Program-made: the position numbers and the translations under genes | IMG/VR virus record: IMGVR_UViG_3300036715_003261 | Span: 1 to 64,000 of that record | Length of the DNA stretch: 64,000 bases | Strand: one strand, 5' to 3' | Origin: a virus | The notes under the pieces: generated by a model | Databases searched by the model: none | Told to the model about the DNA's origin: nothing | The model's input: only the letters and a program-made list of their open reading frames with translations | Shown here: piece by piece, positions 1-64,000 of the stretch | How the letters are laid out: every line of letters starts with the position of its first letter | Position numbering within the stretch: position 1 is the first letter of the stretch

Positions 1-1
1 C

Positions 2-202
2 GAGATCGTCGTCGAGAACGACGACGTCACCCCTTCGGGGATCACGCCGGAGTACGACGTCTGCCACGAGTTTCCGACGTGCCTCATGTGCATCGGCAGC
101 GCGGTCGACTATCTACCGCGGTTCGCGTACGAGACAGTGGGTGAGGTGATCGTCAACGCGGCCACGCTGAAGAAGCTCGACCTCAAGTTCCGCGACGGTT
201 AG
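2..202 (+). CDS. C-terminal part of a hypothetical protein (cut by window edge)
   Basis: An open frame runs in from the left edge and ends at a TAG. The last 66 residues contain a Cys-rich patch, CHEFPTCLMC, that could bind a metal, and end in a lysine-rich segment, KKLDLKFRDG. The start lies outside the window. The stop shares TTAG with the stop of the convergent lytic gene that follows. No family was recognised. Confidence 0.6.
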   Translation, partial: EIVVENDDVTPSGITPEYDVCHEFPTCLMCIGSAVDYLPRFAYETVGEVIVNAATLKKLDLKFRDG

Positions 203-726
203 CTGTTCGAGCGCTTCGCCCGCTCTTTTTTAATCCAACGAGCACGGAACTGGCGGATGTCGGGGATCGTGCACAGGTCGACCTTGCGGCCACCACGCTC
301 ACGCATGACGGGGCCTTCGGCGCAGCTCTTGATCAGCGCGTAGCCACCTCCGTAGCCGAGCAGTGCGCACCGCTCGTTGCCACGACACGCGCGATACCAG
401 TCCTGCAGGTGCTTGGCCCCGTCGAGGTAGTCCTCGAGCACGGTCTGGCCCACGCACTTCGTTTCCATGGTCGGCTGCAGCACGCCGCATGCGGTCTTGC
501 CTGCTACGACTGGGCCCACCACGCTCGAGGTGTAGCGGCTCTCGAAGTACGCGGTGCTGAGCAACATGTCCGCGTCGATGCCGTAGAACGAAGCTGCGAT
601 GCGTGCCGAGGTCAGGTGCTCCATCGCCGCCGGCGCCGTCAGATCGTTGGGGGCCGTTCTTCGCAAGGCGTCGGCGTCGTTGGGCGACGTGAACAGGAAC
701 ACGAGCACCGCGGCGATAATGGACAT
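199..726 (-). CDS. Lytic transglycosylase-like (SLT/lysozyme-fold) protein with N-terminal membrane anchor
   Basis: This 175-residue protein probably cleaves peptidoglycan in the periplasm. Residues 2-13 form a short hydrophobic segment (signal or anchor). The rest matches the soluble lytic transglycosylase layout: a likely catalytic Glu62 in AYFESRY, then GVLQP (81-85) and GYGGGYA (124-130), where SLT enzymes have the ES.f, GlmQi and AYNaG motifs. Three or more cysteines could form disulfides after export. It is the last gene of a leftward lysis-type block with the spanin-like gene at 1361. It could be a lysis enzyme or a virion-borne muralytic protein. Confidence 0.65.
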   Translation of the reverse strand: MSIIAAVLVFLFTSPNDADALRRTAPNDLTAPAAMEHLTSARIAASFYGIDADMLLSTAYFESRYTSSVVGPVVAGKTACGVLQPTMETKCVGQTVLEDYLDGAKHLQDWYRACRGNERCALLGYGGGYALIKSCAEGPVMRERGGRKVDLCTIPDIRQFRARWIKKERAKRSNS

Positions 727-738
727 GCCGCCGCTATA

Positions 739-1356
739 TCACGGCATGTCGATTTCCAACCAACCATTGCGCAACCATCCATGCATGCGTTGGGGACTAC
801 CGATCCCGATGGATGGCGTCACATCGATATCCGGAGGTGCACCTGTGCGTGTCCACCCAGGCCCATTGCTCGCAGGACCGTCGATCATCCATTCACCTGC
901 GGGGGTCTTGCACACGAGCGACATCTCACCGTTGCGGTGGTAGCTGTCGTCTCCGTTGAGCACGCGCCAGTCGTAGAGCGCGCCGACAGGCGCATCTCCG
1001 ATCGTGACCAGCTCTTGGTTGTCGCCACGTTGATAGAGCCGCGTGTGGCTCTCTTGCTTCGCGTCTTCGGGACGGAACACGTAACCACACGAGCACGCGG
1101 TCGGCCAGCGCGGATCGTCGAGCGCAACGGTGTGCTGCGTGCGGTCGCCGTCGAGCGACGCTTCGAGGGTTCCCGCCGCGCGTGTGACCTCGATCTCGAC
1201 GTCATGGGTCTCGTAGGACGTCAGTTCAGCGCCGGGGTACCGCGACTCCCGTCGACCACAAGGCGGCACGCCGTCACGCGCGAACGCGTACCGACGAAGT
1301 GTGACAACGACGTCATCTGTGGGCGTGAGCAGGAAGCAGCGATGGCGAGAAGGCAT
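739..1356 (-). CDS. Hypothetical protein with CxC motif
   Basis: A 205-residue soluble protein of unknown function, packed 12 bases upstream of the lytic gene and 4 bases downstream of the spanin-like gene, so probably co-transcribed with both. It has a CSCGYVF motif near the middle and a tryptophan- and glycine-rich C-terminal third. No membrane segment or recognised domain is visible. The ATG is the first in frame after the neighbour's stop. Confidence 0.6.
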   Translation of the reverse strand: MPSRHRCFLLTPTDDVVVTLRRYAFARDGVPPCGRRESRYPGAELTSYETHDVEIEVTRAAGTLEASLDGDRTQHTVALDDPRWPTACSCGYVFRPEDAKQESHTRLYQRGDNQELVTIGDAPVGALYDWRVLNGDDSYHRNGEMSLVCKTPAGEWMIDGPASNGPGWTRTGAPPDIDVTPSIGIGSPQRMHGWLRNGWLEIDMP

Positions 1357-1360
1357 GACG

Positions 1361-1807
1361 TTACCTCTTGGGTGCGAACTCCGCCGCAGCGTCAGGAAAG
1401 TCGCGCGGCAGGTCCCTGAACTTCGGACGATCGGGCGTCGGCACAGGCAACGGCTGCTTGTACGTGTCGACGGGCGCGGGACGGTGCCCGCTTGCTACGG
1501 GCGCGGGACGGTGCACGCTTGCTACGGGCGCCGTGTTGAGCTTCGCGAACAGTGACTGGATCAACGTGTCGGTGGCCTCGAGCCGTGCCTCGAGCTTCAC
1601 GACGTAGTCGTGCTGGGTCGTCGCAGTCGTCTGCAGCTCCTTGACGGAAGTCGCGAGTGCCGCATAGCCGCCGGTCGCTTCGTCCTGGGTTTGTTGATAC
1701 TTGGCCTTCAACTCCTCGTGGCTTGAGAGGTAGCCGAACCAAGCAGGCGCGATCCCGACGATGGCCCCGACGAGAAGGGTGATCAGGGTCTTGGGGTTGG
1801 CCGCCAT
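1361..1807 (-). CDS. Single-pass membrane protein, i-spanin-like
   Basis: This 148-residue protein has one N-terminal transmembrane helix (about residues 7-27) and then a long Gln/Glu/Lys/Thr-rich stretch (28-95) likely to be coiled coil. A Pro-rich tail contains two copies of a nine-residue repeat (PVASxHRPA). One N-terminal helix plus a periplasmic coiled coil is the i-spanin (Rz) layout, and the neighbour at 199 is a muralytic enzyme, so outer-membrane disruption during lysis is a reasonable guess. ATG1807 lies only 6 bases after a TATCAT promoter box, implying a leaderless mRNA. A longer in-frame reading exists upstream but runs antisense through the next gene and was rejected. Confidence 0.6.
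   Translation of the reverse strand: MAANPKTLITLLVGAIVGIAPAWFGYLSSHEELKAKYQQTQDEATGGYAALATSVKELQTTATTQHDYVVKLEARLEATDTLIQSLFAKLNTAPVASVHRPAPVASGHRPAPVDTYKQPLPVPTPDRPKFRDLPRDFPDAAAEFAPKR
1471..1524 (+). repeat. Two tandem 27-bp repeats inside the spanin-like gene
   Basis: Two consecutive 27-base units differ at one position. They encode the duplicated nine-residue PVASxHRPA segment in the tail of the protein at 1361-1807 and look like a recent in-frame duplication. Confidence 0.85.
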
Positions 1808-1813
1808 CTTGTA

Positions 1814-1819
1814 ATGATA
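1814..1819 (-). promoter_or_regulatory. TATCAT promoter box, leaderless-type, for the lysis block
   Basis: On the minus strand the sequence reads CTCC-TATCAT, then six bases, then ATG1807. It matches the window-wide consensus CC-TATMAT. If the box is a -10 element, transcription would start at about the A of the ATG. No TTGACA-like -35 box is apparent. The promoter is back to back with the rightward one at 1862. Confidence 0.6.
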
Positions 1820-1861
1820 GGAGGATTTTTTTGGCCCCGACGCAAGGGGGCTGAAACCCCC

Positions 1862-1867
1862 TATAAT
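1862..1867 (+). promoter_or_regulatory. TATAAT promoter box, leaderless-type, for the 2H/cupin gene
   Basis: The plus strand reads CCCCC-TATAAT-TTCCCC-GTG. The GTG at 1874 is in frame with the phosphoesterase gene, and only six bases separate box and start codon. This supports 1874 as the true start over ATG1814, which would lie upstream of the promoter. Confidence 0.65.
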
Positions 1868-1873
1868 TTCCCC

Positions 1874-3067
1874 GTGCGAACCGTCTCGCTTGCGGGCGTC
1901 CTCGACCAGCTCCTCTCGGCTGCCAGCCGCGAGAAGACCGCTGAGATCTCGACGAGCCCGAAGACCTTCTTCGTGCACGTGCGTGTGCCCGAGCACGTCG
2001 CTGAGAACCTTCGCGAGATCCAGAAGAAGGTCATCCCGGACGCTGCGAAGCACTCCGACATCGACCACATCACCCTGGTCTACACGAAGAAGCCGCTCGA
2101 GGACCACCCGCCCGAGAAGGTCCACGCCGCGCTCGCGGCACTTCGTCAGGTTGGCGAGAACGCCGAGCCCATCGAAGCGAAGATCCAGGGCTGGGGCTAC
2201 TTCGATGGCGCGGCCTCCCAAGGCAAGCGGAACACCGCGCTGGTCGCGTTGCTCGACGCCCCTGGCCTCGAACATCTGCACGTCGACATGGTGCGCGCCC
2301 TCAAGGTCCACGGCATCGACCCGAGCGACAAGCACGTGTTCACGCCGCACATCACGCTCGGCTACCTCGGTGACGCTGGGCGCACCGAAGAGCCACTGCC
2401 TGTGATCAACGGACGATTCACGATCGACCGAGCGCACGTGACGTCGCGGGACCACCACGAGATCCCGTTGACGGGCGTCGAACGTTCGATGGGACAGAAG
2501 GCCGCCGAGGCCGCCTTCCCCGGCTTCATCACCAACATCGACGACGCCACCAACGCCAACGACAACTACCGCAAGGTCCTGCACACCGCCAAGAAAGAGC
2601 AGCTTGTCGTGATGTCCCTGCCCAAGGGCGGCGACATCGGCTCCGAGAAGCATCCGAACACGGACCAGTTCATCCGCGTCGAAGGCGGCCAGGGCAAGGC
2701 CGTCTTGAACGGCGTCGAGCGTCCGATGCGCGACGGCACCGCGCTCATCATCCCCGCAGGCACGCAACACAACATCGTCAATACGGGTGACGACCCGCTC
2801 AAGCTCTACACGGTCTACTCCCAGAACGAGCATCCGGACGGCATCGTCGAGAAGACCAAGGCCGACGCCGAAAAGAAAGAAGCCGCACTCGGCGTCAACG
2901 CTGCCAAGTTCGCGACCGACTTCGCGCCCAAGACCAACTTCTCGCTGGACACGAACGCGCTGCGCTCGCAACGACACGAAGGTCCTGGCAAGGGTCAGAC
3001 CTCGCCGGGGATGGGCGGCGTGCCCGCACAGACCGGCGGGATGCATTCAGGTGGCGGCCTGCGATGA
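1874..3067 (+). CDS. 2H phosphoesterase fused to a cupin domain
   Basis: A 397-residue fusion. Residues about 30-200 carry the two H-x-T/S signatures of 2H (LigT-like) phosphoesterases, HITL at 65-68 and again at 159-162, both intact and spaced as in the family. Residues about 216-320 form a cupin: the GGD...KHPNTDQF motif-1 region with His260, and IIPAGTQHN with His299. The tail is Ala/Gly-rich. Known 2H enzymes hydrolyse cyclic phosphodiesters in RNA or nucleotides, and some phage members degrade defence cyclic nucleotides (Acb1). The substrate here is unknown. GTG1874 is chosen because it follows the TATAAT box by six bases. The stop overlaps the next start (ATGA). Confidence 0.75.
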   Translation: MRTVSLAGVLDQLLSAASREKTAEISTSPKTFFVHVRVPEHVAENLREIQKKVIPDAAKHSDIDHITLVYTKKPLEDHPPEKVHAALAALRQVGENAEPIEAKIQGWGYFDGAASQGKRNTALVALLDAPGLEHLHVDMVRALKVHGIDPSDKHVFTPHITLGYLGDAGRTEEPLPVINGRFTIDRAHVTSRDHHEIPLTGVERSMGQKAAEAAFPGFITNIDDATNANDNYRKVLHTAKKEQLVVMSLPKGGDIGSEKHPNTDQFIRVEGGQGKAVLNGVERPMRDGTALIIPAGTQHNIVNTGDDPLKLYTVYSQNEHPDGIVEKTKADAEKKEAALGVNAAKFATDFAPKTNFSLDTNALRSQRHEGPGKGQTSPGMGGVPAQTGGMHSGGGLR

Positions 3068-3567
3068 CCGAGCGTCCCGTCTACGTCGGCGTTGGTGAGT
3101 GCGACTGCAAACGCATCGACACCAAGCTCTATCACGTGCCGGGCACCGAATTCGCTCGGCGGCCGGTGTGCGCCGTGTGCCTCGTCGACCACGGCTTCGA
3201 AGTGCCCACGCCGCGTACCGCCGACGACCTCGAGGAGATCGATGGGCGTCCCACGTGGAAGCCGATGCCGACACCGCCTCCGTTGAACCCCCTCGTCCAT
3301 GCAGGCAAGCTGGACCTCGGGTACGGGCACATCTTCGAGGCGGTGCTTGGCAGCGACGAACAGCTCATCGGGTGGCTGCACACTCATCCCGATGCTCGAA
3401 GCCTCGAGGGGATGCTCTGCCAGTCGTTCTGTGCCGTCCGCCCGCTCAACGGCACGCCGATCCATCAGGTCGTGAGCGTCGATCCTTTGACGCTCATGCC
3501 AAGCTTGCTTTGCCGCACCTGTGGTGCACATGGTCATGTGACCAACGGAAAATGGGAGCCCTGCTGA
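3064..3567 (+). CDS. Cys-rich zinc-binding-type protein, DUF6527-like
   Basis: A 167-residue protein with three cysteine clusters: CDC near residue 14, CAVC near 36, and a C-terminal CRTCGAHGHV...GKW block. The end, PSLLCRTCGAHGHV-x-GKW, resembles the small phage/bacterial family DUF6527, whose function is unknown. It overlaps the previous gene by ATGA and the next by TGATG, so the three are translationally coupled. An HTHP segment recalls JAMM peptidases, but the rest of that motif is missing. Confidence 0.6.
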   Translation: MTERPVYVGVGECDCKRIDTKLYHVPGTEFARRPVCAVCLVDHGFEVPTPRTADDLEEIDGRPTWKPMPTPPPLNPLVHAGKLDLGYGHIFEAVLGSDEQLIGWLHTHPDARSLEGMLCQSFCAVRPLNGTPIHQVVSVDPLTLMPSLLCRTCGAHGHVTNGKWEPC

Positions 3568-4139
3568 TGTTGCACACCAAGACTCACGTCATGATCGACG
3601 GCGCCATGCACACGGTCGCGCGCGTCGACAAGCACGAGACCGGACCGCACCACACGCATCGCGTCCATACCGGATGCGGCCTGACCATCGATGTCGACGT
3701 CGGCGGAGAGCGTGCGCGTGCCCGTTCGCTCGAGCGTCACGGTCACGTGATGGCCGAGCCCGATCCCGCCGTGCGCGCAGCCCATGCGCCATACCACCTG
3801 AAGGCGGCAGACGAAGCGGCCTCGAAGGCCGAGCCCCTCGATGGCGGACGGTGGCACGTCGACGCCCACGCCCGTGACTGTGCCGCCTGTGTGGCGCACG
3901 AGCGTGGCGCTGCTCCAGTGACGCACCCGCTGGGGCACACCAACGCACGTACGGTCGAAGCGGACATCGAGACCAACCTCGCGTGTCCCAAGTGCGGCAC
4001 GAAGATCTATCGGCGTCGTGCCAGCGAGCAGTTCGCATGCACCGGCCAAGGGCACGAGTTCACGGGCCTCGAGCTGATGGCGCACGTCAAGGACAGCTTC
4101 GATAGCCTCACGCGGCTCGTGATGCCGGAGTCCAAGTAG
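3567..4139 (+). CDS. Histidine-rich protein with C-terminal zinc ribbon
   Basis: A 190-residue protein rich in His (for example HTHRVH, and HAxxCAACxAH around residues 102-112). A CPKCGTKIYRR...CTGQGHEF zinc-ribbon-like segment follows at about 144-168. It could bind nucleic acid or metal, but the function is not recognised. ATG3567 overlaps the previous stop and follows a GGGAGCCC ribosome site. The stop TAG abuts the ATG of the first of three paralogues. Confidence 0.6.
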   Translation: MLHTKTHVMIDGAMHTVARVDKHETGPHHTHRVHTGCGLTIDVDVGGERARARSLERHGHVMAEPDPAVRAAHAPYHLKAADEAASKAEPLDGGRWHVDAHARDCAACVAHERGAAPVTHPLGHTNARTVEADIETNLACPKCGTKIYRRRASEQFACTGQGHEFTGLELMAHVKDSFDSLTRLVMPESK

Positions 4140-5168
4140 ATGTCGCTGCCCACGGTCACCCAGACATGGACGTACTCGTTCAACAACAGGTACGTGTACA
4201 CAGGTTCATCGACGCTCATCACGACGATGGGCGCCTTGTTGTTTTCATGGGTCGGCGTGGGCGGCTTCCTCACGACGACGATGGGGTACACCGTCAAGGG
4301 ATCGTGTGACGGTACGACCGGCGCGATGGACGGCGTCAACCGCATCACGGCTGCGAACAAGTGGGCCACGCGCGCGACGATCGCGGGCGCCGCGCAGTCG
4401 TGGATCGTCCTGACAGACGGCGCCGGGATCGACTGGTTGTTCACGTACCAGTCCGTCGCGGATGACGTCTCGCGGCTTTCGCATTCGCAAGGCGGTGTCT
4501 ACATTGCGGCAGGGACTCCAGCCCAGCAACCCACCGCGACGGATGAATGCTTCGACACCCAGAGTGGGTCTTGGATCAACGGGAACATCAGCGCGGACCG
4601 CGTCTGGCATTTCTGGGGCAGCAGCGACAAGAAGATGTTCCGCATGGCGATCTATCGTACGGGAGTCCTTGCGTCTTTCATCAAGGGCGAGAAGTTCACG
4701 GGCGCCCTGGTCGCACCTGCCACGTTCACGCTTGCTGTCGGCGGCGGAACGGTCGCGGCTCTCAAGTCATTCTACAGCGGCTCGTCTGTGTCCTCTAACA
4801 ACATGGTCGGCTATGTCGCCAATGCGGCAGGCGACGTGTGTCGGTTGCATACGTCGGTCGATGCCAACTGCAAGGCAGGCAATGGTGGGGAGCTTATCGG
4901 AGGCATGGCAGGCCTCTCCGCGCTCATGAACAACGAGCGCCCCCTTCTTCAGGGTGGTGTCGGGATCCTGTTATTCCCTACACAAACAGGTTCGATCCAA
5001 GCCAGCACGGACGGCAAGTTGGGCAGCTTGTTCGACCAGTGGTACTCCATCTCGAACAGCGCAACCACGCCCGCCGTAGGTGACGTGTTTGGTAACCTTC
5101 AATTCTACACGGTCACGCCCGGCATCATCTTGCCGCTTGACGGCGTAACAACCCCACTGACGTCCTGA
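4140..5168 (+). CDS. Tandem paralogue 1 of 3, probable virion/tail-associated protein
   Basis: A 342-residue protein, first of three adjacent paralogues. All share an N-terminal PTVTQTW-x-x-SFNNR block, a central DGAGIDW...QQPTAxDECFD block and a VWHxWGSSDKKMxR block, then a C-terminal PGIILPLDGVT-type ending. No enzymatic motif is seen. Directly before a fibre-type gene, such proteins are plausibly host-recognition or baseplate appendages, but that rests on position. This copy is the most divergent (WHFWGSSDKKMFR). Confidence 0.65.
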   Translation: MSLPTVTQTWTYSFNNRYVYTGSSTLITTMGALLFSWVGVGGFLTTTMGYTVKGSCDGTTGAMDGVNRITAANKWATRATIAGAAQSWIVLTDGAGIDWLFTYQSVADDVSRLSHSQGGVYIAAGTPAQQPTATDECFDTQSGSWINGNISADRVWHFWGSSDKKMFRMAIYRTGVLASFIKGEKFTGALVAPATFTLAVGGGTVAALKSFYSGSSVSSNNMVGYVANAAGDVCRLHTSVDANCKAGNGGELIGGMAGLSALMNNERPLLQGGVGILLFPTQTGSIQASTDGKLGSLFDQWYSISNSATTPAVGDVFGNLQFYTVTPGIILPLDGVTTPLTS

Positions 5169-5171
5169 CAT

Positions 5172-6200
5172 ATGGCGCTACCTACCGTCACACAGACCTG
5201 GACGACGTCGTTCAACAACCGATACACGTTCGTATCGGTTCTTGGCGCGATGCAGAGCTACATGCTCTCCCTCAAGGACTTCTTGAAGACGACCATGGGC
5301 ATGACCGTCAAGGGTTCCTGCTCGGCAGGTACCGGCGCCATGGACGGTGTGGACCGTTGGACCGTCGCCACCGATGTTGCACCACGCAACAACGGCGCTG
5401 CCGGTTCACAAGCCTGGTTTGTCTTGACCGACGGCGCAGGCGTCGACTGGTGCTTCTCGTTCAACTCGGCCTCCGATGACATTTTCCGGCTGGCGCATTC
5501 GACGGGCGGCAACTACGTCGCCGCGGCTACAGCGAACCAGCAACCCACCGCTACGGACGAGTGTTTCGATGCGGCTAGCGGTTCTTGGGTAAACAGCACG
5601 GCTAGCGCTGACCGGGTCTGGCATATGTGGGGCTCGAGCGACAAGAAGATGTGGCGCTCGACGGTCATGCGGTCCAGCGCTCTCGTCATGTATCAAGCAG
5701 GCGAGAAGTTCACGAGTGCGCTGGTTTCACCCGCAACTTTCACACTGGGCACTGGTGGCGGAACCGTAGGTGCGGTCAAGTCATTTTATAACGGTTCGAC
5801 TTTCAACTCGAATTTCAACGCCACGTATGCACCCTCCGCTCTCGGAGACCTGTGCCGCGTACATACGAACCAAGACATCAACGCAGCAGCGTCGATTGGC
5901 GGTGAGATGCCTGGTGGTGGTGTTGGGTCCTTGGCTTCGAGTGCCGTGCTTTTCAACGCAGAACTTCCACTACTTCAAGGTGCGACTGGCGAACTGATGT
6001 TCCCTGCTCAAATGGGAAGCAGGCTTGCCAATGCCGACGGTAAGCTCGGAAGCAAGATTGACAGCTGGTACGTGTTGACCAACAGCACGACGGTTCCGGG
6101 CCTTGTTGATACGTTCGGTACACTCCAATTCGTGGTCGTCGAAATTGGAGGCGCGATCATCCTACCGGGAGACGGCGCCACTACGCCGGTGTCCACATAA
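5172..6200 (+). CDS. Tandem paralogue 2 of 3
   Basis: A 342-residue copy of the preceding protein with the same block order (PTVTQTW; ECFDAASGSW; WHMWGSSDKKMWR). The start ATG lies 3 bases after the previous stop. No strong Shine-Dalgarno is seen, so translation may depend on coupling. Its stop overlaps the third copy's start (TAATG). Base composition drifts toward more A/T from copy 1 to copy 3. Confidence 0.65.
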   Translation: MALPTVTQTWTTSFNNRYTFVSVLGAMQSYMLSLKDFLKTTMGMTVKGSCSAGTGAMDGVDRWTVATDVAPRNNGAAGSQAWFVLTDGAGVDWCFSFNSASDDIFRLAHSTGGNYVAAATANQQPTATDECFDAASGSWVNSTASADRVWHMWGSSDKKMWRSTVMRSSALVMYQAGEKFTSALVSPATFTLGTGGGTVGAVKSFYNGSTFNSNFNATYAPSALGDLCRVHTNQDINAAASIGGEMPGGGVGSLASSAVLFNAELPLLQGATGELMFPAQMGSRLANADGKLGSKIDSWYVLTNSTTVPGLVDTFGTLQFVVVEIGGAIILPGDGATTPVST

Positions 6201-7279
6201 TGGGTCTTCCTACCGTCACGCAGACTTGGACGATGTCGTTCAACAATCGATCGATCTTCGTGTCGATCATTCGAACGATGGGTGACCTGGTCTTCTCGCT
6301 CAAGAACTTCTTGAAAACGACGATGGGGTACACCGTCAAGGGCTCGTGCGACGGTACGACCGGCGCCATGGACGGTGTTGACCGTATCACCAGTGCGACC
6401 ACATGGGCGACCCGTAACAACGGGGCTGCCGGCGCGATGTCTTGGATCGTCCTGACCGACGGCGCGGGCATCGACTGGTGCTTCTCGTTTAACTCGTCAT
6501 CTGACGCAATCGTTCGGTTGGCACACTCGACAGGCGGAAACTATGTAGCCGCTGCCACTCCCAATCAACAACCGACTGCGTCCGACGAGTGTTTTGACGT
6601 TGCTTCCAGTGAATGGGTCAACGCAAATAATACTTCACGGCCTTCGGATACGGTTTGGCACATGTGGGGCTCGAGCGACAAGAAGATGTGGCGTCTTGTC
6701 ACGGCCACTGGTGCCAATCTGGGTGTGACGGGACACGCTTTTTGCGCCTATATCGCCGGTGAAAAGTTTACGAGCGCCCTTATAGCGCCCGCTTCTTTTA
6801 CGCTGGGCACGGGCGGGGGCACCGTTGGCGCTATCAAAACGTACTATCAAGGCGGCAACGGAAACGGTGGTCGAATCTACTCCCTCGCAACTATTTTAAA
6901 CGTGATCTATACAGGGTCCAGTGTTGCAGACCTGTGTCGTGTGCGTGCAGGGGGCGCCGATACTAACGCGCTAGCCACCATCGGCGGGGAACAGCCGGGT
7001 GGCGCGGTTGGGGCTGTCAACGGGGGCGCGCAATTCTGGAGTGCAGAAAAACCAGCCCTGCAAGGCCACAAGGGTCAACTCATCTTCCCCACAACGATGG
7101 GCGCCCGGAACGCATCCGCAGACGGTAAGCTAGGCACGAAGATTGACCACTGGTCTTCGATTACCAACGTGGCTGGCCTTCCTGAATTCTTGGATTCATA
7201 CGGCGACAAGCAGTTCTGGGCGATTGCTCCCGGCATCATTCTTCCCGGTGATGGCGTAACGCGCTTGGTGTCCCAATGA
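6200..7279 (+). CDS. Tandem paralogue 3 of 3
   Basis: A 359-residue copy, about 17 residues longer than its sisters because of insertions around the WHMWGSSDKKMWR block and in the Gly/Asn-rich segment that follows. Synonymous sites are visibly less GC-rich than in neighbouring genes, suggesting faster divergence or later acquisition. The stop overlaps the fibre gene start (ATGA). Confidence 0.65.
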   Translation: MGLPTVTQTWTMSFNNRSIFVSIIRTMGDLVFSLKNFLKTTMGYTVKGSCDGTTGAMDGVDRITSATTWATRNNGAAGAMSWIVLTDGAGIDWCFSFNSSSDAIVRLAHSTGGNYVAAATPNQQPTASDECFDVASSEWVNANNTSRPSDTVWHMWGSSDKKMWRLVTATGANLGVTGHAFCAYIAGEKFTSALIAPASFTLGTGGGTVGAIKTYYQGGNGNGGRIYSLATILNVIYTGSSVADLCRVRAGGADTNALATIGGEQPGGAVGAVNGGAQFWSAEKPALQGHKGQLIFPTTMGARNASADGKLGTKIDHWSSITNVAGLPEFLDSYGDKQFWAIAPGIILPGDGVTRLVSQ

Positions 7280-8862
7280 CAGTTCGTACAGGTGTTGATA
7301 TGGGGTCACCAGGCGCGATCAACGTATCGCCTGTGGTGCGTTTGGGAGACGGTACAACGCCCAGCAGTCTTTACGTCTCTGCACGGTCTCGCCTGGGTTC
7401 TTGGCGATCTCCGAACTCGAACTTGAGGCAGTCCATGCAGGTTATCGAAGTCACACAAAACGTCGCAGTCTCGATCCCTGTGTACATGCGCAGCACAGAT
7501 ACGGGCGCTGGCATCTCGGGGCTTGCTACGGCGATGGTGATCACCAGCAAGAAGACAGGTGCAGGCTTCCTCACGATCACACCCAGTATCACCGACCGCG
7601 ACAACGGTTGGTACGATCTCGCCTTCACAGGCGCGATGGTCGACACGTTGGGCTTCATGCCTCTTCGGATCACGGCGGCTCCTGGAATCGGCCAGACCGG
7701 CGCGCAAGAGAACGACGAGATCACGGTCAACATCATCGCCATCAACAAGAACGACGCGGTCCACATGGGGCTCAGCTCGTTGCCCAACGCGACCGCGGGT
7801 TTGAACGCAGGGCTCCCTGTCGTCGGGGTTCAAGTCCCTCTGCCGAGCGCGGGCGCGGCCGGGGGTCTGCCGTTGGTCGGCACCCAGATCCCGCTTGCCG
7901 CCGCAGGCACGAACACCGGCCTGCCTGTCATCGGCACCCAGATCCCGCTTGCAACCGCAGGTGCGAACACAGGCCTTCCCGTGGTCGGCACCCAGATTCC
8001 CCTCGCAGCGGCAGGCGCAGACACGGGCCTGCCCGTGGTCGGCAACCAGATCCCCAACGCCACGGCCGGATCGTCCGACGGTCTCGCGATCGCCGAGCAG
8101 GTTGCCAACATCGCGGTCACAGGTGCAGCGCTCAACGCGATCGCGACCTCACGCACGATCGTGTCCGGTACTGAAGTCGGCGTGCTCGCCAACTCCGACA
8201 CCCTCGACCGCGTGTTCCACACGTTCACCGACGTCGCGGGCGCGATCGACTTCTACTACGAGTTCAACATCGCAGCGATCGCCAACGCGGCCGGCGTGTC
8301 TGTGCAGTGGATGGGCTACTTGAACACGGCAGGCAACACCATGAAGGTGTACGCCTGGAACTGGACAAGTCTCGCCTGGGACCAGCTCGGCTTTATTGCC
8401 GGGTCCGGCGACACCGTCGCGTATGGCGGCGAGTACGCGCTGACCAACTCGCACTCGAGCGGCGGCCTCGTGCGCATTCGGTTCGCGAACACCGGGCTCA
8501 CGACCGCCACGTTCGCCACCGACCGGATCCTCCTGGGCTATGTCGTCTTGCCTGCTTCGACCTCGGTGACGGTCGCGGCCATCCTCGACGCGTTGCTCAC
8601 GGGACACGCGGTCGTTGGCAGCATCGCCGACGGTATCGCGATCGCGGCAGGCCTGCTCCAGGGCAACTTCTTCATGGACCAGACCGACAACACGAGCCCG
8701 AACGGTCAGACGGCTGCGCGGATGCGCATCTTCCGTGATGGCGTCGCCACGGCAGCCGCCACAGACGGCGGTGTCGCTGAAGGTGAGTTCGCGACGTTCC
8801 TGGTGACGACGACGTACGTGGGGCCGAACAAGATCGCGACTCATCGGGTGGTGCGGCAGTGA
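7276..8862 (+). CDS. Fibre/baseplate-type protein with BppU-like N-terminus and 18-residue repeats
   Basis: A 528-residue structural protein. Residues about 55-160 (VTQNVAVSIPVYMRSTDTG onward) resemble the N-terminal domain of phage baseplate upper protein BppU, which anchors receptor-binding proteins. Residues 179-268 hold five 18-residue repeats of the type GLPVVGTQIPLAAAGANT, which probably form a repetitive stalk. The rest (270-528) resembles a beta-rich distal or receptor-facing region. ATG overlaps the previous stop and its own stop overlaps the next GTG, so it is part of one operon with the three paralogues. Confidence 0.7.
   Translation: MTVRTGVDMGSPGAINVSPVVRLGDGTTPSSLYVSARSRLGSWRSPNSNLRQSMQVIEVTQNVAVSIPVYMRSTDTGAGISGLATAMVITSKKTGAGFLTITPSITDRDNGWYDLAFTGAMVDTLGFMPLRITAAPGIGQTGAQENDEITVNIIAINKNDAVHMGLSSLPNATAGLNAGLPVVGVQVPLPSAGAAGGLPLVGTQIPLAAAGTNTGLPVIGTQIPLATAGANTGLPVVGTQIPLAAAGADTGLPVVGNQIPNATAGSSDGLAIAEQVANIAVTGAALNAIATSRTIVSGTEVGVLANSDTLDRVFHTFTDVAGAIDFYYEFNIAAIANAAGVSVQWMGYLNTAGNTMKVYAWNWTSLAWDQLGFIAGSGDTVAYGGEYALTNSHSSGGLVRIRFANTGLTTATFATDRILLGYVVLPASTSVTVAAILDALLTGHAVVGSIADGIAIAAGLLQGNFFMDQTDNTSPNGQTAARMRIFRDGVATAAATDGGVAEGEFATFLVTTTYVGPNKIATHRVVRQ
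7810..8079 (+). repeat. Five in-frame 54-bp tandem repeats
   Basis: Five consecutive 54-base units encode 18 residues each with the core GLPVVGTQIPLA. The last unit has diverged. They sit inside the fibre-type gene and have no spacers, so this is a coding stalk repeat and not a CRISPR array. Unit number is likely to vary between related phages. Confidence 0.85.
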
Positions 8863-9182
8863 GCGCCGGCGGACCTCTTGGCTCAAAGGGCGTCGCCACC
8901 GGGCGCGGCGTCACGGTCTCCACCAAGGGCATGGTGTCGCGGTTCGCAGCGCCTGCAGCCCCCGCGCCTTCACCCGTGGGCGATTCCCTGTCGCTCCCGA
9001 TCACACACCTGCCCATCCGGATCGTCATCCCCACCTCGATCAACATCGCGCTCATGGCGATGGAGAACGTCATCGACAACATGCGGGTGCAGCAATCCTC
9101 GAGCTTGGATCTGCCCAGCATGTACAAACGCGCCTACCTCATCGCCTACGAGACCGATGAGATCGCCATCGTGAAGCCGTGA
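8859..9182 (+). CDS. Hypothetical protein
   Basis: A 107-residue protein of unknown function that begins with GTG overlapping the fibre gene stop (GTGA). The N-terminal half is Gly/Ala/Pro-rich and likely disordered. The second half has a hydrophobic stretch, PIRIVIPTSINIALMAMEN. It is probably a small partner of the fibre protein or the first of the accessory genes. Confidence 0.55.
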   Translation: MSAGGPLGSKGVATGRGVTVSTKGMVSRFAAPAAPAPSPVGDSLSLPITHLPIRIVIPTSINIALMAMENVIDNMRVQQSSSLDLPSMYKRAYLIAYETDEIAIVKP

Positions 9183-9186
9183 TGCG

Positions 9187-9447
9187 ATGGCACCCAACGA
9201 AGTCGATCAAGTTGCACGCGGGCTCGCGAACCTGCGCCTGCAGGTAGATGCCATCGAGACGGTCGCCAAAAATGCGTCTCTGCCCGAGACCATCGCGCAG
9301 GCACGCAAGACCGTCCGCGGGTCCGCGGTCATCGTCGCCATCGCCTTGATCGTGTCGTCACTCATCAAGTTCTGGGGTGACGAACACGTCCGATCCCTGG
9401 AGAATCGGATCGAACAGCTCGAGGTCCGTGATATGAGGCATCCATGA
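9187..9447 (+). CDS. Small single-span membrane protein with flanking coiled-coil segments
   Basis: 86 residues. A transmembrane helix lies at about 44-62 (SAVIVAIALIVSSLIKFW). It is preceded by a Leu/Asp/Glu heptad-like region (8-30) and followed by a charged helix (68-80). The size and topology suit a holin, antiholin or signal-anchored accessory protein, but nothing decides between these. The stop overlaps the next ATG. Confidence 0.55.
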   Translation: MAPNEVDQVARGLANLRLQVDAIETVAKNASLPETIAQARKTVRGSAVIVAIALIVSSLIKFWGDEHVRSLENRIEQLEVRDMRHP

Positions 9448-9785
9448 AGCGCGCGATCGAGATTCTCAACTCGCCCTCGTCGGACTACACCCCGTTCGTG
9501 CTCGAGGTGAAGGAGCCTGGCGTTCTTCGGACCATCCTCACGGGCTACGAGCCGCCGAGCACCATCATCCCTGCATCGATGGGAAAGCCGCCCGAGGCTG
9601 AAATGATCCCCCTGCCAGCCCTGGTCTTCGAGGTCGACCCCGAAGGCAAGCCCCACAAGCGGTCGTTCGTGTGGTTGCCCGCAGGCAAGGCGCTCGATTT
9701 CGCCGGCGCCCTGATCTTCGCTGCGACGTACGTCGATGAGCGGACCGGCATGCCGCTCATGCTCTACGAGGCGGTTGCGGGGTGA
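9444..9785 (+). CDS. Hypothetical protein
   Basis: A 113-residue soluble protein of unknown function. The segment from FEVDPEGKPHKRSFVWLP onward looks like a compact beta fold. It is coupled to both neighbours by ATGA and GTGA overlaps. No motif was recognised. Confidence 0.55.
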   Translation: MKRAIEILNSPSSDYTPFVLEVKEPGVLRTILTGYEPPSTIIPASMGKPPEAEMIPLPALVFEVDPEGKPHKRSFVWLPAGKALDFAGALIFAATYVDERTGMPLMLYEAVAG

Positions 9786-9967
9786 GCGCCTGGCAACCCA
9801 TCAAGCGGTTGCAGCGTGAGTGGAACGAACGGTTCCTCAAAGCCCTCGCTCGCCTCGAGCGGGAGCAGCGGCAGAAAGAACGTTGTGGTGGGTGTGGTCG
9901 AACATTCGCGGAGCATCCGTTCGAAGATTACGAGGAGTGTGTTCGCAAGGTGTTGAACGAAGCGTGA
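9782..9967 (+). CDS. Small Cys-containing hypothetical protein
   Basis: 61 residues with a basic helical N-terminus (RLQREWNERFLKALARLERE) followed by CGGCGRTFAEHPFEDYEEC. This C-x2-C...H...C pattern could be a treble-clef-like zinc site and resembles small phage nucleic-acid-binding proteins. The GTG start overlaps the upstream stop. Confidence 0.5.
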   Translation: MSAWQPIKRLQREWNERFLKALARLEREQRQKERCGGCGRTFAEHPFEDYEECVRKVLNEA

Positions 9968-9989
9968 TGGACGTGTTACGGACGAGGTG

Positions 9990-10373
9990 ATGACACCCAA
10001 GGAACAGGCGTTGTGGATGCTCGACGCATCTGAGGTACGTGCAGGCCAGACCTGGCGGCATGTGAAGACCGGGAACCGCTACACGGTGATCGCGACCGGT
10101 CTCGACGAAGCGACGCTTGCGCCGGTCATCGTCTACTCCGGCCATGACGGTGTCGTGTGGGTGCGGACGCTCGAGGTCTTCACGGGCAACACAGAAGAGG
10201 GCAAGGCACGGTTCCTCCTCGTAACCGAGGAGACGGAGCCACAGACGGCCCCGTTCGTGAAGGCCGAGAAACTCGAGTCTGCGCGTCGCCGTTGCTGTCT
10301 GGCGTCGAGCTTCCCGCCCTTCGACCACTCGCTCGATTGCACGCTTCGCTCGATGCAGGGGGTGCACGCGTGA
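9990..10373 (+). CDS. DUF1653-like protein
   Basis: A 127-residue protein. Residues about 20-70 match the DUF1653 pattern: GQTWRHVKTGNRYTVIATG, then IVYSGHDGVVWVRTLEVF. This small beta-barrel-like domain is frequent in phages and bacteria and has no firmly known role. A C-terminal CC...C segment is extra. Either GTG9987 or ATG9990 could start it; GAGG lies just upstream. The stop overlaps the deaminase GTG. Confidence 0.7.
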   Translation: MTPKEQALWMLDASEVRAGQTWRHVKTGNRYTVIATGLDEATLAPVIVYSGHDGVVWVRTLEVFTGNTEEGKARFLLVTEETEPQTAPFVKAEKLESARRRCCLASSFPPFDHSLDCTLRSMQGVHA

Positions 10374-10960
10374 GGCCGGACTGGGATGAGTACATGATGC
10401 GCTTCGCCTACACCTCGGCGATGCGTGCCACCTGTCCTCGCCGTCACGTCGGCGCCGTCATCGCAGATGCGTCCTATCGCATCGTGGCAACCGGCTACAA
10501 CGGCGCAGCTCGGCACTTGCCGTCCTGCGACGAGGTCGGCTGCCAGATGGTCGAGGGCCACTGCGTACGCACCCTCCACGCCGAGTCGAACGCCATCGAC
10601 TATGCGGGGCGGTTCGCGGGGCAGTGCACGCTCTACGTGACCGTCACGCCGTGCTGGGACTGCGCCAAGCGCATCGTCAACTCGGGCATCACGCGCGTCT
10701 GCTACGACGAGCACTACGAGAGCCGCTACGGCAAGAGCACAGACGTTCCGGACTATCTGCGCGAGGGCGGCGTCGTCGTCGATCGCATGGACCCCAACGT
10801 GATGACGCGCTACAAGGTTCTGATGGGCTTGCTCGACAAGCCCTCCGACATCGCGGTGGTTTCAGGGCAGCACTCGACCATCGTTCCGCCCAGCGCGTGC
10901 GCGATCCATCGCTTCGACGGTGACGGTCCATGCGTCGTCTGTGGCATCAGCGGTAGCTGA
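10370..10960 (+). CDS. dCMP deaminase
   Basis: A 196-residue zinc-dependent deoxycytidylate deaminase that converts dCMP to dUMP to feed thymidylate synthesis for phage DNA replication. The zinc site is complete: HAE at 70-72, PCWDC at 94-98. GYNG (42-45) and the PSCDEVGC insert typical of dCMP deaminases precede it. The C-terminus carries an extra CVVC-containing tail of about 40 residues not needed for the core fold. GTG10370 overlaps the DUF1653 stop (GTGA); upstream readings in frame are antisense-like and were rejected. Confidence 0.9.
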   Translation: MRPDWDEYMMRFAYTSAMRATCPRRHVGAVIADASYRIVATGYNGAARHLPSCDEVGCQMVEGHCVRTLHAESNAIDYAGRFAGQCTLYVTVTPCWDCAKRIVNSGITRVCYDEHYESRYGKSTDVPDYLREGGVVVDRMDPNVMTRYKVLMGLLDKPSDIAVVSGQHSTIVPPSACAIHRFDGDGPCVVCGISGS

Positions 10961-10967
10961 GGTGTAC

Positions 10968-11072
10968 ATGTCCCCGTACGACGACGGCTGGCTCTCCGGC
11001 ATGGAGATCTCTTGCACGCGGTCGTGCTCGCGGGGTAAACCTGGACGCATGCGAACCTATCGCTCGGCATGA
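10968..11072 (+). CDS. 34-residue hypothetical protein
   Basis: A very short gene supported by context: a GAGG ribosome site 5 bases before the ATG, and a TGA that overlaps the next gene's ATG (ATGA), the same coupling used throughout this operon. The product is basic with two cysteines (CTRSC). Function unknown. Confidence 0.5.
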   Translation: MSPYDDGWLSGMEISCTRSCSRGKPGRMRTYRSA

Positions 11073-11416
11073 GGCCGTACGACGAGTACTTCACGGCGTG
11101 CGCCAAAGCCGCGCTCGAGCATGACTTCGACCCGATCCCCTGGATCGACGCCCCTCACTGGCGTCGTGAAGCCGCCTACGCGGTGGCCGAGGCTGCGCTC
11201 AACACCAACAACCCAGACTTCACGCGAAGCGCATGGCTCTTGACGATGTCGTTGATGGGTTGGCGGTGGGACAAGATTCTCGACGAACAAAAAAAGACAC
11301 ATCCCGGGATCGTCTACGGCGAATTGACGCGCGGCGGTTCGAAGCACTGGGAGAGCGTCGTCAAGCAGGTACGTGATGTCGGGCGTAAGCTCGGCGTGAG
11401 GATGACAGGACCATGA
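11069..11416 (+). CDS. RyR-domain-like protein
   Basis: 115 residues. The C-terminal half, GWRWDKILDEQKKTHPGIV-Y-x2-L, matches the RyR repeat signature (W...D...K.THP.l..Y..L) known from ryanodine receptors and found in some phage and bacterial proteins. There it is thought to be a ligand or protein-interaction module. An Ala-rich helical segment precedes it. Overlaps both neighbours by ATGA. Confidence 0.6.
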   Translation: MRPYDEYFTACAKAALEHDFDPIPWIDAPHWRREAAYAVAEAALNTNNPDFTRSAWLLTMSLMGWRWDKILDEQKKTHPGIVYGELTRGGSKHWESVVKQVRDVGRKLGVRMTGP

Positions 11417-11691
11417 ACGAGTTCCAGATCGGCGACACAGTGAAGTGGCTCTCGCAGGCCGGCGGGTCGACCAAGACCAAGGAAGGGCGCATTGTCGAGA
11501 TCGTGCCCCCAGGCGTCATGCCCGACGTCCCGAAGATCACGGGCTCACGCCGTGTGGTTAGCTACGTCGTCGAAGTGACGTTCCCGCCGGGCGATCGCCG
11601 AGGCTTCATCACAGGCCCCATCCGTACGAAGAAGCCCCAACGCTACTGGCCCCTGCCCCAGAAGCTGAAGCTGGTGTCGAAGCCCTCGTGA
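11413..11691 (+). CDS. Small beta-barrel-like hypothetical protein
   Basis: 92 residues. The pattern FQIGDTVKW...EGRIVEIVPPG and the later RYWPLPQKLKLV ending suggest an SH3-like barrel of the kind that modulates protein or nucleic-acid binding. No specific family is assigned. Its stop overlaps the GTG of the SLOG gene. Confidence 0.55.
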   Translation: MNEFQIGDTVKWLSQAGGSTKTKEGRIVEIVPPGVMPDVPKITGSRRVVSYVVEVTFPPGDRRGFITGPIRTKKPQRYWPLPQKLKLVSKPS

Positions 11692-12182
11692 TCGTCGCTT
11701 TCACCGGGCACCGTCCCGACAAGCTGGGCAACTGGGATCCCGCACATCCCGTGGTCGCGCGCGTGAAGAAGGCGCTTCGCAACGGCCTCATCGAGAACTG
11801 GCCTTTGGTTGCCGTCTCAGGCATGGCCCTTGGTGTTGACATGTGGGCGGCCGAGGCGTGTGTGGAACTCGGCATTCCGTTCCATGCGGCCCTGCCCTGC
11901 GATGGCTGGAGTGAGAATTGGCCGTTGCCTTCACGGCAACGCTACCAAGCCCTCGTGAAGAAGGCCGCCGAGATCCACGTCGTCAGCCCCGGCTCCTACA
12001 AGCCCTGGAAGATGCAGCGACGTAACGAGTGGATGGTGGATCACTGCAACCTGCTCCTGAGCATCTGGGATGGCAGCGCCGGCGGCACCGCAAATTGTCT
12101 CGAGTACGCGGACTACGTGAAACGTCCGGTGAAACAGCTCCAATGGCGTGAGCAGATGTTGACGGCCACATCGGATTGCTAG
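11688..12182 (+). CDS. SLOG/DUF1273-like nucleotide-binding protein
   Basis: 164 residues of Rossmann-like fold. The family marks are TGHRPDKLGNW at the N-terminus, SGMALGVDMWAAE at about 44-56, and RNEWMVDHCNLLLSIWDG...GGTANCLEYA at the C-terminus. This matches the YpsA/DUF1273 branch of the SLOG superfamily, which also includes DprA and LOG proteins and binds nucleotide-type ligands. In phages the role is unknown; nucleotide metabolism or signalling is possible. It starts at GTG overlapping the previous stop. Confidence 0.75.
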   Translation: MIVAFTGHRPDKLGNWDPAHPVVARVKKALRNGLIENWPLVAVSGMALGVDMWAAEACVELGIPFHAALPCDGWSENWPLPSRQRYQALVKKAAEIHVVSPGSYKPWKMQRRNEWMVDHCNLLLSIWDGSAGGTANCLEYADYVKRPVKQLQWREQMLTATSDC

Positions 12183-12194
12183 ATAAACATCACC

Positions 12195-12455
12195 ATGCCC
12201 AAGCCCAAGACCAAGTTCACCGCCACGTTCACCGCCAAGCTCGGCAAGACGCCCATCACCATCAACCTCCCCGTCGACTTCACGGCGACGGGCGTCGACA
12301 GCGCTGACATGCTCGCCGAGGATCTGGCAGGCGTTGCCGCCGACGAGCTGCAGAACCTTCAGGAGAACGCCATCCTGAAGCTGAAGAACAAGGCCGACCT
12401 CAAGCGCGCGTTCAAGGCGTACGCGAAGGCGAACCCGCCCAGCGCGAACGCGTAG
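12195..12455 (+). CDS. Hypothetical protein
   Basis: 86 residues, basic at both ends (MPKPKTKFTATFTAK; KLKNKADLKRAFKAYAKAN) with an acidic helical centre. Function unknown. It is the last rightward gene before the leftward tRNA cluster, from which it is separated by a bidirectional hairpin. Confidence 0.55.
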   Translation: MPKPKTKFTATFTAKLGKTPITINLPVDFTATGVDSADMLAEDLAGVAADELQNLQENAILKLKNKADLKRAFKAYAKANPPSANA

Positions 12456-12497
12456 CTTGGACGGCTACATGTAGAAGCTGCTGGACAACTACACGTG

Positions 12498-12520
12498 AAA
12501 GACGCCAACTCGGCGTCTTT
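12498..12520. terminator. Bidirectional terminator-type hairpin
   Basis: A perfect 9-bp stem (AAAGACGCC / GGCGTCTTT) with a 5-base loop. Its ends give a T-run on either strand, and CTTCGTTT follows on the plus strand. It sits exactly between the convergent gene at 12195 and the tRNA cluster, so it probably ends both transcripts. Confidence 0.7.
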
Positions 12521-12527
12521 CTTCGTT

Positions 12528-12603
12528 TGGAGACCCCCACGGGGGTCGAACCCGTGACCGAAAGTTTCATCACACTTCCGCTCTACCACTGAGCTAGGGG
12601 GCC
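12528..12603 (-). tRNA. tRNA with an 8-nt anticodon loop (anticodon GAU-like, uncertain)
   Basis: The minus strand folds as a full cloverleaf: acceptor GGCCCCC/GGGGGTC, UA at 8-9, D-arm GCTC..GAGC, five-base variable region, T-arm ACGGG-TTCGACC-CCCGT, and an encoded CCA. The anticodon stem GAAGT/ACTTT encloses eight bases, GTGATGAA, instead of seven. Counting U33 as the second base, the anticodon would read GAT, with one extra base on the 3' side. Such loops occur in frameshift-suppressor and in nuclease-evading tRNAs. Confidence 0.7.
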
Positions 12604-12608
12604 AGTCG

Positions 12609-12681
12609 CGGAAACCACGGGGCTCGAACCCGTCATCCCAAGACCATCAATCTTGGTGCTGCACCCGGCAGCTCGGAATCC
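12609..12681 (-). tRNA. Degenerate tRNA, Ile(GAU)-like
   Basis: T-arm ACGGG-TTCGAGC-CCCGT and anticodon arm CAAGA-TTGATGG-TCTTG (anticodon GAT, Ile) are good. The acceptor stem (GGATTCC/GGTTTCC) has two central U-U mismatches, position 8 is G instead of U, and no CCA is encoded. It may be a decaying tRNA or one that needs repair or editing. Confidence 0.5.
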
Positions 12682-12755
12682 AGTAGTCCACGTTGCGAAC
12701 GTCACGCACAACGCGAACAACGCGTTTCGTAATACTATCAGCACGTGCAGAAAGA

Positions 12756-12829
12756 TGGGCGGGAAGATGGGGTCGAACCACCGACCTTGATTCTTGCGAA
12801 CCAAAGCTCTACCACTGAGCTATTCCCGC
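12756..12829 (-). tRNA. tRNA with Gly-like body and non-canonical anticodon loop
   Basis: The 5' part, GCGGGAATAGCTCAGTGG, is close to bacterial tRNA-Gly. The acceptor stem (GCGGGAA/TTCCCGC), D-arm and T-arm (GGTGG/CCATC with one G-U) pair well. The anticodon arm pairs as TTGGT/ATCAA around eight bases, TCGCAAGA, or with one more pair around six, but never around seven, and lacks a clear U33. GCA (Cys) or CGC (Ala) can be read. The identity is unresolved. Confidence 0.6.
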
Positions 12830-12831
12830 AG

Positions 12832-12903
12832 AGACCTCGCGTGGAGTTGAACCACGTGTCGCCGGGCTAGAAGTCCGGTGCTCTATCGTTGAGCTACGAG
12901 GCC
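12832..12903 (-). tRNA. tRNA-Arg(UCU)
   Basis: Cloverleaf with acceptor GGCCTCG/CGAGGTC, D-arm GCTC..GAGC, T-arm CGTGG/CCACG, and anticodon loop CTTCTAG, giving anticodon TCT for the AGA codon, rare in GC-rich genomes. The innermost anticodon-stem pair is A-C. No CCA is encoded. Confidence 0.75.
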
Positions 12904-12904
12904 A

Positions 12905-12984
12905 TGGCGGAGCTGCCCGGACGCGACCCGGGATCTCTCGTGGATCCGAAGACCCACGAGCTGCGCGCTTTACGCCACAGCTCC
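12905..12984 (-). tRNA. tRNA-like gene, Arg(UCG)-like, with extended anticodon hairpin
   Basis: Perfect acceptor GGAGCTG/CAGCTCC with encoded CCA, and T-arm CCCGG/CCGGG. The D region is very short (GCGT-AAA-GCGC, no GG). The middle forms an unusually long hairpin closed by a C(UUCG)G-type tetraloop, CTCGTGGGTC/GATCCACGAG, instead of a 5-bp arm with seven loop bases. CTTCGGA could present TCG (Arg, codon CGA). It may be a divergent tRNA or a tRNA mimic. Confidence 0.5.
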
Positions 12985-12992
12985 AAAGAGGG

Positions 12993-13316
12993 TTACTTCA
13001 CGAGGGGCAAGGCACTCGTGACCTTTCCGATCGCCTTGCGATCCGTGGACGGGGGCAAGCCGAGGGCCATTGCCTGACCCGCAAACGGGCCGGCGTCCTC
13101 GACGATGAGCTTGTAGGTCAGCGACTGCTCGCCTAGCGCGAGCGCGATACGCCGCAACGAGGCCTCATCGGGTACCGCGAGCGCGATGACGATCGTCGGC
13201 GGGTAGCCTGAAGCCTCGGAGGCAGCGTGGCACACCTGCGCCATCTGGACGCCGTGCGGAAGATCGTTGCGGATCACCGTATACAGGACCTTGGGTTGCT
13301 CGTCGCTCATGACCAC
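12993..13316 (-). CDS. Peptidyl-tRNA hydrolase 2 (PTH2)-like protein
   Basis: A 107-residue protein resembling the PTH2 family, which recycles peptidyl-tRNA. N-terminal KVLYTVIRNDLPHGVQMAQ corresponds to the PTH2 start (KxVlVvRtDLkMgkGKiAaQ), and the following CHAA is conserved. The C-terminal IVEDAGPFAGQAMALGLPP matches the DAG-x-T...GLGP region. It is transcribed straight into the tRNA cluster, which suggests a role in tRNA quality control during infection. GTG13316 (AAGG 6 bases upstream) or ATG13310 may start it. Confidence 0.7.
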   Translation of the reverse strand: MVMSDEQPKVLYTVIRNDLPHGVQMAQVCHAASEASGYPPTIVIALAVPDEASLRRIALALGEQSLTYKLIVEDAGPFAGQAMALGLPPSTDRKAIGKVTSALPLVK

Positions 13317-13348
13317 ACGCGACCTTCGCTACACGGTAGCGTGGCACG

Positions 13349-13561
13349 ATGCGCAAGCTCACCCGGAAGCAGGTCTTGTCGATCCCACAACTCCTCCACA
13401 TCGACGGCGGGGGCGGCAAGCATCGAGAGTCCCTGCGTGGCAAGGCCGCGAGTTTCGCCTTGTGGTTGAAGAACAACGGCTACCCGAGTGGGTACCGCGT
13501 GCTTTGCATGAACTGCAACCTCGCCATCGGCATCAGCGGGACCTGTCCTCACCGGCGGTAG
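13349..13561 (+). CDS. Small HNH-endonuclease-family protein
   Basis: 70 residues with the pattern [13 protein letters not shown]...[23 protein letters not shown]-x-GTCPH. This is the compact phage HNH/zinc-finger layout (HxDGxGxxHR, then LCxNCNxAxG, then CPH). It probably binds or nicks DNA and may be mobile. It lies between the intact PTH2 gene and a fragment of a second PTH2-like sequence, whose homology ends at its stop codon. Confidence 0.65.
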
Positions 13562-13620
13562 CGCGACCTGCACCCCGTGGGGGAGATCCGAGCGCACGAC
13601 GACATAGAGAACCTGGGAGG
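13562..13620 (-). pseudogene. Remnant of a PTH2 5' coding region
   Basis: Read on the minus strand, the bases directly after the HNH stop encode [18 protein letters not shown], aligned to KVLYTVIRNDLPHGVQMA of the intact gene at 12993. The homology breaks off exactly at the HNH stop codon and no start codon precedes the fragment. Synonymous differences are many, so it is not a fresh local duplication. An insertion or recombination with a related phage is likely. Confidence 0.6.
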
Positions 13621-13635
13621 GAGAGCTGACCGGCG

Positions 13636-13780
13636 ACGCCGGCGAATCCTTACGGTCGATGCATTTGTGTCCCTACGGTAGGGCGGCTCCCCGCCCCTGT
13701 CAAGGGGGCTAAACTGACCTCTGGAATCGGGCATAAGGATGTGAAGGGTATGCGGCATAAACATCCGCTCAAGGTTCATC
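13636..13780 (+). other. Intergenic region with several palindromes
   Basis: No gene seen. It contains CGACGCCGGCG, the 6-bp palindrome CCCTAC-G-GTAGGG (about 13671-13683) and a GGGCGG-CTCC-CCGCCC hairpin (13681-13696). Two GGCATAA elements follow (about 13731 and 13752), the latter as GCGGCATAAAC, a string also found at about 18561 before another gene. It probably holds the regulatory region of the lipoprotein gene. Confidence 0.4.
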
Positions 13781-14569
13781 ATGAAGACAGTCTTCCTCTG
13801 CCTGGTTCTGGTTTCAGCGTGTAGCCCCGCAGGTGCTGGCGCCAACGGTACGATGGGTGATCCGGGACCTGAGGGCCCGCAAGGCTCGGCGGGGCCGCAG
13901 GGCTCGGCGGGGCCGCAGGGGCCGCAAGGCCCTCAGGGGGCGCAAGGCCTGCAAGGTCCTCAGGGGCTTCAAGGCGCCACGGGTGCCACGGGTGCCACGG
14001 GTGCGGTAGGACCGATGGGTCCACAAGGTCCCGCAGGCAGTCCTGGCGCGACGGGGTCGCAAGGCGCAACGGGCGCTCAAGGCCCTCAAGGCTCTGCCGG
14101 GCCGCAGGGGCCCAAGGGCAGCGTGGGCCCCGTAGGCCCCGTAGGCCCGGGTGCCGTAGTGTTCGATTACGGCGGGGCTCGTCTCGGCGTCTTGCTGAGC
14201 GCGACGCCTGGCCAAGAGGCGTACATCTCTCAAGGTGACCAGTACACGCTGGTGCCTGATGGGCTCATCGTTCCGATGAACCACACCACCCAACCGGTGT
14301 ACTACACCAACAACAACTGCACAGGTACGCCGTACGCCGTGCCTGGGCACGGCTATGTGGCCAACGACGACTACGTGTACATCGGCTTCGGCAACGCCTT
14401 GTACACGGCATCCGCGTCCCTGACGGGAAACTTGGCTGTCCAGTCGTTCTCGACAGGAGGCGGGAGTTGTATGTCCTCGAGCCTGGGTACACAACTACAC
14501 GCGATGACGAGCGTGGGGTCGCCCATTGACCCTGTTGGGTCGATGCCATGGCATATCGTCCTCCAATGA
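13781..14569 (+). CDS. Collagen-like lipoprotein
   Basis: 262 residues. A short signal peptide ends in a lipobox (V-S-A-C, Cys14), so the product should be lipidated and exported. Residues about 26-128 are an almost unbroken run of Gly-x-y triplets (GPQ, GAT, GPM types), expected to form a collagen-like triple helix. A 130-residue globular C-terminal domain rich in Tyr, Asn and Ser with several Cys follows. Expressed during infection, it could coat the host surface, for example for superinfection exclusion or adhesion. That role is inference. Its stop overlaps the next gene's start. Confidence 0.75.
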
Positions 14570-14760
14570 AGCCGACGCTCGAGGCGATGTCTCGGGTCAT
14601 CACGTTCGCACTCATCGACGCGGTCTCCGAAGACATGAAGCTATCTAAAGGGAAGGCCAAGAAGGCCATCCTGCGAGGCAGGGTCTCGGTGGACGGGGTT
14701 GTAACCCTGGACCCTGGAACCCGGGTTCACGGCGACTCGAAGATCGTCTTCACTCCCTAG
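14566..14760 (+). CDS. Small S4-like RNA-binding domain protein
   Basis: 64 residues starting at ATG14566, which overlaps the lipoprotein stop (ATGA). The segment [20 protein letters not shown]...PGTRV fits the S4 RNA-binding fold (K.a..li..GrV.VnG.v...p...v). It is about the size of a lone S4 domain, as in ribosome-rescue and heat-shock RNA-binding proteins. The RNA partner is unknown. Confidence 0.6.
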
Positions 14761-14763
14761 AAG

Positions 14764-14861
14764 GCCCGGCTGGCCAAGAAAGGAGGTGATATCTACATGG
14801 ATATCCGAGACCTCCGCTAATAGAACAAGCGAAACAGCCGAGAGAAACCGCTAACCGGGCT
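14764..14861 (+). promoter_or_regulatory. Structured RNA leader with sequestered ribosome site
   Basis: Two nested helices can form. An outer one pairs GCCCGG (14764-14769) with CCGGGC (14855-14860). An inner one pairs GGAGGT-GATATC (14782-14793) with GATATC (14800-14805) and ACCTCC (14810-14815), with a four-base bulge. The inner stem hides the strong Shine-Dalgarno GGAGGT and puts the ATG (14797) in its six-base loop. That ATG opens a seven-codon reading frame (MDIRDLR) followed by TAA TAG. It looks like a translational switch or attenuator for the gene downstream. Confidence 0.5.
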
Positions 14862-14877
14862 GGACATCGCTCGGAAG

Positions 14878-15254
14878 ATGGTCGAGACGCTCGACCCAGA
14901 TTTGCCGGTGCTCGTTCATTCGATGTCGCGTGAACGAGATCAAGCAATCAACATGCTGCGTACCGCGGGATTTGCGATGAAACAAAAGACGCGCTCGACC
15001 ACGTCGTCGTCGCGGCGCTCAAGTTCGCAAAGCTCACCAACCGCGACATGGTAGTAGGCTTCATCAGCGATGCGGTCGTCGTGATGCCGGTTGCGCACAT
15101 GCTCCTTGACGTCGTGGTTGCCATCGTGCGTGCGGACTCGACAGCGGCAGAGCTGAAGATTCAGGTCGCGCTGTTCATGGCAGGCCTGACGTCGAGGGTG
15201 GCAATGCATGCGCGGATGAGCGAGACGCGAGACGTGTCACCGAACGCGAACTAA
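14878..15254 (+). pseudogene. Frameshifted small gene (two frames needed)
   Basis: One frame gives MVETLDPDLPVLVHSMSRER, a start typical of small phage proteins, continuing to about MLRTAGFAMKQK. It then degenerates into Ser/Thr/Arg. The -1 frame carries the plausible continuation DALDHVVVAALKFAKLTNRD, on through MVVGFISDAVVVMP to the stop at 15254. The switch would fall near the A-rich GATGAAACAAAAGAC (about 14979). No classic -1 slippery heptamer is present, so gene decay or a sequencing error is as likely as programmed frameshifting. Confidence 0.5.
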
Positions 15255-15272
15255 CTAGGCCATAATGGCCCG

Positions 15273-15344
15273 GCCCTTCTAGCTCAGAGGTAGAGCAGCT
15301 GATTTGTAATCAGCAGGTCGTGGGTTCAATTCCTACGAGGGGCT
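15273..15344 (+). tRNA. tRNA-Thr(UGU)
   Basis: Canonical cloverleaf on the plus strand: acceptor GCCCTTC/GAGGGGC (one U-G), D-arm GCTC..GAGC, anticodon arm GCTGA-TTTGTAA-TCAGC with anticodon TGT, T-arm GTGGG/CCTAC, and discriminator T with no encoded CCA. Unlike several members of the 12.5-kb cluster, its anticodon loop is a normal seven bases. Confidence 0.9.
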
Positions 15345-15390
15345 CGACACAATTCTAACGGTCCTGACGGACCAAGGAGACCTGACGGTC

Positions 15391-17058
15391 ATGTCCAAGG
15401 CTACTGCTACGGCATCGAATCGGACGTCCATCCCGAAGATGGACACCAAGGCGGAGGTTCCCGCCACCAACAACAAGCCGTCCATCTGGACGCGTATCAA
15501 GACTGCGGCCAAGAAGACCGCGGCGTTCATCGCGAAGCCGTTCAAGGCGATCGGACGGACGACCAAGAGCCTCGCGAAGCGCATGGCGGCGGCGCTCACG
15601 AAGGTCGCGAAGAAGGTTGTTCCGGCGCTGCGCTGGACCCCGAAGTACGCGCAGTACATGATGTACCGTGCGAAGTACGCGGCGAAGCCCGTCACGAACT
15701 TCTTCGGCAAGCTCTGGCAATGGTCGCTCAAGCCCATCTGCCAGGTGGTGCTCGGTGTTGTGGCGGTCACGCTGCTCTTCGTCGGTGCGGCCATCGCGCC
15801 GGTCACGACGATCCTCGTGCTCGCAGGTACGGCCGTTCTCACGCTGCTTCTCGCGCGCGCTCTCCAGGCGCTCGAGGCTGCAGAAGGCCACTCGAAGGCG
15901 GCGCGGTTCACGCTGCGCGGTCTCGAGATCATTGCACGCATCGGGCGTGCGGTGCTGTACACGGCAGCAGGCGCTCTGGTGGTCGTGGCGTGCATGGCGA
16001 GCGCGGCCACCGCACTCTACGTCGCGACGTTCATCGTGCTGTCGTATCTCCAGGTGCGGGGCGCGAGCAGCTTCGCGTTCTACGTCTGGTGCGTGGCGAC
16101 CGGCAGCTGGGGCACGCTGCTGCTCTTCGCGCTTCTCGATTCGACGCTCTACTTGATGCGCTCTCGTTCGGCGCAGACTCGGCGCGCGGCGCAGGAGCAG
16201 GAGCAGGAGAAGTACGAGGAATCTTTGCGTACGAAGTACGAGGAGTCCCTGCGCGCGGCACAGGTACGGTATGCCGCACAGGAGCAAGCTGCGCAGGCGG
16301 AGCACGAGGCGTTCATGCGTGAGACGAAGCCGATGTGGGATCGCGCGGCGCCCAAGCAGGCTTCGGTTCAGAAGGACATCACGCCGGCAAACGCTCCGGG
16401 CCAGCCGCACCTCTGGACGCGTGGGAACTTCCTGTGCGCGAAGGGTACCGAGGAGCTGTGGGGCACGTCGCACGATGTTGACCCCGCGTCGTATGTGGAC
16501 GTCGACGACGGCGACGAAGTGCACTCGGCAGGCGATTGCCAGGCGTGCGGCGAGTCGATGGCGGGCAGCTGGCAGTCAGACACGTTCTGCATCAAGTGCG
16601 TTGGTGCGAAACTCGAAGACGAGGCGCTGATCCGTACGGGAGTGTCGCTCAAGGCGCGGAACGTGCGTGTGCCGCTGACGCAGGCGGGCATGGAAGCCCA
16701 GCCGGCGTACGTTGCGTCGAAGAACCCGGCCACGCCCCTCCAGTGGTTGGTGACCGTGAAGTTCCGCACGCGGGACAACGTCGAGCATCCGCGCGAGTGG
16801 AGCCTGCTCGATGCGGGCGATGTCGTGGGAACGGTCGTCTACGACAACGACACCCGCCGGTTCACGACGAACGCATTGGGCGAAACGCTCAAGGCAGTCG
16901 ACGGGTCGGACCGCAGTGAGGTCGCGGCGAAGCGCCTCGTCTACGACATCGTGTCGGACGCGCGTAACGCGCTCGACAACATGTTGTCGAAGGACGAGAA
17001 GGACGAGGGCGTCCTCGCGAAGGTCTTTGAGGGGGCCTTCGTCGGGAAGAAGGCTTGA
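15391..17058 (+). CDS. Large polytopic membrane protein with coiled coil and zinc-ribbon
   Basis: 555 residues. A very basic N-terminal region (30-110) precedes a membrane domain of about four to five helices (roughly 117-137, 139-158, 188-222, 228-252). A charged coiled coil with a repeated KYEESLR segment (about 260-325) follows, then a CQACGES...CIKC four-cysteine site near 385-405, and an acidic C-terminal domain. No family was recognised. The layout suggests a membrane scaffold facing the cytoplasm. AAGGAG precedes the ATG. It is the largest rightward gene here. Confidence 0.6.
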   Translation: MSKATATASNRTSIPKMDTKAEVPATNNKPSIWTRIKTAAKKTAAFIAKPFKAIGRTTKSLAKRMAAALTKVAKKVVPALRWTPKYAQYMMYRAKYAAKPVTNFFGKLWQWSLKPICQVVLGVVAVTLLFVGAAIAPVTTILVLAGTAVLTLLLARALQALEAAEGHSKAARFTLRGLEIIARIGRAVLYTAAGALVVVACMASAATALYVATFIVLSYLQVRGASSFAFYVWCVATGSWGTLLLFALLDSTLYLMRSRSAQTRRAAQEQEQEKYEESLRTKYEESLRAAQVRYAAQEQAAQAEHEAFMRETKPMWDRAAPKQASVQKDITPANAPGQPHLWTRGNFLCAKGTEELWGTSHDVDPASYVDVDDGDEVHSAGDCQACGESMAGSWQSDTFCIKCVGAKLEDEALIRTGVSLKARNVRVPLTQAGMEAQPAYVASKNPATPLQWLVTVKFRTRDNVEHPREWSLLDAGDVVGTVVYDNDTRRFTTNALGETLKAVDGSDRSEVAAKRLVYDIVSDARNALDNMLSKDEKDEGVLAKVFEGAFVGKKA

Positions 17059-17061
17059 GCC

Positions 17062-17331
17062 GTGGCGAGGATTCTCAAACCCTCGTCAAAGCCGCGCATC
17101 GAGACGGAGCAGGACGGCGACCGCATCTTCAAGGTGCTCTACGTGAACAACCGTGAGGTTCTTCATGCAGGCGGCACCACGGAAGAAGAGGCGCTGCTCT
17201 TCTTGATCCGACACGTCCACCGCATCGCACGGCACGTCGAGGCCTTGTGCATCGAGGAGCGCAAGCTCACCGAGGAGCAGATCGACGAAGTGGTGTTAGG
17301 GGATCGAGATCCCCTTCCGGCGTCCCCGTGA
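17062..17331 (+). CDS. Hypothetical protein
   Basis: 89 residues starting at GTG, 3 bases after the membrane protein's stop, so probably coupled to it. It has an N-terminal beta-hairpin-like stretch (DRIFKVLYVNNREVL) and a His/Arg/Glu-rich helical half. A GGGGATC-GA-GATCCCC inverted repeat (about 17299-17314) lies within its last codons and could act as a terminator. Function unknown. Confidence 0.55.
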   Translation: MARILKPSSKPRIETEQDGDRIFKVLYVNNREVLHAGGTTEEEALLFLIRHVHRIARHVEALCIEERKLTEEQIDEVVLGDRDPLPASP

Positions 17332-17345
17332 CCTACACTTAGGCA

Positions 17346-17672
17346 GTGAGCACCAACGAGTTCAACTGCCTGAGCAACCAGCTCCTACAAGCGGGTCTGC
17401 GCTGCGAACTCCCTGTGGCGTTCGCGGTTCCGGTTCGCGTGCGGGAGCTGGTTGGAGACGTAGGCGTCGAGGACGTACGCGCGGTGACCGTCCATCAGTG
17501 CCCTCAGCACGCGGACGACAGCGTCATGTACGAGATCGAAGTCTTCTTGCGCGACGGGTCGCGTAAGAGGGGTGAATTTCAAGTCGCGGGCATCAGTGAT
17601 GACCACGATACGTATGTGCTCTACGACCGTCAACGAGACGGCCTGATGAAACACATGCGCTTGGTGCACTGA
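17346..17672 (+). CDS. Hypothetical protein
   Basis: 108 residues from a GTG start. It has one Cys-His pair (HQCPQH), an acidic centre and a beta-rich end (YEIEVFLRDGSRKRGEFQVAG), suggesting a small beta-sheet domain. It is coupled to the next gene by TGATG. Function unknown. Confidence 0.5.
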   Translation: MSTNEFNCLSNQLLQAGLRCELPVAFAVPVRVRELVGDVGVEDVRAVTVHQCPQHADDSVMYEIEVFLRDGSRKRGEFQVAGISDDHDTYVLYDRQRDGLMKHMRLVH

Positions 17673-17893
17673 TGCGACGCCGCCGCCGCGTCTTGCTTTG
17701 CTTGCCGGAGCAGTCGTCAGAAGAAGTTCTGGCGGTTGCTCGGACAGTCAAAGCAGCACTGGCTACGGAGTTTCAGGTTCGCCTTCTGCTTGAAGGCGAG
17801 CAGGAAGATGAAGACGACGAGCTAACGCCCGTCGACAACCCTCTCGAACAACCCATCGTCATCCGAATCTCGGACGACGAAGAAAGGACCTAA
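17672..17893 (+). CDS. Hypothetical acidic protein
   Basis: 73 residues: an arginine-rich start (MRRRRRVLLCLP), a short alpha/beta core, and a strongly acidic tail (EGEQEDEDDEL). Function unknown. It may be a partner of neighbouring small proteins in the same run of coupled genes. Confidence 0.5.
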   Translation: MRRRRRVLLCLPEQSSEEVLAVARTVKAALATEFQVRLLLEGEQEDEDDELTPVDNPLEQPIVIRISDDEERT

Positions 17894-17894
17894 C

Positions 17895-18197
17895 ATGCTC
17901 GCTTCGAAACTTCCCGAAGGTTTGTGGGCTGCCCAGTGTCAGAACTGGGAAGTCCTTCTCGACGGCAACAACGGACGTTGGTCCGCAACCATCGTGCTCA
18001 CCCCGACGCATCCGATGATGCCAGTCCGACGCGCGGTGCACGTGGGACAGATGGGGTTCACGACGCCGCGAGCCGCGGCGGGGTGGGCGGTGGGCAAGCT
18101 CAAGGACGAGGGCGTGTCCGTGTTCTTGCTGAGCAGTGACGGCGAGCCGCCGAAGACGCTTCTCGACTACTTGGACTTTGCACCTGTCGCACCGTGA
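17895..18197 (+). CDS. Hypothetical protein
   Basis: 100 residues, one base after the preceding stop. It contains Trp-rich strands (GLWAAQCQNWEVLLDGNNGRW) and a helical AAAGWAVGKLKDEG segment, so probably a compact alpha/beta domain. Its stop overlaps the next GTG. Function unknown. Confidence 0.5.
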   Translation: MLASKLPEGLWAAQCQNWEVLLDGNNGRWSATIVLTPTHPMMPVRRAVHVGQMGFTTPRAAAGWAVGKLKDEGVSVFLLSSDGEPPKTLLDYLDFAPVAP

Positions 18198-18424
18198 CCG
18201 ACGATGACGAACAGATGTGGCAGCCTCCGATGATGTCGCGAGCTGTGTCCGTTGGGCAGATGTTCCAACTGGCCAAGCGCCTTCGCACGCGCGCGTACTG
18301 GTATCACGCTATCGACGAGACTGTTGAAGCGGCTACCTCGCAAGCACTCATCGGATTCGCGGACGAACTGGATAAGCTGTTCGCCTTCAAAAGCGAGCTG
18401 ACCGATGAGGAACGCAAGCCGTGA
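18194..18424 (+). CDS. Hypothetical helical protein
   Basis: 76 residues, mostly helical, starting at a GTG that overlaps the previous stop. It contains two amphipathic helices (VSVGQMFQLAKRLRTRAYWY and SQALIGFADELDKLFAFKSE). Function unknown. Confidence 0.5.
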   Translation: MTDDDEQMWQPPMMSRAVSVGQMFQLAKRLRTRAYWYHAIDETVEAATSQALIGFADELDKLFAFKSELTDEERKP

Positions 18425-18555
18425 CCTCCGACATCGCGCGCGTGCTCGCCGAACATGCCTACTTGCATGGGCGGGCATTCGCGTGGTGGCGATGGCACAA
18501 GGGACGATGGTCCTGGCGCTTGCTCGCCCCGAGTTGTTTTTTGGTCCGCAGTTGA
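18421..18555 (+). CDS. 44-residue basic Trp-rich protein
   Basis: A short gene inferred from its GTG start overlapping the previous TGA (GTGA), the same coupling as its neighbours. The product has a WWRWHKGRWSWR segment and ends in CFLVRS. Function unknown; the tryptophan/arginine run suggests membrane or nucleic-acid contact. Confidence 0.45.
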   Translation: MTSDIARVLAEHAYLHGRAFAWWRWHKGRWSWRLLAPSCFLVRS

Positions 18556-18613
18556 CGCTTGCGGCATAAACCCCTGTTCCTGAAGTCATTATTACGTCAT
18601 ACGGAGCGACGTC

Positions 18614-19144
18614 TTGAAACGACGTTTATGTAAGAAATGTACGAAGTATTTTCCCGCTACCCTTAAGCGATACACGCATGACGATGTCCAGGACTGGGAC
18701 ATCATGAAGTCCTTGGACATCGAGCCCGCGCAGGCCAAGGCTATCTACAAGGCGATGGAGAAGCCCGGTCTCTGTCTTGGCATTCCTGCGTACGAGGGCG
18801 CGCGCGAAGGCGTCGAGCGCGTCCGTGAGTTCGCCGACGTCTGGGCGGTGACATCGCCGTTCGGTGGCGAGCACTGGATGCACGAGCGTGACCAGTGGCT
18901 CGTCGAGAAGATGGAGTTCGACATCAACGACGTCCTTCACGTGCGCAGCAAGCGCAAGCACGGCATCTTCGGGGACATCCTCGTCGAGGACAAGACGGAG
19001 ACGTTGGTGACATGGGCGAACGCCTGGCCCAAGAGCCAAGGCATCTTGTTTCGCCGTGCGTACAACGATCGCGACCTGTGGGAAGGGATGTCGTCGCACA
19101 CGTGGCCGGGCATCGTGCAGGCCATCGAGTCGGTGTTGCTGTGA
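18614..19144 (+). CDS. 5'-nucleotidase (NT5C/HAD)-like protein with altered N-terminus
   Basis: 176 residues. From residue 20 on it matches deoxyribonucleotidase-type HAD proteins: DDVQDWDIMKSL, PAYEGAREGVERV, the motif-II-like VWAVTSPFGGEHW, KRKHG, and DILVEDKTETLVTWA (the acidic motif III). The expected N-terminal nucleophile motif DxDG is absent; MKRRLCKKCTKYFPATL stands in its place. The start is TTG with GGAG six bases upstream. It may be inactive, regulatory, or a product of a recombination that replaced the 5' end. Confidence 0.6.
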   Translation: MKRRLCKKCTKYFPATLKRYTHDDVQDWDIMKSLDIEPAQAKAIYKAMEKPGLCLGIPAYEGAREGVERVREFADVWAVTSPFGGEHWMHERDQWLVEKMEFDINDVLHVRSKRKHGIFGDILVEDKTETLVTWANAWPKSQGILFRRAYNDRDLWEGMSSHTWPGIVQAIESVLL

Positions 19145-19165
19145 AATTCAACGAAAGGAGAACGC

Positions 19166-19387
19166 ATGCCAAGGGATAGTAGCGGCGACGAGCCGCATGA
19201 CATGGGTGAAGGCAAGGTCACCCGCGAGACCGAGAAAGCAATCCTGGTTGCCCTAGCCGGCGCCGGTGAGAAGTGGATCCCGAAGTCCGTCGTGCACGAC
19301 GACTCAGAGGTGTGGAAGAAGGACGACGCCGGCAAGCTCATCGTGAAGATGTGGTGGGCCGAGAAGAATGTGCTCGGTGATGCCTGA
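19166..19387 (+). CDS. Hypothetical protein
   Basis: 73 residues with a strong AAAGGAG site. The sequence GEKWIPKSVVHDDSEVW...GKLIVKMWWAEKN suggests a small fold of the kind seen in phage 'predicted DNA-binding' helices followed by a beta hairpin, but no family is assigned. Overlaps the next gene by 8 bases. Confidence 0.5.
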   Translation: MPRDSSGDEPHDMGEGKVTRETEKAILVALAGAGEKWIPKSVVHDDSEVWKKDDAGKLIVKMWWAEKNVLGDA

Positions 19388-19589
19388 CGAGGATCGTGTC
19401 GTCGTCGCGATCATGGACCTGATGAATCAGGTCGCACGTGTCGCGTGGGCCCTGGAGACTGCGTTCCTCGACATGAGTCATGCATACGAGGACGCGCCCT
19501 GCGCGCGGTGCCTGTCACAGCTCGTTCCGGTCGGCGCGGACAAATGTCCGGCTTGCTACGAACCCACGAAGGAGAAGACTGATGGCTGA
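19380..19589 (+). CDS. Small zinc-finger-like protein
   Basis: 69 residues. An N-terminal helix (VVVAIMDLMNQVARVAWALE) is followed by CARCLSQLVPVGADKCPAC, a four-cysteine C-x2-C...C-x2-C zinc site. It could be a small nucleic-acid- or protein-binding regulator. ATG19380 lies within the previous gene, and its stop lies within the next gene's start region. Confidence 0.55.
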   Translation: MPDEDRVVVAIMDLMNQVARVAWALETAFLDMSHAYEDAPCARCLSQLVPVGADKCPACYEPTKEKTDG

Positions 19590-19866
19590 CGTCGAAAGCA
19601 AGCTGAGCGACCTGCAGTTGCAGGTCTACAACGTGATCCGGACGGCGGGGTGGGAAGGTGCCACCACGGACGAGATCGAGGTGGTCGTGAAGCGCACGCA
19701 CCAGAGCGTATCCGCGCGCGTGAACGAACTGGCCGCGATGAAGCTCATCGAGGCACGCGCTGCGCGGCGCAAGACGCGTGCAGGCAAGCCGGCGGCGATC
19801 TACATCCTGTACGGGCTCCGTCGTGCGAACCCGGACCGTGACCAGGCGGACGTCGCTACGAAGTAG
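19582..19866 (+). CDS. Winged-helix DNA-binding protein (MarR/HTH-like)
   Basis: 94 residues with a full winged helix-turn-helix layout: SDLQLQVYNVIRTAGWEGATTDEIEVV (helices 1-2), KRTHQSVSARVNELAAMKLI (recognition helix), then the wing ARRKTRAGKPAAIYIL. It could regulate phage transcription. A GGAG site precedes the ATG, and its stop overlaps the 3' end of the convergent endolysin gene. Confidence 0.6.
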   Translation: MADVESKLSDLQLQVYNVIRTAGWEGATTDEIEVVVKRTHQSVSARVNELAAMKLIEARAARRKTRAGKPAAIYILYGLRRANPDRDQADVATK

Positions 19867-20734
19867 CCATGATCGCGTCCCACGTCTTGGGACCAACGAT
19901 GCCGTCGATGACGAGACCCTTGGCTTGCTGAAACTTGCGGACCGCCGTGTCGGTGCCCACGCCGAAGATCCCATCGTTGGAGATCTTCAGGTGCTTCTGC
20001 AGGTCGGCCACATCAGGTCCCGTCATCCGCGGGTCCTTCAGCATGAGCGTGCGCTGTGCCGGTTGCGGGGCCGGCGGCGCTGTCGGGTAGTACGCGCCGC
20101 CCGTCACACAGTCCTCGCCATAGCCGTGGGTCACGACGTTGTCGGTCGTGTTGCGCGTCTTGTACGCGGTCCAGTCCATGCCATACTTCGCGATCGTCAG
20201 GCGTGCGTAGCCGGTGCCGTGGTTGTGCGCGATCGCCAGGTACGCGCGCATCGTTCCGCCCGCCCACGTTCCGTAGTCGGGATCGGGGGCTCCCGGCGGA
20301 AGTTTGGCGTACAGGCGCAGCTGGCTGCGGTTCGCCTCGGCCAGCTTGACCATGCACTCGGTAGCCTTGTTGAAGTCCAGCATGTCCGCGAGCGCGTAGC
20401 CGTAGCGCCGTGCCTCCTCATCGCCGATCTGATAGGCGCCCACGCTCTGGAAGCCGGGCGGGCAGGACGCGCTCGCGATCTCGGTGTCCCACTCGTTGGC
20501 ACACCCTGCTTCGTGGAAGCACGTGCCGACGTAGTAGCGGGGGTCGATGTTGGCCAGGCCCAGACGGGCCTGCGCGGCGACGACGGCGTCGTAGGTCTGC
20601 TGCCCGGTCACCCGCTTGGCGTACGCGCGGTTCTGTGTGGGCGGGCTGCCGTCGTCCCGGACGTACTCCTCGAGTCGGTAGGGGAGGAGCTTGTCCGGGT
20701 AGTGCTGTTCATGAACGGGGATCACCAACGACAT
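19856..20734 (-). CDS. Endolysin-type protein with C-terminal peptidoglycan-binding domain
   Basis: 292 residues. The last ~65 residues are a PG_binding_1 domain (GPDVADLQKHLKISNDGIFG, AVRKFQQAKGL-x-DGIVGPKTW). The N-terminal 215 residues look like a muralytic fold: FHEAGCANEWDTE, then GFQSVGAYQIGDEEARRYGY, similar to lysozyme or transglycosylase Glu and GxxQi elements. A Pro-rich linker joins the halves. No signal peptide is visible, so export would need a holin. It is the lone leftward gene in this stretch. Confidence 0.65.
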   Translation of the reverse strand: MSLVIPVHEQHYPDKLLPYRLEEYVRDDGSPPTQNRAYAKRVTGQQTYDAVVAAQARLGLANIDPRYYVGTCFHEAGCANEWDTEIASASCPPGFQSVGAYQIGDEEARRYGYALADMLDFNKATECMVKLAEANRSQLRLYAKLPPGAPDPDYGTWAGGTMRAYLAIAHNHGTGYARLTIAKYGMDWTAYKTRNTTDNVVTHGYGEDCVTGGAYYPTAPPAPQPAQRTLMLKDPRMTGPDVADLQKHLKISNDGIFGVGTDTAVRKFQQAKGLVIDGIVGPKTWDAIMATS

Positions 20735-20790
20735 TCTCTCGACGGTAAACCATCCTCGAGGCGCAATCTCTTTTTTTGACCCCAATCCCC

Positions 20791-20796
20791 TATAAT
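20791..20796 (+). promoter_or_regulatory. TATAAT promoter box with leader
   Basis: The plus strand reads TCCCC-TATAAT-TCC, matching the CC-TATMAT consensus. The gene starts 26 bases later at 20822, with GAGAGG as ribosome site, so this is the leadered version of the promoter. A T-run (TTTTTTTG) lies about 15 bases upstream, as also before the box at 1862. Confidence 0.6.
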
Positions 20797-20821
20797 TCCT
20801 GCACACCCCGAGAGGTTCCAG

Positions 20822-21715
20822 ATGCCCCTTCTGACGGTAGCCAATCTTCGCACCAGCCCGATCGCGCTCGCGGACCCCTCGGGTCTCTCGGGCGTCTCTT
20901 TCACGGTTCCCGCTAGCGGTAGCGTGACCAACCTGGCGATGACGCTCCTGGCGCTCGCGTCGATCGAGCCACAGCTCATCGCCGAAGCGACCCTGGCGAA
21001 CATCACGTGGACCGTCGCAGACGACCCTGCGTCGTCGGCAGACACACTGCCGGAACACATCAGCACCGTGCTGGCGTCTCCGTACAACGGGATCGCTGGC
21101 GACCAAGCCATCCTGACCAACCTGACCGTGCCCGGTGCGGTTTCGGTGGTCCTATCGGCCGCCGCGAAGATCGGCCAGCTCGTGCAGGTCATCGACGCCA
21201 AGGGCGACGCTGGCGCGAACAATGTGACCATCACGGTCGCATCTGCCGGCACCATCAACGGCGGCGCCAACGTCGTCATCAACACCAACCGCGGCATGGC
21301 GTGGCTGATGAAGACCGGCACCAACGCCTGGGTCTCGGTCTCGAGCGCGTCCATCTCGTCCGGCGCAGCGGGTGGTGATCTCGCAGGCACCTACCCGAAC
21401 CCGACGCTCAACGCGATGTTCGTCAGCGCGCCTCAGGCGCTGTCGGGCGCAGGTGCGGTCAACGTCACCACGCGTACCACCCTGTTCACGTCGACGGGCG
21501 TCAACGCGCTGACCCTCGCGAACGGCACGCGCGCAGGTCAGCGCAAGACACTGTTCCACACCGTCGACGGCGGCAGCGGCGTGCTGACGCCCGCGACTGC
21601 AGGCAACTTCGCAACCGCCACCGTGTCGGTCGTGAAGGACTTCATCGAGTTCGAGTGGTCGGGGGCGGCATGGAACGTCGTCGGCTACGGCGGCTCCGGC
21701 GTCTCGTTCACCTGA
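20822..21715 (+). CDS. Fibre/appendage-type structural protein
   Basis: A 297-residue Ala/Thr/Ser/Val-rich beta protein. The GGDLAGTYPNPTL motif near residue 183 recurs in phage tail fibres and marks the shift from shaft to distal domain. The C-terminal DFIEFEWSGAAWNVVGYGGSG resembles fibre tips. It probably belongs to the virion periphery. The promoter at 20791 drives it. Confidence 0.6.
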   Translation: MPLLTVANLRTSPIALADPSGLSGVSFTVPASGSVTNLAMTLLALASIEPQLIAEATLANITWTVADDPASSADTLPEHISTVLASPYNGIAGDQAILTNLTVPGAVSVVLSAAAKIGQLVQVIDAKGDAGANNVTITVASAGTINGGANVVINTNRGMAWLMKTGTNAWVSVSSASISSGAAGGDLAGTYPNPTLNAMFVSAPQALSGAGAVNVTTRTTLFTSTGVNALTLANGTRAGQRKTLFHTVDGGSGVLTPATAGNFATATVSVVKDFIEFEWSGAAWNVVGYGGSGVSFT

Positions 21716-21759
21716 GTTCTTCGTAGGTGGGGTCGCATCACGCCGACGCCGGCCAGGCA

Positions 21760-22047
21760 ATGCCGGCCGAATGCGTCGCGCGTGCGACCATCCGGTATCA
21801 CAAGTTCGAGACCTCCACGCGGCAGGTCTCGATGCGCAACACCGGAACGAACACGTTGTGGATCAGCTTCGATCGACAGGCGTGGTTCGATGTGGCCGCA
21901 GGCACGTCTTGGGACGACCGCGTGACGGTGGCGGGGTTCTGGTATTGCACACAGCTTGGGATGACCGCGTTCGTCGTCAACGGGCTCTCGTTGAACCTGC
22001 TCGAGCCCAAGACACCTTCACCTACCGACGAAGAGTTGGGAGGCTGA
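21760..22047 (+). CDS. Hypothetical structural-type protein
   Basis: 95 residues from ATG21760; a GTG at 21727 would add 11 residues. It is a beta-rich sequence (STRQVSMRNTGTNTLWISFD, then FDVAAGTSWDDRVTVAGF) like small receptor-binding or fibre-accessory domains. It lies between two other structural-type genes. Function unknown. Confidence 0.5.
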   Translation: MPAECVARATIRYHKFETSTRQVSMRNTGTNTLWISFDRQAWFDVAAGTSWDDRVTVAGFWYCTQLGMTAFVVNGLSLNLLEPKTPSPTDEELGG

Positions 22048-22048
22048 C

Positions 22049-22510
22049 GTGCCGTTCACGCACTACCCCAAGAACTCCTTCAACCTGATCTTCGCGTGGG
22101 TGCAGCCTCCGCCGCCCGATCAGACGCCCTTTTTTGGACAGCCTCGGTTCTCGACGCTGAACCGTTTCGAGAAGCCGCTTGAGCCCGGCACCGTCGTTTC
22201 AGCGTTTCACGATGCTCAGCCGTTCACACGGTTCTACGGCTCGGTCGCGTCGGATCAACCGCTCGAGATGACGCTGTCGTTCTCGAACGAAGAGACCGAC
22301 GCGCAGGGTTTCTACGTCACCGACGACAACATCTCGAGCTTGAACTTCGACGCGGAGGCCCTCAAGCAGATGTACGAACCGGCCAAGCAGGGTCCCACCG
22401 GCAAGTACTTCTGCACCATCTTCGGGCGCTACTTTCGTGTCCAAGTGAAGAACGTCGGTTCGGAGCCCACCGAATTCTTGCGTGTCTTCGTGCGCGGGTC
22501 TGTGTTCTAG
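22049..22510 (+). CDS. Hypothetical structural-type protein
   Basis: 153 residues from a GTG start. It is aromatic-rich and beta-rich (FSTLNRFEKPLEPGTVVSAF; GKYFCTIFGRYFRVQVKNVG). It resembles small jelly-roll or fibre-tip domains and is probably co-transcribed with the two preceding genes. No specific family. Confidence 0.5.
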   Translation: MPFTHYPKNSFNLIFAWVQPPPPDQTPFFGQPRFSTLNRFEKPLEPGTVVSAFHDAQPFTRFYGSVASDQPLEMTLSFSNEETDAQGFYVTDDNISSLNFDAEALKQMYEPAKQGPTGKYFCTIFGRYFRVQVKNVGSEPTEFLRVFVRGSVF

Positions 22511-22524
22511 TTTATCTAGTAAAC

Positions 22525-22749
22525 ATGGCCAAGCATTCGATCCGGTCCCCTGTCGGGGGCAGCGTGTGGACACACTCGGTGGGCGTAGGTCAGCGTGTTG
22601 TCGCGGGCACCACGTTGCTCATCTGCGAGGTCATGAAGACGGAGTTTCCAGTGGAGACTCCTGTCGATGGCGAGGTTACGTGGCTGGCCGCGTGTGGGCA
22701 GACGCTCGAGGCGGACGACCTCGTGGCGATCGTCGACGACAAGCCTTAG
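22525..22749 (+). CDS. Stand-alone biotinyl/lipoyl-type domain protein
   Basis: 74 residues with the hammerhead fold pattern of biotin carboxyl carrier and lipoyl domains. An N-terminal RSPVGGSVWTHSVGVGQRV strand precedes LLICEVMKTEFPVETPVDGEV, where Lys38 in VMKTE sits at the biotinylation/lipoylation position (A/V-M-K-M). The mirror half GQTLEADDLVAIV completes the fold. No carboxylase is nearby. It may be modified by the host ligase, or be a non-modified barrel. It converges on the leftward virion genes with overlapping stops. Confidence 0.65.
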   Translation: MAKHSIRSPVGGSVWTHSVGVGQRVVAGTTLLICEVMKTEFPVETPVDGEVTWLAACGQTLEADDLVAIVDDKP

Positions 22750-25046
22750 TCGTTATCGTCGAGGTGCCGTTTGAGTGCGGTTATGCCCAGCGGCATTGCA
22801 GCAGGAAGTGCATACGTTCCAAACGGAAATGCCAACGATAGGGCTTGTCCCAAACCGCGCACGCCGTGTTCACTGATTAGGTGCTTTGACGCACGTAGAC
22901 TCGCTAGGCCCTCGTCTAGAAGCCTCGGCGATGACACAGCGAGATGTGCAAGCGCAGGAGCATAGCTTGGGTGTTTTGCCATAATGCCATACCCAGTTGC
23001 ACCCATGCCTGTGTAAGGGAGAACGTTGTCCAATGGAACTGTCGACGGTCTCCACTTGGTCAACGGGGATTCGTAGTTCGAAACGTGCCCCAACTCATGC
23101 GCAACAGCCGCATCTGAACTTGTTGGTTTTAGGTTAAGAAGGCGCTTTCCAGCACCCTCATCCAGATGCGGCCCAACATACACGTTCAGATCGTTTTCAG
23201 CGTCTGCTGGCAGCATTCTCTTTGCAAATGTCTGAACTGTGTTTTCTAGATTTTTTGGCGTGCGTTCTTTGGTAACGAGCGCATCAGTGGCGCGATGCAT
23301 CAGTCCCTTCAATAGGTGCCCACCCACTGCAGCACCTCCTGCGATCGCGGTATGACGCGCCTCCCGTTCATCGCTTCGTCGGCTTGCTTGTTTTCCAAGC
23401 ATCCCCGCGATCGACGCGCCCAATGGTCCCGTCGATCCCAGCGCAGACGTTTCCGCGCCCGAGAACGGGTTCTTTATGTACGGCGTCCAGCCCGCGCCAT
23501 GTTCTTCGCGCTTGCCGCTGTGCAGCGAGAGCAGCTTCTGGTGCCGTGTGAGGCCCGTGGCGTCGATGCCCTGCTGGGCCAGTCGCTGCTCGAGCTGGTT
23601 GCCCCAGCCCTCTTGCGGACGAACCTTCATGATGATGCCGCCGCCCAGATCGATCGGCTCTCCACCGAGCGTCTCGAACGCCTTGCGACCGACGTCGATC
23701 GACTTGTCGTAGTCGAGGAGGTCTGCGGTCCGTGCCCCACGTCCCCGCTTGAGCACCTGCTGCTTGATGGTGTTCGGATCCTTGTGGATGTGAAGCGCGA
23801 CGTCGAACATCTCCGGGTCGTAGCTGCGCAAGAGTTGCTGGTGCTCGAGGACTTCGCCCGCATGCGGGGTGTACGGCATCTTCTCGATGTCTCCACCGCC
23901 CATCAACTGGTGGAGACGCAGGTGCGGACGCCAGTCGAGTCCGTGGTGCTGCAACCCCATCTGCTGCGCCAACGCCTTCGACAAGACGGTCTTGCCTGCC
24001 CCCGACGGTGCGTCGACCGCGAAACGCATAGCCTTGGGGTCGATGCCACGTTCCGCGAGCGCTTGTGCAGCGCGTGCTGCAGTGCCCTGCAGCTCTTCGG
24101 GGATCGCCTGTGCGACGTCCTTTTGATGAATGTCGCCTTGCCCGTGTAGACGATCTGCGATGTCCGCTTTGATGCCGGGCTTGTTGAGCAACATGCTTCC
24201 GCCCACGGCAAGCGGAAGCCCGATGCTTGTCATGAGAGACGCAGGGTTTGCGATCTTGAATCGAGCGGCGCCTGCCTTGAGGACTTGCGTCGCCATGTTC
24301 GGCGCTGGCCGCTTGGTCAACACGGCGGTCGAGGCGCCGCCTGGCGCCGCCATCGCGGGCGCGTGCTCGGCGCGCATGTCTCGCAGGAGCTGCGTTGTCG
24401 AAGGTGACCCCGCAGGACGTGTCGTCGTGATCGGACTCGTGGTTGCCTGAGGCTTCCAGCCGCTCATCGAGCCCACCTGCGTCTGCGCGTGCGTCTGTTG
24501 TTGTTGTTGTGCGGGTTGAACCGCAGCGCCCCCGGCGGGCGGCATCCAGTTGCGCGGCTTGTCTGGGTTCTCGTGCTGCCACTGGTCGAGGTGTTGCAGC
24601 GGGTTCGGACCTTGTGGGCGCGCGTTCAAACGTGCGCGCCCGACTTCCGTGCCACCACTCGCCTCGGTTGGTTTGCCGAACGCCTGTTCGATTCGTTGGT
24701 GTGACGTCGTTTCTGGCGGGCGCGCGTTGTGTGAGAGCCCGCGCGCCTCGAGCATCTTGTTCGCGGCACCGTACGCGCTCACGGGAGCCTGGTGCTCCTC
24801 GCCCTGCCACGGCAGATCATGTGCGAGCCCGGACATCGCACGGCTCTGCTGCGTCGGCACAAGCGCACCACGCTGTCGTGCGTACGACGAGAGGTCTGTG
24901 TCGAAGCGCGCTTGGGGCTGCGCCGCAGTCGCGGCGAACGTCGATGGGTTGACGTTCTCGGCACCGTGTGTGCGCACGGCGCGGTTCTGCAGCGCACGCG
25001 CGTACGTGCTGCCAAGGATCGCGAACTTGACCCAGCCGGAACCCAC
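22746..25046 (-). CDS. Large virion-type protein with P-loop kinase-like and zincin metalloprotease-like domains
   Basis: 766 residues from GTG25046. Residues 1-260 are Gln/Pro/Ala-rich and probably disordered. About 340-475 has a Walker A, APSGAGKT (346-353), in FAVDAPSGAGKT, followed by LDYDK, like small nucleoside or polynucleotide kinases. About 590-700 holds AVAHELGHVSNYES, an HExxH zinc-protease site (650-654). A glycine-rich hydrophobic stretch separates them and a hydrophobic tail closes the protein. The C-terminal third (22,750-23,400) uses visibly more A/T than its neighbours, hinting at a later-acquired module. Last gene of the leftward virion run. Confidence 0.65.
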   Translation of the reverse strand: MGSGWVKFAILGSTYARALQNRAVRTHGAENVNPSTFAATAAQPQARFDTDLSSYARQRGALVPTQQSRAMSGLAHDLPWQGEEHQAPVSAYGAANKMLEARGLSHNARPPETTSHQRIEQAFGKPTEASGGTEVGRARLNARPQGPNPLQHLDQWQHENPDKPRNWMPPAGGAAVQPAQQQQQTHAQTQVGSMSGWKPQATTSPITTTRPAGSPSTTQLLRDMRAEHAPAMAAPGGASTAVLTKRPAPNMATQVLKAGAARFKIANPASLMTSIGLPLAVGGSMLLNKPGIKADIADRLHGQGDIHQKDVAQAIPEELQGTAARAAQALAERGIDPKAMRFAVDAPSGAGKTVLSKALAQQMGLQHHGLDWRPHLRLHQLMGGGDIEKMPYTPHAGEVLEHQQLLRSYDPEMFDVALHIHKDPNTIKQQVLKRGRGARTADLLDYDKSIDVGRKAFETLGGEPIDLGGGIIMKVRPQEGWGNQLEQRLAQQGIDATGLTRHQKLLSLHSGKREEHGAGWTPYIKNPFSGAETSALGSTGPLGASIAGMLGKQASRRSDEREARHTAIAGGAAVGGHLLKGLMHRATDALVTKERTPKNLENTVQTFAKRMLPADAENDLNVYVGPHLDEGAGKRLLNLKPTSSDAAVAHELGHVSNYESPLTKWRPSTVPLDNVLPYTGMGATGYGIMAKHPSYAPALAHLAVSSPRLLDEGLASLRASKHLISEHGVRGLGQALSLAFPFGTYALPAAMPLGITALKRHLDDND

Positions 25047-25049
25047 AGG

Positions 25050-25364
25050 TCACCCGCCCAAGGCGCCCATCGAGGGCGGTGGCTGCATGGCGGGATCTCC
25101 TGCGAGCGCGGGCGGTGTTCCAACCGTGGACCCGAGACCCGGGGGCGTCGGCGGCGACGTCGACATGTCGAGCGGGACGGTGCCGTCGAGCGCAGGTAGC
25201 GTGCCCCCTGGCACGTGAGACATCGGAGGCATGCCCGCTTCGGGTGGAACGTCCTTGCCGTGCTCGACGCTCGCGACGAACTGATCGACCTGCGTCGGTG
25301 GCCCGAGTGCGAACTTCTTGAACGCGTCGCGCCGACCCTTCGTGTACGCCTGCTTGAGTGTCAT
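25050..25364 (-). CDS. Virion-type protein with N-terminal AYxxG tag, Pro-rich
   Basis: 104 residues. Residues 6-20, AYTKGRRDAFKKFAL, carry the recurrent tag. The rest is Pro/Gly/Met-rich and probably disordered (PPTPPGLG, MQPPPSMGALGG). Function unknown; likely an internal virion or scaffold-associated protein because of the tag and its neighbours. It starts one base into the preceding gene's stop. Confidence 0.6.
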   Translation of the reverse strand: MTLKQAYTKGRRDAFKKFALGPPTQVDQFVASVEHGKDVPPEAGMPPMSHVPGGTLPALDGTVPLDMSTSPPTPPGLGSTVGTPPALAGDPAMQPPPSMGALGG

Positions 25365-25837
25365 CAGTAAGCCCCCTGCAACGGTGCGTACACGAGCGAC
25401 CGCTTGTCGCGGTCTTCTTGGTTCTGTTGATGGAGGCCGTAGGCAAGCGCGCCGCCTGCTCCGAGTGCAGCAAGCCCGAGGCCGCGTTTCACCGGACGCA
25501 TGAAGCGCTGCATCCCTGAGGGGCCTGCAGCAGGCGCAGGCGTCGGGACTGCGGGGCTCGGCTGTGCCATGTGCTGTGCTGCCATGTTGTGAACGTCCGC
25601 CATCAGCGGTTCGCGCATCTCCATCGCGTGCTGCTTATCGCGCGCGGCGAACTGCTGCACCGTGTCTGCATGGCCCGGCGGGCCTGACGGTGTGTAGGGT
25701 GCCGCTGTAGGTGCCGCATGAGGCGTTGCGAGGCCCTTGGCGGCAGGCATCGGACGTGCGAGCGGAACCGCTGCAACCTTCACGCCGAAGCGTGCAAGTG
25801 CGCCTTCACGGCCGCGTTGGAACGCCGTGCGCAGCAC
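25364..25837 (-). CDS. Virion-type protein with N-terminal AFxxG tag
   Basis: 157 residues from a GTG start. Residues 5-19, AFQRGREGALARFGV, match the tag. A Pro/Ala-rich linker follows, then a basic, glycine-rich hydrophobic segment near 120-137 (RGLGLAALGAGGALAYGL) that could insert in a membrane. Probably an internal virion protein; function unknown. Confidence 0.6.
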   Translation of the reverse strand: MLRTAFQRGREGALARFGVKVAAVPLARPMPAAKGLATPHAAPTAAPYTPSGPPGHADTVQQFAARDKQHAMEMREPLMADVHNMAAQHMAQPSPAVPTPAPAAGPSGMQRFMRPVKRGLGLAALGAGGALAYGLHQQNQEDRDKRSLVYAPLQGAY

Positions 25838-25840
25838 GGG

Positions 25841-26206
25841 TCATCCCACCGCGATGAAGAGGACCGCGGCTGCGCCCGTGGTCGTGATCAACGCCGCGGT
25901 CGGGAACGCCTGCGCGGTGTTGATCCAGATGAAGTAGCCTCCTGGCGCGAGGGGCCACGCGTCGAGGCCGCCGTTGAACTTGATCGTGCAGCCACCGGCG
26001 GTGCACTTCACGATGAGGCCTTTGGCGCCCGCGAGCGCGAGCGTGCCGAAGTTGACGACGTCGTCGGTGACGGCGCCTGAGTAGGACCGCTGGAAGTCCA
26101 CACGCGACGTGAAACCGAGCGCGACCGCCAGGTTGATAGGTGCAGTGGCACCCCCGTCCTCGAGAGGGATCGCGGCCGCACCAGCGACGGTCAGGTTCTG
26201 CGCCAT
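25841..26206 (-). CDS. Small beta-rich structural-type protein
   Basis: 121 residues with Gly/Ala-rich strands (LALAGAKGLIVKCTAGGCTI; GGYFIWINTAQAFP). It has no tag. The sequence style matches tail or decoration proteins. ATG26206 is six bases after a TATAAT box, implying a leaderless mRNA and independent transcription of the last genes of the run. Confidence 0.55.
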   Translation of the reverse strand: MAQNLTVAGAAAIPLEDGGATAPINLAVALGFTSRVDFQRSYSGAVTDDVVNFGTLALAGAKGLIVKCTAGGCTIKFNGGLDAWPLAPGGYFIWINTAQAFPTAALITTTGAAAVLFIAVG

Positions 26207-26212
26207 GGCCTA

Positions 26213-26218
26213 ATTATA
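26213..26218 (-). promoter_or_regulatory. TATAAT promoter box, leaderless-type
   Basis: The minus strand reads CGCC-TATAAT-TAGGCC-ATG. Box and start codon are six bases apart. A GCCTA..TAGGC inverted repeat overlaps the box and could bind a regulator. Confidence 0.65.
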
Positions 26219-26230
26219 GGCGGTTACGCG

Positions 26231-27016
26231 TCAGATCTCTTCTTGGCGAAGCGTGTGCGCGTCCGAGGCGTATCCCTGCTCCCAGTACCCGTACGGCAGG
26301 TGGAAGCGCCCGTGGTCTCCCCAGCCCGTGCCCCACGAGTTGGGACCCGAGAACAGCTGGGTTGCGTCGTCGTAGCTGTCGAACATCATGCAGTGGCCGC
26401 CGATGGACCCCTCGCCGTACTTCGGCAGCGGGATGACGCCGGTGCGCGCGGTCTCCTCGCTGTCGAGCGAGTCGAAGCAGTCGAAGCCGAAGATGACGGG
26501 CCAGCCATCCGCGATGCTTTTTTTGATCGCGTGCAGGGTCATGCACGCGTAGAACTTGAGCGCCTGGTGATTGAGCGCCTCGGCAACGGCCGAGGCGTTG
26601 GGCTCGATCTCGAACTTCGAGACGTCATACGGCCACGTCTGCTCGAGGCAGATGCCGAACCGGCGGTACGCACGGAACACGTCACGCACGTTGCAGCCGC
26701 TGTCCTCGGACGGCGGGTTGCCCTCGATGTTCACACGTGTACGGTAGTAGCCGAACAGGCGCGAGAACATCGGGTCAGGCTTGCCCGTCGCGACCATGTA
26801 CGCGAAGCCCATGGCCTCGGCGCCGGCGTTCTGCGTGCAGCTACCGAGCTGGCCCTGATCACGGATCGGCGGCTCTGCGCGCGTGCGTGTGGTCGCGTGT
26901 GGCGGTAGCGCCGCCATCAACGCAGGACTGTGCACGAGCACGAGGTCGCGCGGATCGGACGGCTGACGCTTCCAGTTGAGCTTGCGGGTGACGCCGGCGA
27001 TCTGGGTGGTGCTCAC
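26231..27016 (-). CDS. Papain-like cysteine protease (C1A type)
   Basis: 261 residues from GTG27016, which overlaps the upstream lipoprotein stop. The catalytic layout of papain-like proteases is visible: RDQGQLGSCTQNAGAEAM (Gln oxyanion residue and Cys), GGHCMMFDSYD (His), and GPNSWGTGWGDHGRFHLPYGY (Asn-Ser-Trp-Gly). No clear signal peptide or long propeptide is seen. It could process virion proteins, act on host proteins, or be carried in the tail. Its position after lysis and tail genes does not settle this. Confidence 0.75.
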   Translation of the reverse strand: MSTTQIAGVTRKLNWKRQPSDPRDLVLVHSPALMAALPPHATTRTRAEPPIRDQGQLGSCTQNAGAEAMGFAYMVATGKPDPMFSRLFGYYRTRVNIEGNPPSEDSGCNVRDVFRAYRRFGICLEQTWPYDVSKFEIEPNASAVAEALNHQALKFYACMTLHAIKKSIADGWPVIFGFDCFDSLDSEETARTGVIPLPKYGEGSIGGHCMMFDSYDDATQLFSGPNSWGTGWGDHGRFHLPYGYWEQGYASDAHTLRQEEI

Positions 27017-27462
27017 AGGTCCCCCTTGGCGGTGTGGATCTTCACCTTCGGGTCGAGCTTCCACAGGGTCGCGCGCGTGTGGTTCAGGCCGTCCTTGAGT
27101 GCAGCCACCGACGGCTTCACTTCACCCGGCGAGAGCTTCGGCGGCGACGCCATGTAGTTCTGGATGATGGTGCCGAGCACGCACGTGCCATACGCGGCGC
27201 CGAGCGAGCCGAGCATCTTCTCGACGTGTGCCCAGTCGACCGTACCGTCGGCGCCCGTTGCCTCGTCGATGAGCTGGCTGACCACAGGACCGAACTGCAT
27301 GATCACGGCGGGCAGCTCGCCCTTGGTGCAGTCGATGACGCTGTTGAGCGCGGTGCACGTTACCGAGTTCATGTTCTCGGGCTTCTTGCAGTCCTGGGCG
27401 GCACCGCAGCCAGAGGACGTCGCGATGAAGAACGTGAGAGCGATGACGAAGATTTTGTTCAT
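27013..27462 (-). CDS. Small lipoprotein (o-spanin-like position)
   Basis: 149 residues with a signal peptide and lipobox (TSSGC, Cys19), so likely lipidated. Several Cys (DCKK, VTC, DCTK) may form periplasmic disulfides. Overlapping the papain-like gene and lying next to the holin-like gene, it could be an outer-membrane spanin partner. It is longer than typical o-spanins, so this stays tentative. Confidence 0.55.
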   Translation of the reverse strand: MNKIFVIALTFFIATSSGCGAAQDCKKPENMNSVTCTALNSVIDCTKGELPAVIMQFGPVVSQLIDEATGADGTVDWAHVEKMLGSLGAAYGTCVLGTIIQNYMASPPKLSPGEVKPSVAALKDGLNHTRATLWKLDPKVKIHTAKGDL

Positions 27463-27473
27463 GACGGACTCCT

Positions 27474-27758
27474 TCAGACCGCGACTGTGGTTGCAGCGCC
27501 CGGAGCAGCCGGAGCGGCCGGAGCGGCCGGAGCGGCCGGAGCAGCGTTGTCGTTTGCTGCCGCGTTGATCTTGGCGGCTTCTTTGCCATGATCGGCGATT
27601 CCCTGACCCACGATGTAGGCGCCCGCGAGAGCGATGATCTGGGTCAACATGTCGGGGTCGAGGTTGAGCCCCAGCTTGCTGGCGATCGCGACGATGATCG
27701 CAGCCAGTAGGACGAGGAACTTCTTCGACGCGAGCAGATCTTTGAGTGCAGTCACCAT
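27474..27758 (-). CDS. Holin-like membrane protein with Ala-Pro tail
   Basis: 94 residues. Two hydrophobic segments (about 13-30 and 38-54) flank a short LNLDP turn; GAYIVGQGIADHGKEAAK resembles small phage holins. The tail consists of Ala-Pro-Ala repeats encoded by the 9-bp repeats at 27501. It lies between a zinc-ribbon gene and a lipoprotein gene, consistent with a lysis cassette, but no test of function is possible here. Confidence 0.6.
   Translation of the reverse strand: MVTALKDLLASKKFLVLLAAIIVAIASKLGLNLDPDMLTQIIALAGAYIVGQGIADHGKEAAKINAAANDNAAPAAPAAPAAPAAPGAATTVAV
27501..27545 (-). repeat. Five 9-bp repeats encoding APA units
   Basis: Five head-to-tail copies of CGGAGCGGC or CGGAGCAGC (plus-strand reading) give the (APA)n tail of the holin-like protein. 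Slippage could change the tail length. Confidence 0.85.
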
Positions 27759-28021
27759 CAGATATCTCCCTTGTTGCGTGGCACCGAGACCGAGCCCTTC
27801 TCGGCTGGACGGTCAGCGTGTGTGTGAACGTATCCTGCCTTGTTCTTCAGTGAGGTGCGCGACATAGGCACGATCGTCGTGCACGAGTGGCCACCCAGCA
27901 GCTCGTCCGCGCTGGTGACAGGTTCTCCGCACGAGGGGCATTTTGCCAAATCCTCGTCGGTCATGTGCATGTACTCGAAGCGATTCCCGCAGTCGCACGA
28001 GTACTCCCGGATTTTGGGCAC
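27758..28021 (-). CDS. FmdB/zinc-ribbon-type regulatory protein
   Basis: 87 residues. MPKIREYSCDCGNRFEYMHM followed by LAKCPSCGEPVT is the N-terminal zinc ribbon of the FmdB family (C-x-C...C-x2-C), common in small phage and bacterial regulators. The rest is basic and without a clear fold. GTG28021 lies five bases after a TATCAT box, so its mRNA is probably leaderless. Confidence 0.7.
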   Translation of the reverse strand: MPKIREYSCDCGNRFEYMHMTDEDLAKCPSCGEPVTSADELLGGHSCTTIVPMSRTSLKNKAGYVHTHADRPAEKGSVSVPRNKGDI

Positions 28022-28026
28022 GCGGA

Positions 28027-28032
28027 ATGATA
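28027..28032 (-). promoter_or_regulatory. TATCAT promoter box, leaderless-type
   Basis: The minus strand reads CGCC-TATCAT-TCCGC-GTG. Five bases separate the box from the GTG of the zinc-ribbon gene. It follows the consensus, with C at the fourth position. Confidence 0.65.
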
Positions 28033-28063
28033 GGCGTCGCTTACCCGATAAACAAGTCGGAGG

Positions 28064-29806
28064 TCAGCAGAGTTCCGAGGTGGGCGTGACGTTCGTGTCG
28101 CCCGCGTTCGGGTTTGCTGCGTCGAGCGTCGCCACGGGCGTTCCATCTGCAGCAATTGCAGGCGTCGTCGGGACGACGGGTTTCCCGGTCGCGGGGTCGA
28201 CGCTGGTAAGGTCAGTGCCCGACGGGAATGGCGTCATGTTGGGCTGGAAGACGACCGTCTCCGCTTGGGTCACCAAGGTGTCGATCGAAGCGAGGAGGCC
28301 CAGTAACGGATTCGCGGCGGTTGCCGTCCCGAAGATTGCATTGAAGAAGGTGATCACCTTGGCAAGGTCCGCGAGACGCGGAGCCCCTGCAACAAAGCAC
28401 ACGCCGCATACGTACTCACCATTGTCAAACGGTGGCCGCGTTTCGTCTGTCGTATCGCCCAAACGCTTGGCCAGCTCCGCAAGCAAGAACGCCGTTCCAC
28501 CCTTTTCGCTCGACATCTGTGTGACGTAGAGGCTTGGGATAGGTGCTGACAACGCCGCCGACAGGCGCTTGATGTCGTTGATCAGTTCGGTAGACCTGGC
28601 AGCAAGCCGTGTGGCTGCACCTTGTGCCAGTTTGACGGCATCGCCGATGCGTGAAGCCGAGTGTGCCGACGGTTTGAGTAAGACGTTCGCTTCTGCAAGG
28701 AAACGTTGTGCGGCATCGCTCAACGCGGGGAATGCGTCAATCGCGGCGTCTGTCGCCTTCCAGCTGGGAGAACTTCCCGTCTGTGGCGGCGTCGGAGCTT
28801 TGACCGCAATCTTGGACACGTTTGACAAGCGGTCGAAAGGAAGTGTGACGGTCTCACCATGCTCTTGAACGGAGCATTCCCATGCGATGAAGTAGTAGAC
28901 GGGCACTGACCGATCGATGCCGTCGTCCGTGTCTAGATACGCGGTGTTCTTACCTGACCCGATTTTGACAACCTTGTTTTTCCCGGACGTTAGACCTTCG
29001 GACAGTGTCGCGGTAGTAAATAGGTCGAGGACCGTGCGTGCTTGTGCTGCTTTCGCGTCTGTCGTTCGAATCACCGCGTATCGATTGACGACGATTGATA
29101 CGCCGGGGAAATAACGCAGCGTATTGACTGGGCTTGGGGCGTCCCAGTCGAGACGGACACCGATACCAGGCGCGGTCGAAGACCCGACTACCTTTGCAAT
29201 CAGGTTCTGCGGGATAGGGATCGTGCGGGCGATGTAACTGTTGTCGCCCGAGGGGCGTGTCAGGATGTCGAGCGTCCTCGCTGCCGAAGCAATCGAGGAG
29301 AACCGCGGAGCCCCCACAAGCAGCACCGCCATGACGACAGCGTCTTTCTTGTTGTCGTATTGCGGACGGTTGGGGTCCTGGGGGTTGTTCGTTGCCGTTG
29401 CAAACGCTTTGTAAAACCCTGCATTCCCGCCTGTACGAACAATCATCTTTGTATAGGCGTCTGCTGCCGCCGTCGTCGGCGGTCCAAGCGCCGCGTTCAA
29501 CCCTGCCTGAAGATCGCGCAGAGTCGGCGGCAACGCCGGTGGGGGTTGGTTTGGAACTGTCTTGACGATCGGAATCGCGAGCGTGTGGATACGTCCCGCT
29601 TTCAAGATGCCGGTCAAGGTATCAAGAATCGCGTTGACCACCAGAAGCACTGCATCCGGTCCAATACCTATTGAAGGCAATGGTGGAAGCCCCGTCAGGG
29701 GGTTGTCGATGCTCAACGCACCCGCGAGCACGTCACCCATAGCGGTGATCGCAGTCACCATGTTGCTGGGTATCAGCTGGTTCGGGTTGACCGCGGTCCA
29801 GGTCAT
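28064..29806 (-). CDS. Probable baseplate/tail structural protein
   Basis: 580 residues of unknown family. It has an N-terminal Ala/Leu/Gly-rich region (about 15-70), a central beta-rich part that includes VPVYYFIAWEC, and a helical region around 340-480. It stands directly after the spike gene and its small partner, so a baseplate or tail-tip role is likely by position. Codon use is less GC-biased than in the flanking genes. ATG overlaps the preceding stop. Confidence 0.5.
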   Translation of the reverse strand: MTWTAVNPNQLIPSNMVTAITAMGDVLAGALSIDNPLTGLPPLPSIGIGPDAVLLVVNAILDTLTGILKAGRIHTLAIPIVKTVPNQPPPALPPTLRDLQAGLNAALGPPTTAAADAYTKMIVRTGGNAGFYKAFATATNNPQDPNRPQYDNKKDAVVMAVLLVGAPRFSSIASAARTLDILTRPSGDNSYIARTIPIPQNLIAKVVGSSTAPGIGVRLDWDAPSPVNTLRYFPGVSIVVNRYAVIRTTDAKAAQARTVLDLFTTATLSEGLTSGKNKVVKIGSGKNTAYLDTDDGIDRSVPVYYFIAWECSVQEHGETVTLPFDRLSNVSKIAVKAPTPPQTGSSPSWKATDAAIDAFPALSDAAQRFLAEANVLLKPSAHSASRIGDAVKLAQGAATRLAARSTELINDIKRLSAALSAPIPSLYVTQMSSEKGGTAFLLAELAKRLGDTTDETRPPFDNGEYVCGVCFVAGAPRLADLAKVITFFNAIFGTATAANPLLGLLASIDTLVTQAETVVFQPNMTPFPSGTDLTSVDPATGKPVVPTTPAIAADGTPVATLDAANPNAGDTNVTPTSELC

Positions 29807-29961
29807 TTGGGCACGCTCTTGTTGAACATCGCCAACACACGCTCTGCGTTCTGTCGACGCCTCTCTAGGTCGACGCGAACTGCACGTGCATACAACTCAG
29901 CCATCTTTGCCAAGATAGCGCCTAGCGCAGGCGTACCACTCCACCGGAGGTCATCCACCAT
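29803..29961 (-). CDS. 52-residue helical protein
   Basis: A short gene between the spike and baseplate genes, supported by tight packing: it starts two bases after the spike stop, and its TGA overlaps the next ATG. The product is one long charged helix (AILAKMAELYARAVRVDLER). It may be a small tail chaperone or connector; function unknown. Confidence 0.55.
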   Translation of the reverse strand: MVDDLRWSGTPALGAILAKMAELYARAVRVDLERRRQNAERVLAMFNKSVPK

Positions 29962-29963
29962 AG

Positions 29964-31382
29964 TTACTCGGTGCGTACCTTGGTGGAGAGAGTTCCTGGG
30001 TATGCCGCCGCGATCGCAGACAGCTGGGCGCCAAGAGCGGCAAGCCCGCCTGCAAGCTGCGTCACTGCGGTGAGGGTGAGCGCGGTTGGTGACCCGATAA
30101 ACGCGTCCGGGGCGATCGTCACGAGGGCGGTCGCTGCAATCGTTTCTGCAGCAGCGCCGGCGGCTCCGAGAGGCGACATCACCGTACTTCCGTACGCGGT
30201 GCCCTTGATCACTGGCTCGACCGCGTTGGCGCCTAGCTTCACTGCGGTGCCGCCGTCGACCGTGTAGATGCTGCCTGCCTTGGACGTAGAACTTCCGCTA
30301 ACGTCGACAGTGTCGTCTCCGCCGACTTGAACGCCACGGTTGCCTGCGATCGCTTGCGTTTCAGCACCGCTCACGCCGACATCGCGGTCGCCCCCGACGA
30401 ACGCGGTCGAATTGCGCCCCACCGATCGCGTCTCGTCGGTGCTGACCGTGGTGGTTGCTGATGCCCCGATCGAGGACGACATGCTCCCGCCCACGACGTG
30501 CGTCTCGTCTCCGCCGACGGTGGCGGTCCTCGACCCTGCAACATCGTGCCGCATCTCGGACGTTCCCTTGTCGCCAGACGACAGGTCAACGCCACCATCC
30601 CCATAGATCTGCACGCGCCCATCCGAGCCGGCATGGAGCCGGAACAAGAGCTTGCCCTCGGGCTCGAGGATTCGAAAATCCAACACATCACCTGTCGCGC
30701 CGAGGTCCAAGCGGATCGTCCAGTGCTGTTCGTCCATCCCGGACTGGGTCGCCTGGTTGGAACCTGCGCGAAGCACGAACGACGTCCGCCCTTGGTCGTT
30801 CTCGATGCGCATCTGCCCGAAGTCTGAGAATTGCTGGATGCGGCGTGCGATCGTTCGCAGCGTTCCAGAAGGTCCAATCGACTGCACGTGAGCGCTCGGG
30901 CTACCCATCAAGGTAACCCCGCCCTCGAGCACGGCGACGTGGTTCCCCAGGGTGCCCACCTGGGCCCAATCACCGGCTCCCATGTCGGTGGGCGCGTTGG
31001 GCGGCTTGAAGTTGTTGGTGCCCTGTGTCAGCTGCGTGGGATCGGCATCACCCACGCCTTCGACGCCCGTCAACGTCGGTGCCTGAACCGACGGTTGCGA
31101 CGGACTTGGAAAGTCCATGCAGCCAACGATCGCGGGAATGCCCAAGTCGTAGGAGATCACGACGGTCGTGCCCGTCGGGATGTGGTCGAAGCCCGTGGCA
31201 GTCGACTTGATCTGAGGGACGTCTTGAAGCGGGCGTCCGCTGTGCGTCCGCACGATCGACGTGTGCGTTGCGGAGTTGTATGCGACGACGACGCCCAGCT
31301 CCCAATTCCCCTTACCCGTGCGCCCGAGACCTGCGGCGCCGAGATTGGCAGCACCGCGTCGTGCGCGTAGAGGGTCCTTCAC
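29964..31382 (-). CDS. Baseplate spike protein (gp5/VgrG/gpV-like)
   Basis: 472 residues from a GTG start. Residues about 25-110 look like the OB-fold domain of tail spikes (GNWELGVVVAYNSATHTSIV; GTTVVISYDLGIPAIVG). From about 265 to 385 there are short repeats of the type VGGDETHVVGG and VSGAETQAIAGN, the signature of the triple-stranded beta-helix that forms the membrane-piercing needle. An Ala/Leu-rich C-terminal segment follows. With the sheath, this supports a contractile injection tail. Confidence 0.75.
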   Translation of the reverse strand: MKDPLRARRGAANLGAAGLGRTGKGNWELGVVVAYNSATHTSIVRTHSGRPLQDVPQIKSTATGFDHIPTGTTVVISYDLGIPAIVGCMDFPSPSQPSVQAPTLTGVEGVGDADPTQLTQGTNNFKPPNAPTDMGAGDWAQVGTLGNHVAVLEGGVTLMGSPSAHVQSIGPSGTLRTIARRIQQFSDFGQMRIENDQGRTSFVLRAGSNQATQSGMDEQHWTIRLDLGATGDVLDFRILEPEGKLLFRLHAGSDGRVQIYGDGGVDLSSGDKGTSEMRHDVAGSRTATVGGDETHVVGGSMSSSIGASATTTVSTDETRSVGRNSTAFVGGDRDVGVSGAETQAIAGNRGVQVGGDDTVDVSGSSTSKAGSIYTVDGGTAVKLGANAVEPVIKGTAYGSTVMSPLGAAGAAAETIAATALVTIAPDAFIGSPTALTLTAVTQLAGGLAALGAQLSAIAAAYPGTLSTKVRTE

Positions 31383-31394
31383 GTCCCGACCGTA

Positions 31395-31742
31395 TCACGA
31401 CCCGCGCGGCGTGTTCGACGAGTTCATGGGCGGCACGGTGTACTCGACCGGGTGGCTGCGTGCATCTGGAAACCGTTTCGCCGACCATCGGAACGCGACG
31501 TAGAAGTTCACGATCACAACGAGATCAAAGATGCGTGTTGCGATGGTGAAGAATTCCCACGACTCACCATCCACCAGCTCCAGCGCCAACATGATGTTCG
31601 TGTACGCGAACAAGCACAAGGCCGCGCAGATCGCGAGGCTCACCGGGTTCTTCCGATTGCGCCACCCGCGCAAGAAGCGCCAGGCAAGCGGAAGCCATGC
31701 GACCGCGAGGGCCACCGACAAACCTGCGAGCGCGAGCTTCAT
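31395..31742 (-). CDS. Membrane protein with about three helices
   Basis: 115 residues. Hydrophobic segments lie at about 2-22, 35-55 and 68-84, the last two separated by an acidic loop (ELVDGESWEF). No family was recognised. Embedded in tail genes with two other small membrane proteins, it may take part in lysis, superinfection exclusion or membrane anchoring. Confidence 0.5.
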   Translation of the reverse strand: MKLALAGLSVALAVAWLPLAWRFLRGWRNRKNPVSLAICAALCLFAYTNIMLALELVDGESWEFFTIATRIFDLVVIVNFYVAFRWSAKRFPDARSHPVEYTVPPMNSSNTPRGS

Positions 31743-31972
31743 GCCTTCTTCGCGAACCGGCCGTGCGTCTTGGGCTCGCTGACCGTCGTGAATTGCTCGG
31801 TGGGGTCCTTGCCGAAGCGTTCACGGTACTTCGTCATGACGCTGTTCTTGAGGGCGTTGACCTCAGGGTCGAGCTGCGCGTGGAAGACCTTGTTGCGACG
31901 TCCGCAACGGACTTCGGTCCACACGATCAACCCGACAATCATCGCCAAAACACCCGTTACGATCCAGGACAC
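31739..31972 (-). CDS. Small single-span membrane protein
   Basis: 77 residues. One N-terminal helix (about 3-19) and a basic cytoplasmic-type tail (CGRRNKVF...GRFAKKA). It overlaps the next membrane gene by ATGA. A spanin or antiholin role is possible; nothing decides. Confidence 0.5.
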   Translation of the reverse strand: MSWIVTGVLAMIVGLIVWTEVRCGRRNKVFHAQLDPEVNALKNSVMTKYRERFGKDPTEQFTTVSEPKTHGRFAKKA

Positions 31973-31981
31973 GGGGCTCCT

Positions 31982-32263
31982 TCAGGCGTGAGGTGGGTGT
32001 GTCGGCGGGCGCGCGGCCGGCAGTCCGTCGACGGTCTTCGCCATGACCGTGACGGCAGTGAGGAGGTTCTGGATGCTGTCCGTGAAGCGGTCCATGCGCT
32101 TTTCGACGCGCCACATGAACCAGAGGCTGACGAAGATGGGGAACCCGAACTCACGCAGCAACGCGGCTGCATCCGCAGTGCCATTGCCGCCACCATCAGC
32201 ACCCATGCACAGGGCGACGATGACAACCAGCACCGACCATTCACGTACCGTGCGCATGGTCAC
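31982..32263 (-). CDS. Small membrane protein, YvrJ-like
   Basis: 93 residues from GTG32263, overlapping the upstream stop; ATG32257 is the alternative. A first hydrophobic segment (VREWSVLVVIVALCMGA) precedes LLREFGFPIFVSLWFMWRVE, which has the (G)FPi-v-s-x-f...R.E pattern of the YvrJ family of short membrane proteins, and then an amphipathic helix. Function unknown; often near phage lysis genes. Confidence 0.5.
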   Translation of the reverse strand: MTMRTVREWSVLVVIVALCMGADGGGNGTADAAALLREFGFPIFVSLWFMWRVEKRMDRFTDSIQNLLTAVTVMAKTVDGLPAARPPTHPPHA

Positions 32264-33015
32264 TCGAGCGGAACCGTATCGCCAGGCGCGTTCGTCTGGT
32301 TCTCGCCGGTGGTAGTGTTGTCGATGAACCCGAGCACGGCATCGATCGACGTCGCCGTGATGCCCGAGCCACCGCCCGCGTTCGGACGCGTGCCCGGCTT
32401 GGTCAGGCTGCCGAATGGCAGAAGGCGATCCGACATGCCCGAGACGTTCTCGAGCACGAGGTTCTGGCCGGCGTTCCAGCCGATGGCGTAGCTGGTGATC
32501 ATCGACAGCTCGGCGTAGAAGCCGCCGCAGAAGCCGTGCGTCTTGTCGCGGAACACCGCGCCCATGCCGAACGGGATCAGGAACAGCTCGGAGTCGAGGT
32601 TGATGAAGTACTTCTTGCTGTTCGGATCCGCGTCGGATGCCTGGTCATCGAACAGCGACGGATTGATGCCACCGGCGACCGCGTTGTGCGACAGCACGCG
32701 AAGCAGGTTGCGCCCGTTCACGAACAGACGGCCCATCGTCCACTGGGTCTGGGCCTTGCCGCTGACGTAGAACGAACGCCCCGAGCCGATCGCCATCATC
32801 GGCTGCGTCGGCTTGGTCTGCGTGAAGTTGACGGCTTGCAGCATGCCGATGGCGAGCAGGTTTTGTGACCCCACATTCTGCCGACGGGCGGGGCCTGCCA
32901 GCACGAGCGTGTCGTCAGGATGCGCTGCGGTGTATGCAGCGTTGTCCATCACACGCTCGACGTAGCTCTGCTGGAACGCCCAGGTATCGAATCCTTGAAC
33001 TACGCCGAGTGCCAT
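32260..33015 (-). CDS. Probable tail tube or tail structural protein
   Basis: 251 residues with a strong AAGGAG ribosome site, consistent with high expression. Beta-rich sequence with Gly/Asn-rich loops (GSGRSFYVSGKAQTQW; GMGAVFRDKTHGFCGGFYAE). It is encoded in the same direction as, and about 2 kb downstream of, the sheath gene, where tubes are often found. Tube identity is inferred from position, size and expression signal only. Confidence 0.45.
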   Translation of the reverse strand: MALGVVQGFDTWAFQQSYVERVMDNAAYTAAHPDDTLVLAGPARRQNVGSQNLLAIGMLQAVNFTQTKPTQPMMAIGSGRSFYVSGKAQTQWTMGRLFVNGRNLLRVLSHNAVAGGINPSLFDDQASDADPNSKKYFINLDSELFLIPFGMGAVFRDKTHGFCGGFYAELSMITSYAIGWNAGQNLVLENVSGMSDRLLPFGSLTKPGTRPNAGGGSGITATSIDAVLGFIDNTTTGENQTNAPGDTVPLE

Positions 33016-33026
33016 AACGTTCTCCT

Positions 33027-33959
33027 TCAGGCTTTCATGTAGCGCAGGCCCTTGGTGGCTCCAATTGTGCCACCAACGGATGCGAGTAGATCAGGAAGTG
33101 ACATGCCGATGCCGGGCACGTTGACCTGGTGACCGAGAAGCTTTTCGATGCCGTAGGCTCCGAGCGCGCCGAGACCGCCACCCACCAAGCCGCCGCCTGC
33201 CATGCCGCCGAACGTACGTGCCCCTGCTTCAGGGCCGTGTTTGACCAAGGCTTCCGCAACGGGGTAGCCCGGGATCTCACCCTTCAGTACGTCCCCAATG
33301 GGCTCACGCCCATGCGCGTGTGCCGATTGCTTCATGCGTGGCTGCAGGAGGTGTGCGCCCTGCAGCGCCCACGACGGGATATCCTGAGACGTCGCGTCGA
33401 GGTTGTACGGTGCACCGGGCGGCACGGTGGCGTCTTCCGCCTCTTCGACCTTCTCCTTGAGGAGCTGGCCGGTGGTGCCGCCGGTGATGCCACCGAGCAA
33501 CATGCCCAGGTCCGGCTGCTTGAACTTCGCGCCGATCGCACGGCCCGCAAAGCTACCCAGCGCAGGAGCTGCGACCGCCGGGAAAATCGACGCGAAACTT
33601 GCGTTCTTTCGACCACCCAGAAGGTCGCCCAACATGCGCATGAAGCCGCCTGCCGCAGGCGTTGCGGAGGATGCGGGAACTGCGCGGCGTGCTGCCAGCG
33701 TGCGCTCGACGTCACCCATGCGGGACTCGAGCTGTCCCGCCTGCTGCCCGAGAACGTTCGCCTGCTGCCCGAGGCGGCCATGAAGACCGCCGGCACCCGC
33801 ACCCACCGCCATGTCGCGCAGAGGGTGCTCGTCGCTGCTGAGCAAGCTCGTGAGGCCACCGATGCCGGCGCCGGCGAGCGCACCGCCCAGAGGTGTATTC
33901 GTCAGCAACTTGCTGACGTCCACCGGAAGGGCTGCGATCTTGAACTGCTCGACGCTCAT
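33027..33959 (-). CDS. Glycine-zipper-rich virion-type protein
   Basis: 310 residues with several long Gly/Ala zipper segments (GGALAGAGIGGL; MAGGGLVGGGLGALGAYG) that are typical of proteins inserting in or crossing membranes. It also has a Gln-rich coiled-coil-like stretch (LGQQANVLGQQAGQLE). It begins MSVEQFKIAALPVD. Possibly an ejected internal protein that helps DNA passage, by analogy with other phages; this is inference. Confidence 0.5.
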   Translation of the reverse strand: MSVEQFKIAALPVDVSKLLTNTPLGGALAGAGIGGLTSLLSSDEHPLRDMAVGAGAGGLHGRLGQQANVLGQQAGQLESRMGDVERTLAARRAVPASSATPAAGGFMRMLGDLLGGRKNASFASIFPAVAAPALGSFAGRAIGAKFKQPDLGMLLGGITGGTTGQLLKEKVEEAEDATVPPGAPYNLDATSQDIPSWALQGAHLLQPRMKQSAHAHGREPIGDVLKGEIPGYPVAEALVKHGPEAGARTFGGMAGGGLVGGGLGALGAYGIEKLLGHQVNVPGIGMSLPDLLASVGGTIGATKGLRYMKA

Positions 33960-34267
33960 CGAATCCCCATCATGTGAGGACCTGTTGGGGGTAGTGACGC
34001 GGTCTCGAGGTGTCGTGCAAGCGCGTCAGCAGGTGACACTTGCATGTGCGCGGGCAGTAGGTTGCGACGCAGGAACTTGCCGGGCGCTTCCTGCAAGCGA
34101 TCGATGTGTGCGAAGGCGCCCGGCACAAGCGCCTTCGCGGTGCTTTTGGCAGCGCCCATCGCAAGCAACGGAAGCGTGTCCTGGATCATGCCCATGATCG
34201 AGCCCTCGCGAACGCCGAATCGCTTCGACGCCGCTTCGACTCCGCTGTGGTAGGCGCGCTTGATCAT
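33956..34267 (-). CDS. Small virion-type protein with N-terminal AYxxG tag
   Basis: 103 residues. Residues 5-19, AYHSGVEAASKRFGV, are the tag. A short hydrophobic helix (LLAMGAAKSTAKALV) and a basic region follow. It is coupled by overlap to the glycine-zipper gene. Function unknown. Confidence 0.6.
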   Translation of the reverse strand: MIKRAYHSGVEAASKRFGVREGSIMGMIQDTLPLLAMGAAKSTAKALVPGAFAHIDRLQEAPGKFLRRNLLPAHMQVSPADALARHLETASLPPTGPHMMGIR

Positions 34268-34271
34268 TTGG

Positions 34272-34913
34272 TCAGTTTGGCATCGGGGGCTTCGGCGGCA
34301 TCAGCTTGTTGCCAATCGCCTGGCCACCGGCTTGGGCTGCGGTGTCGAATGCAGCGCCTGCTAGCCCGCTGCCCACACGCCCCGCGATGGCAGGCGCAGC
34401 CTTGCCAAGCAGAGAGCGACCGAGCATCGGGGCAGCCGCGCCAAGCAGCGCAGGGAGGAAGGCCTCCTTGATGCCGAACGCTGCGGCGGCGGCCTTGATG
34501 CCGTCGGTGTAGCGGGACTCGAGGGCCCCGCCCTTCATGCGCTCCATCAACGAAGGACGGTGCGGTTCCATGCCAGCCGCCGTGCCTGCGGCCGCACCGC
34601 CGAGACCTCCTGCGGCAGCACCTCCCACGCCAAGCAGCGCACCCATGTCTTGGGCGACCGCGGGGTCGAGATGGAGCAGCTTGCCGAGCAGTGCACCCGT
34701 GCCAGCGCCGGCGAGGCCGCCACCAAGTGCACCAGCACCACCACCGAGAAGACCGCCGCCGAGGGCGCCACCGAATGACGCGAGCTTCTCCTCGCGACCA
34801 CGATGCTCGCGCGAGATCTCGACGTTGACCTTCGACCCGGGCATGAAGCCTTGCGAGGCTTCCGCGCCCTTGACGAGGTCCGCGATGAACTTGTCGAAGA
34901 AGTTGTCGGACAT
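34272..34913 (-). CDS. Glycine-zipper virion-type protein with internal tag
   Basis: 213 residues. Residues 47-112 are a long Gly/Ala/Leu zipper. The tag appears inside as RYTDGIKAAAAAFGI (134-148), followed by a second hydrophobic Ala/Gly/Leu region and a Pro-Met tail. It is immediately downstream of the sheath gene. Probably a membrane-active or internal virion protein; function inferred only from composition. Confidence 0.5.
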   Translation of the reverse strand: MSDNFFDKFIADLVKGAEASQGFMPGSKVNVEISREHRGREEKLASFGGALGGGLLGGGAGALGGGLAGAGTGALLGKLLHLDPAVAQDMGALLGVGGAAAGGLGGAAAGTAAGMEPHRPSLMERMKGGALESRYTDGIKAAAAAFGIKEAFLPALLGAAAPMLGRSLLGKAAPAIAGRVGSGLAGAAFDTAAQAGGQAIGNKLMPPKPPMPN

Positions 34914-34922
34914 GAAGGCGCC

Positions 34923-37328
34923 TTACGCCACCAGGTGGAGTTCGATGACGTTGAGCGGCTTGGGCAAGCCGATCGCGCAGTACATCAGCACGCGGTCCGC
35001 CGACGTCGGCGAGACCTCGAGCGCCGTGATGGCGAACGAGGTCAGCGGCGCACCGATCTTCGCTGCCGTGCGCAGCAACAGGAGCTGCGAGCCGGTGATC
35101 AGCGCACCGTGCAGCTGCGTCAGCGTGTCGAGCGTGACGTTGTACTGACCGAGGAAGTCCTCGAGGATGTCGACGAAGAACAACGACACGAAGTCGAAGT
35201 TCTTGACGACGGAGAACTCGCCCGACTCGAGCGTCGCCGGGTCCGTGGTCAGCTGGTGGATGGTGTACGGCAGCGACGTGGTCGTCTGCTGCGCGAACAC
35301 GTACCACCCACCGTTCGAGATGTCGGTGAGCTGGCTGTCCGTGAAGTACGTGTTCGAGTCGTAGATCTGGGACACGCCCGCGATGCCGAGGTTGGTGAAC
35401 CCCTGCTGCGACGGCAGACCCGCGGTCATGCCGCCGACCGCGCATGCCAGGTAGTAGCCCGGCTGCTTGGTGCCGCCCGTGACACCTGCGACGTCGCACT
35501 TGTCCGGCCACACGAGGACCGTGCGCTTGGAGTTGAATGACTGCGCGACCGCCACCAGCTCGGTGACTTGCTGGCTCTTCGAGAGCGTACGAACGATCTC
35601 GAAGTTGACCGTTGTCAGGCCGACGAGGGCGCCGCCGATCCGCTTCACGCCGTGTGGCAGCTCGTTCTGGACCGTCGAGCTGTCCTGCCCGTTGTTGACG
35701 ATCTGCAGACGTTGATCGCTGATGACGTTGTTGACGACGAGCGTCGTGAAGACGGTGGCCGAGGTGATCGCTGCGTTCGGGTCGACCGGGATCTTGATGA
35801 GGTCACCCGCAGCGACGCCGCTCGCGATGAACGTGCCGCTCGGGTCCTTGAGGATCAGGAACAGGTCATCGCCGGCCGACGTGATGACACCAATGAGCGC
35901 GGCCGAAGGCACGCGAACCGTGGTCCCGTCCGCATAGACGATCGCGCAGGTGATGTTGCACGTGCCCGCGCCCGCGAACGGTGTCGCGACGTCGACCTCG
36001 ATCGTGGTCGCGCTCTCGACGGACGCGATCGGATAGTCGCCGAGTGCGACATCGCCGAGGACAGACGAGATTGTCACGCGGAGGATGTCGCCCGGGATGA
36101 CGCCGCCGCCCGTGGTGAGCAGGGTCGCCACGCCCGTCAGCACGATCTTCGTGATCGCACTGGGCGCGCTTCCGCTGAGCTGCAGTGGTGCGCCCGTGGC
36201 CGACGCACCCACGATCGTCTTGGTCACCGGCAGCGTGCCGTTGCCGATGACGACGCGGAAGCGCTGCGGACGACCGTGAACGTTGTCGGGCAGCGCGAGT
36301 CCGACGCAGTCCGAGTTCCACATCGCGAAGATCGACACGTCGGTCGTCATCGGGATGATGGCGTAGACATCGGGGCGTGCCGAGATGTGGTCTCGCACGG
36401 TGACGTGTCCCGCGAGGTCGTCGGACAGCACGCCGATGAACTGAACGACCGAGGTCGTGTTCTCGAGCGCGACGAACGCACCTGCCGCGAGCGGGTTGCG
36501 CACGTCGAGACGGCCGATCTTCGACAGGATGTCGGCCTCGGACTCGATGGTGTCGAGGTCGACGATGTCTTGACGAAGCGAGCGGTACGCCTCGTACACG
36601 ACGGCGTACGACACGGGCTTGCTACCCTGCCCGGTCACTGCCAGCGTCACGCTGCCGGCGATCTTCACGGCGTTGTTGGTGTGCGAGACGAACGACGAAG
36701 CGATCTGGACGTCGTTGATCTGCCGCTCGATGTACCAGTGCTGGTTGGCTGCCGGCACGAACGTTCCGCCGGTGACGTCTGCTGTGAGCAGCAGCTGGGT
36801 GTCCGAGACAACCGAGAGCACCGTGCGCGCGATGACGACCGTGCCCGCATCGACGATGACGAGACGGTCGCCCGGCAACACCTTGCCCGGCCCTGCCGTG
36901 GCGAACGTGGTCGGCCCTGGGAGGGTCTCGGCGGTGTCGAACTGGTTGGGCGTCAGGACCGTGGTCGTGCCCTTGATGCCACCACCCGCGTCGACGCCCT
37001 TGCCCGCGATACGGACGCGCGCTTGGTCGAAGTAGATCGCGACGCTCGAGCCATCCAGGATGGCCCCGACAGCGTTGTTCGGCGGCTCGGCAACCGTGAT
37101 CACGGCAGGGCCCGTCGGCAGCGTCCCGTCAGGGGATGCTTCCAACGTGCCATACGCCGGCGTGACCTGGATGTCGGTCTTGTCGGCGTAGTCCGTGGTG
37201 CCGGGCTTGAAGTAGTCCTGGATGTGGAACGCGGGCCCCACGACAAGGCAGTTCAGGTCTGGAGACGTCGGCGTGACCGTCGGCGTGGCCAGGTCCTGGT
37301 AAACGAGTACGACTGGTCGAATGGCCAT
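34923..37328 (-). CDS. Contractile tail sheath protein
   Basis: 801 residues, long for a sheath but within the range of large phages with inserted surface domains. The C-terminal region has the sheath pattern: a variable-domain-to-core shift around YTIHQLTTDP, then EFSVVKNFDFVSLFFVDILE, a helix (FLGQYN...LHGALITGSQLLLL) and a terminal beta strand. The N-terminal IRPVVLVYQDLA start is also typical. It forms the outer contractile tube and marks this phage as a myovirus. A TATAAT promoter lies 33 bases before the ATG, with GGAG as ribosome site. Confidence 0.8.
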   Translation of the reverse strand: MAIRPVVLVYQDLATPTVTPTSPDLNCLVVGPAFHIQDYFKPGTTDYADKTDIQVTPAYGTLEASPDGTLPTGPAVITVAEPPNNAVGAILDGSSVAIYFDQARVRIAGKGVDAGGGIKGTTTVLTPNQFDTAETLPGPTTFATAGPGKVLPGDRLVIVDAGTVVIARTVLSVVSDTQLLLTADVTGGTFVPAANQHWYIERQINDVQIASSFVSHTNNAVKIAGSVTLAVTGQGSKPVSYAVVYEAYRSLRQDIVDLDTIESEADILSKIGRLDVRNPLAAGAFVALENTTSVVQFIGVLSDDLAGHVTVRDHISARPDVYAIIPMTTDVSIFAMWNSDCVGLALPDNVHGRPQRFRVVIGNGTLPVTKTIVGASATGAPLQLSGSAPSAITKIVLTGVATLLTTGGGVIPGDILRVTISSVLGDVALGDYPIASVESATTIEVDVATPFAGAGTCNITCAIVYADGTTVRVPSAALIGVITSAGDDLFLILKDPSGTFIASGVAAGDLIKIPVDPNAAITSATVFTTLVVNNVISDQRLQIVNNGQDSSTVQNELPHGVKRIGGALVGLTTVNFEIVRTLSKSQQVTELVAVAQSFNSKRTVLVWPDKCDVAGVTGGTKQPGYYLACAVGGMTAGLPSQQGFTNLGIAGVSQIYDSNTYFTDSQLTDISNGGWYVFAQQTTTSLPYTIHQLTTDPATLESGEFSVVKNFDFVSLFFVDILEDFLGQYNVTLDTLTQLHGALITGSQLLLLRTAAKIGAPLTSFAITALEVSPTSADRVLMYCAIGLPKPLNVIELHLVA

Positions 37329-37361
37329 GGGTCAGTGCTCCGAGTCCATAGGGTTGCGGAA

Positions 37362-37367
37362 ATTATA
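37362..37367 (-). promoter_or_regulatory. TATAAT promoter box for the sheath gene
   Basis: The minus strand reads CACCC-TATAAT-TTCC, followed by a leader of about 33 bases that contains GGAG and the ATG at 37328. This is the leadered form of the promoter, as expected for a highly expressed structural gene. Confidence 0.65.
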
Positions 37368-37399
37368 GGGTGTTGACGGTCGGATCGCGATGTTGGCGA

Positions 37400-38107
37400 C
37401 TACTTGGACGGAGCGGACCCAGAGAGGGCGATGGTTTCGAAATACGCGGTGGCAGAATCTGCACCCGAACGGACGACGTCCAATTCTACGCTTCGCAGCA
37501 GGGGCGCGGTTGGCGCATTCGTCCAGCGTTGTGGGTACTGCGCCACGAAGGTCACGGACGTCACCCACTGATCTTTGTCGCGCTGCGCGGGTTGCGTGCG
37601 TCCAACCGTGATTGGCGTCATGTCGTGCAGCCCGAATTTCCCCTGGATGAGGTCGCTCGATGCCTGCAGGAAGATCCCAACAATGTCGCCAAGCACCGCG
37701 CTCTCGGCACGTTTTCCGGTCACGCACTCGATCAGAATCGGCACGGATTGAAGGTTCCAGAACCCTTCGAGGCCCGTCTTGAGGTTCACGCCAACACGGT
37801 CACCCAGTACGACACGCCCCATCGTCTGGTCATCACAGTCGACATAGACTGCAGGCCGAAAGTTCCGGTGTGTCTTGTCTTCGTTGAACGCACTTTCGAC
37901 GGCGAGTCGCGTGACTTTGATGTCCGGATCCCACCGCCACTGGAATTCGTCCCCAACGACTTCGCGTGCAAACCGCTTCCGGATGATTTCAACAAACACG
38001 CCCAACACCGCAAGCTTTGACCCTGGACGGATGCTGACTTGCTGCGTTTCTTCCGGCGAAGGTTGATTCTTCGGGTCCGGTACGTAGTTGGGGTAGTTGT
38101 CGCTCAT
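37400..38107 (-). CDS. Probable head-tail/tail-terminator structural protein
   Basis: 235 residues, alpha/beta, with a central DQTMGRVVLGDRVGVNLKTG strand region and RWTNAPTAPLLRSVELDV near the C-terminus. Location between neck-type genes and the sheath suggests a tail completion or terminator protein. No diagnostic motif. Confidence 0.45.
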   Translation of the reverse strand: MSDNYPNYVPDPKNQPSPEETQQVSIRPGSKLAVLGVFVEIIRKRFAREVVGDEFQWRWDPDIKVTRLAVESAFNEDKTHRNFRPAVYVDCDDQTMGRVVLGDRVGVNLKTGLEGFWNLQSVPILIECVTGKRAESAVLGDIVGIFLQASSDLIQGKFGLHDMTPITVGRTQPAQRDKDQWVTSVTFVAQYPQRWTNAPTAPLLRSVELDVVRSGADSATAYFETIALSGSAPSK

Positions 38108-38110
38108 GAA

Positions 38111-38953
38111 TTAGTACAGCGGTGGAACAGCTGTTGGGTCAACGAGTAGCTTGTATTCGACCGAGTTGTGTCCCAGTAGCGACGTCGTCACCTTCTGGTG
38201 AACCGTGACACTCTTGAGTTCCGTGTGGTGTGTACGCTGAACCTGGTAGCGTTCGTTGCGCACGAGGTCGACAAGGATGTCTTTGTATTCGACGAGCGGG
38301 TAGTCGAGGATATTAAAGTCGTTGAACTTGACGTCACTGTCGCCATGCGACGTGATGTTCGTAGCGACCGTTGCAGCTTCGCGCCGTCCGCGGATCAATG
38401 TCGGGGCCCAGTACCCGCCCACGAACGTCGTGCCATAGCAGATGAGGCAATGCTCGAGCGTAGACTCTTTGGTCACCGGGTCGTAACACTGAGGACAGCG
38501 GTCGCCCCAACGCTTCCGCTTGAGCACGATGAGTGGGATGCCGTTGAGACGGCGATAGCCCACCGCTTGATCGTGGAGGATCTTGCGTTTGAACAACCGG
38601 GTTCGCCGATCGAGACCCGGCTCGACTGGCGTCGGCTCGCTCGTGAACATGTTCGCGGATCCCGACGGAGGCGTGACCGTGAGCTGGTAGTACAGGACGC
38701 GCGCGAGCGAGAACAGGTTCACGCCTTCGCGCCCTGCGTTCTTCGGGTCTGCAGGCGGGAGGTTGAACTTGTCGTCGATGAAGTTGTACGCGTCGCGCAA
38801 GCCCGTTGCGACGGACTCCCAGGGGCCGCTGGGACTTTCCGAACGTGCGATGTCGACGAAGAACGCGCCGCTCTCGTCCGATTCAACATCCCACTGAACG
38901 AACACCGCCGTTGGGAACAACGCCGTGGTGCGGGTGATGCGAACTTCAGCCAA
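38111..38953 (-). CDS. Structural protein with four-cysteine zinc site
   Basis: 280 residues. Beta-rich N-terminal domain (TALFPTAVFVQWDVE; SPSGPWESVATG, fibronectin-like in style) and a CPQCYDPVTKESTLEHCLIC zinc knuckle around residue 150-170. A beta-rich C-terminus follows. TTG38953 is the likely start: the frame is closed by the upstream gene, and GGCGG lies before it. Probably a head-to-tail connector component. Confidence 0.5.
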   Translation of the reverse strand: MAEVRITRTTALFPTAVFVQWDVESDESGAFFVDIARSESPSGPWESVATGLRDAYNFIDDKFNLPPADPKNAGREGVNLFSLARVLYYQLTVTPPSGSANMFTSEPTPVEPGLDRRTRLFKRKILHDQAVGYRRLNGIPLIVLKRKRWGDRCPQCYDPVTKESTLEHCLICYGTTFVGGYWAPTLIRGRREAATVATNITSHGDSDVKFNDFNILDYPLVEYKDILVDLVRNERYQVQRTHHTELKSVTVHQKVTTSLLGHNSVEYKLLVDPTAVPPLY

Positions 38954-39809
38954 GGACCGCCGGCCCGGTATCAGGTGAACCGGCGCCGCCCCCGATGCTG
39001 GATGTGTCGGCCGCGTTGTCGATCTGACCGAATGCGCGGTTGATGCGCTGGTCACCTTCGTCACCCCAGCCGACGGGCGGGGACTTGCGGGTCAGACGTT
39101 CTTCGTAGGGATTGATCGGCGTGCCACGCTGCTCGTGCATCGAGTGCGTCGCCGCGCCTGGCATGTTGGTGAAGAAGTCGCTGAGCTTGACGCCGTACAT
39201 GCGGTACAGAATCGCGTGACGGCGAGTACGTTCACGGTCTGCGTCGATCGCGACCTTGTTCAGGCCGCCCGTCATCCGTCCCGGCTCATCCGCGCTGTTG
39301 CGGATGCCTTGGTGTCGAAACAGGTCAGCGAAACCCGAACCTGCCTGCTCGTCCGCAGGACGTCCGTCGCTTGAGCGCCCAAGCGCGCTGATGCTGCTCG
39401 TCGCCGAGTGGTAGTGAGGGCTGGTCGACGGATTGTCGCCCTGCTTGGGGTCACCACCGAGCATGCCCGGATTGAAGTCCGCAGCCTTCATTGGAATCGG
39501 CCGGGGCTGGCTGCACGTGCCGTAGTGCTTGGCCTTGCGACACGACGTGCAGATGTCCGCAGAGAGCTTGCGACGAGGTTCGCCACGGGTCTCGCCCTGC
39601 TCGTGCGCGCTGAAGATCTGCGCGACGGATGCAGGTGTCGCCGGAGGTGCCATCGCTTGCTGCGCCTGCGGTGACAACGACGACGGACCGTCCTTGGCAC
39701 GGAGCACGGCGCTCCCTGCCACGGTCGGGTTCGTTGGCGCAGGCCAGCCCAGCTTGTAGCGCTCGAGCGCCGCGTGTTGCCCGTTCGCGTATGCCAGCTC
39801 GAGGGTCAT
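38946..39809 (-). CDS. Virion-type protein with N-terminal AYxxG tag and CxxC
   Basis: 287 residues. Residues 6-20 are the tag AYANGQHAALERYKL. The remainder is hydrophilic and low in predicted structure, with a CTSCRKAKHYGTC segment near 88-100 and a folded-looking RRHAILYRMYGVKLSDFFTN near 205. Probably an internal or connector protein of the virion. Its stop overlaps the TTG start of the next gene. Confidence 0.6.
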   Translation of the reverse strand: MTLELAYANGQHAALERYKLGWPAPTNPTVAGSAVLRAKDGPSSLSPQAQQAMAPPATPASVAQIFSAHEQGETRGEPRRKLSADICTSCRKAKHYGTCSQPRPIPMKAADFNPGMLGGDPKQGDNPSTSPHYHSATSSISALGRSSDGRPADEQAGSGFADLFRHQGIRNSADEPGRMTGGLNKVAIDADRERTRRHAILYRMYGVKLSDFFTNMPGAATHSMHEQRGTPINPYEERLTRKSPPVGWGDEGDQRINRAFGQIDNAADTSSIGGGAGSPDTGPAVLG

Positions 39810-40183
39810 GGCGAAACGACGTCTCCTGGCAACGGCATGCTGCTGGTTGCGTAGTCGTCGTCGTTGCGCTGGAGTGCGCGATCGATGACGCTGCGTTGAC
39901 GACGTCCGGTGTCCGTCGGCTCACCCGCCTGAGCACCTGCACCGTCGCTCGATGTCGACGCACCCATGCCGACGTTGAACGCGATCTTCGCAGCGTCAAC
40001 GCCCATCGAGTCTCCAACCGATGGTGCGTTGGTCGATCCGGGCCGTGGCAGGTGTGGAAGATCCGACGCGTGTGGCGTCTTGATCCCAACAGACTTGAGA
40101 CCTGGCTGCTGCGGCGCAGGCAAGCCGAAGGCCGCGAGCGCTGCGCGCCCGCCCTCAGCCGACTTTTGGCGCAGCAGCGACAT
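39806..40183 (-). CDS. Virion-type protein with N-terminal tag variant
   Basis: 125 residues. Residues 7-21, KSAEGGRAALAAFGL, are a variant of the tag that keeps G, AL and FGL. The rest is a Pro/Ser/Ala-rich, probably disordered region. Coupled to the next gene by ATGA. Function unknown. Confidence 0.55.
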   Translation of the reverse strand: MSLLRQKSAEGGRAALAAFGLPAPQQPGLKSVGIKTPHASDLPHLPRPGSTNAPSVGDSMGVDAAKIAFNVGMGASTSSDGAGAQAGEPTDTGRRQRSVIDRALQRNDDDYATSSMPLPGDVVSP

Positions 40184-40192
40184 GGCGGGGAA

Positions 40193-40372
40193 CTACTTCT
40201 GGATCGCGCGGAACAGGTCTGCGAGCGGGTTCGCGGCGGCCGTCTTGGGTGCCTCGATCAGGCCGAGCGCCTCGGCATCGCGACGGACTTCCTCCGCGCT
40301 CTTGTAGCCGACAGCTTCGAGAGCCTTCTGGATGCCGTACTCGTGCGCGGTCTTCAGGTGGTTGTTCGACAT
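40193..40372 (-). CDS. 59-residue virion-type protein with tag, leaderless start
   Basis: Short gene whose ATG lies six bases after a TATAAT box. The product has the tag as AHEYGIQKALEAVGY (9-23), followed by KSAEEVRRDAEALGL and a short Ala/Asn-rich end. It is almost only the tag and one further helix, so it may be a minimal carrier of this signal. Confidence 0.6.
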   Translation of the reverse strand: MSNNHLKTAHEYGIQKALEAVGYKSAEEVRRDAEALGLIEAPKTAAANPLADLFRAIQK

Positions 40373-40378
40373 GGTTGA

Positions 40379-40384
40379 ATTATA
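40379..40384 (-). promoter_or_regulatory. TATAAT promoter box, leaderless-type
   Basis: The minus strand reads CGCCC-TATAAT-TCAACC-ATG: six bases between box and start codon. Full match to the consensus. Confidence 0.65.
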
Positions 40385-40393
40385 GGGCGAATT

Positions 40394-40687
40394 TCACCCG
40401 ATGACCTCTTGTCCGAACGACCCATCCGCACGTCCCGGCGCAATGTTGTCGTAGGTCGTGAAGTGGTCCCACAGCCAGGCGGGCATGTTCGCGCGGGCGT
40501 TACTTGCGGCTTCCGTGTGAGCCCCGTCTCCGGGTGTTTCGCGGTGTGCGTACGGGATGCGCTCGGTGCCATGGCTGAACTCATCGCCCCGCGGCTGCAC
40601 GCCTGCATTCGCGCCCATCGAGTTAGCGAGCTTGAAATGCGCAAGCGCTGCGTTCTTGCCTTGTGTATATGCAGCAACGAGCGTCAT
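40394..40687 (-). CDS. Virion-type protein with N-terminal AYxxG tag
   Basis: 97 residues. Residues 6-20, AYTQGKNAALAHFKL, are a near-consensus tag. The rest is hydrophilic and glycine/asparagine-rich, with one WLWDHFTTYD segment. Its start overlaps the stop of the upstream neck-type gene. Function unknown. Confidence 0.6.
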   Translation of the reverse strand: MTLVAAYTQGKNAALAHFKLANSMGANAGVQPRGDEFSHGTERIPYAHRETPGDGAHTEAASNARANMPAWLWDHFTTYDNIAPGRADGSFGQEVIG

Positions 40688-41163
40688 GACTTGTTGAACC
40701 GGCTCACGTTGCGATACCCAGAACCCAGGGTCGCATACGCGCTCTCCATGTTGTTCTGTGTCTTCACGCCGCGCGTCAGTTCATCCCACTCGCCCTTGAG
40801 TTGTTGTGCGAGTTGCGCGTAGAGCGCAGCCTTGTCAGAAATGCCGATCGGCGAGATGTCGCCATCTTGCACGGTCGCCTGGTTTCTGACCTGCATGAAC
40901 GACTCGCTCATGAGCAGAAAGCGGGTCGTGCCCACAAGCAGCAGATACCGTAGATGTGTAGGGAACGACGACGGCGTGAAGTTCGTCTGCGGCGTCACCG
41001 TATTGAACGAACTCACCGTCATCTCGAGCGCCAGGTTCAGTTCTGCATCCGTGAACTGTACGTCATCCAACAAGATGTTGTTGTTCGCGTAGTCGCGCAT
41101 AAACATGCGGACTTGGTCTTTGGAGACCACTGTCGGCGTTGTGGGTGTGCCGACGATCGGCAT
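40684..41163 (-). CDS. Probable neck/head-completion protein
   Basis: 159 residues. Mostly helical: SKDQVRMFMRDYANNNILLD, DAELNLALEMTVSSFN, HLRYLLLVGTTRFLLMSE. This resembles phage head-completion or adaptor proteins that line the connector. It lies two genes after the capsid operon. No single motif is decisive. Confidence 0.5.
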   Translation of the reverse strand: MPIVGTPTTPTVVSKDQVRMFMRDYANNNILLDDVQFTDAELNLALEMTVSSFNTVTPQTNFTPSSFPTHLRYLLLVGTTRFLLMSESFMQVRNQATVQDGDISPIGISDKAALYAQLAQQLKGEWDELTRGVKTQNNMESAYATLGSGYRNVSRFNKS

Positions 41164-41669
41164 CAGCGCACGTACGTCTTCTCGAGGCTGGCCACGACCT
41201 GCGCGATTTGTGCGCCCGCAGTCGCCGTCGTCACGATCTGGATTGCTTGGTACGGCAGGAGGATCGTCTTGAAGCGCGCTTCGTCGAGCGCGATGAAGCG
41301 CACGCCCGTCGATTGCTCGATGATGATCGACTCGCCCGCCAGGATAGCGGGCTGGTCATCGTTGATTTTCGTCGGATCGAGGTTCACGAGCGACACGGTG
41401 ATGTCCCCCGCAGCACCCAGGTCCACATGGATCTGGCTGCAGACCAGGGACTCGACGTTGTTCCAGAAGAACAGCCCCCCGCCGTCTGCTGCGAGCGACG
41501 CGTACTTGTAGCAGCTGTTGCCGGGCTGCACGGGGCTGTCCGCGCGCACAGCACCTGCTTGCGGCAGTACCCCCGTGAACTTCTTCCCGGTGGCGACCTG
41601 TTGTTGGATCGCCGTCGAGATGGACTGCGCGGTGCGCGACGTGACAACGGTGATCGAAGGGGAAGCCAT
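41163..41669 (-). CDS. Structural-type beta protein
   Basis: 168 residues with alternating strands (ITVVTSRTAQSIST; IHVDLGAAGDITVSLVNLD; ESIIIEQSTGVRFIALDE). Likely a capsid- or tail-associated beta domain. GAGG precedes the ATG, and a TACAAT box lies 11 bases upstream. Its stop overlaps the next gene's start. Confidence 0.5.
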   Translation of the reverse strand: MASPSITVVTSRTAQSISTAIQQQVATGKKFTGVLPQAGAVRADSPVQPGNSCYKYASLAADGGGLFFWNNVESLVCSQIHVDLGAAGDITVSLVNLDPTKINDDQPAILAGESIIIEQSTGVRFIALDEARFKTILLPYQAIQIVTTATAGAQIAQVVASLEKTYVR

Positions 41670-41680
41670 GGGGTGCCTCT

Positions 41681-41686
41681 ATTGTA
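41681..41686 (-). promoter_or_regulatory. TACAAT promoter box (weaker match)
   Basis: The minus strand reads CCGC-TACAAT-AGAGG, 11 bases before ATG41669. It departs from TATMAT at the third base but keeps the context, and sits in the gap after the upstream gene's stop. Confidence 0.4.
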
Positions 41687-41698
41687 GCGGCTCGAGGA

Positions 41699-42124
41699 CT
41701 ACTTGCGGGACTGGCGGGGCTTGGAGGACGCGGACGTCTCCGTCGGTGCAGGCACGGGCATGGGCTCGGGCACAGGCTCGGGCGCGGGTTCGGCTTCGAT
41801 CTCAGGCTCAGGCTCGTCCTCGACAGGTTCGGGGGCGGGGGTGGGCGCAGACTCCACGGTCGCCGCGACGGCCACGTTCTCGACAGGCGTACGGGGGACC
41901 TCGGTCGGCGCAGACGGTGCGCCCGTGTCAACCGCTTCCAGCGAGACCCAGCGCGCCTTCATCACACGCTCGACGATCTCGTGGCTTGCGGTCTCCTCGG
42001 AGATCTCACGCGAGTCTCCCTTCGTTCCCGCAGGCCGAAGCACGACGATGACGTCGAACACGTCGCGCATCGGCGTCAGATCGAGGGTGCTCGCTTGCGT
42101 GTTCTTGATGATCAGATTCGACAT
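41699..42124 (-). CDS. Hypothetical virion protein with acidic Pro-Glu tail
   Basis: 141 residues from ATG42124 (GGAG eight bases upstream). The N-terminal 75 residues form a small alpha/beta domain (LIIKNTQASTLDLTPMRDVF). The tail is a long Pro/Glu/Ala-rich run (PEPVEDEPEPEIEAEPAPEP) and ends in a basic SSKPRQSRK. It lies just after the capsid gene terminator. Function unknown; may be a capsid-associated extended protein. Confidence 0.5.
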   Translation of the reverse strand: MSNLIIKNTQASTLDLTPMRDVFDVIVVLRPAGTKGDSREISEETASHEIVERVMKARWVSLEAVDTGAPSAPTEVPRTPVENVAVAATVESAPTPAPEPVEDEPEPEIEAEPAPEPVPEPMPVPAPTETSASSKPRQSRK

Positions 42125-42150
42125 GGTTCTCCAAGGGTGAAACGACGAAA

Positions 42151-42189
42151 GCCTTCTTCCTGAATCCCCGAACAAGGGAGGAAGAAGGC
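42151..42189 (-). terminator. Terminator after the major capsid gene
   Basis: A perfect 10-bp stem (GCCTTCTTCC / GGAAGAAGGC) with a 19-base loop. On the minus strand it is followed by TTTCGTCGTTT. It lies 30 bases after the capsid stop and before the next gene, so it should end or attenuate the capsid mRNA. Confidence 0.75.
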
Positions 42190-42218
42190 CTCAGCCTACC
42201 CTGGGGCAGGGATGTTGT

Positions 42219-43157
42219 TCAGGCGAACGGCAGGTCGATGCGCTGGGTCGCCAGCGTGTTGCCGATGCCGATGCCCGGCGCTGCGTAGCTCCAGAACTCG
42301 ATGATGTCGGCTTCCTGCTTGATGTACAGGGTCGCATCCTGCAGGAGGAAGAACACGCCGAGGTAGTTCTGCGGCGCGAACACGTAGACCGAGCGGCGAG
42401 TCGAACCGGCGACGTCGTCGACGATCTCGCGCTTGATGGTCGAAACCACGGGGATGCCCCACAGCTTCTCCTCGGCCTCGATGCCCATGTCGTAGTGCCG
42501 CGACGCCACGTCGTTGCCGACGGAGGTCGCCGGCAGGTCGAGGGCCTCGTAGTACGTCGACTTCGACATCAGGAGCTTGCCGATCGGCTGGCGCCGGTTG
42601 ACGAGGCCCTGGAAGCCGAGCTTGAACGCGCTCGAGTTGAACGCGCCCGCGAGGGTGCGTTGCGTCGCGAGGTTCAGCGCGATGATCGCGTTGATGGTGT
42701 CCAGGAACTTCTGGTCTTCCTGGTCCGCCATGTCCTTGACGGAGTTGTCCGACAGGATCTTGCGGATGTCGTTCTGATACGTCATCAGCTCGAACTTGTT
42801 CTTGGTGTACCGCTGCGACTCGGTCTTGCCGAAGTAGACCGAGAAGCGCTTGCCACGGAACCACGTACGCTGCGCCGTGCCGTTGAACGGCACGAACGTG
42901 GCGACGGAGTCGGGCTCCTTCTCGACGATCTTCTTGGGCTGGTCGGTGTTCTCGTCACGGTCGATCTCGTCGTCCGCCAGCATGACGGGCTCGATGATCT
43001 CGCGTGCGAAGGACTCCTGACGGAGCTTCTGGCGAATGAACGCCGTACCCTCGGCCGCTGCCTCCTTCGTCCGCCCGTCTTCGACCTTGCGGACGAAGTT
43101 CGAGTTGATGAACTGATTAGAAACCTGCTGGGTCTGTGTCTTGTACGCTGCCGACAT
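42219..43157 (-). CDS. Major capsid protein
   Basis: 312 residues, HK97-fold type by sequence style and context. An N-terminal helical region rich in charged residues (FIRQKLRQESFAREIIEPV, an N-arm/E-loop-like part) is followed by a P-domain-like helix (FLDTINAIIALNLATQRTLA). C-terminal A-domain strands (RRSVYVFAPQNYLGVFFLL; DIIEFWSYAAPGIGIGN) complete it. It is preceded by a decoration-type gene and scaffold-like genes and followed by a strong terminator, as expected for the most abundant protein. AAGGAG lies before the ATG. Confidence 0.8.
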   Translation of the reverse strand: MSAAYKTQTQQVSNQFINSNFVRKVEDGRTKEAAAEGTAFIRQKLRQESFAREIIEPVMLADDEIDRDENTDQPKKIVEKEPDSVATFVPFNGTAQRTWFRGKRFSVYFGKTESQRYTKNKFELMTYQNDIRKILSDNSVKDMADQEDQKFLDTINAIIALNLATQRTLAGAFNSSAFKLGFQGLVNRRQPIGKLLMSKSTYYEALDLPATSVGNDVASRHYDMGIEAEEKLWGIPVVSTIKREIVDDVAGSTRRSVYVFAPQNYLGVFFLLQDATLYIKQEADIIEFWSYAAPGIGIGNTLATQRIDLPFA

Positions 43158-43184
43158 TGTGTGGTTCTCCTTGACCCAGGTGGA

Positions 43185-43649
43185 CTAGAACGAGTTGGCG
43201 TCGCCGCCGGTGTAGAAGACGACGATCGTGCCGTCCGTCGCGGTGAGGTCCTGGAGAACCTCGCCGATGATCTGGTTGCCGGCGACAGCGGGCTGCCACT
43301 TGCCGGAGACGAACGTCAGCTTGACGCCCGGGGTGTACGTGCCCGCGTTGAAGTTCGCCGGGTCGAGCTTGAACTCTGCGTTCGAGCGGAGACCGACGAC
43401 CTTGTGGACGAACTGCGACGAGAAGTCGTCGTTGCCGGCGACCACGACCCAGGTCGCGACGGCGTTGGCGGCCGCGCGGTTCGGGGTGGATGCAGCCTTG
43501 GCTGTGCCGTCGGTATCGACGAACACGACCGTGCCCAGAGGCAGGGCGTCGTCGGTGCCGGGCACCGTCTGCTTGATGGTGAAGGATTCGTCGATTGCAC
43601 CTTCACGGGGCCAACCGCGCAGAACGTCGAACTTGCTGTTCAGGATCAT
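43185..43649 (-). CDS. Probable capsid decoration/stabilisation protein
   Basis: 154 residues, beta-rich with a C-terminal GTIVVFYTGGDANSF and an internal LPLGTVVFVDTDGTAK. Directly upstream of the capsid gene in transcription order, this size and composition fit a lambda gpD-type decoration protein. A GGAG-type ribosome site is present. Identity is by context. Confidence 0.6.
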   Translation of the reverse strand: MILNSKFDVLRGWPREGAIDESFTIKQTVPGTDDALPLGTVVFVDTDGTAKAASTPNRAAANAVATWVVVAGNDDFSSQFVHKVVGLRSNAEFKLDPANFNAGTYTPGVKLTFVSGKWQPAVAGNQIIGEVLQDLTATDGTIVVFYTGGDANSF

Positions 43650-43672
43650 CTGAGTCTGCCTCCGGGAATGCG

Positions 43673-44029
43673 CTACGAGGAAACGATCCAGCTGACGAAT
43701 CGTTCGTCCGCCGCATCAGCTGCTTGCTTGGGGGTCTTGGGTTGGAGATCGTCGTCGGCCGAAACGCCGCCGCCGAGGGGAGTGACGACGCCGGCTTGCT
43801 TGGAGAGCAAGTCCTCGACCACATCGAGAGTCGCGTCGTCGGCCTTCGCGAGCTTCTGCCGGGCGATGTCCGGCAGCTCTTCTCCGTGTGCCACGGCGTG
43901 TGCCGTGGCGATCTTGTCGAGACGCACCTGACGTGCGGCTGCGACCGATGAGGTCTTCTCAGTCTCGACCTGGTCGACATAGTCGGCCATGGCATCGAAG
44001 ACCGCCGCGAGCTTGGTGTGATCAACCAC
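43673..44029 (-). CDS. Small helical head-associated protein
   Basis: 118 residues from a GTG start. It opens VDHTKLAAVFDAMADYVDQVE and continues as charged helices with a Gly-rich linker (VTPLGGGVSADDD). It precedes the decoration gene and may be a scaffold or internal head protein. Its start overlaps the previous small gene. Confidence 0.5.
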   Translation of the reverse strand: MVDHTKLAAVFDAMADYVDQVETEKTSSVAAARQVRLDKIATAHAVAHGEELPDIARQKLAKADDATLDVVEDLLSKQAGVVTPLGGGVSADDDLQPKTPKQAADAADERFVSWIVSS

Positions 44030-44177
44030 GAGCGCCTCCGAGCTTGGAACGCAGCATGCCGAAACCCGTCGCTGCGACGAGCACGCTGGCCGCCTTGATC
44101 TTGCGGTCTTCGGCTTGCTTCAAGCCCTGCGCACGCAGGTCACTTGCGATCGTACGAAGCATCTCGGATTCCTTCAC
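44022..44177 (-). CDS. 51-residue small protein
   Basis: A short gene: GTG44177 overlaps the upstream TGA (GTGA) and its own end overlaps the next GTG by eight bases. The product has an N-terminal helix (MLRTIASDLRAQGLKQAEDR) and a short hydrophobic stretch (AASVLVAATGFGML). Function unknown; coupled to head genes. Confidence 0.5.
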   Translation of the reverse strand: MKESEMLRTIASDLRAQGLKQAEDRKIKAASVLVAATGFGMLRSKLGGARG

Positions 44178-44389
44178 AGGGCCCCCATGAGATCATCGTA
44201 CGACACGTCGCTCGATGCGGTACGAACTTCGTCGGCGAGGGCGCGCAGACCGCGCGCCGTCTCGGTCTTGGGTTGTGCCGCTGCGACTTTGATCGCATGC
44301 GTCTCGGCCGTCTTGCGATGGGACGCGGCGTTCGCTTCCGCGAGCACCTCGTCCACGACGAGCGATAGGTGTTGATGCGTGCGGTTCAC
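44174..44389 (-). CDS. Small helical protein in the head operon
   Basis: 71 residues from a GTG start overlapping the previous stop. Charged helices (LVVDEVLAEANAASHRKTAE; GLRALADEVRTASSD). No motif. It is part of a chain of overlapping short genes between the scaffold-like and capsid genes. Confidence 0.5.
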   Translation of the reverse strand: MNRTHQHLSLVVDEVLAEANAASHRKTAETHAIKVAAAQPKTETARGLRALADEVRTASSDVSYDDLMGAL

Positions 44390-44658
44390 GGCGCGCCTCG
44401 ATGCATCACGGCGTGCAGCGCGTCGATGATCTGCGGCCCGGCCATGCCAGTCGCAATCCCTGCGCCGAAGCCTGTGTTCTTGGCGCGTTCGCGCGCGGCT
44501 TCGTCATGGGCATGCATGAGGCCGGCGCCAAGGGCACCGCCGCCAAGCAACGCACCACCACCAAGCAACGCCTTGACGAGCGCGGGATCCGCGGCCGTCT
44601 TCGCTTCCGCTGCCTGCTTGAGGCGAGCGAGCGCGTCGATGTGAACCACGTCAGCCAT
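44386..44658 (-). CDS. Small glycine-zipper protein in the head operon
   Basis: 90 residues with a hydrophobic Gly/Leu zipper in the middle (ALLGGGALLGGGALGAGLM) flanked by helical ends (LARLKQAAEAKTAADP). It could span a membrane or pack with similar zipper proteins of the virion. Function unknown. Confidence 0.5.
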   Translation of the reverse strand: MADVVHIDALARLKQAAEAKTAADPALVKALLGGGALLGGGALGAGLMHAHDEAARERAKNTGFGAGIATGMAGPQIIDALHAVMHRGAP

Positions 44659-44661
44659 GGC

Positions 44662-45234
44662 TCAGCGAGCGCCCTCGATCAGCTGAAGAGTGTCACGGAA
44701 GCCGGCGACGAAGGACTCGCTCGCCACCTTGTGGATCTGCTCGACCGTGTCGTTCCAGCCCTTGGCGTACGCCGACTCGGCCAGCTTTTCGAGCTGACCC
44801 ATCGTGGACGTGTAGCCGAGGGTGGCCGCTTCCTTCACGAGGTCCGGGTTCTCGGCAGCGAACTTCTCGAAGTCCGATGACCCTCCTGCGACTGCGGCGG
44901 TCTTCGCGAGGGGCGCGGCCTTGTCGGCCGCCTCCTTGTACTGAGACGCGCGAGCCATGAAGCCGTCGCACATGGCGGCGCCATAGAGCTGCGCCTCCTT
45001 GGCGAGGGCCTCGTGCTCGGCCTTGCTCAGGTCAGCCGCGATCTTGGTGAGGTCTTCGATCGGCGAAGTCTGGCTCGCGGTCTTGGACTGCACCGCCGGA
45101 GCGGTCGCTTCCTTGAGCGCTTGCTTCAGACGCTCGCCGGCGTCTGTGGTTGGAGACGCAGATCCGGTGGGCGCAGACGCGCTCGCGGTCTTCTCGCCGC
45201 CTTTGATCATCCCGAGTGCGTTTGAGAGCTTCAT
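44662..45234 (-). CDS. Scaffold-like helical protein with a tag variant
   Basis: 190 residues, mostly long charged helices after a disordered start, a composition common in scaffolds. Near the C-terminus it has AYAKGWNDTVEQIHK (155-169), a weak version of the tag, and an earlier LYGAAMCDGFMARA that resembles it. It sits between the probable prohead protease and the capsid gene, the usual place of a scaffold. A TATCAT promoter with a 26-base leader precedes it. Confidence 0.55.
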   Translation of the reverse strand: MKLSNALGMIKGGEKTASASAPTGSASPTTDAGERLKQALKEATAPAVQSKTASQTSPIEDLTKIAADLSKAEHEALAKEAQLYGAAMCDGFMARASQYKEAADKAAPLAKTAAVAGGSSDFEKFAAENPDLVKEAATLGYTSTMGQLEKLAESAYAKGWNDTVEQIHKVASESFVAGFRDTLQLIEGAR

Positions 45235-45260
45235 GGATTGCCGTCTCCGTTACGGTGAAA

Positions 45261-45266
45261 ATGATA
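45261..45266 (-). promoter_or_regulatory. TATCAT promoter box for the scaffold/capsid block
   Basis: The minus strand reads GCCCAC-TATCAT-TTTC, 26 bases before ATG45234, with GGAG in the leader. Leadered form of the promoter. It would transcribe the small head genes and the capsid gene as far as the terminator at 42151. Confidence 0.55.
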
Positions 45267-45291
45267 GTGGGCCGTGCGCGGAAAAACAAAT

Positions 45292-48129
45292 TCAAGTCAA
45301 GACGATGGAACCGAGAGCTTCCGCCACCTGATCCAAAGTTGCCAGGGACGAGATCTTGATACTCGAGAAATCGAACCCGCGCGCCTTCGGTTGCGCGCAT
45401 TCGATGAGATGGACGATCGCTGCTTGCGACGCAGTCTTTGCTGACAGCTCGGTGATGTCGGGGATGTCGTAGCCTTCGTCAGTGCGCATCGTTCCACCTG
45501 GGCGCTTGCCCAGCGTTGCTGCACCGAGAGCCGTCGTACCGACGGCAAGCGGCACCTTGAACTTGCGCATCCACGGGAACGCGGTGAGCGCCTTGTAGCC
45601 GCCCAACAGCAAACCCGTTCCACCGAGAACCTTGCCGACATGCGCACGCGTGACCGCGTCTTGTGCATCGATCGCAGCACCGCGTGTGGTGTCACCGTAC
45701 GGCGTGTGTAGCACGTCCGTCGTCGGCGCCGCATCAGGACGAAGACCGATGCCCTCGGGCACGAGCCGTCGGTAGAGCATCTCGCCAGCGTACGCGCGCT
45801 TCTCGCGAACGTTCGCGAAGAACGGCATCAAGGTGTTCGCGATCTTCGACGACTCGAGCGCGCTACTCTCGATCAGCTCGTCCAGAATCTCTGGACGGTC
45901 AGCGAATATGTTGAGCGACCAACGCGCGGCTGCAGCCACCTTGGCAAGCGTGTACGGAGACAGCTGCAATATCTGACCGGCAAGCTTGGTAGATGCAAGC
46001 GCAATGAACTCGGCGTCCTTGAAGACAACGCCGTTGGTCGCTGCAGCGCTGAGCACTTCACCAAGTGGGTACATGAGCAGCTGGTTTGTGTTGATGTTCT
46101 CGGACGACGCGAGCTTGGGGCCTGCGTGATCACGGAACTTCACGATGAACGACCGCTCGTCAGGCGTGAGCGTGCTCGAGGCGAGAGGCTCGGCGCGGAT
46201 CACCTTGTCGATGTCGGAGAGTTTTTGCGATGCACCACTCTTGAGCGCGAGACGCTCCGCGATCGCTCCAAGCTCTGCGGAGAGCCGTACCTCGTGAACG
46301 TAGGCGACCTTCTTGAGCGTGTAGCCGGTGCGATCGGCGGGACGGAACACGCGCGAGATGTCGAAGAAGTCGGGCGAGGGGTTGTGGACGTAGTCCTTGA
46401 ACCCGTTCTCGTCGACCTGGTTCATCGCGAACTTCACGTGATCGCAGTAGTCCGCGCGCGTGGGCGCTTCGTTGCCACAACGGGCGCAGACATCGCGCTT
46501 GATGCGACAGTTGTGAACCGCTAGCCCCTCGATGAGGTAGCTCTCGTCTTCCTCGACCTCTAGATTGTAGACGTCCGTCTCCATGTAACGCGCGTCGATC
46601 TCGCGGATGGGGGTGCAAACGTACTCGTCGACGATTTTCCGGCTTTCCTTCTTGGCCAGGACTTCGTGCGCCACCACCTTGGCGCAGACCCCTCGCAGTC
46701 GATGGGCCCATTGTGCGCCGATGTGGACGACCCATTCGTACGTGTCTGTCGCGCTGAAGCCGCTGCCCGCTTTGTGGGTGAGTTGATTGCACGAGGCGAG
46801 GATGCCCAAACGCGGCAACATGCGCGTCCACTGCGCGGCGAGCGCGTCCGACGCCGTTGAAATCTTGAGCCACCCGTCACGTCCGCACCCGTCGCCGTTG
46901 GCGTACGCGCCGAACATCTCGCGCTGCATCGCCGTGTTCCACTGCATTGCCGCCGGTGACAACTGCTTGGTCTTCGCCAAGGCGCTGCCGTGCGTGTAAC
47001 ACAGGGCCGCAAGACGATCGTCACAGACCAGAATGCCGCGCGCCTCGGACGTGTTCTTGCGTTCGAACGTCCAGGGCGCGTTTCGTGTTCCGAACTCGGC
47101 GCACAGCGCAGCAATCTCGCCGTGGACCGCGTCGTCCTTGTGCGTTGTCAGCTCGATGGCGTAGGGCGCGCCGTCGCGCCAGATGATGTGACCTTCGGCA
47201 AGGTAGTAGCCGAACAGGCGTGCGAACGCGCGGGTCAGGTACTCGGGCGACGTCTCTGTCCGATCGATGGGTGCAAGCAGGAGCTGGTCATCGAGACAGT
47301 TCGCGTGCGTCCAATCACCCTGCACCTTGGCATCGTCCCGCCACTTCCACTTCGCGCCCCCAGGCTGAAAACGCTTGACGCTCTCGAGCGGCGTCGCGAA
47401 GAACGGATGTTCTTCGGTTGCGTTAATCTCCGGATGCGCTTCCGCACGGATCGTGTAGACGTTCCCGCGATACGGACGCTTGTGTGTCTCGAGTACGCGA
47501 CGCACACGTCCCCGGTGCGTGACTACCTCGTCACCGACCAGCACGTCTTCGATGCACTTCTGGGTGCCGTCGGCCATCGTGACCTTGGCCCCCGCGAGGA
47601 AACAGCCCATGGATACAGGCACGAACTCACCGTCGCTGGCGCGCTTGACCCACTCGGGGTCCTTGTCGTTGTCGACCGAGACGAGCAGCTCCACGCGGTG
47701 CATGCGCGGGTTCCAGAACGCCTTCTTGACCACGCCGGACGCTTTGGACGGATCTCGGTTCACGTGGTGCTTGAAAGCGTGGGCAGGGTTCTTCTCGAAC
47801 GACGCGTAGTGCTCGGTCAGCTCTTCACCGGGCGGCACGAACCAGCGGCGATCGACAGACGCGATCTTGCCACGCGCGGGAACAGGGAACTCGGGGAACC
47901 CGTCACCGTTGCGGTTCGGGCCGTAGGTCTCTTCGGCGCCGAGAGCGTTGAGAAGGAGCGACGTCTTGCCCGGTTCGGGCGCGACCGCCTTGATGTAGTC
48001 GAGCGCCTCGGACGCGTACTTCGTGATGCGGCTGGTGTCGACGCTGCGCCCGTTGTTCCAGGTGAGCACGGTCTGCACTGTCGGCTCTCCCGTCGGGAAG
48101 TAGTCGTCCAGCTCGATGATCTTCTTCAC
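45292..48129 (-). CDS. Head protein (probable prohead protease) interrupted by an intein
   Basis: 945 codons, of which 365 are an intein (residues 176-540), leaving a 580-residue spliced product. The exteins join at FVPVSMG | CRIKRDVCARCG, a motif pair (vSMGC+v.xDVCsxCG) recurrent in phage head proteins. Upstream are DGFPEFP and RVELLVSVDNDKDPEW blocks; downstream is a helical C-terminal half with a hydrophobic segment (VGKVLGGTGLLLGG). Position just before scaffold and capsid genes suggests a head-maturation protease or core protein, but no catalytic triad can be named. Confidence 0.6.
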   Translation of the reverse strand: MKKIIELDDYFPTGEPTVQTVLTWNNGRSVDTSRITKYASEALDYIKAVAPEPGKTSLLLNALGAEETYGPNRNGDGFPEFPVPARGKIASVDRRWFVPPGEELTEHYASFEKNPAHAFKHHVNRDPSKASGVVKKAFWNPRMHRVELLVSVDNDKDPEWVKRASDGEFVPVSMGCFLAGAKVTMADGTQKCIEDVLVGDEVVTHRGRVRRVLETHKRPYRGNVYTIRAEAHPEINATEEHPFFATPLESVKRFQPGGAKWKWRDDAKVQGDWTHANCLDDQLLLAPIDRTETSPEYLTRAFARLFGYYLAEGHIIWRDGAPYAIELTTHKDDAVHGEIAALCAEFGTRNAPWTFERKNTSEARGILVCDDRLAALCYTHGSALAKTKQLSPAAMQWNTAMQREMFGAYANGDGCGRDGWLKISTASDALAAQWTRMLPRLGILASCNQLTHKAGSGFSATDTYEWVVHIGAQWAHRLRGVCAKVVAHEVLAKKESRKIVDEYVCTPIREIDARYMETDVYNLEVEEDESYLIEGLAVHNCRIKRDVCARCGNEAPTRADYCDHVKFAMNQVDENGFKDYVHNPSPDFFDISRVFRPADRTGYTLKKVAYVHEVRLSAELGAIAERLALKSGASQKLSDIDKVIRAEPLASSTLTPDERSFIVKFRDHAGPKLASSENINTNQLLMYPLGEVLSAAATNGVVFKDAEFIALASTKLAGQILQLSPYTLAKVAAAARWSLNIFADRPEILDELIESSALESSKIANTLMPFFANVREKRAYAGEMLYRRLVPEGIGLRPDAAPTTDVLHTPYGDTTRGAAIDAQDAVTRAHVGKVLGGTGLLLGGYKALTAFPWMRKFKVPLAVGTTALGAATLGKRPGGTMRTDEGYDIPDITELSAKTASQAAIVHLIECAQPKARGFDFSSIKISSLATLDQVAEALGSIVLT
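46510..47604 (-). mobile_element. Intein with LAGLIDADG homing endonuclease
   Basis: A 365-residue insert with all splicing marks: first residue Cys (CFLAGAKVTMADGTQKC, block A), TEEHPFF (block B, Thr238-x2-His241), DVYNLEVEEDESYLIEGLAVHN at the end (blocks F and G, His-Asn), then Cys541 as first C-extein residue. Two LAGLIDADG motifs, LFGYYLAEG (305-313) and MFGAYANGDG (405-414), keep their acidic residues (Glu312, Asp413), so the endonuclease looks active. It interrupts the most conserved stretch of the host protein, as inteins usually do. Confidence 0.9.
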
Positions 48130-48695
48130 GGCAGAAGGCTCCGCAGTAGGCTGGTCGCATCGCTGCGATGGCGAACGAGCTGGACGAGCATCGCGTGCTT
48201 GAGGCTTGGGTCGTCGAGCAGATAGCAGCCGTCTTCAAGCACGTCATCGACCATGATCGCAGCCGCGAGCTTCTGCGCCGTCGTCGTGGCTGGCGACATT
48301 CCCGTGTCTACCATCGACCCCAGGCCGCTCGATTGCGACGGCTTGGGGCCTCCACGAAAGATGTCACCGAGGGCCTGCATGCTTCCGACACCGGCGGCTG
48401 TCAGAAGCGCCTGGTTGCGTGCGTCACGTAGAACGTCGGCGCTGTGGCGCTTTGCATCGCCGAGCATCATGTGTCCGACGCCAAGCGCAGGCACGCCGAG
48501 ACCGACACCCCATCCCAACCCCTTCTGCAACGCAGAGAGCGCCGCGGGGTCGAACGCTGCACGCTTGAACAACCCGAACGCGGCGAAGTCCGCCATCGCG
48601 AGCTTCTCACGCAGCGTGGCGCTTGCAGGACGCGCGGACGCGATCTTCTCGGCGAGGAAGACCGACGTCTCGAGGGCTTGTGTGAAGGGTGTCAT
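48126..48695 (-). CDS. Virion-type protein, unknown function
   Basis: 189 residues. A helical N-terminus with a K-x-A-x2-A-style segment (FLAEKIASARPASATLREK) is followed by a hydrophobic Gly-rich stretch (GLGWGVGLGVPALGVGHMML) and a helical end. Overlaps the start of the intein-bearing gene by ATGA. Probably an internal head protein. Confidence 0.5.
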   Translation of the reverse strand: MTPFTQALETSVFLAEKIASARPASATLREKLAMADFAAFGLFKRAAFDPAALSALQKGLGWGVGLGVPALGVGHMMLGDAKRHSADVLRDARNQALLTAAGVGSMQALGDIFRGGPKPSQSSGLGSMVDTGMSPATTTAQKLAAAIMVDDVLEDGCYLLDDPSLKHAMLVQLVRHRSDATSLLRSLLP

Positions 48696-48697
48696 GA

Positions 48698-49144
48698 TCA
48701 GCGAAGCGCTTGCGCGACTCCCTGGCTGAGTTCCGGCGGGAGGCCGTGCATCCCAGAAGCGATGCCGGTCAGGCCGCCGAGCAGAGCGCCGAGAGCGCCC
48801 GCGGGGACCGCGCTCTTCTGCTGCTCGTACGGATCGCTCGACAGGAAGTGCGGTGCCATGCCGATGCCTGCACCGGCAGCAGCCGGCATCGCGGCACGGC
48901 GAAGCAGCGCCATGAGCGCGGGGCTCTCGGCGATCTTCTCGTTGGTGAGCGTGGCGTACGCGGCGATGCCATCTGCGATTGCGCGCGCTTCCTTGCGACG
49001 CACGAAGGCCTTCATGCCGATCGTCGCGACGGCTTCCTTGATCGTCAGCTCGGGAACGCCGAGCATCGCGCCGGCGACCTTGTGGAGGCCGAGGTCACGG
49101 ACGGCGGAGGTGACGTGCGGAGGGATGAGGTCATCGAGGGTCAC
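48698..49144 (-). CDS. Virion-type protein, unknown function
   Basis: 148 residues with an N-terminal helical region (DDLIPPHVTSAVRDLGLHKV) and a Gly/Ala zipper near the C-terminus (AGALGALLGGLTGIASGM). Coupled to its upstream neighbour by overlap. Function unknown. Confidence 0.5.
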   Translation of the reverse strand: MTLDDLIPPHVTSAVRDLGLHKVAGAMLGVPELTIKEAVATIGMKAFVRRKEARAIADGIAAYATLTNEKIAESPALMALLRRAAMPAAAGAGIGMAPHFLSSDPYEQQKSAVPAGALGALLGGLTGIASGMHGLPPELSQGVAQALR

Positions 49145-50406
49145 GAGTTGCCTCCAGGCAGTTGCAGTTTTTCGAGGTCGCGCGCGAGATCCTGGACGGG
49201 AGGCGTCACCCAGCGATGGTTGTCGGAGTGGACCTGTCCGTCGTACTTCAGGTTCTTGAGGTCACCGCCGGTGTTGCCTGCTGGATAGGGGTGCAGATCG
49301 CGGAGCGCAGTAAGGGGCCACTCCTCGCGCGGTTGTCGGTTGGGAACCACGCCGCGAGCGTAGCCTTGATGTGTCGACGCTTCAGGCGCCTTGTTCATGT
49401 GCGTGTGCAATGCGCCGCCGAGCCCGCCCGCGGCTGCACCGCCGAGAGCGCCGCGCATCGCGCCGCCGGCTCGGTCGTCCTTGTCAGCAAGCGCACCGCT
49501 GATTGCGCCGACACCGCCGCCCATCAACGCTCCTCGGCCGAGCGAGGGAAGCAGTTCGGCGAGCGCGGGCGGCAGCACCATGGCGCGCTTGTCGTTGCCG
49601 CCGGTCACCGCGCGTTCCGAATCCGCGAGCAGCTTGATCGACATGTAGTCCGGACCCGAGCCCGACATCACAGCCTGACGCAGGAACGACCGTACTGCAT
49701 TCTTGTCGGTCGAGAGCACCGGCGCGAAGCGAGACATCGTGTGGTAGGCCTCCATGAGCGTCTTGTCGTCCGCGTTGGCGAGGACCGAGTCGGTCTTCTT
49801 CAGCTCACCCAAGATGGCTTGACGTGCGGCCTCGTCTCCGGCATGGCTTGCGGTCTCCATCGCCTTGTTGGCCATGTCGCGCAGGAGGTTGGCGCCGGTG
49901 GTGCCCATCTCCTTGCCGAACGTCTGGATGGCCGCGCCCGCTCCCATGGAGAACGGATCCTTCTTCTCACCGAATTCGCGTCCGGTGATCTTGCGTTTGA
50001 TGAGGTCGCCGATGCCGCCCGAGATGCCTTGTGCGACGCCCGTTACGGGCGATGCCCCGAGCTGTCCGAAGCTGCCCTTGAGGCCGCTCGCACCGCCAGC
50101 TCCGAACTCGGCGCCCTGGCCTGACATCTCGCGACCTGCGTGCGCGATGTTGCCTCCGATGGCTTGTCCTGTCGCACTCGCGCCCTGACCGAGCATGTGT
50201 CCGAGGATCGCTGACCACGGGTTCGCCGCGGCCGTCTTCATCGGGTTGTACTCGGCGCGGTTGAGCTGTTGCTCCGTCGAGTGTGCACGATCGATCGCCT
50301 TGTGCACGATGCCCGGGATCATCGCACCCACTGCAAGAGGCAGCATGACGCCTGCGCGCTTCTCGACGAAGCGACCAACGCCGTGACGCACGGCCAGTTC
50401 GAGCAC
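49141..50406 (-). CDS. Large glycine-zipper virion-type protein
   Basis: 421 residues from GTG50406, five bases after the upstream stop; longer readings were rejected because they overlap the upstream gene antiparallel to its frame. Alternating Gly/Ala-rich membrane-like zippers (GRGALMGGGVGAISGAL; MRGALGGAAAGGLGGAL) and charged helices. The last 90 residues are hydrophilic and Pro/Asn-rich. Probably an ejected or internal virion protein. Confidence 0.5.
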   Translation of the reverse strand: MLELAVRHGVGRFVEKRAGVMLPLAVGAMIPGIVHKAIDRAHSTEQQLNRAEYNPMKTAAANPWSAILGHMLGQGASATGQAIGGNIAHAGREMSGQGAEFGAGGASGLKGSFGQLGASPVTGVAQGISGGIGDLIKRKITGREFGEKKDPFSMGAGAAIQTFGKEMGTTGANLLRDMANKAMETASHAGDEAARQAILGELKKTDSVLANADDKTLMEAYHTMSRFAPVLSTDKNAVRSFLRQAVMSGSGPDYMSIKLLADSERAVTGGNDKRAMVLPPALAELLPSLGRGALMGGGVGAISGALADKDDRAGGAMRGALGGAAAGGLGGALHTHMNKAPEASTHQGYARGVVPNRQPREEWPLTALRDLHPYPAGNTGGDLKNLKYDGQVHSDNHRWVTPPVQDLARDLEKLQLPGGNS

Positions 50407-50411
50407 GTCCG

Positions 50412-51341
50412 CTAGCTGCACTGGGACCTCGCGTGTGCGGCACCGAGACGGAGCCGGTTGGCCTCGACGGCGATCTTGACCAGCGTGGCGAACGTTCGGT
50501 TGGCGTCGGTCTCGTCGACGAGATGACGATCTGCGAGTGCCGCGACCTTCGCGTGCGCGTCGTCGAAGGAGATCGGCGCGAGGCCCTGGCTCTCCTTGAC
50601 CATGTTCAACACCACGAGACCGATCTCGTGGTTGTGCAGCGCGAGCGCGTCCTTCTCGAACGCAGCCGCGGTGGGCGCCCCCGATGCGCGCTTGAGCAAC
50701 GTTCCGAGGTTGGTGAACGCGTCTTCGAACGCCCACTCGGCCTGCTTGTACTGGTCCTCGAGGACCGCTGCCAGCTTCATGATGCGGCGATCGCGGAACG
50801 CCGCCTCTTTGGCTTCGTCCTTCTTGGGCGGGAACGGCGGCGCCTTCTTCTTCGGCTTGTCCTCGTCGTCCTTGGCCTTCTGCTTCGGTCCTTTGGGGAA
50901 CGGACCGTCGTTGTCGTCAGCGCCGTCGTCGTCGTCAGCAGGCACCGCAGGTTCGTCGCCCGCGAGATCGTGGCGCTGCATCTCGTTGGGCAGCGGCCCT
51001 TCGTCGCCGTCGGGCTCCGCGTGGGGCATGCCCCCAGCGTCGCCACCAGGAGCCATGTGCGGAACGTCGACCTGCCCGATGAGCTGTTGAACGATCTGAC
51101 GAGCGTCGATCGGATCGAACTCGTTCGTCATGTCCGGCTGTCCTTGGGCCTTCTGCTGGTCCATGAGACGCAGGAACGCCTGCGTGTTCGCGGCCTGGAC
51201 CATGCGCGCGATCTGGTCAGGGTTCAGCGAACCTTGTGCGGCCTCAGCGGTCGCAGCATCGGCAAGCTTGTCACCGTTCATGAACCGATCGACGACCCGC
51301 TCGGCCATCTGATCGAAGTCTTGTTCGCGAAATGCACGCAT
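50412..51341 (-). CDS. Acidic/lysine-rich virion-type protein
   Basis: 309 residues from ATG51341, which overlaps the upstream TGA. The N-terminal 90 residues are helical. The middle is a strongly charged low-complexity region (VPADDDDGADDNDGPFPKGP, then a Lys/Pro-rich run), and the C-terminal 110 residues are helical again. It could be a scaffold, spacer or nucleic-acid-associated core protein. No enzyme motif. Confidence 0.5.
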   Translation of the reverse strand: MRAFREQDFDQMAERVVDRFMNGDKLADAATAEAAQGSLNPDQIARMVQAANTQAFLRLMDQQKAQGQPDMTNEFDPIDARQIVQQLIGQVDVPHMAPGGDAGGMPHAEPDGDEGPLPNEMQRHDLAGDEPAVPADDDDGADDNDGPFPKGPKQKAKDDEDKPKKKAPPFPPKKDEAKEAAFRDRRIMKLAAVLEDQYKQAEWAFEDAFTNLGTLLKRASGAPTAAAFEKDALALHNHEIGLVVLNMVKESQGLAPISFDDAHAKVAALADRHLVDETDANRTFATLVKIAVEANRLRLGAAHARSQCS

Positions 51342-52012
51342 CAGTGAAGGATCTCCCCGTGAGGCACGATGTCCTCGACATGCCACGTCACCTCGCGGTG
51401 CTTGAGCTTGAGCAGCGTCTCCGCCATGTTCGGCTCGCCGCGGTTTGCCGCCGCTTGCGCAGCCGTCATCGCCGTCTTCATCAGCTGGTGAGCCGCGAGC
51501 GCATCCGGGCCTGCGATGCTCGAAGCACGCAGCGTGCTGATGCTGCGGAAGTATGACTCGCGCATGGCTTGTTCGTTGACGTGGTCTGGTGAAAGCACAG
51601 TCTTGCGACCGCTGAGGTGTGCGATCGCCTCGATGCCGTCGAAGTGCAGCGCGCGCTCGAGCATGACTTTGCCCGTTCGCGAGCCCTTGTACATGTTGAC
51701 CCAGCGCATCATCTCAAGTCGATCGCGGAACGCGGCAACGTTGCAGCAGAGATGGCGATAGGGCGAGAGAAGTTCAGGAGGCACGCCGCCCCGTGTGCTG
51801 ATGTCCTCGTCAGACGCACCGGCGATGATCCACGCTTGAAGCAGCTCGCGTTCGAACGCGTCTTCGTACACGTCGACCACGCGTTCGATCACGTCGTCCG
51901 CAACGCCTTGGGTCTTGAAGTTCCAAAGGGCAGCTTCGTACGCGTGTGCAGGCGCGTGCGGCGACCGCATCACCGCTTGGTAGCGGTCGTCGGGGCTGCG
52001 TTCACGACGCAT
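51341..52012 (-). CDS. Helical protein with HTH-like segment
   Basis: 223 residues, all-alpha in appearance. The segment LLQAWIIAGASDEDISTRGG followed by VPPELLSPYRHLCCNVAAF fits a helix-turn-helix-like unit seen in phage-encoded proteins of unknown role. A later ALAAHQLMKTAMTAAQAAAN helix follows. It might contact DNA, for example in packaging, but that is inference. Its 5' end overlaps the preceding gene by 11 bases. Confidence 0.5.
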   Translation of the reverse strand: MRRERSPDDRYQAVMRSPHAPAHAYEAALWNFKTQGVADDVIERVVDVYEDAFERELLQAWIIAGASDEDISTRGGVPPELLSPYRHLCCNVAAFRDRLEMMRWVNMYKGSRTGKVMLERALHFDGIEAIAHLSGRKTVLSPDHVNEQAMRESYFRSISTLRASSIAGPDALAAHQLMKTAMTAAQAAANRGEPNMAETLLKLKHREVTWHVEDIVPHGEILH

Positions 52013-55000
52013 GGTCGTCCGGCTCCTTGACGGCCTGCACCCCGCGGCTCAAGCGCAGGACCAGGTCACCAAGCCCCTTGAACGTCGACTGGAGGTTGTC
52101 CTCGAGTCCCGAGAAGGTCTGCTCACCGATCTGCGGCTTGAGGGCGGACTCCTGCATCCACAGCGTCAACATGACGCGCGCGAGGTTGTCGACCGCCTTC
52201 TCGAGGTTCGGCAGGTACTGGCCCACCACGCTATGAAGTGCCGGCGACTGCGCGAGCGTTGCCACAGCAGCTGCGTCGAACATGTCTGCCGAATGCAACT
52301 GCGCGGCTTGATCGAGGAAGTGCGGATTGACCTCCTGCGGAAGCGTCTGCGCGTTCGGGCCGTCTGGCGGCATCGTCGCGTTGGGCGGCTGTTGCTGCTG
52401 ACCCATCGACGGATCCATGCCGGGCTGTCCGCCCATGCCACTCATCATCGATGGGTCTTGTCCCATGCCGGGCTGTCCGCCCATGCCCATCGACGGATCC
52501 ATGCCGAGCTGTCCGCCCATGCTCATCGACGGATCCATGCCGGGCTGTCCGCCCATGCTCATCGACGGGTCCTGTTGCGCCTGGCCACCCATCATCGACG
52601 GGTCACCTGCAGCCGGCGGGAACGCGCCGCCCGGCGGCATGCCCGGCGGAACAGCGGCACCCATCGACGGGTCTTGGGGCGGTGCACCCATGCCTGCCGT
52701 CATGCCAGGCGGCATGCCGGGTTGCCCCGTCGCGAGATTCATCGAAGACGGAGGAGCGCCCATCGCCTGCGTCTGCACGCTCGGCGCAGGAGGCGCGCCA
52801 CCCGCGATCTCGGACGAGCGCTGGAGCAGCATCTGGATGGTCTGCTGCTTCTCGACCAGCTTCTGCATCTCCTGCTGGATGTGCTGGTCCATCTCCATCG
52901 CCGCGAGGTCGAGTGGAGCGGGCGGAGGCGGGGCCGGAGGAGCCTGGCCCATGGCGGCCATCGCCGCGTCCTGGCCGAGGTTCGGGTCGCCGCCCATGCT
53001 CGGGTCCATGCCGGGATCGCCGCCCGGAGGTCCGTCGCTCGGGGGCGCCTTCTTCTTCGGCTTGTCGGAGTCGGACTTCTTCTTGTCGTCGTCCGCCGCG
53101 CCTTTGAAGTACGACTTCAACGCTGCCGACTTTTCGTGACCGATCGAGAAGTGATGTCCGGTGGATGTCACGATTGGAACGCAACCACGATCATGGTCGT
53201 AGGGCAGGATCGCGATGCTCTCACCCTTCTGAATGACGTGACCGTCCGGCAGGCGCATGTCGGCGTGCGCGTCATGCATCACGGTTGCATGTTCGGCGTG
53301 CGGCGCGTACTGACGCCACCAACCGGGTGTTTGATCCGCAAGCTTGTCGAGGCGCATCTGCACCCGCGCGAGCTGTTGGCTCGTCGCAATCCACGCAGTC
53401 GCCTTGTGGTCTGCTGCCGTCTTGACGAGCAACGCCTCGGCATCGACGACCGAGATGTTGCACGCGAATGCGAGCTTCTTGAGCGCGGGCACGAAGCTCA
53501 GCGGTGCCATCCCGTTGATGGAGAACTGCTTGGCGCCTGCGTCCTTGATCGAGACCTTCTTCGCGCCGACCGCGGAGAGCATGTTCGAGACACATGCCTG
53601 TAGGTCGAGCGCTGACTGGAACCAGCCGCGCTCGTTGAGGCGCACCTTAAGCGGCACCCAGATGAAGTCCGTCGGAAGGTAGACGACATCGGCGCCCTTG
53701 GGCATCCAGATCGTGTTGTACGGATACGCTGCGTCGGTCGAGAGCGTCTTCTCGGGACCGAAGTCTCCAGGCGTCGCCTTGATGCGACGGACGCCATCCG
53801 ACCCCGTCGAGATCGACTTGATCGTGACGGGACCCGTCGCTTGGAACGTGGTGCCGCGCTGGCGGACGAAGAAGCCCTTGCCCGCCTTGGGCTCACCACT
53901 GACGTCCGTGAACATGCGGGCATGCAACGAACCGCCGACACCGTCCGCGATCGAATCACGGCCCACGAGCCTGTTCGGCTCGATGTAGTCACCGTTGTCG
54001 AACACCGCGAGGAACGGCTTGGCGTCATACCCACGGCGCGTGGCGTAGCTGCCCTCGTCTGGCCGCCCGTGCGGGTAGACCTTGTTCGAGCTGCCGTGCG
54101 TCTCGGGATCGGTGTACGAGTTGTCGACGAGTGGGTTGTGTGCGGGAACGGCCGGACGTCGGCCGTAACGCGTGCCCTCATCGAACAGATCGATCGGGAA
54201 GGGCATCACGAACGCGGTGCGCTCCTTCCCGTCCGATGCGTAGAGCGTGTAGATGCCGGGCTGCTTGGGCTCGACCCAGTGCTCGTAGGGCTGCTCTTGC
54301 ACCGCCATGTTGCGGTTCAGGCGCTCGTCCTTGGCGGCGAAGCCCTTCTTGCGCACACCCGTGTACGCCTCCCCGGCCTTGTCACCGAAGATGCGCTTGA
54401 AGTCGGTCGGTGTGTTGTCGGCGTCGGCGATCCACAGCGCACCGCCATGTTGCTGCCTGGCCGCGACCTTCTCGAGGCGGGGCTGAAGTGCGGCCGCGAG
54501 CGTCTTCATGCCGTACGTCGACGCCGCCTGCTTGAACAGCGTCGGGTTCCGTTCGAGAAGTCGGACGTAGGCAGCCTTCATCGTGTTCGGCGCGGCCGAG
54601 AGCAACGACGGGAGCATGAGGTCTGCTTCGCTCGCGACCTTCTCGAGCGTCTCCACCGTCATCACCCGTGCGACGTCGATGAGCGCCTTGGGCACCCACG
54701 AGGCATACGAGAATCGGCCGGTGATCGGCGGCACGACGACGTTGCGGATGTCGACGTCTGTGTAGAGCGTCTCGGGCGTCTTGACACCCGCGCCCAAGGA
54801 CGCGAGTCCGGTCTTGTCGATCTCGTCGAGCCAACCCTTGGAGAGCGGCAGGAAGACGTTCAGGGCCTTGTGATAGAAGACCTCGAGCGGCTTGATGGCG
54901 TTGTCGACCATCACCACCGGAACGTAGATCGGTTGGTTGTGGCGCAAGACCACGAACGACCCCACACCTGACCCTTTGTCGATGTCGACATCGAGCACCT

Positions 55001-55157
55001 TGAAGGTGACGACGTCTTGCATCAGGTCAGGCATACGCGTCGACAGCAGGTTGTACGCCATCTCCGACATGCCCTGTTCGAACAGGGCTGTCTCTTGGTC
55101 GGGACCCGCGTTCATGCCGGCCTGGAGCTGTTGAGTGCGGGGCGACATTGCCGGCAT
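52002..55157 (-). CDS. Very large virion protein with Pro/Met/Gly repeat region
   Basis: 1051 residues. The first ~680 look folded (mixed alpha/beta, with GVGSFVVLRHNQPIYVPVVM early and WRQYAPHAEHATVMHDAHAD late). About 690-960 is low complexity, with repeats of the type GGQPGMDPSMSM and long Pro/Met/Gln/Gly runs. The last ~90 residues form helices (SVVGQYLPNLEKAVDNLARV). Function unknown. Its size and position between RNAP and head genes suggest an internal or core virion component. Confidence 0.55.
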   Translation of the reverse strand: MPAMSPRTQQLQAGMNAGPDQETALFEQGMSEMAYNLLSTRMPDLMQDVVTFKVLDVDIDKGSGVGSFVVLRHNQPIYVPVVMVDNAIKPLEVFYHKALNVFLPLSKGWLDEIDKTGLASLGAGVKTPETLYTDVDIRNVVVPPITGRFSYASWVPKALIDVARVMTVETLEKVASEADLMLPSLLSAAPNTMKAAYVRLLERNPTLFKQAASTYGMKTLAAALQPRLEKVAARQQHGGALWIADADNTPTDFKRIFGDKAGEAYTGVRKKGFAAKDERLNRNMAVQEQPYEHWVEPKQPGIYTLYASDGKERTAFVMPFPIDLFDEGTRYGRRPAVPAHNPLVDNSYTDPETHGSSNKVYPHGRPDEGSYATRRGYDAKPFLAVFDNGDYIEPNRLVGRDSIADGVGGSLHARMFTDVSGEPKAGKGFFVRQRGTTFQATGPVTIKSISTGSDGVRRIKATPGDFGPEKTLSTDAAYPYNTIWMPKGADVVYLPTDFIWVPLKVRLNERGWFQSALDLQACVSNMLSAVGAKKVSIKDAGAKQFSINGMAPLSFVPALKKLAFACNISVVDAEALLVKTAADHKATAWIATSQQLARVQMRLDKLADQTPGWWRQYAPHAEHATVMHDAHADMRLPDGHVIQKGESIAILPYDHDRGCVPIVTSTGHHFSIGHEKSAALKSYFKGAADDDKKKSDSDKPKKKAPPSDGPPGGDPGMDPSMGGDPNLGQDAAMAAMGQAPPAPPPPAPLDLAAMEMDQHIQQEMQKLVEKQQTIQMLLQRSSEIAGGAPPAPSVQTQAMGAPPSSMNLATGQPGMPPGMTAGMGAPPQDPSMGAAVPPGMPPGGAFPPAAGDPSMMGGQAQQDPSMSMGGQPGMDPSMSMGGQLGMDPSMGMGGQPGMGQDPSMMSGMGGQPGMDPSMGQQQQPPNATMPPDGPNAQTLPQEVNPHFLDQAAQLHSADMFDAAAVATLAQSPALHSVVGQYLPNLEKAVDNLARVMLTLWMQESALKPQIGEQTFSGLEDNLQSTFKGLGDLVLRLSRGVQAVKEPDDHAS
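52400..52580 (-). repeat. In-frame 36-bp-type repeats (GGQPGMDPSMSM)
   Basis: At least four imperfect units of about 36 bases, containing GACGGATCCATGCCGGGCTG and near variants, encode the Gly-Gln-Pro-Gly-Met-Asp-Pro-Ser-Met unit of the large virion protein. Unit number is likely to vary. Confidence 0.75.
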
Positions 55158-55169
55158 ATGGGACCTCGT

Positions 55170-55337
55170 CTACGAACTGGGGAAGCTGACGACTTTGGAG
55201 AGATTCGCGTCAGGAAGACCGCCCAGCTGCTTCGTCTTCTGCGCCTTGAGCGAGCCGAGGGTCGGGTTCAGGATCTCAGCAAGCTTCTCTTCGACGACGA
55301 GACGCCCCATTTCGCGGATGTGGCGCGGAAGGCTCAC
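55170..55337 (-). CDS. 55-residue small protein
   Basis: A short gene between two large virion genes. Its GTG overlaps the upstream TGA (GTGA) and it ends 12 bases before the next ATG. The product is helical and basic (REMGRLVVEEKLAEILNPTL). Function unknown. Confidence 0.5.
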   Translation of the reverse strand: MSLPRHIREMGRLVVEEKLAEILNPTLGSLKAQKTKQLGGLPDANLSKVVSFPSS

Positions 55338-56653
55338 GCGCGCTGTGCCGCGTCGATGCGACGGAAGAAGTCGCGAAGCGAGGCCTCCTTGTGCTCTTCC
55401 TTCTTCGACTCGCCTTCCTCGTGCTTCTTGCCCTCGATCTTCTCGCGGATGAAGTCGGGCATGCCGCCCTTGTCCTTCTCCTTGTCGTCGTCCTTCTTCT
55501 CGTCCTTCTCGTCCTTCTTCATGAAGGGCGGGAGGTCGTCGGCCTGCTTGGTGCCCTGGTTGCCAGAGCGGCCATCGTAGGCGCCGGGCCGCGAGTGCGT
55601 CGCGTCCGGGTTGTGCTCACGGTAGCGATCACCGCGCGAGCCCGGCGGCAGGCTGGAAGAACCCGTCGACGCATCCGCCGCCTCCTTCTGCAGGCCGCGG
55701 AGGTAGTACGCCTTCTCCTCGGTCGTCATGCCCATGCAGGCGCGGACCGCGGCGATCTTGGCGTTCTCGTGGAGACCGCCCGGGAGGTACTCGTGCACCT
55801 CGGCAGCGACCTTCTTGAAGAGCGCGATGTACGGGTCCTCGGCAGCCGCCTTGGCGGACTGCTGGGTCACCGAGTTCGAACCGCTCGGCGACTCGCCGGG
55901 CTTGTTCGGCTGCGCGGTCTCCTTGCCGACGACCGCGGGGCCGCCGACGAGGTTCATCATCGCGCCGAGTGCACCCTGCGTGGGCAGGACGGCGTAGCCT
56001 GCGGGACGTTGTGCCGCGTCCATCTTGGCCTCGGCCGACGACATGGCGGTGTTGCCCTTGTCGCCACCCATGATCGTCGAGCCCTCGGCCGACTTGCGGA
56101 AGAGGTCAGCGAGCGACGCGGTGCGCGAGTGCTCCTGCACCGAGTTGTCCTTGGAGTCGGTCTCCTTGGGCTTGTTCGGCTGCTCCTCTTCCTTGCCGAC
56201 CGTGCCCGGCCGGGTGTCGATCTCGGTCTTGCCGCGGCTGTCCTCGGCATAGCCGGGAGGACGCTGCGAGGCGTCCATCTTGGTCTCGCCCGCGGGCGCC
56301 TCGGCTTGGGTGTTCCCCTTGTCGCCACCCTCGATGGTCGAGCCCTCGGCGGCCTTCGTCATCAGCTGGGTCGCGTTGCGATCCGCGAGCTGCGCGACGT
56401 CTTCCCACGTCGCGAGCTTGTTGAAGCTCGCCGCCTTGAAGCCGGGCTGCTGCTTGATCCAGTCGGAGGCTGCGACCAGGTCCGTCCCGATCTTGTGGGT
56501 CGCCTCGCGCGACACACCCTTCAGAGGGTCGATGTCGACACGGTCAGCGATGTAGTCCGCGACCTTCGCCGCGGTGGTCTCGTCGGGGAACGCGGCTGCG
56601 CCGCTGTTGACCAACGCGGTCTGGATGCCACGGACGTACGCATGCTTGAACAT
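55334..56653 (-). CDS. Virion-type protein with N-terminal tag and internal duplication
   Basis: 439 residues. The tag is at 5-18 (AYVRGIQTALVNSG). A duplicated block, AEGSTIEGGDKGNTQAE and AEGSTIMGGDKGNTAMS, each followed by KMDAxQRPxGYA, lies around 100-140 and 190-225. A C-terminal low-complexity Lys/Asp/Glu run (KKDEKDEKKDDDKEKDKGG) precedes a final helix (SLRDFFRRIDAAQRA). Function unknown; probably an internal head protein. A TATCAT promoter with a 35-base leader and GAGG precedes it. Confidence 0.6.
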   Translation of the reverse strand: MFKHAYVRGIQTALVNSGAAAFPDETTAAKVADYIADRVDIDPLKGVSREATHKIGTDLVAASDWIKQQPGFKAASFNKLATWEDVAQLADRNATQLMTKAAEGSTIEGGDKGNTQAEAPAGETKMDASQRPPGYAEDSRGKTEIDTRPGTVGKEEEQPNKPKETDSKDNSVQEHSRTASLADLFRKSAEGSTIMGGDKGNTAMSSAEAKMDAAQRPAGYAVLPTQGALGAMMNLVGGPAVVGKETAQPNKPGESPSGSNSVTQQSAKAAAEDPYIALFKKVAAEVHEYLPGGLHENAKIAAVRACMGMTTEEKAYYLRGLQKEAADASTGSSSLPPGSRGDRYREHNPDATHSRPGAYDGRSGNQGTKQADDLPPFMKKDEKDEKKDDDKEKDKGGMPDFIREKIEGKKHEEGESKKEEHKEASLRDFFRRIDAAQRA

Positions 56654-56688
56654 TTTTGCCTCGGGGAAGCTGTGCAGAGATTGACGAA

Positions 56689-56694
56689 ATGATA
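56689..56694 (-). promoter_or_regulatory. TATCAT promoter box with leader
   Basis: The minus strand reads CGTCC-TATCAT-TTCG, with a leader of 35 bases and GAGG before ATG56653. It lies in the gap after the small tagged gene, so it marks a new transcription unit. Confidence 0.6.
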
Positions 56695-56725
56695 GGACGA
56701 GACTCTCAAATATCCAACAGTTGCG

Positions 56726-56962
56726 CTAACCGAGCGCGCGAGCCTTTTGAGCCCCCGCTGCCATGGGCGGCGCCGCGGATGTTGGAGCGGCCATCGCGGG
56801 AGGCAGTGGTGCTGCCATTCCCGCTGCGCCAGGACTGCCCGACGTGCCACCGCCGACGCCACCACCGACATTCATACCACCAGCACCCATGCCCATGCCT
56901 TGAGCGAGCTTGAAGCGGGTGAGTGCATCGGTACGGCCTTTATTATAGGCGTCGTTGATCAT
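56726..56962 (-). CDS. Small virion-type protein with N-terminal AYxxG tag
   Basis: 78 residues. Residues 5-19, AYNKGRTDALTRFKL, are a textbook copy of the tag. The rest is Met/Gly/Ala/Pro-rich and disordered. The codons for AYNK happen to spell GCCTATAATAAA, so a promoter-like string here is probably coding coincidence. The start overlaps the upstream stop. Confidence 0.6.
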   Translation of the reverse strand: MINDAYNKGRTDALTRFKLAQGMGMGAGGMNVGGGVGGGTSGSPGAAGMAAPLPPAMAAPTSAAPPMAAGAQKARALG

Positions 56963-57405
56963 TGATAGAGGTCCTTCGGTTTACTGCCGAGTAGATGTCC
57001 GAGGCCACGTCCAGCTCGTGCGCCCGCTTGTGCGAGAAGAGGTCCGCCAAGCATGCCAAGCGCCGGGAAACCATATGCGCTCCCAGCGATTCCACCAAGC
57101 GCACCGAGCGCGTTTGATAGGTGGCCCTCTTGCGGGTTTGACCGCATGGCAGAGAGTGCCATGAGCGGTGCTGCGATCGTGCCAGCACGTCCAATCCAGT
57201 TCAACGGCTGGCCCTTGACGCTGGGCCACCATACGTTCTTGGTGGAAAGCATTCCACCCGGAGAGAACGTACGCGGTCCTTCCACGAAAGCACGCCCAGG
57301 CTGTCCGATGAAGGTCTGCTTGATGCCTTCCATGATGCCCGCGTCTTTGACTTGGAAGCGCGCAAGGGCATCTTCGATACCCTTTGCATGTGCTCGAGCG
57401 ATCAT
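56959..57405 (-). CDS. Virion-type protein with N-terminal AHxxG tag
   Basis: 148 residues. Residues 5-19, AHAKGIEDALARFQV, are the tag. Then come a hydrophobic central part (GRAGTIAAPLMALSAM) and a Gly/Leu zipper (GALGGIAGSAYGFPALGMLG), ending in a basic tail. It overlaps the stop of the RNAP subunit gene by one base, so it is translated with it. Function unknown. Confidence 0.6.
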   Translation of the reverse strand: MIARAHAKGIEDALARFQVKDAGIMEGIKQTFIGQPGRAFVEGPRTFSPGGMLSTKNVWWPSVKGQPLNWIGRAGTIAAPLMALSAMRSNPQEGHLSNALGALGGIAGSAYGFPALGMLGGPLLAQAGARAGRGLGHLLGSKPKDLYQ

Positions 57406-59186
57406 CAGTATTGCCCCTCTTCACCAAGGCCAAACTCTGTGCCTGCAGCGTACGCTGGAACAGGGGACGCCCCGTGTAGGTTGGAGACATCGCCGCGGTG
57501 GATGCCTGTTAGCAATGACTCCTTGAGGTAGCGGTGTGCGAGGCGTGCCATCCAATCCGGATTGAGAAGAGGTGTGCGCGACGCCGGGCGCATGAACGGC
57601 AGTGCACGCGGCCCCTGGCTGGACGTCATCACCGACGTCACGCCGTGGCGTACGAGCTGGTCTGCGATTGGCTGCGTCACGACAGTACCCGCCGTGTGGT
57701 GGAGGATGCCGTCCGCGAGCGTCTCGCCGATCGCGTCTGTCGTCGGGAGGCGTTTCTTGGATGCGGCCAGGGACGCATGGAACCGATTGTAGTCGACGAC
57801 GTCACCCTTGATGAATGCGTCGTCGGGACCGGGATCAATGATCTGGACGTGGTTGAGCACGGACTTGGCGAGCGTCTCGAGGTGGCGCTTGTCGACCTCG
57901 GAGCCTGCGCGCTTGTAGACATCGGAGAGCGCGTCGACGAGGTAGCGTCGACCTTCACCGAGGCCTTTGTGTTGAACGATCTCGTCAGGCTTGGGTACGC
58001 CATCGGAGAGCAAGTCCCCTGCATACATCGATTGCCCGATGCCCACGACGACCTTGTGTGCGGGAGGCACGTAGTGGCTACCGTCGCCGACGAAGACGTA
58101 GTGACCGCCCTGCGGAGCCTTGTCGATCTTCGTGATGGAACCGTCGCGGTCAGCAAGTACCGCCTTGTGTGCGAACGATGTCGGAATCTCGAGCAAGGCT
58201 CGCACGCCTTTGATGCCCTCGAGCCGCTTCTCGTCGTCAACACCGACGACGCGCCCGCCGTGCTTCGCGTTGAGGGCGAACTGCGTGAGCGGCTCGGCGA
58301 GCGCTTGAGCCGCGCGAACGCCAACGTTCGTTCCGATCGAATGCATGCCACCCGAAGACGACAGGCCTTGGCAGCGCTGACAGACGCCGTGCGCAGCTTC
58401 GCAGGTCATCGGAGAACGGACGATGACCTCCTTGCCTTCTTTGGCAAGGTGAGACGCGTACTGCGGCGTGATCAGCTTGTTCGTGCCCGCCTGGTAGCGG
58501 TCGATGAGGTGTGCGTCGGTCGGCAACATCGCGATGCCGTTCTTGGTGCCGCAGTCCACCGTCGTCACGAGCTGGTCGCCCATGTTGTTGACGAGGATCT
58601 TCGCAAGGTCACCGGGCTCGACAACCGAGATGTTCGAGACCACCGCGTTGACACGCGCCTGACCGCCCATGATCCACGCATCCGCAGGCTTGAGCCCTTC
58701 GGAGAAGCTCTTGTCGACGAGCCACGGAATGACCTTGCCCTTGGAGTCTTCGGCGAAGACGGGTGCGCCCACGGTGCGCATGAGTTGTGCAGCATTGCCG
58801 CGACCGCCGGCGCGAACCATCTCGCCCATCGTGCCTGGGTGGTTGCGTGCCAGCATGAGCATCGCATTCTGTCCGCCCACGAGCGTCTTGACCTTGTCCG
58901 CGTTGGTCGTCGCCTTTCGAAAGGCTTCGACGTGCGGCTTCAAGGCAGCGTCGCGTTCAGCAACACGGGGCGCGATGTCGTCGAGGCCGACGGAGATGCC
59001 GTCGAGCGTTGCGACCTCGTCACCGAGACGCTTGAGCTTGGTCACGACGTCGGGGTACTTGCTCGGGTCCTCTTTTGCGACACCGAGGAGGACCTTGTTC
59101 AGGTTCCCCTTGGTGAGCGCCCCCTGTCCTCGCCACTTCGATGGGAGGATGGAGTCGACGAGGTGCTGTCCGAGCGTTGTCGCCAT
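57405..59186 (-). CDS. RNA polymerase beta' subunit, C-terminal part
   Basis: 593 residues from ATG59186. It corresponds to the C-terminal half of bacterial beta'. AGGRGNAAQLMRTVGAP (126-142) matches the GARGN...Q.rq..GmrG region. The zinc-binding pattern Cys212, then C-x6-C-x2-C (262, 269, 272) has the spacing of the beta' C-terminal zinc site. GTNVGVRAAQALAEPLTQFALNAKHGG (285-311) is the G-x-aVG-x-iAAQSiGEPgTQltmrtFHtGG trigger-loop region. It should assemble with the fusion at 61701. Tagged virion-type genes on both sides suggest a virion-packaged RNAP, which is inference. Confidence 0.85.
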   Translation of the reverse strand: MATTLGQHLVDSILPSKWRGQGALTKGNLNKVLLGVAKEDPSKYPDVVTKLKRLGDEVATLDGISVGLDDIAPRVAERDAALKPHVEAFRKATTNADKVKTLVGGQNAMLMLARNHPGTMGEMVRAGGRGNAAQLMRTVGAPVFAEDSKGKVIPWLVDKSFSEGLKPADAWIMGGQARVNAVVSNISVVEPGDLAKILVNNMGDQLVTTVDCGTKNGIAMLPTDAHLIDRYQAGTNKLITPQYASHLAKEGKEVIVRSPMTCEAAHGVCQRCQGLSSSGGMHSIGTNVGVRAAQALAEPLTQFALNAKHGGRVVGVDDEKRLEGIKGVRALLEIPTSFAHKAVLADRDGSITKIDKAPQGGHYVFVGDGSHYVPPAHKVVVGIGQSMYAGDLLSDGVPKPDEIVQHKGLGEGRRYLVDALSDVYKRAGSEVDKRHLETLAKSVLNHVQIIDPGPDDAFIKGDVVDYNRFHASLAASKKRLPTTDAIGETLADGILHHTAGTVVTQPIADQLVRHGVTSVMTSSQGPRALPFMRPASRTPLLNPDWMARLAHRYLKESLLTGIHRGDVSNLHGASPVPAYAAGTEFGLGEEGQY

Positions 59187-59191
59187 GTTGG

Positions 59192-59971
59192 TTAGAGACC
59201 GAAATGTTGTAACGCAGCCGCTTTGCCCATCCACCACGCTTCTTTCATGCTCGAGAAGTCAGGGTGTTTCCGTGCAGCGGCCCACTGTGCATTCAATGAC
59301 TGCATGTCGGCCGTGTTTCCGCCACGGTCTGGATGCATATTCATTGCTTGTTCTCTGAAGCGACTCTTCGCCTCCGCCTGTGTTTGCGCTCCGCTCATCC
59401 ACGACGGAAGTCCGCCACTTGGCGCTCCGCGTGGAGCTGATTGTCCTATAACAGCACTTGGACCCGCACCAGCGCCCTGTCGCGCCTTACGCCAGTTGTT
59501 GAAAACATCTTCGTTCTGCGCACCCCAGTGCTTGTCCTCCGCTTGTTGACGGTATTTGAAACCGTCTTGTGCGGACTGGCTTTGTTGCGTGTGTTTGTAC
59601 GCCTCTTCTTTGGCGCTCTGTCGTGCCTGCCGTGATGCGGACGCACGGGCCTCATCTTGCGCCCGCCACTGTTGTCGCATTCTGTCTTCCCAGGACGGAC
59701 CTGCTGGACGCGGACCTGCGCTTGGACCAGGAGCACTTGGACCTGCTGGACGCGGACCTGCGCTTGGACCAGGAGCACTTGGCCCCGGAGGACGCGGTCC
59801 TGCGGTGGGTGCCTGCTTACCAAGGTGGTAAAGGGCACCGCCGGCGCCTCCGATCGCTGCGCCTTGCAGCGCACCTTCTTCACGATGACCTTTTTCAGCG
59901 GTCAAGGCTCCGCCGGCTGTGCCGATCGCCGCGCCCATGAGGCTGCGCGCTAGTAGAGGGTTCATCGGCAC
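59192..59971 (-). CDS. J-domain-like protein with C-terminal tag
   Basis: 259 residues, probably from GTG59971 (GGAGG eight bases upstream); ATG59965 is possible. A Gly-rich hydrophobic N-terminus (LMGAAIGTAGGALTAEKG) precedes a Pro/Gly repeat (two 14-residue units). A charged coiled region follows, then a J-domain-like segment (AKSRFREQAMNMHPDRGGNT with the HPD motif). The last 15 residues, AWWMGKAAALQHFGL, are the tag at the extreme C-terminus. J-domains recruit Hsp70/DnaK, so it may bring the host chaperone to virion or RNAP assembly. Confidence 0.65.
   Translation of the reverse strand: MPMNPLLARSLMGAAIGTAGGALTAEKGHREEGALQGAAIGGAGGALYHLGKQAPTAGPRPPGPSAPGPSAGPRPAGPSAPGPSAGPRPAGPSWEDRMRQQWRAQDEARASASRQARQSAKEEAYKHTQQSQSAQDGFKYRQQAEDKHWGAQNEDVFNNWRKARQGAGAGPSAVIGQSAPRGAPSGGLPSWMSGAQTQAEAKSRFREQAMNMHPDRGGNTADMQSLNAQWAAARKHPDFSSMKEAWWMGKAAALQHFGL
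59697..59780 (-). repeat. Two identical 42-bp tandem repeats
   Basis: Two perfect 42-base units encode consecutive GPSAPGPSAGPRPA-type segments of the J-domain-like protein. Perfect identity suggests a recent duplication. Confidence 0.85.
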
Positions 59972-59972
59972 G

Positions 59973-60698
59973 TCAGTATCCTCCACCCATCGACATGCCG
60001 CCGCCCATCATCGCGTGCTGCCGGGCCTCTTCCTCTTTCTCGGCCTGGTTGTGCTGGTGCAACATGTAGAGACCTCCGCCCGCGAGCAGCGTCGGTGCAA
60101 GGGTCTTGAGGTTGCCGACTGCAGCACCGCGTTGTGATGCACGCGCCATGTCCATGCTGTGCTCGGGTACGGCGCCTGTGATGAAGTTCGGGTTCGCCTT
60201 TCCACCCATGCCACCGCGTACATTCGCGGCGAAGTCTTTCGCGGCGCCCCACTGACCGGCTCCGAAGTCCTTGACCTTGGACGCGAAGCTAGGACCCGCA
60301 GCAGGGGCAGGCAGGGGAGCAGGGGCTGCGATCTTGAAACGCACGAGTGCGTCGGCAACACCCACACGATAAACCCCGGCCATCTTGGGATTCCCGAGGG
60401 GGGCACGGTGCATGTTGTGGCGTTCGAATGTCGACATGAGGTCTCCGTGGAAAGACTCAGGCATGTCCATCCCTCCGTGCATGTTGGGGCGTCCCCCGAG
60501 CCCCTTCAGTTCTTCGTTCACTGCTAACTGGTCTGGCGTCAGTTGCCCTTGCATCGGCATCGCCATTTTTCCCCCGCTCAACAAAGAGTCGATGAGGGAA
60601 CCCGCTGTAGGTTTGGGGGCTTTACCTGTGGCTCGATCGATGATGTGGCCGATCGAGTTTTCAGAGGTTCTCGTCTCTTCACGGGGCATGAGTGACAT
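59973..60698 (-). CDS. Virion-type protein with internal tag
   Basis: 241 residues. The tag VYRVGVADALVRFKI lies inside, at 109-123, directly before a Pro/Ala linker. If a protease cut just before it, the tag would become N-terminal as in the other proteins. A glycine/methionine-rich end and a hydrophobic LKTLAPTLLAGGGLYML segment follow. Function unknown. Confidence 0.55.
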   Translation of the reverse strand: MSLMPREETRTSENSIGHIIDRATGKAPKPTAGSLIDSLLSGGKMAMPMQGQLTPDQLAVNEELKGLGGRPNMHGGMDMPESFHGDLMSTFERHNMHRAPLGNPKMAGVYRVGVADALVRFKIAAPAPLPAPAAGPSFASKVKDFGAGQWGAAKDFAANVRGGMGGKANPNFITGAVPEHSMDMARASQRGAAVGNLKTLAPTLLAGGGLYMLHQHNQAEKEEEARQHAMMGGGMSMGGGY

Positions 60699-61159
60699 CA
60701 GACGCCTCCAAAAGCAGTGTTCTGTCCCATGTCACTGAGCCGGCTCGCCGAGTCGCCGCCCGCAAGGTTCGAGGGAGATCCCCACGCAGTAGTACGGTCG
60801 AGTGGATCGCGGGCTGCAAGCTGTACATCAGGCGACACGTTCACGTCGATCTGCTTGAGCACGTCGGCGAGGTTGTCTGCGGTGCCGTCCACATCCGCCT
60901 TCTTCGAGCCGCGGTTCGCTTCCGTCTTGTGAGCTGCATCGTAGCCGTGGAACGTGCGGCTTGGGATCTTCAAGCGCAGCTCCTCTGCTGCTTGCTTGAA
61001 ACCGAACTGCTCGAGCGCGTCTGCGATGCCGCGCACGTGCGACTTCTTGACATGCTCGGGCAGCTTCTTGCCCTTGGGCGTCGCGTTCGCAAACTCGCGG
61101 GCGACATCCGGGTGTTGCGAGAACAGGTAGCGACGTTGAGCCTCGCTACGGAACGGCAT
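60698..61159 (-). CDS. Small virion-type protein with MPF-type N-terminus and internal tag
   Basis: 153 residues. It begins MPFRSEAQRRYLFSQHPDVA, a start pattern shared by many small phage proteins. The tag SHVRGIADALEQFGF follows at 40-54, then a hydrophilic acidic region and a Gly-rich end. Its start overlaps the 3' end of the homing endonuclease gene by 14 bases in another frame. Function unknown. Confidence 0.55.
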   Translation of the reverse strand: MPFRSEAQRRYLFSQHPDVAREFANATPKGKKLPEHVKKSHVRGIADALEQFGFKQAAEELRLKIPSRTFHGYDAAHKTEANRGSKKADVDGTADNLADVLKQIDVNVSPDVQLAARDPLDRTTAWGSPSNLAGGDSASRLSDMGQNTAFGGV

Positions 61160-61694
61160 GGAGAACTCCTCGCTTCGTCTGCCACGTCAAGTGGCCCGCA
61201 ACTGAACGGGTGCGCGCGACGATCCCTGACGTCCGGGGCCAGTACGCTACCGTTGCCGTTGATCGAGCGCCTGTCGTTCGCATGATGTCCGTGTACGACA
61301 TTTTTTCGTCGACGTACATTCGTTGGAGATCCTCGAACGGAGGCCGTTTGGACGTTCGGTAGGATTGAATCAAAGTTTTGAGTCGCTGCTGTTTTCGAAG
61401 AGACCGCAGCGGAACTTGCGTCAATAGTCGCATGAGGGCTTCGCGATCTTGGATGGCGACGTCCCAAACTTGTTTCCAGTGTTTTGGACGGCCTGTACGT
61501 GGCCGTTCGACAACGCAACATCGAATGCCGAGAGTCTCGCAGCTTTCGACGGTAGCCGTGATGATGTCCCAGTCGGTGTTGCAAACCTTGACCACGCGAT
61601 TGCGCGATCGAGAGGTGAGCACCGCAACCGTTCCTTCACCGTCGATCATCGCGGCAAGGTAGTGGGCTGCGGCGGCCGGGGACTCGAAGGGCAC
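61146..61694 (-). CDS. Stand-alone LAGLIDADG homing endonuclease
   Basis: 182 residues from GTG61694. The motif YLAAMIDGEGTVAV (about 12-25) is a LAGLIDADG signature with the catalytic-type acidic residue (DGEG). A helix-turn-helix-like end (YTDIMRTTGARSTATVAYW) may bind DNA. One motif means it would act as a dimer. It sits directly after the RNAP beta/beta' fusion gene and has its own leaderless-type promoter, placed over the fusion's stop codon. Its codon use fits its neighbours. Confidence 0.75.
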   Translation of the reverse strand: MPFESPAAAAHYLAAMIDGEGTVAVLTSRSRNRVVKVCNTDWDIITATVESCETLGIRCCVVERPRTGRPKHWKQVWDVAIQDREALMRLLTQVPLRSLRKQQRLKTLIQSYRTSKRPPFEDLQRMYVDEKMSYTDIMRTTGARSTATVAYWPRTSGIVARTRSVAGHLTWQTKRGVLHAVP

Positions 61695-61699
61695 GCTTT

Positions 61700-61705
61700 A
61701 TTATA
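61700..61705 (-). promoter_or_regulatory. TATAAT promoter box over the RNAP stop codon
   Basis: The minus strand reads CGCC-TATAAT-AAAGC-GTG: five bases from box to the GTG of the homing endonuclease. The TAA stop of the beta/beta' fusion lies inside the box, so the 3' end of the RNAP gene and the endonuclease promoter are interlocked. Confidence 0.6.
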
Positions 61706-64000
61706 GGCGCTTGGCCCTGATTTCGATGGGATCGTTGAGCGCGATGTCGCCCCGGTGGTAGGCCGCCATCGCCTCCTCCTGGGAGTCGTAGTGCCGCGTC
61801 TTCTTGCCGCTGGCCGCCTGCGTCGCACGGTGCAAGCCCAGCACAGCCTCCATGTCGGGCGCGATGTTCAGAACGCCTGGGCGCTTGTCGGCGAAGATCA
61901 TGTGCGAGAGCGTCATCTTCTTGACGTCCTCGACACCGCCCGGTGTCACCGGGGCATGGATTTGAAGGGCGTCGCCGTCGTAGTCCGCATTCATGCCCTT
62001 CTCGGCGAACGGATTGAGCTTGAGCGTCTTGCCCTCAACAATCTTGGGGTATGCACCCACGATGTTGAAGCGGTGAAGTGACGGTGCACGATTCACCATG
62101 ACCGGACGTTCACGTGATTCGTTGACCAGCTCTTCCCGCGCGACGGGCGTGCGGTCATCCACCATCTTCTGCGCATCGGTCGCTGTATAGCCGCGTCGGA
62201 CCAAGCGTCCGATCACGAACTTACTGTACATGCCCCAGAGCATCCCTTCGGGCACGCCGATCTCGTCCATCGACAATGTTGGGTCAGGTGCGATGGTCGC
62301 GCGACCGCTCACGTCTTGCTGCCGCTTCATGAGGCGCGACTGGAAGAAGCCGCTGCCTGGTCGCGTGCCCGTGATGGCCGCGAGGTACCCCTTCGCACCG
62401 CGCTTCTCGGCGCCAGGGCTCACAGGGTCGCCGACGCCGTAGAGCGCGCTCACCGCGTCGTACAGGTGTTGCCGTGGACCGGGCAACTCGGATGACGGCA
62501 ACGACTTGGCGGATGACTTGAGCTGATCGTTCGCGAGGAACGCGTCCTTGTAGAGCAGGTTCGCGTCGCTGACCTGCAGACGCCCGTCCTTGAGCGGCAG
62601 GATCGGACGAATCACCGGCGGCGTCACCGGCACCTTCGAGATGACGTAGGCGTCCGCAGGCTTGAGGTCGCGGTCCTTTAACGCCTCGAGGTACTTGATC
62701 TGCTTCACCACGCCGTCGAGTGCGGGTCCACGCGCCTTCTTCGATTGCGCCAGCAGATCCTTCAACTTGTCATCGATGTTGATCTCGCCGAGCGCCGTCT
62801 TGAACCAGCTCCCGCCCTTGCCCACACGCTCCGTGAACTCCTTCTGTGTCAGTCCGAGAAGGCGTCGCACGGGTTCCTCAAACACGGGGTTGACGATCGG
62901 CTCGTGCAGGTCGACGTGCGACCACTTCGTGCCCGACATGCCGCCGGTGATCCCTGGGTCGAAGAGGCCATCGGTCTCGGGGCGTAGGTCCTTCGCGCGG
63001 ATCAACTTGCTCGGGTCCTTGAGCGCTCCTGAGGACATCGACTTGACGTCCGCGTCGGTGAGCGGACCAAGCGCCAAGCGTGAGCCGGTCTTCGTCACCT
63101 TGACGCCGGCGCCCGTGAGCATGCTCTGCAGCTTGTCGTAGGCGAATGGCGTCTTGGGCGAAGGCGTCGGCAGCCCGAGTTGGATCGCGCGCCAGAACTC
63201 GTCGTTGCGCTGGCTCTTGATGGACGCCGCTTCACGCAGCACGTTGCGTGCGTTGTGCGCGACGAGTCCATCGAATTCCATCTTGCCGATGCCCTTGGCA
63301 CCTTCGTCACCACCACGCGCCGGTTGTTGGTTGTAGTCGTACTTCTCGGCGCCGTGCGCTGCCCAGTTGGAATCTGTGGTCTTGAAGAGCTTCAGGATGT
63401 AGCTCTTGCCGACCAACACGTCGGGAACCTTCTTGCCCGTGATAGGGTCAAGGACCGTCTCTTTGTCCGAGAGACCGTGTTCCTCGAGCAACTTCTTTGC
63501 GAAGGCGACGTTGTCACGGCCTGGCATGTATTGCGGGATGACGATCGGCTTACCCGTCTTTTCGGCAACCTTTCCAAGCACCGTCTCGATGACCTGCGCT
63601 GGGTTGATGCGCGAGACGATACCCGCCGACGTGAAGAGAAGATCGACAGGGCGCCCCTGCGCATCCTGGATCATCTGGTGGTCAGGGATGATCTTCGCGA
63701 TCACGCCTTTGTTGCCAAAGCGGTTGCACAGCTTGTCGCCGATCTGCAGTGTCTCCTGGGTGCGGATCGACGCAGCTGCCTGTCGGGCGGTCTTCGCCAC
63801 GTCTACGACAATGCCGGGTCGATCGTGCGTCCAAGTCTCGACCACTTCTTCGTAGGGCTTGACCAGCGACTTGGACAGCTTACCCAGCAGGAGTGCGTCA
63901 CCCGTCACCTTGTTCTCGCGGATGCCCGCAGCGATCAGGTCGCCCTTGTGAAGAGTGACCCCCGGCTTGACAACGCCGTCTTCGTCGAGCTTGTCGTACT
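61701..64000 (-). CDS. RNA polymerase beta (C-terminal) fused to beta' (N-terminal), 5' end outside window
   Basis: At least 765 residues, open at the right edge. The first visible part matches the end of bacterial beta: YDKLDEDGVVKPGVTLHKGD, then GDKLCNRFGNKGVIAKI with the conserved lysines, and PVDLLFTSAGIVSRINPAQV. It then runs without a stop into beta': KWSHVDLHEPIVNPVF, GTRPGSGFFQSRLMKRQQD, RPVMVNRAPSLHRFNIVGAY, and the catalytic metal site NADYDGDALQIH (61,971-61,991), intact with three Asp. It ends about 85 residues later at TAA, where beta' continues in other RNAPs. The missing beta' part is the gene at 57405. Confidence 0.85.
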   Translation of the reverse strand, partial: YDKLDEDGVVKPGVTLHKGDLIAAGIRENKVTGDALLLGKLSKSLVKPYEEVVETWTHDRPGIVVDVAKTARQAAASIRTQETLQIGDKLCNRFGNKGVIAKIIPDHQMIQDAQGRPVDLLFTSAGIVSRINPAQVIETVLGKVAEKTGKPIVIPQYMPGRDNVAFAKKLLEEHGLSDKETVLDPITGKKVPDVLVGKSYILKLFKTTDSNWAAHGAEKYDYNQQPARGGDEGAKGIGKMEFDGLVAHNARNVLREAASIKSQRNDEFWRAIQLGLPTPSPKTPFAYDKLQSMLTGAGVKVTKTGSRLALGPLTDADVKSMSSGALKDPSKLIRAKDLRPETDGLFDPGITGGMSGTKWSHVDLHEPIVNPVFEEPVRRLLGLTQKEFTERVGKGGSWFKTALGEINIDDKLKDLLAQSKKARGPALDGVVKQIKYLEALKDRDLKPADAYVISKVPVTPPVIRPILPLKDGRLQVSDANLLYKDAFLANDQLKSSAKSLPSSELPGPRQHLYDAVSALYGVGDPVSPGAEKRGAKGYLAAITGTRPGSGFFQSRLMKRQQDVSGRATIAPDPTLSMDEIGVPEGMLWGMYSKFVIGRLVRRGYTATDAQKMVDDRTPVAREELVNESRERPVMVNRAPSLHRFNIVGAYPKIVEGKTLKLNPFAEKGMNADYDGDALQIHAPVTPGGVEDVKKMTLSHMIFADKRPGVLNIAPDMEAVLGLHRATQAASGKKTRHYDSQEEAMAAYHRGDIALNDPIEIRAKRL

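Follow-up and report, generated by a model that had tools for sequence, protein, structure and literature searches.

An S4-domain gene in the genome of a large phage, known from environmental DNA alone, is followed by a very short frame whose start site can fold into a hairpin, and this arrangement recurs in relatives. The window, i.e. the whole stretch of 64,000 nucleotides that was analysed, makes up positions 1-64000 of a virus record 104,691 bp long. The original prediction regarded the hairpin as a switch that hides a strong ribosome site and may control the next gene. Our comparison with relatives points elsewhere: the locus holds a minigene that is conserved and whose start site is very strong and structured; it is probably a real control element since the same mini-gene is found at the same place in three distant relatives. 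As read from its context, it is the last cistron of the S4 transcription unit and not the leader of the following gene.

The seven-codon frame and its relatives

The features around the frame are as follows.

14548-14760, + strand: gene of a 70-aa S4-domain protein (PF01479, predicted RNA binding), with homologs in G001, G003 and G008
14764-14860, + strand: outer stem, GCCCGG 14764-14769 with CCGGGC 14855-14860, in the predicted fold and judged accidental
14777-14790, + strand: extended Shine-Dalgarno (SD) AGAAAGGAGGTGAT, exact complement to 14 nt of the 16S rRNA 3' tail
14782-14815, + strand: core hairpin with the start codon in its loop; P1 14782-14787/14810-14815, P2 14788-14793/14800-14805
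14797-14820, + strand: seven-codon ORF MDIRDLR-stop, a conserved micro-ORF with homologs in G003, G001 and G008

The S4 assignment of the upstream gene comes from a PF01479 match (E 1.2e-5, 25.4 bits against a cutoff of 22.8), and the A2 profile of its protein matches the S4 domains of TyrRS, RsuA and uS4 in the PDB, with a best E of 0.0017. Three IMG/VR contigs match the window without difference over 12,210 bp, which makes a simple assembly error unlikely; these identical contigs carry no covariation information. Diverged relatives were found through a capsid gene, the identity of which is backed by a 41% match to the annotated major capsid protein of Salmonella phage Arash, and through a gene that, judged from its sequence, is putatively RNA polymerase-like. 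Protein searches of 26 large records found the S4 gene in three of them, G001, G003 and G008; the 555-aa neighbour gene is likewise present in these three. A profile search for S4 in 50 records returned these three again, together with a weak 19-aa match in G010 (E 0.04) that was left out of the lineage count. The comparison set is made up of four independent lineages, all uncultivated: the window, G001, G003 and G008. Their S4-domain proteins are about 62-70 aa long, and those of the relatives are 36-66% identical to that of the window.

In each lineage with the S4 gene (4/4), a micro-ORF with its own SD lies directly behind the S4 stop, with its frame open and kept, at a distance of 36 nt in the window, 34 nt in G001, 35 nt in G003 and 26 nt in G008. 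The gene directly before the micro-ORF is constant in all four, whereas the next genes vary. The window frame runs from ATG 14797 to TAA 14818-14820. G003 encodes the same MDIRDLR, G001 encodes VDIRPIR from a GTG start and G008 encodes MDVRPLK, each followed by a stop. The double stops described earlier are present in the window, where TAG follows TAA, but they are not conserved, as the relatives read TAA TAC, TAA CCT and TGA CTG at this point.

The three most diverged copies differ from one another by 8, 10 and 9 substitutions of 24, and all retain the reading frame, the position of the stop and most classes of residue. Random substitutions of equal number were as conservative and frame-keeping at a frequency of 0.0004 for window-G001, 0.0001 for window-G008 and 0.0000 for G001-G008 (20,000 trials), values which are rough because the null is simple (uniform substitutions). 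The window-G003 pair, separated by a single synonymous change, carries no information here (0.25). The only non-conservative site is codon 5, which is Asp in the window and G003 and Pro in G001 and G008. The conservative nature of the changes between copies, together with the retained stop, makes it likely that the micro-ORF is translated and selected.

Searches beyond these lineages were made in several collections. Pattern scans of IMG/VR gave six stretches, and eight with a relaxed pattern; all are known lineages or identical copies except L126, L149 and L151, which were rejected as further copies since they are located in unrelated sequence. L152, the single match from the genome collection, was rejected for the same reason, and these four stray matches lie mostly inside genes. 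In the 26 records the pattern scan found G003 and G008 only, G001 being one base off that pattern. The Phage GenBank collection held no DNA relative of 14548-15260 and no relative of the G003 S4 protein at E 0.01. Rfam covariance models run on the window and L121 detected only tRNAs, with no match in 14700-14950 even to E 5, and none of the titles listed in PMC full-text searches described such an element. Gene callers discard seven-codon ORFs, and conserved phage minigenes are therefore overlooked. The locus offers a searchable and testable signature: an S4 gene, 26-36 nt, an extended SD and the frame M-D-[IV]-R-x-[LI]-[RK]-stop.

The structured start site

The strength of the SD was assessed by its complementarity to the 16S rRNA 3' tail. 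The exact complement extends over 14 nt in the window, 9 nt in G001, 12 nt in G003 and 13 nt in G008; at 41 other gene starts, which a simple rule picked from the window, it spans 4-8 nt. The micro-ORF SD contains the sole GGAGGTGAT in the 104,691-bp record. Comparably strong extended SDs are found in G006 and G007, where they precede ordinary genes coding for about 69-267 aa and no micro-ORF; the SD of the micro-ORF is therefore rare, not unique. Further copies of GGAGGTGAT in G001, G003 and G008 were set aside, as they are not micro-ORF starts of the same type. As a separate observation, the exact TGAC-loop motif with its SD, CCTGACGG-(1-5)-AGGAG, occurs seven times in 27 records, six of them in G000, G001 and G003 at the S4/micro-ORF locus and one in G010.

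The pairing that had been proposed around the AUG is present both in the sequence and in the predicted fold. P1 joins GGAGGT (14782-14787) to ACCTCC (14810-14815), P2 joins GATATC (14788-14793) to GATATC (14800-14805), and the six-base loop TACATG (14794-14799) presents ATG 14797 of the seven-codon frame, just as predicted. The 48-nt core has a folding energy of -15.7 kcal/mol (z -3.56) which none of 200 shuffles equalled, and the 116-nt region gives z -2.13, with 8/200 shuffles equal. Stability alone is unremarkable, because 26% of all 48-nt windows in this GC-rich sequence are as stable as -16.0 and 7/41 gene starts of the window lie at -15.6 or lower. Each copy folds in silico with its leader paired to its ORF, at a z of -3.56 for the window, -2.01 for G001, -1.59 for G003 and -3.28 for G008. 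Other gene starts equalled or beat the native leader-ORF duplex in 0/40 cases in the window, in G001 and in G008, and in 4/40 cases in G003. The argument that such an arrangement is unlikely by chance holds for the SD length and for the leader-ORF pairing of the window, but hairpin stability adds little to it in this GC-rich sequence. Swapping leaders and ORFs between lineages gave duplexes as strong as the native ones, which does not support lineage-specific compensation, and the leader-ORF pairing is therefore not lineage-specific.

The original prediction had made the hairpin depend on compensatory changes in relatives, and these are missing from the automatic four-sequence alignment (A3), on which RNAalifold found 0/5 consensus pairs compensated. 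By hand, one compensated pair can be seen inside P2, from A-U in the window to G-C in G001, which is weak with four sequences. The P2 of the window, GATATC/GATATC, corresponds to GATGTC/GACATC in G001, where the synonymous Asp change is matched upstream; its counterpart in G008 is GGAGTCC/GGAC(G)TCC, and P2 is lost in G003. Taken as compensation across lineages, these correspondences are suggestive only.

The mean unpaired probability of GGAGG is 0.02 in the window, 0.11 in G003, 0.36 in G001 and 0.38 in G008. The notion of a hidden SD fits the window and G003, where it is tightly closed, but not G001 and G008, where it is about half open. The GCCCGG/CCGGGC stem, which was thought to close the whole element, does form in the predicted fold of the window, but it looks accidental: no counterpart was seen by eye in G001, G003 or G008, and its CCGGGC arm lies inside a probable remnant of a receiver-domain gene. 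What the comparison upholds in the four lineages with the S4 gene (4/4) is a selected translation-initiation element consisting of the ORF, its strong SD and the leader-ORF pairing.

The probable limits of the S4 transcription unit

Three further features of the window bear on the extent of the unit.

13708-13741, + strand: promoter-like motif, GCTAAA or TCTAAA-18 nt-CATAAGGATG, ahead of the collagen-like gene and the S4 gene
14824-15000, + strand: probable receiver-domain gene remnant that covers the C-terminal half (33% over 42 aa to a G018 ORF, E 0.0014)
15048-15254, + strand: homolog of the G003 110-aa gene that follows the receiver gene (BLASTP 43% over 74 aa, E 1e-12)

The micro-ORF is read as the last cistron of the S4 unit because promoter-like motifs bracket this unit and because stem-loops follow the micro-ORF stop in G001 and G003. 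Copies similar to the promoter-like motif of the window precede the homologous unit in G003 and G008; in G001 and G003 such a copy follows the micro-ORF. G001 (z -5.22) and G003 (z -4.27) have strong stem-loops that begin at most about ten bases past the micro-ORF stop; none is found there in G008 (z 0.27) or in the window (z -0.66). On the + strand of window 14400-15400 and of L121 1900-2700 we detected neither a T-tract terminator nor, in a promoter consensus scan, a promoter site. The genes after the micro-ORF differ among the relatives and are well separated from it, with a promoter-like motif in between in G001 and G003, and control of the next gene, as first suggested, does not agree with this arrangement.

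The promoter-like sequence, in the form TCTAAA-(18)-CATAAGGATGTG, recurs in the phage family (window 13708-13741; L121 about 2275-2305), and further promoter-like copies can be seen on the - strand of L122 behind its micro-ORF, in L123 at about 1000-1050 and in L161. The gene ahead of S4 in the window (13781-14569) is collagen-like, with GXX repeats, a lipoprotein-like start and tail-fibre PHROG matches; in G001 a collagen-like gene was not seen directly before S4.

Further downstream, G003 carries a receiver-domain gene (Response_reg, E 3.2e-7) and then the 110-aa gene. The identity of the receiver remnant in the window is tentative because it has no Pfam match and no BLASTP match to the G003 receiver protein. 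In the Phage GenBank collection it gave weak chance matches only, and PHROGs provided nothing useful for the S4 protein, the remnant or ORF 15048. The homologous frame of ORF 15048 extends upstream without a start codon. We infer deletions at window 14820-15260, an apparent scar with the probable receiver remnant fused behind the micro-ORF, and the downstream stem-loop and second promoter-like motif appear to have been lost from the window.

Possible roles of the minigene

The reading that we tentatively prefer, as possible and still short of probable, is that of a cis-acting, translated minigene of seven codons which would recruit ribosomes to the 3' end of the S4 operon. Ribosomes that end the S4 ORF would halt about 20 nt ahead of the hairpin and could re-start at the very strong SD just downstream, a presumed coupling to S4 translation. 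Free 30S subunits would be impeded at the micro-ORF, since its first codons pair with the leader and the start codon is kept in the hairpin loop. The ribosomes held at the micro-ORF may then affect, in cis, the 3' end of the mRNA that carries S4; this step is speculative, as is its most likely form, which would be the shielding of the mRNA or a decision on the formation of the downstream stem-loop seen in G001 and G003. An action of ribosomes or of the S4-domain protein on the micro-ORF, if there is one, would amount to a new translational-control arrangement, placed where a phage operon has its 3' end.

Several other explanations can be considered. Readthrough of the S4 stop, which would give the protein a C-terminal extension, would suit the window, where the gap of 36 nt is a multiple of three and the micro-ORF is in frame with S4, but in the relatives the gaps measure 34, 35 and 26 nt and the micro-ORF is out of frame; readthrough is thus refuted as a conserved feature, and its probability is close to nil. 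We give rather little credence to chance, i.e. an ordinary strong SD and a short frame in GC-rich DNA that are shared by descent only. The stability of the start region is indeed no outlier (7/41 starts; 26% of windows) and swapped leader-ORF duplexes pair equally well, but the frame length, stop and residues are kept although the S4 proteins are only 36-66% identical, the SD stands out from the gene starts of the window, and the relaxed pattern scans gave no other convincing copy. A simple SD-masking switch or RNA thermometer for a following gene is very improbable: it can draw on the closed SD of the window (0.02 unpaired) and G003 (0.11), while it is opposed by the half-open SD of G001 and G008, by next genes that vary and that in G001 and G003 have their own promoter-like motif, by an outer stem that is not conserved and by the absence of RNAalifold covariation.

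Two further explanations give the frame a product or a binding partner. The peptide M-D-[IV]-R-[DP]-[LI]-[RK] might itself be the product, either as a micropeptide acting in trans or as a leader peptide that stalls in the exit tunnel, co-expressed with the S4-domain protein. Its residues are kept or conservatively changed while the codons vary, and the very strong SD suggests high synthesis. Yet a peptide of seven residues that lacks a secretion signal can hardly have a folded function, it has no known ligand or target, the start region is structured, and an equal coding pattern is expected if translation of the ORF alone matters; we consider a functional peptide unlikely. The other option, by analogy with S4 on the E. 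coli alpha mRNA, is an autoregulatory trap in which the S4-domain protein would bind the hairpin behind its own gene and hold a 30S subunit with the start codon out of reach. The S4-domain gene adjoins the structured start site in all four lineages, G001 and G008 have a partly open SD with the start codon in a loop, and entrapment in the alpha operon, described in PMC10931766, is a precedent. However, the element stands behind the S4 gene and not before it, and the trapped cistron would have only seven codons; we consider the trap quite unlikely. Similarly doubtful, and in our estimate clearly improbable, is a phage ribosome-directed module in which a free-standing S4-domain protein would bind the structured starts of its own locus, both a seven-codon 30S trap and the small hairpins with TGAC loops that stand 0-2 nt ahead of the SD in several of the following genes.

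The preferred cis-acting minigene can be compared with known systems. In the leader of E. coli LEE4 (espADB), as PMC8708949 describes, ribosome occupancy of a six-codon minigene with a strong rbs protects the mRNA from RNase E. The phage element resembles it in its very short ORF, its strong SD and the proposed cis action of ribosome occupancy, but the LEE4 minigene precedes the protected genes while the phage micro-ORF follows S4 and closes the unit, and no homology is claimed. The axe-txe minigene (PMC8708949) also lies within an operon and acts in cis, as proposed here; unlike the phage micro-ORF, it has two codons and is located upstream of its target. With uS4 and the E. coli alpha operon (PMC10931766), the phage locus has in common an RNA-binding protein of the S4 type and a folded initiation region that could hold the 30S subunit. 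There the regulator is a full ribosomal protein and the site is a pseudoknot at the first cistron, whereas the phage has an S4-domain protein of about 62-70 aa, the binding of which is putative, and a simple predicted hairpin behind the gene. The fourU thermometer of SP-beta blyA (PMC10586365), an SD-masking RNA thermometer, likewise pairs its SD within a stem close to the start codon, but the phage hairpin has no fourU motif, masks a seven-codon ORF and, in two of the four lineages, leaves the SD half open. The short ORF and the strong stem-loops that come after it in G001 and G003 resemble a leader-peptide attenuator of the trpL type, as outlined in PMC8708949. The phage frame differs in having no run of sensor codons; a promoter-like motif, not structural genes, comes next in G001 and G003, and the stem-loop is missing in G008 and the window.

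A few other elements were observed in these genomes. Small hairpins whose loop reads TGAC (or AGAC) precede the SD in several genes, at a distance of 0-2 nt; they lie at window 15360-15379, at L121 2442-2457 and 4549-4564, and on the - strand of L122 at about 4236, 4005, 2340 and 1895; their stems vary between GGTCC/GGACC, GCCC/GGGC and ACCC/GGGT. In G008 (L123 2328-2375), inspection by eye shows that the first micro-ORF is followed by another mini-frame, Met-Arg-Ser-stop, which has a strong SD that GGACCT/AGGTCC could mask. The window contains four tRNA genes, at 12531-12903 (- strand) and 15273-15344 (+ strand), one of them just before the 555-aa gene. Finally, a 945-aa ORF at window 45292-48129 (- strand) has start and end blocks (C-F-L-A-G...V-H-N-C) which, by eye, look intein-like.
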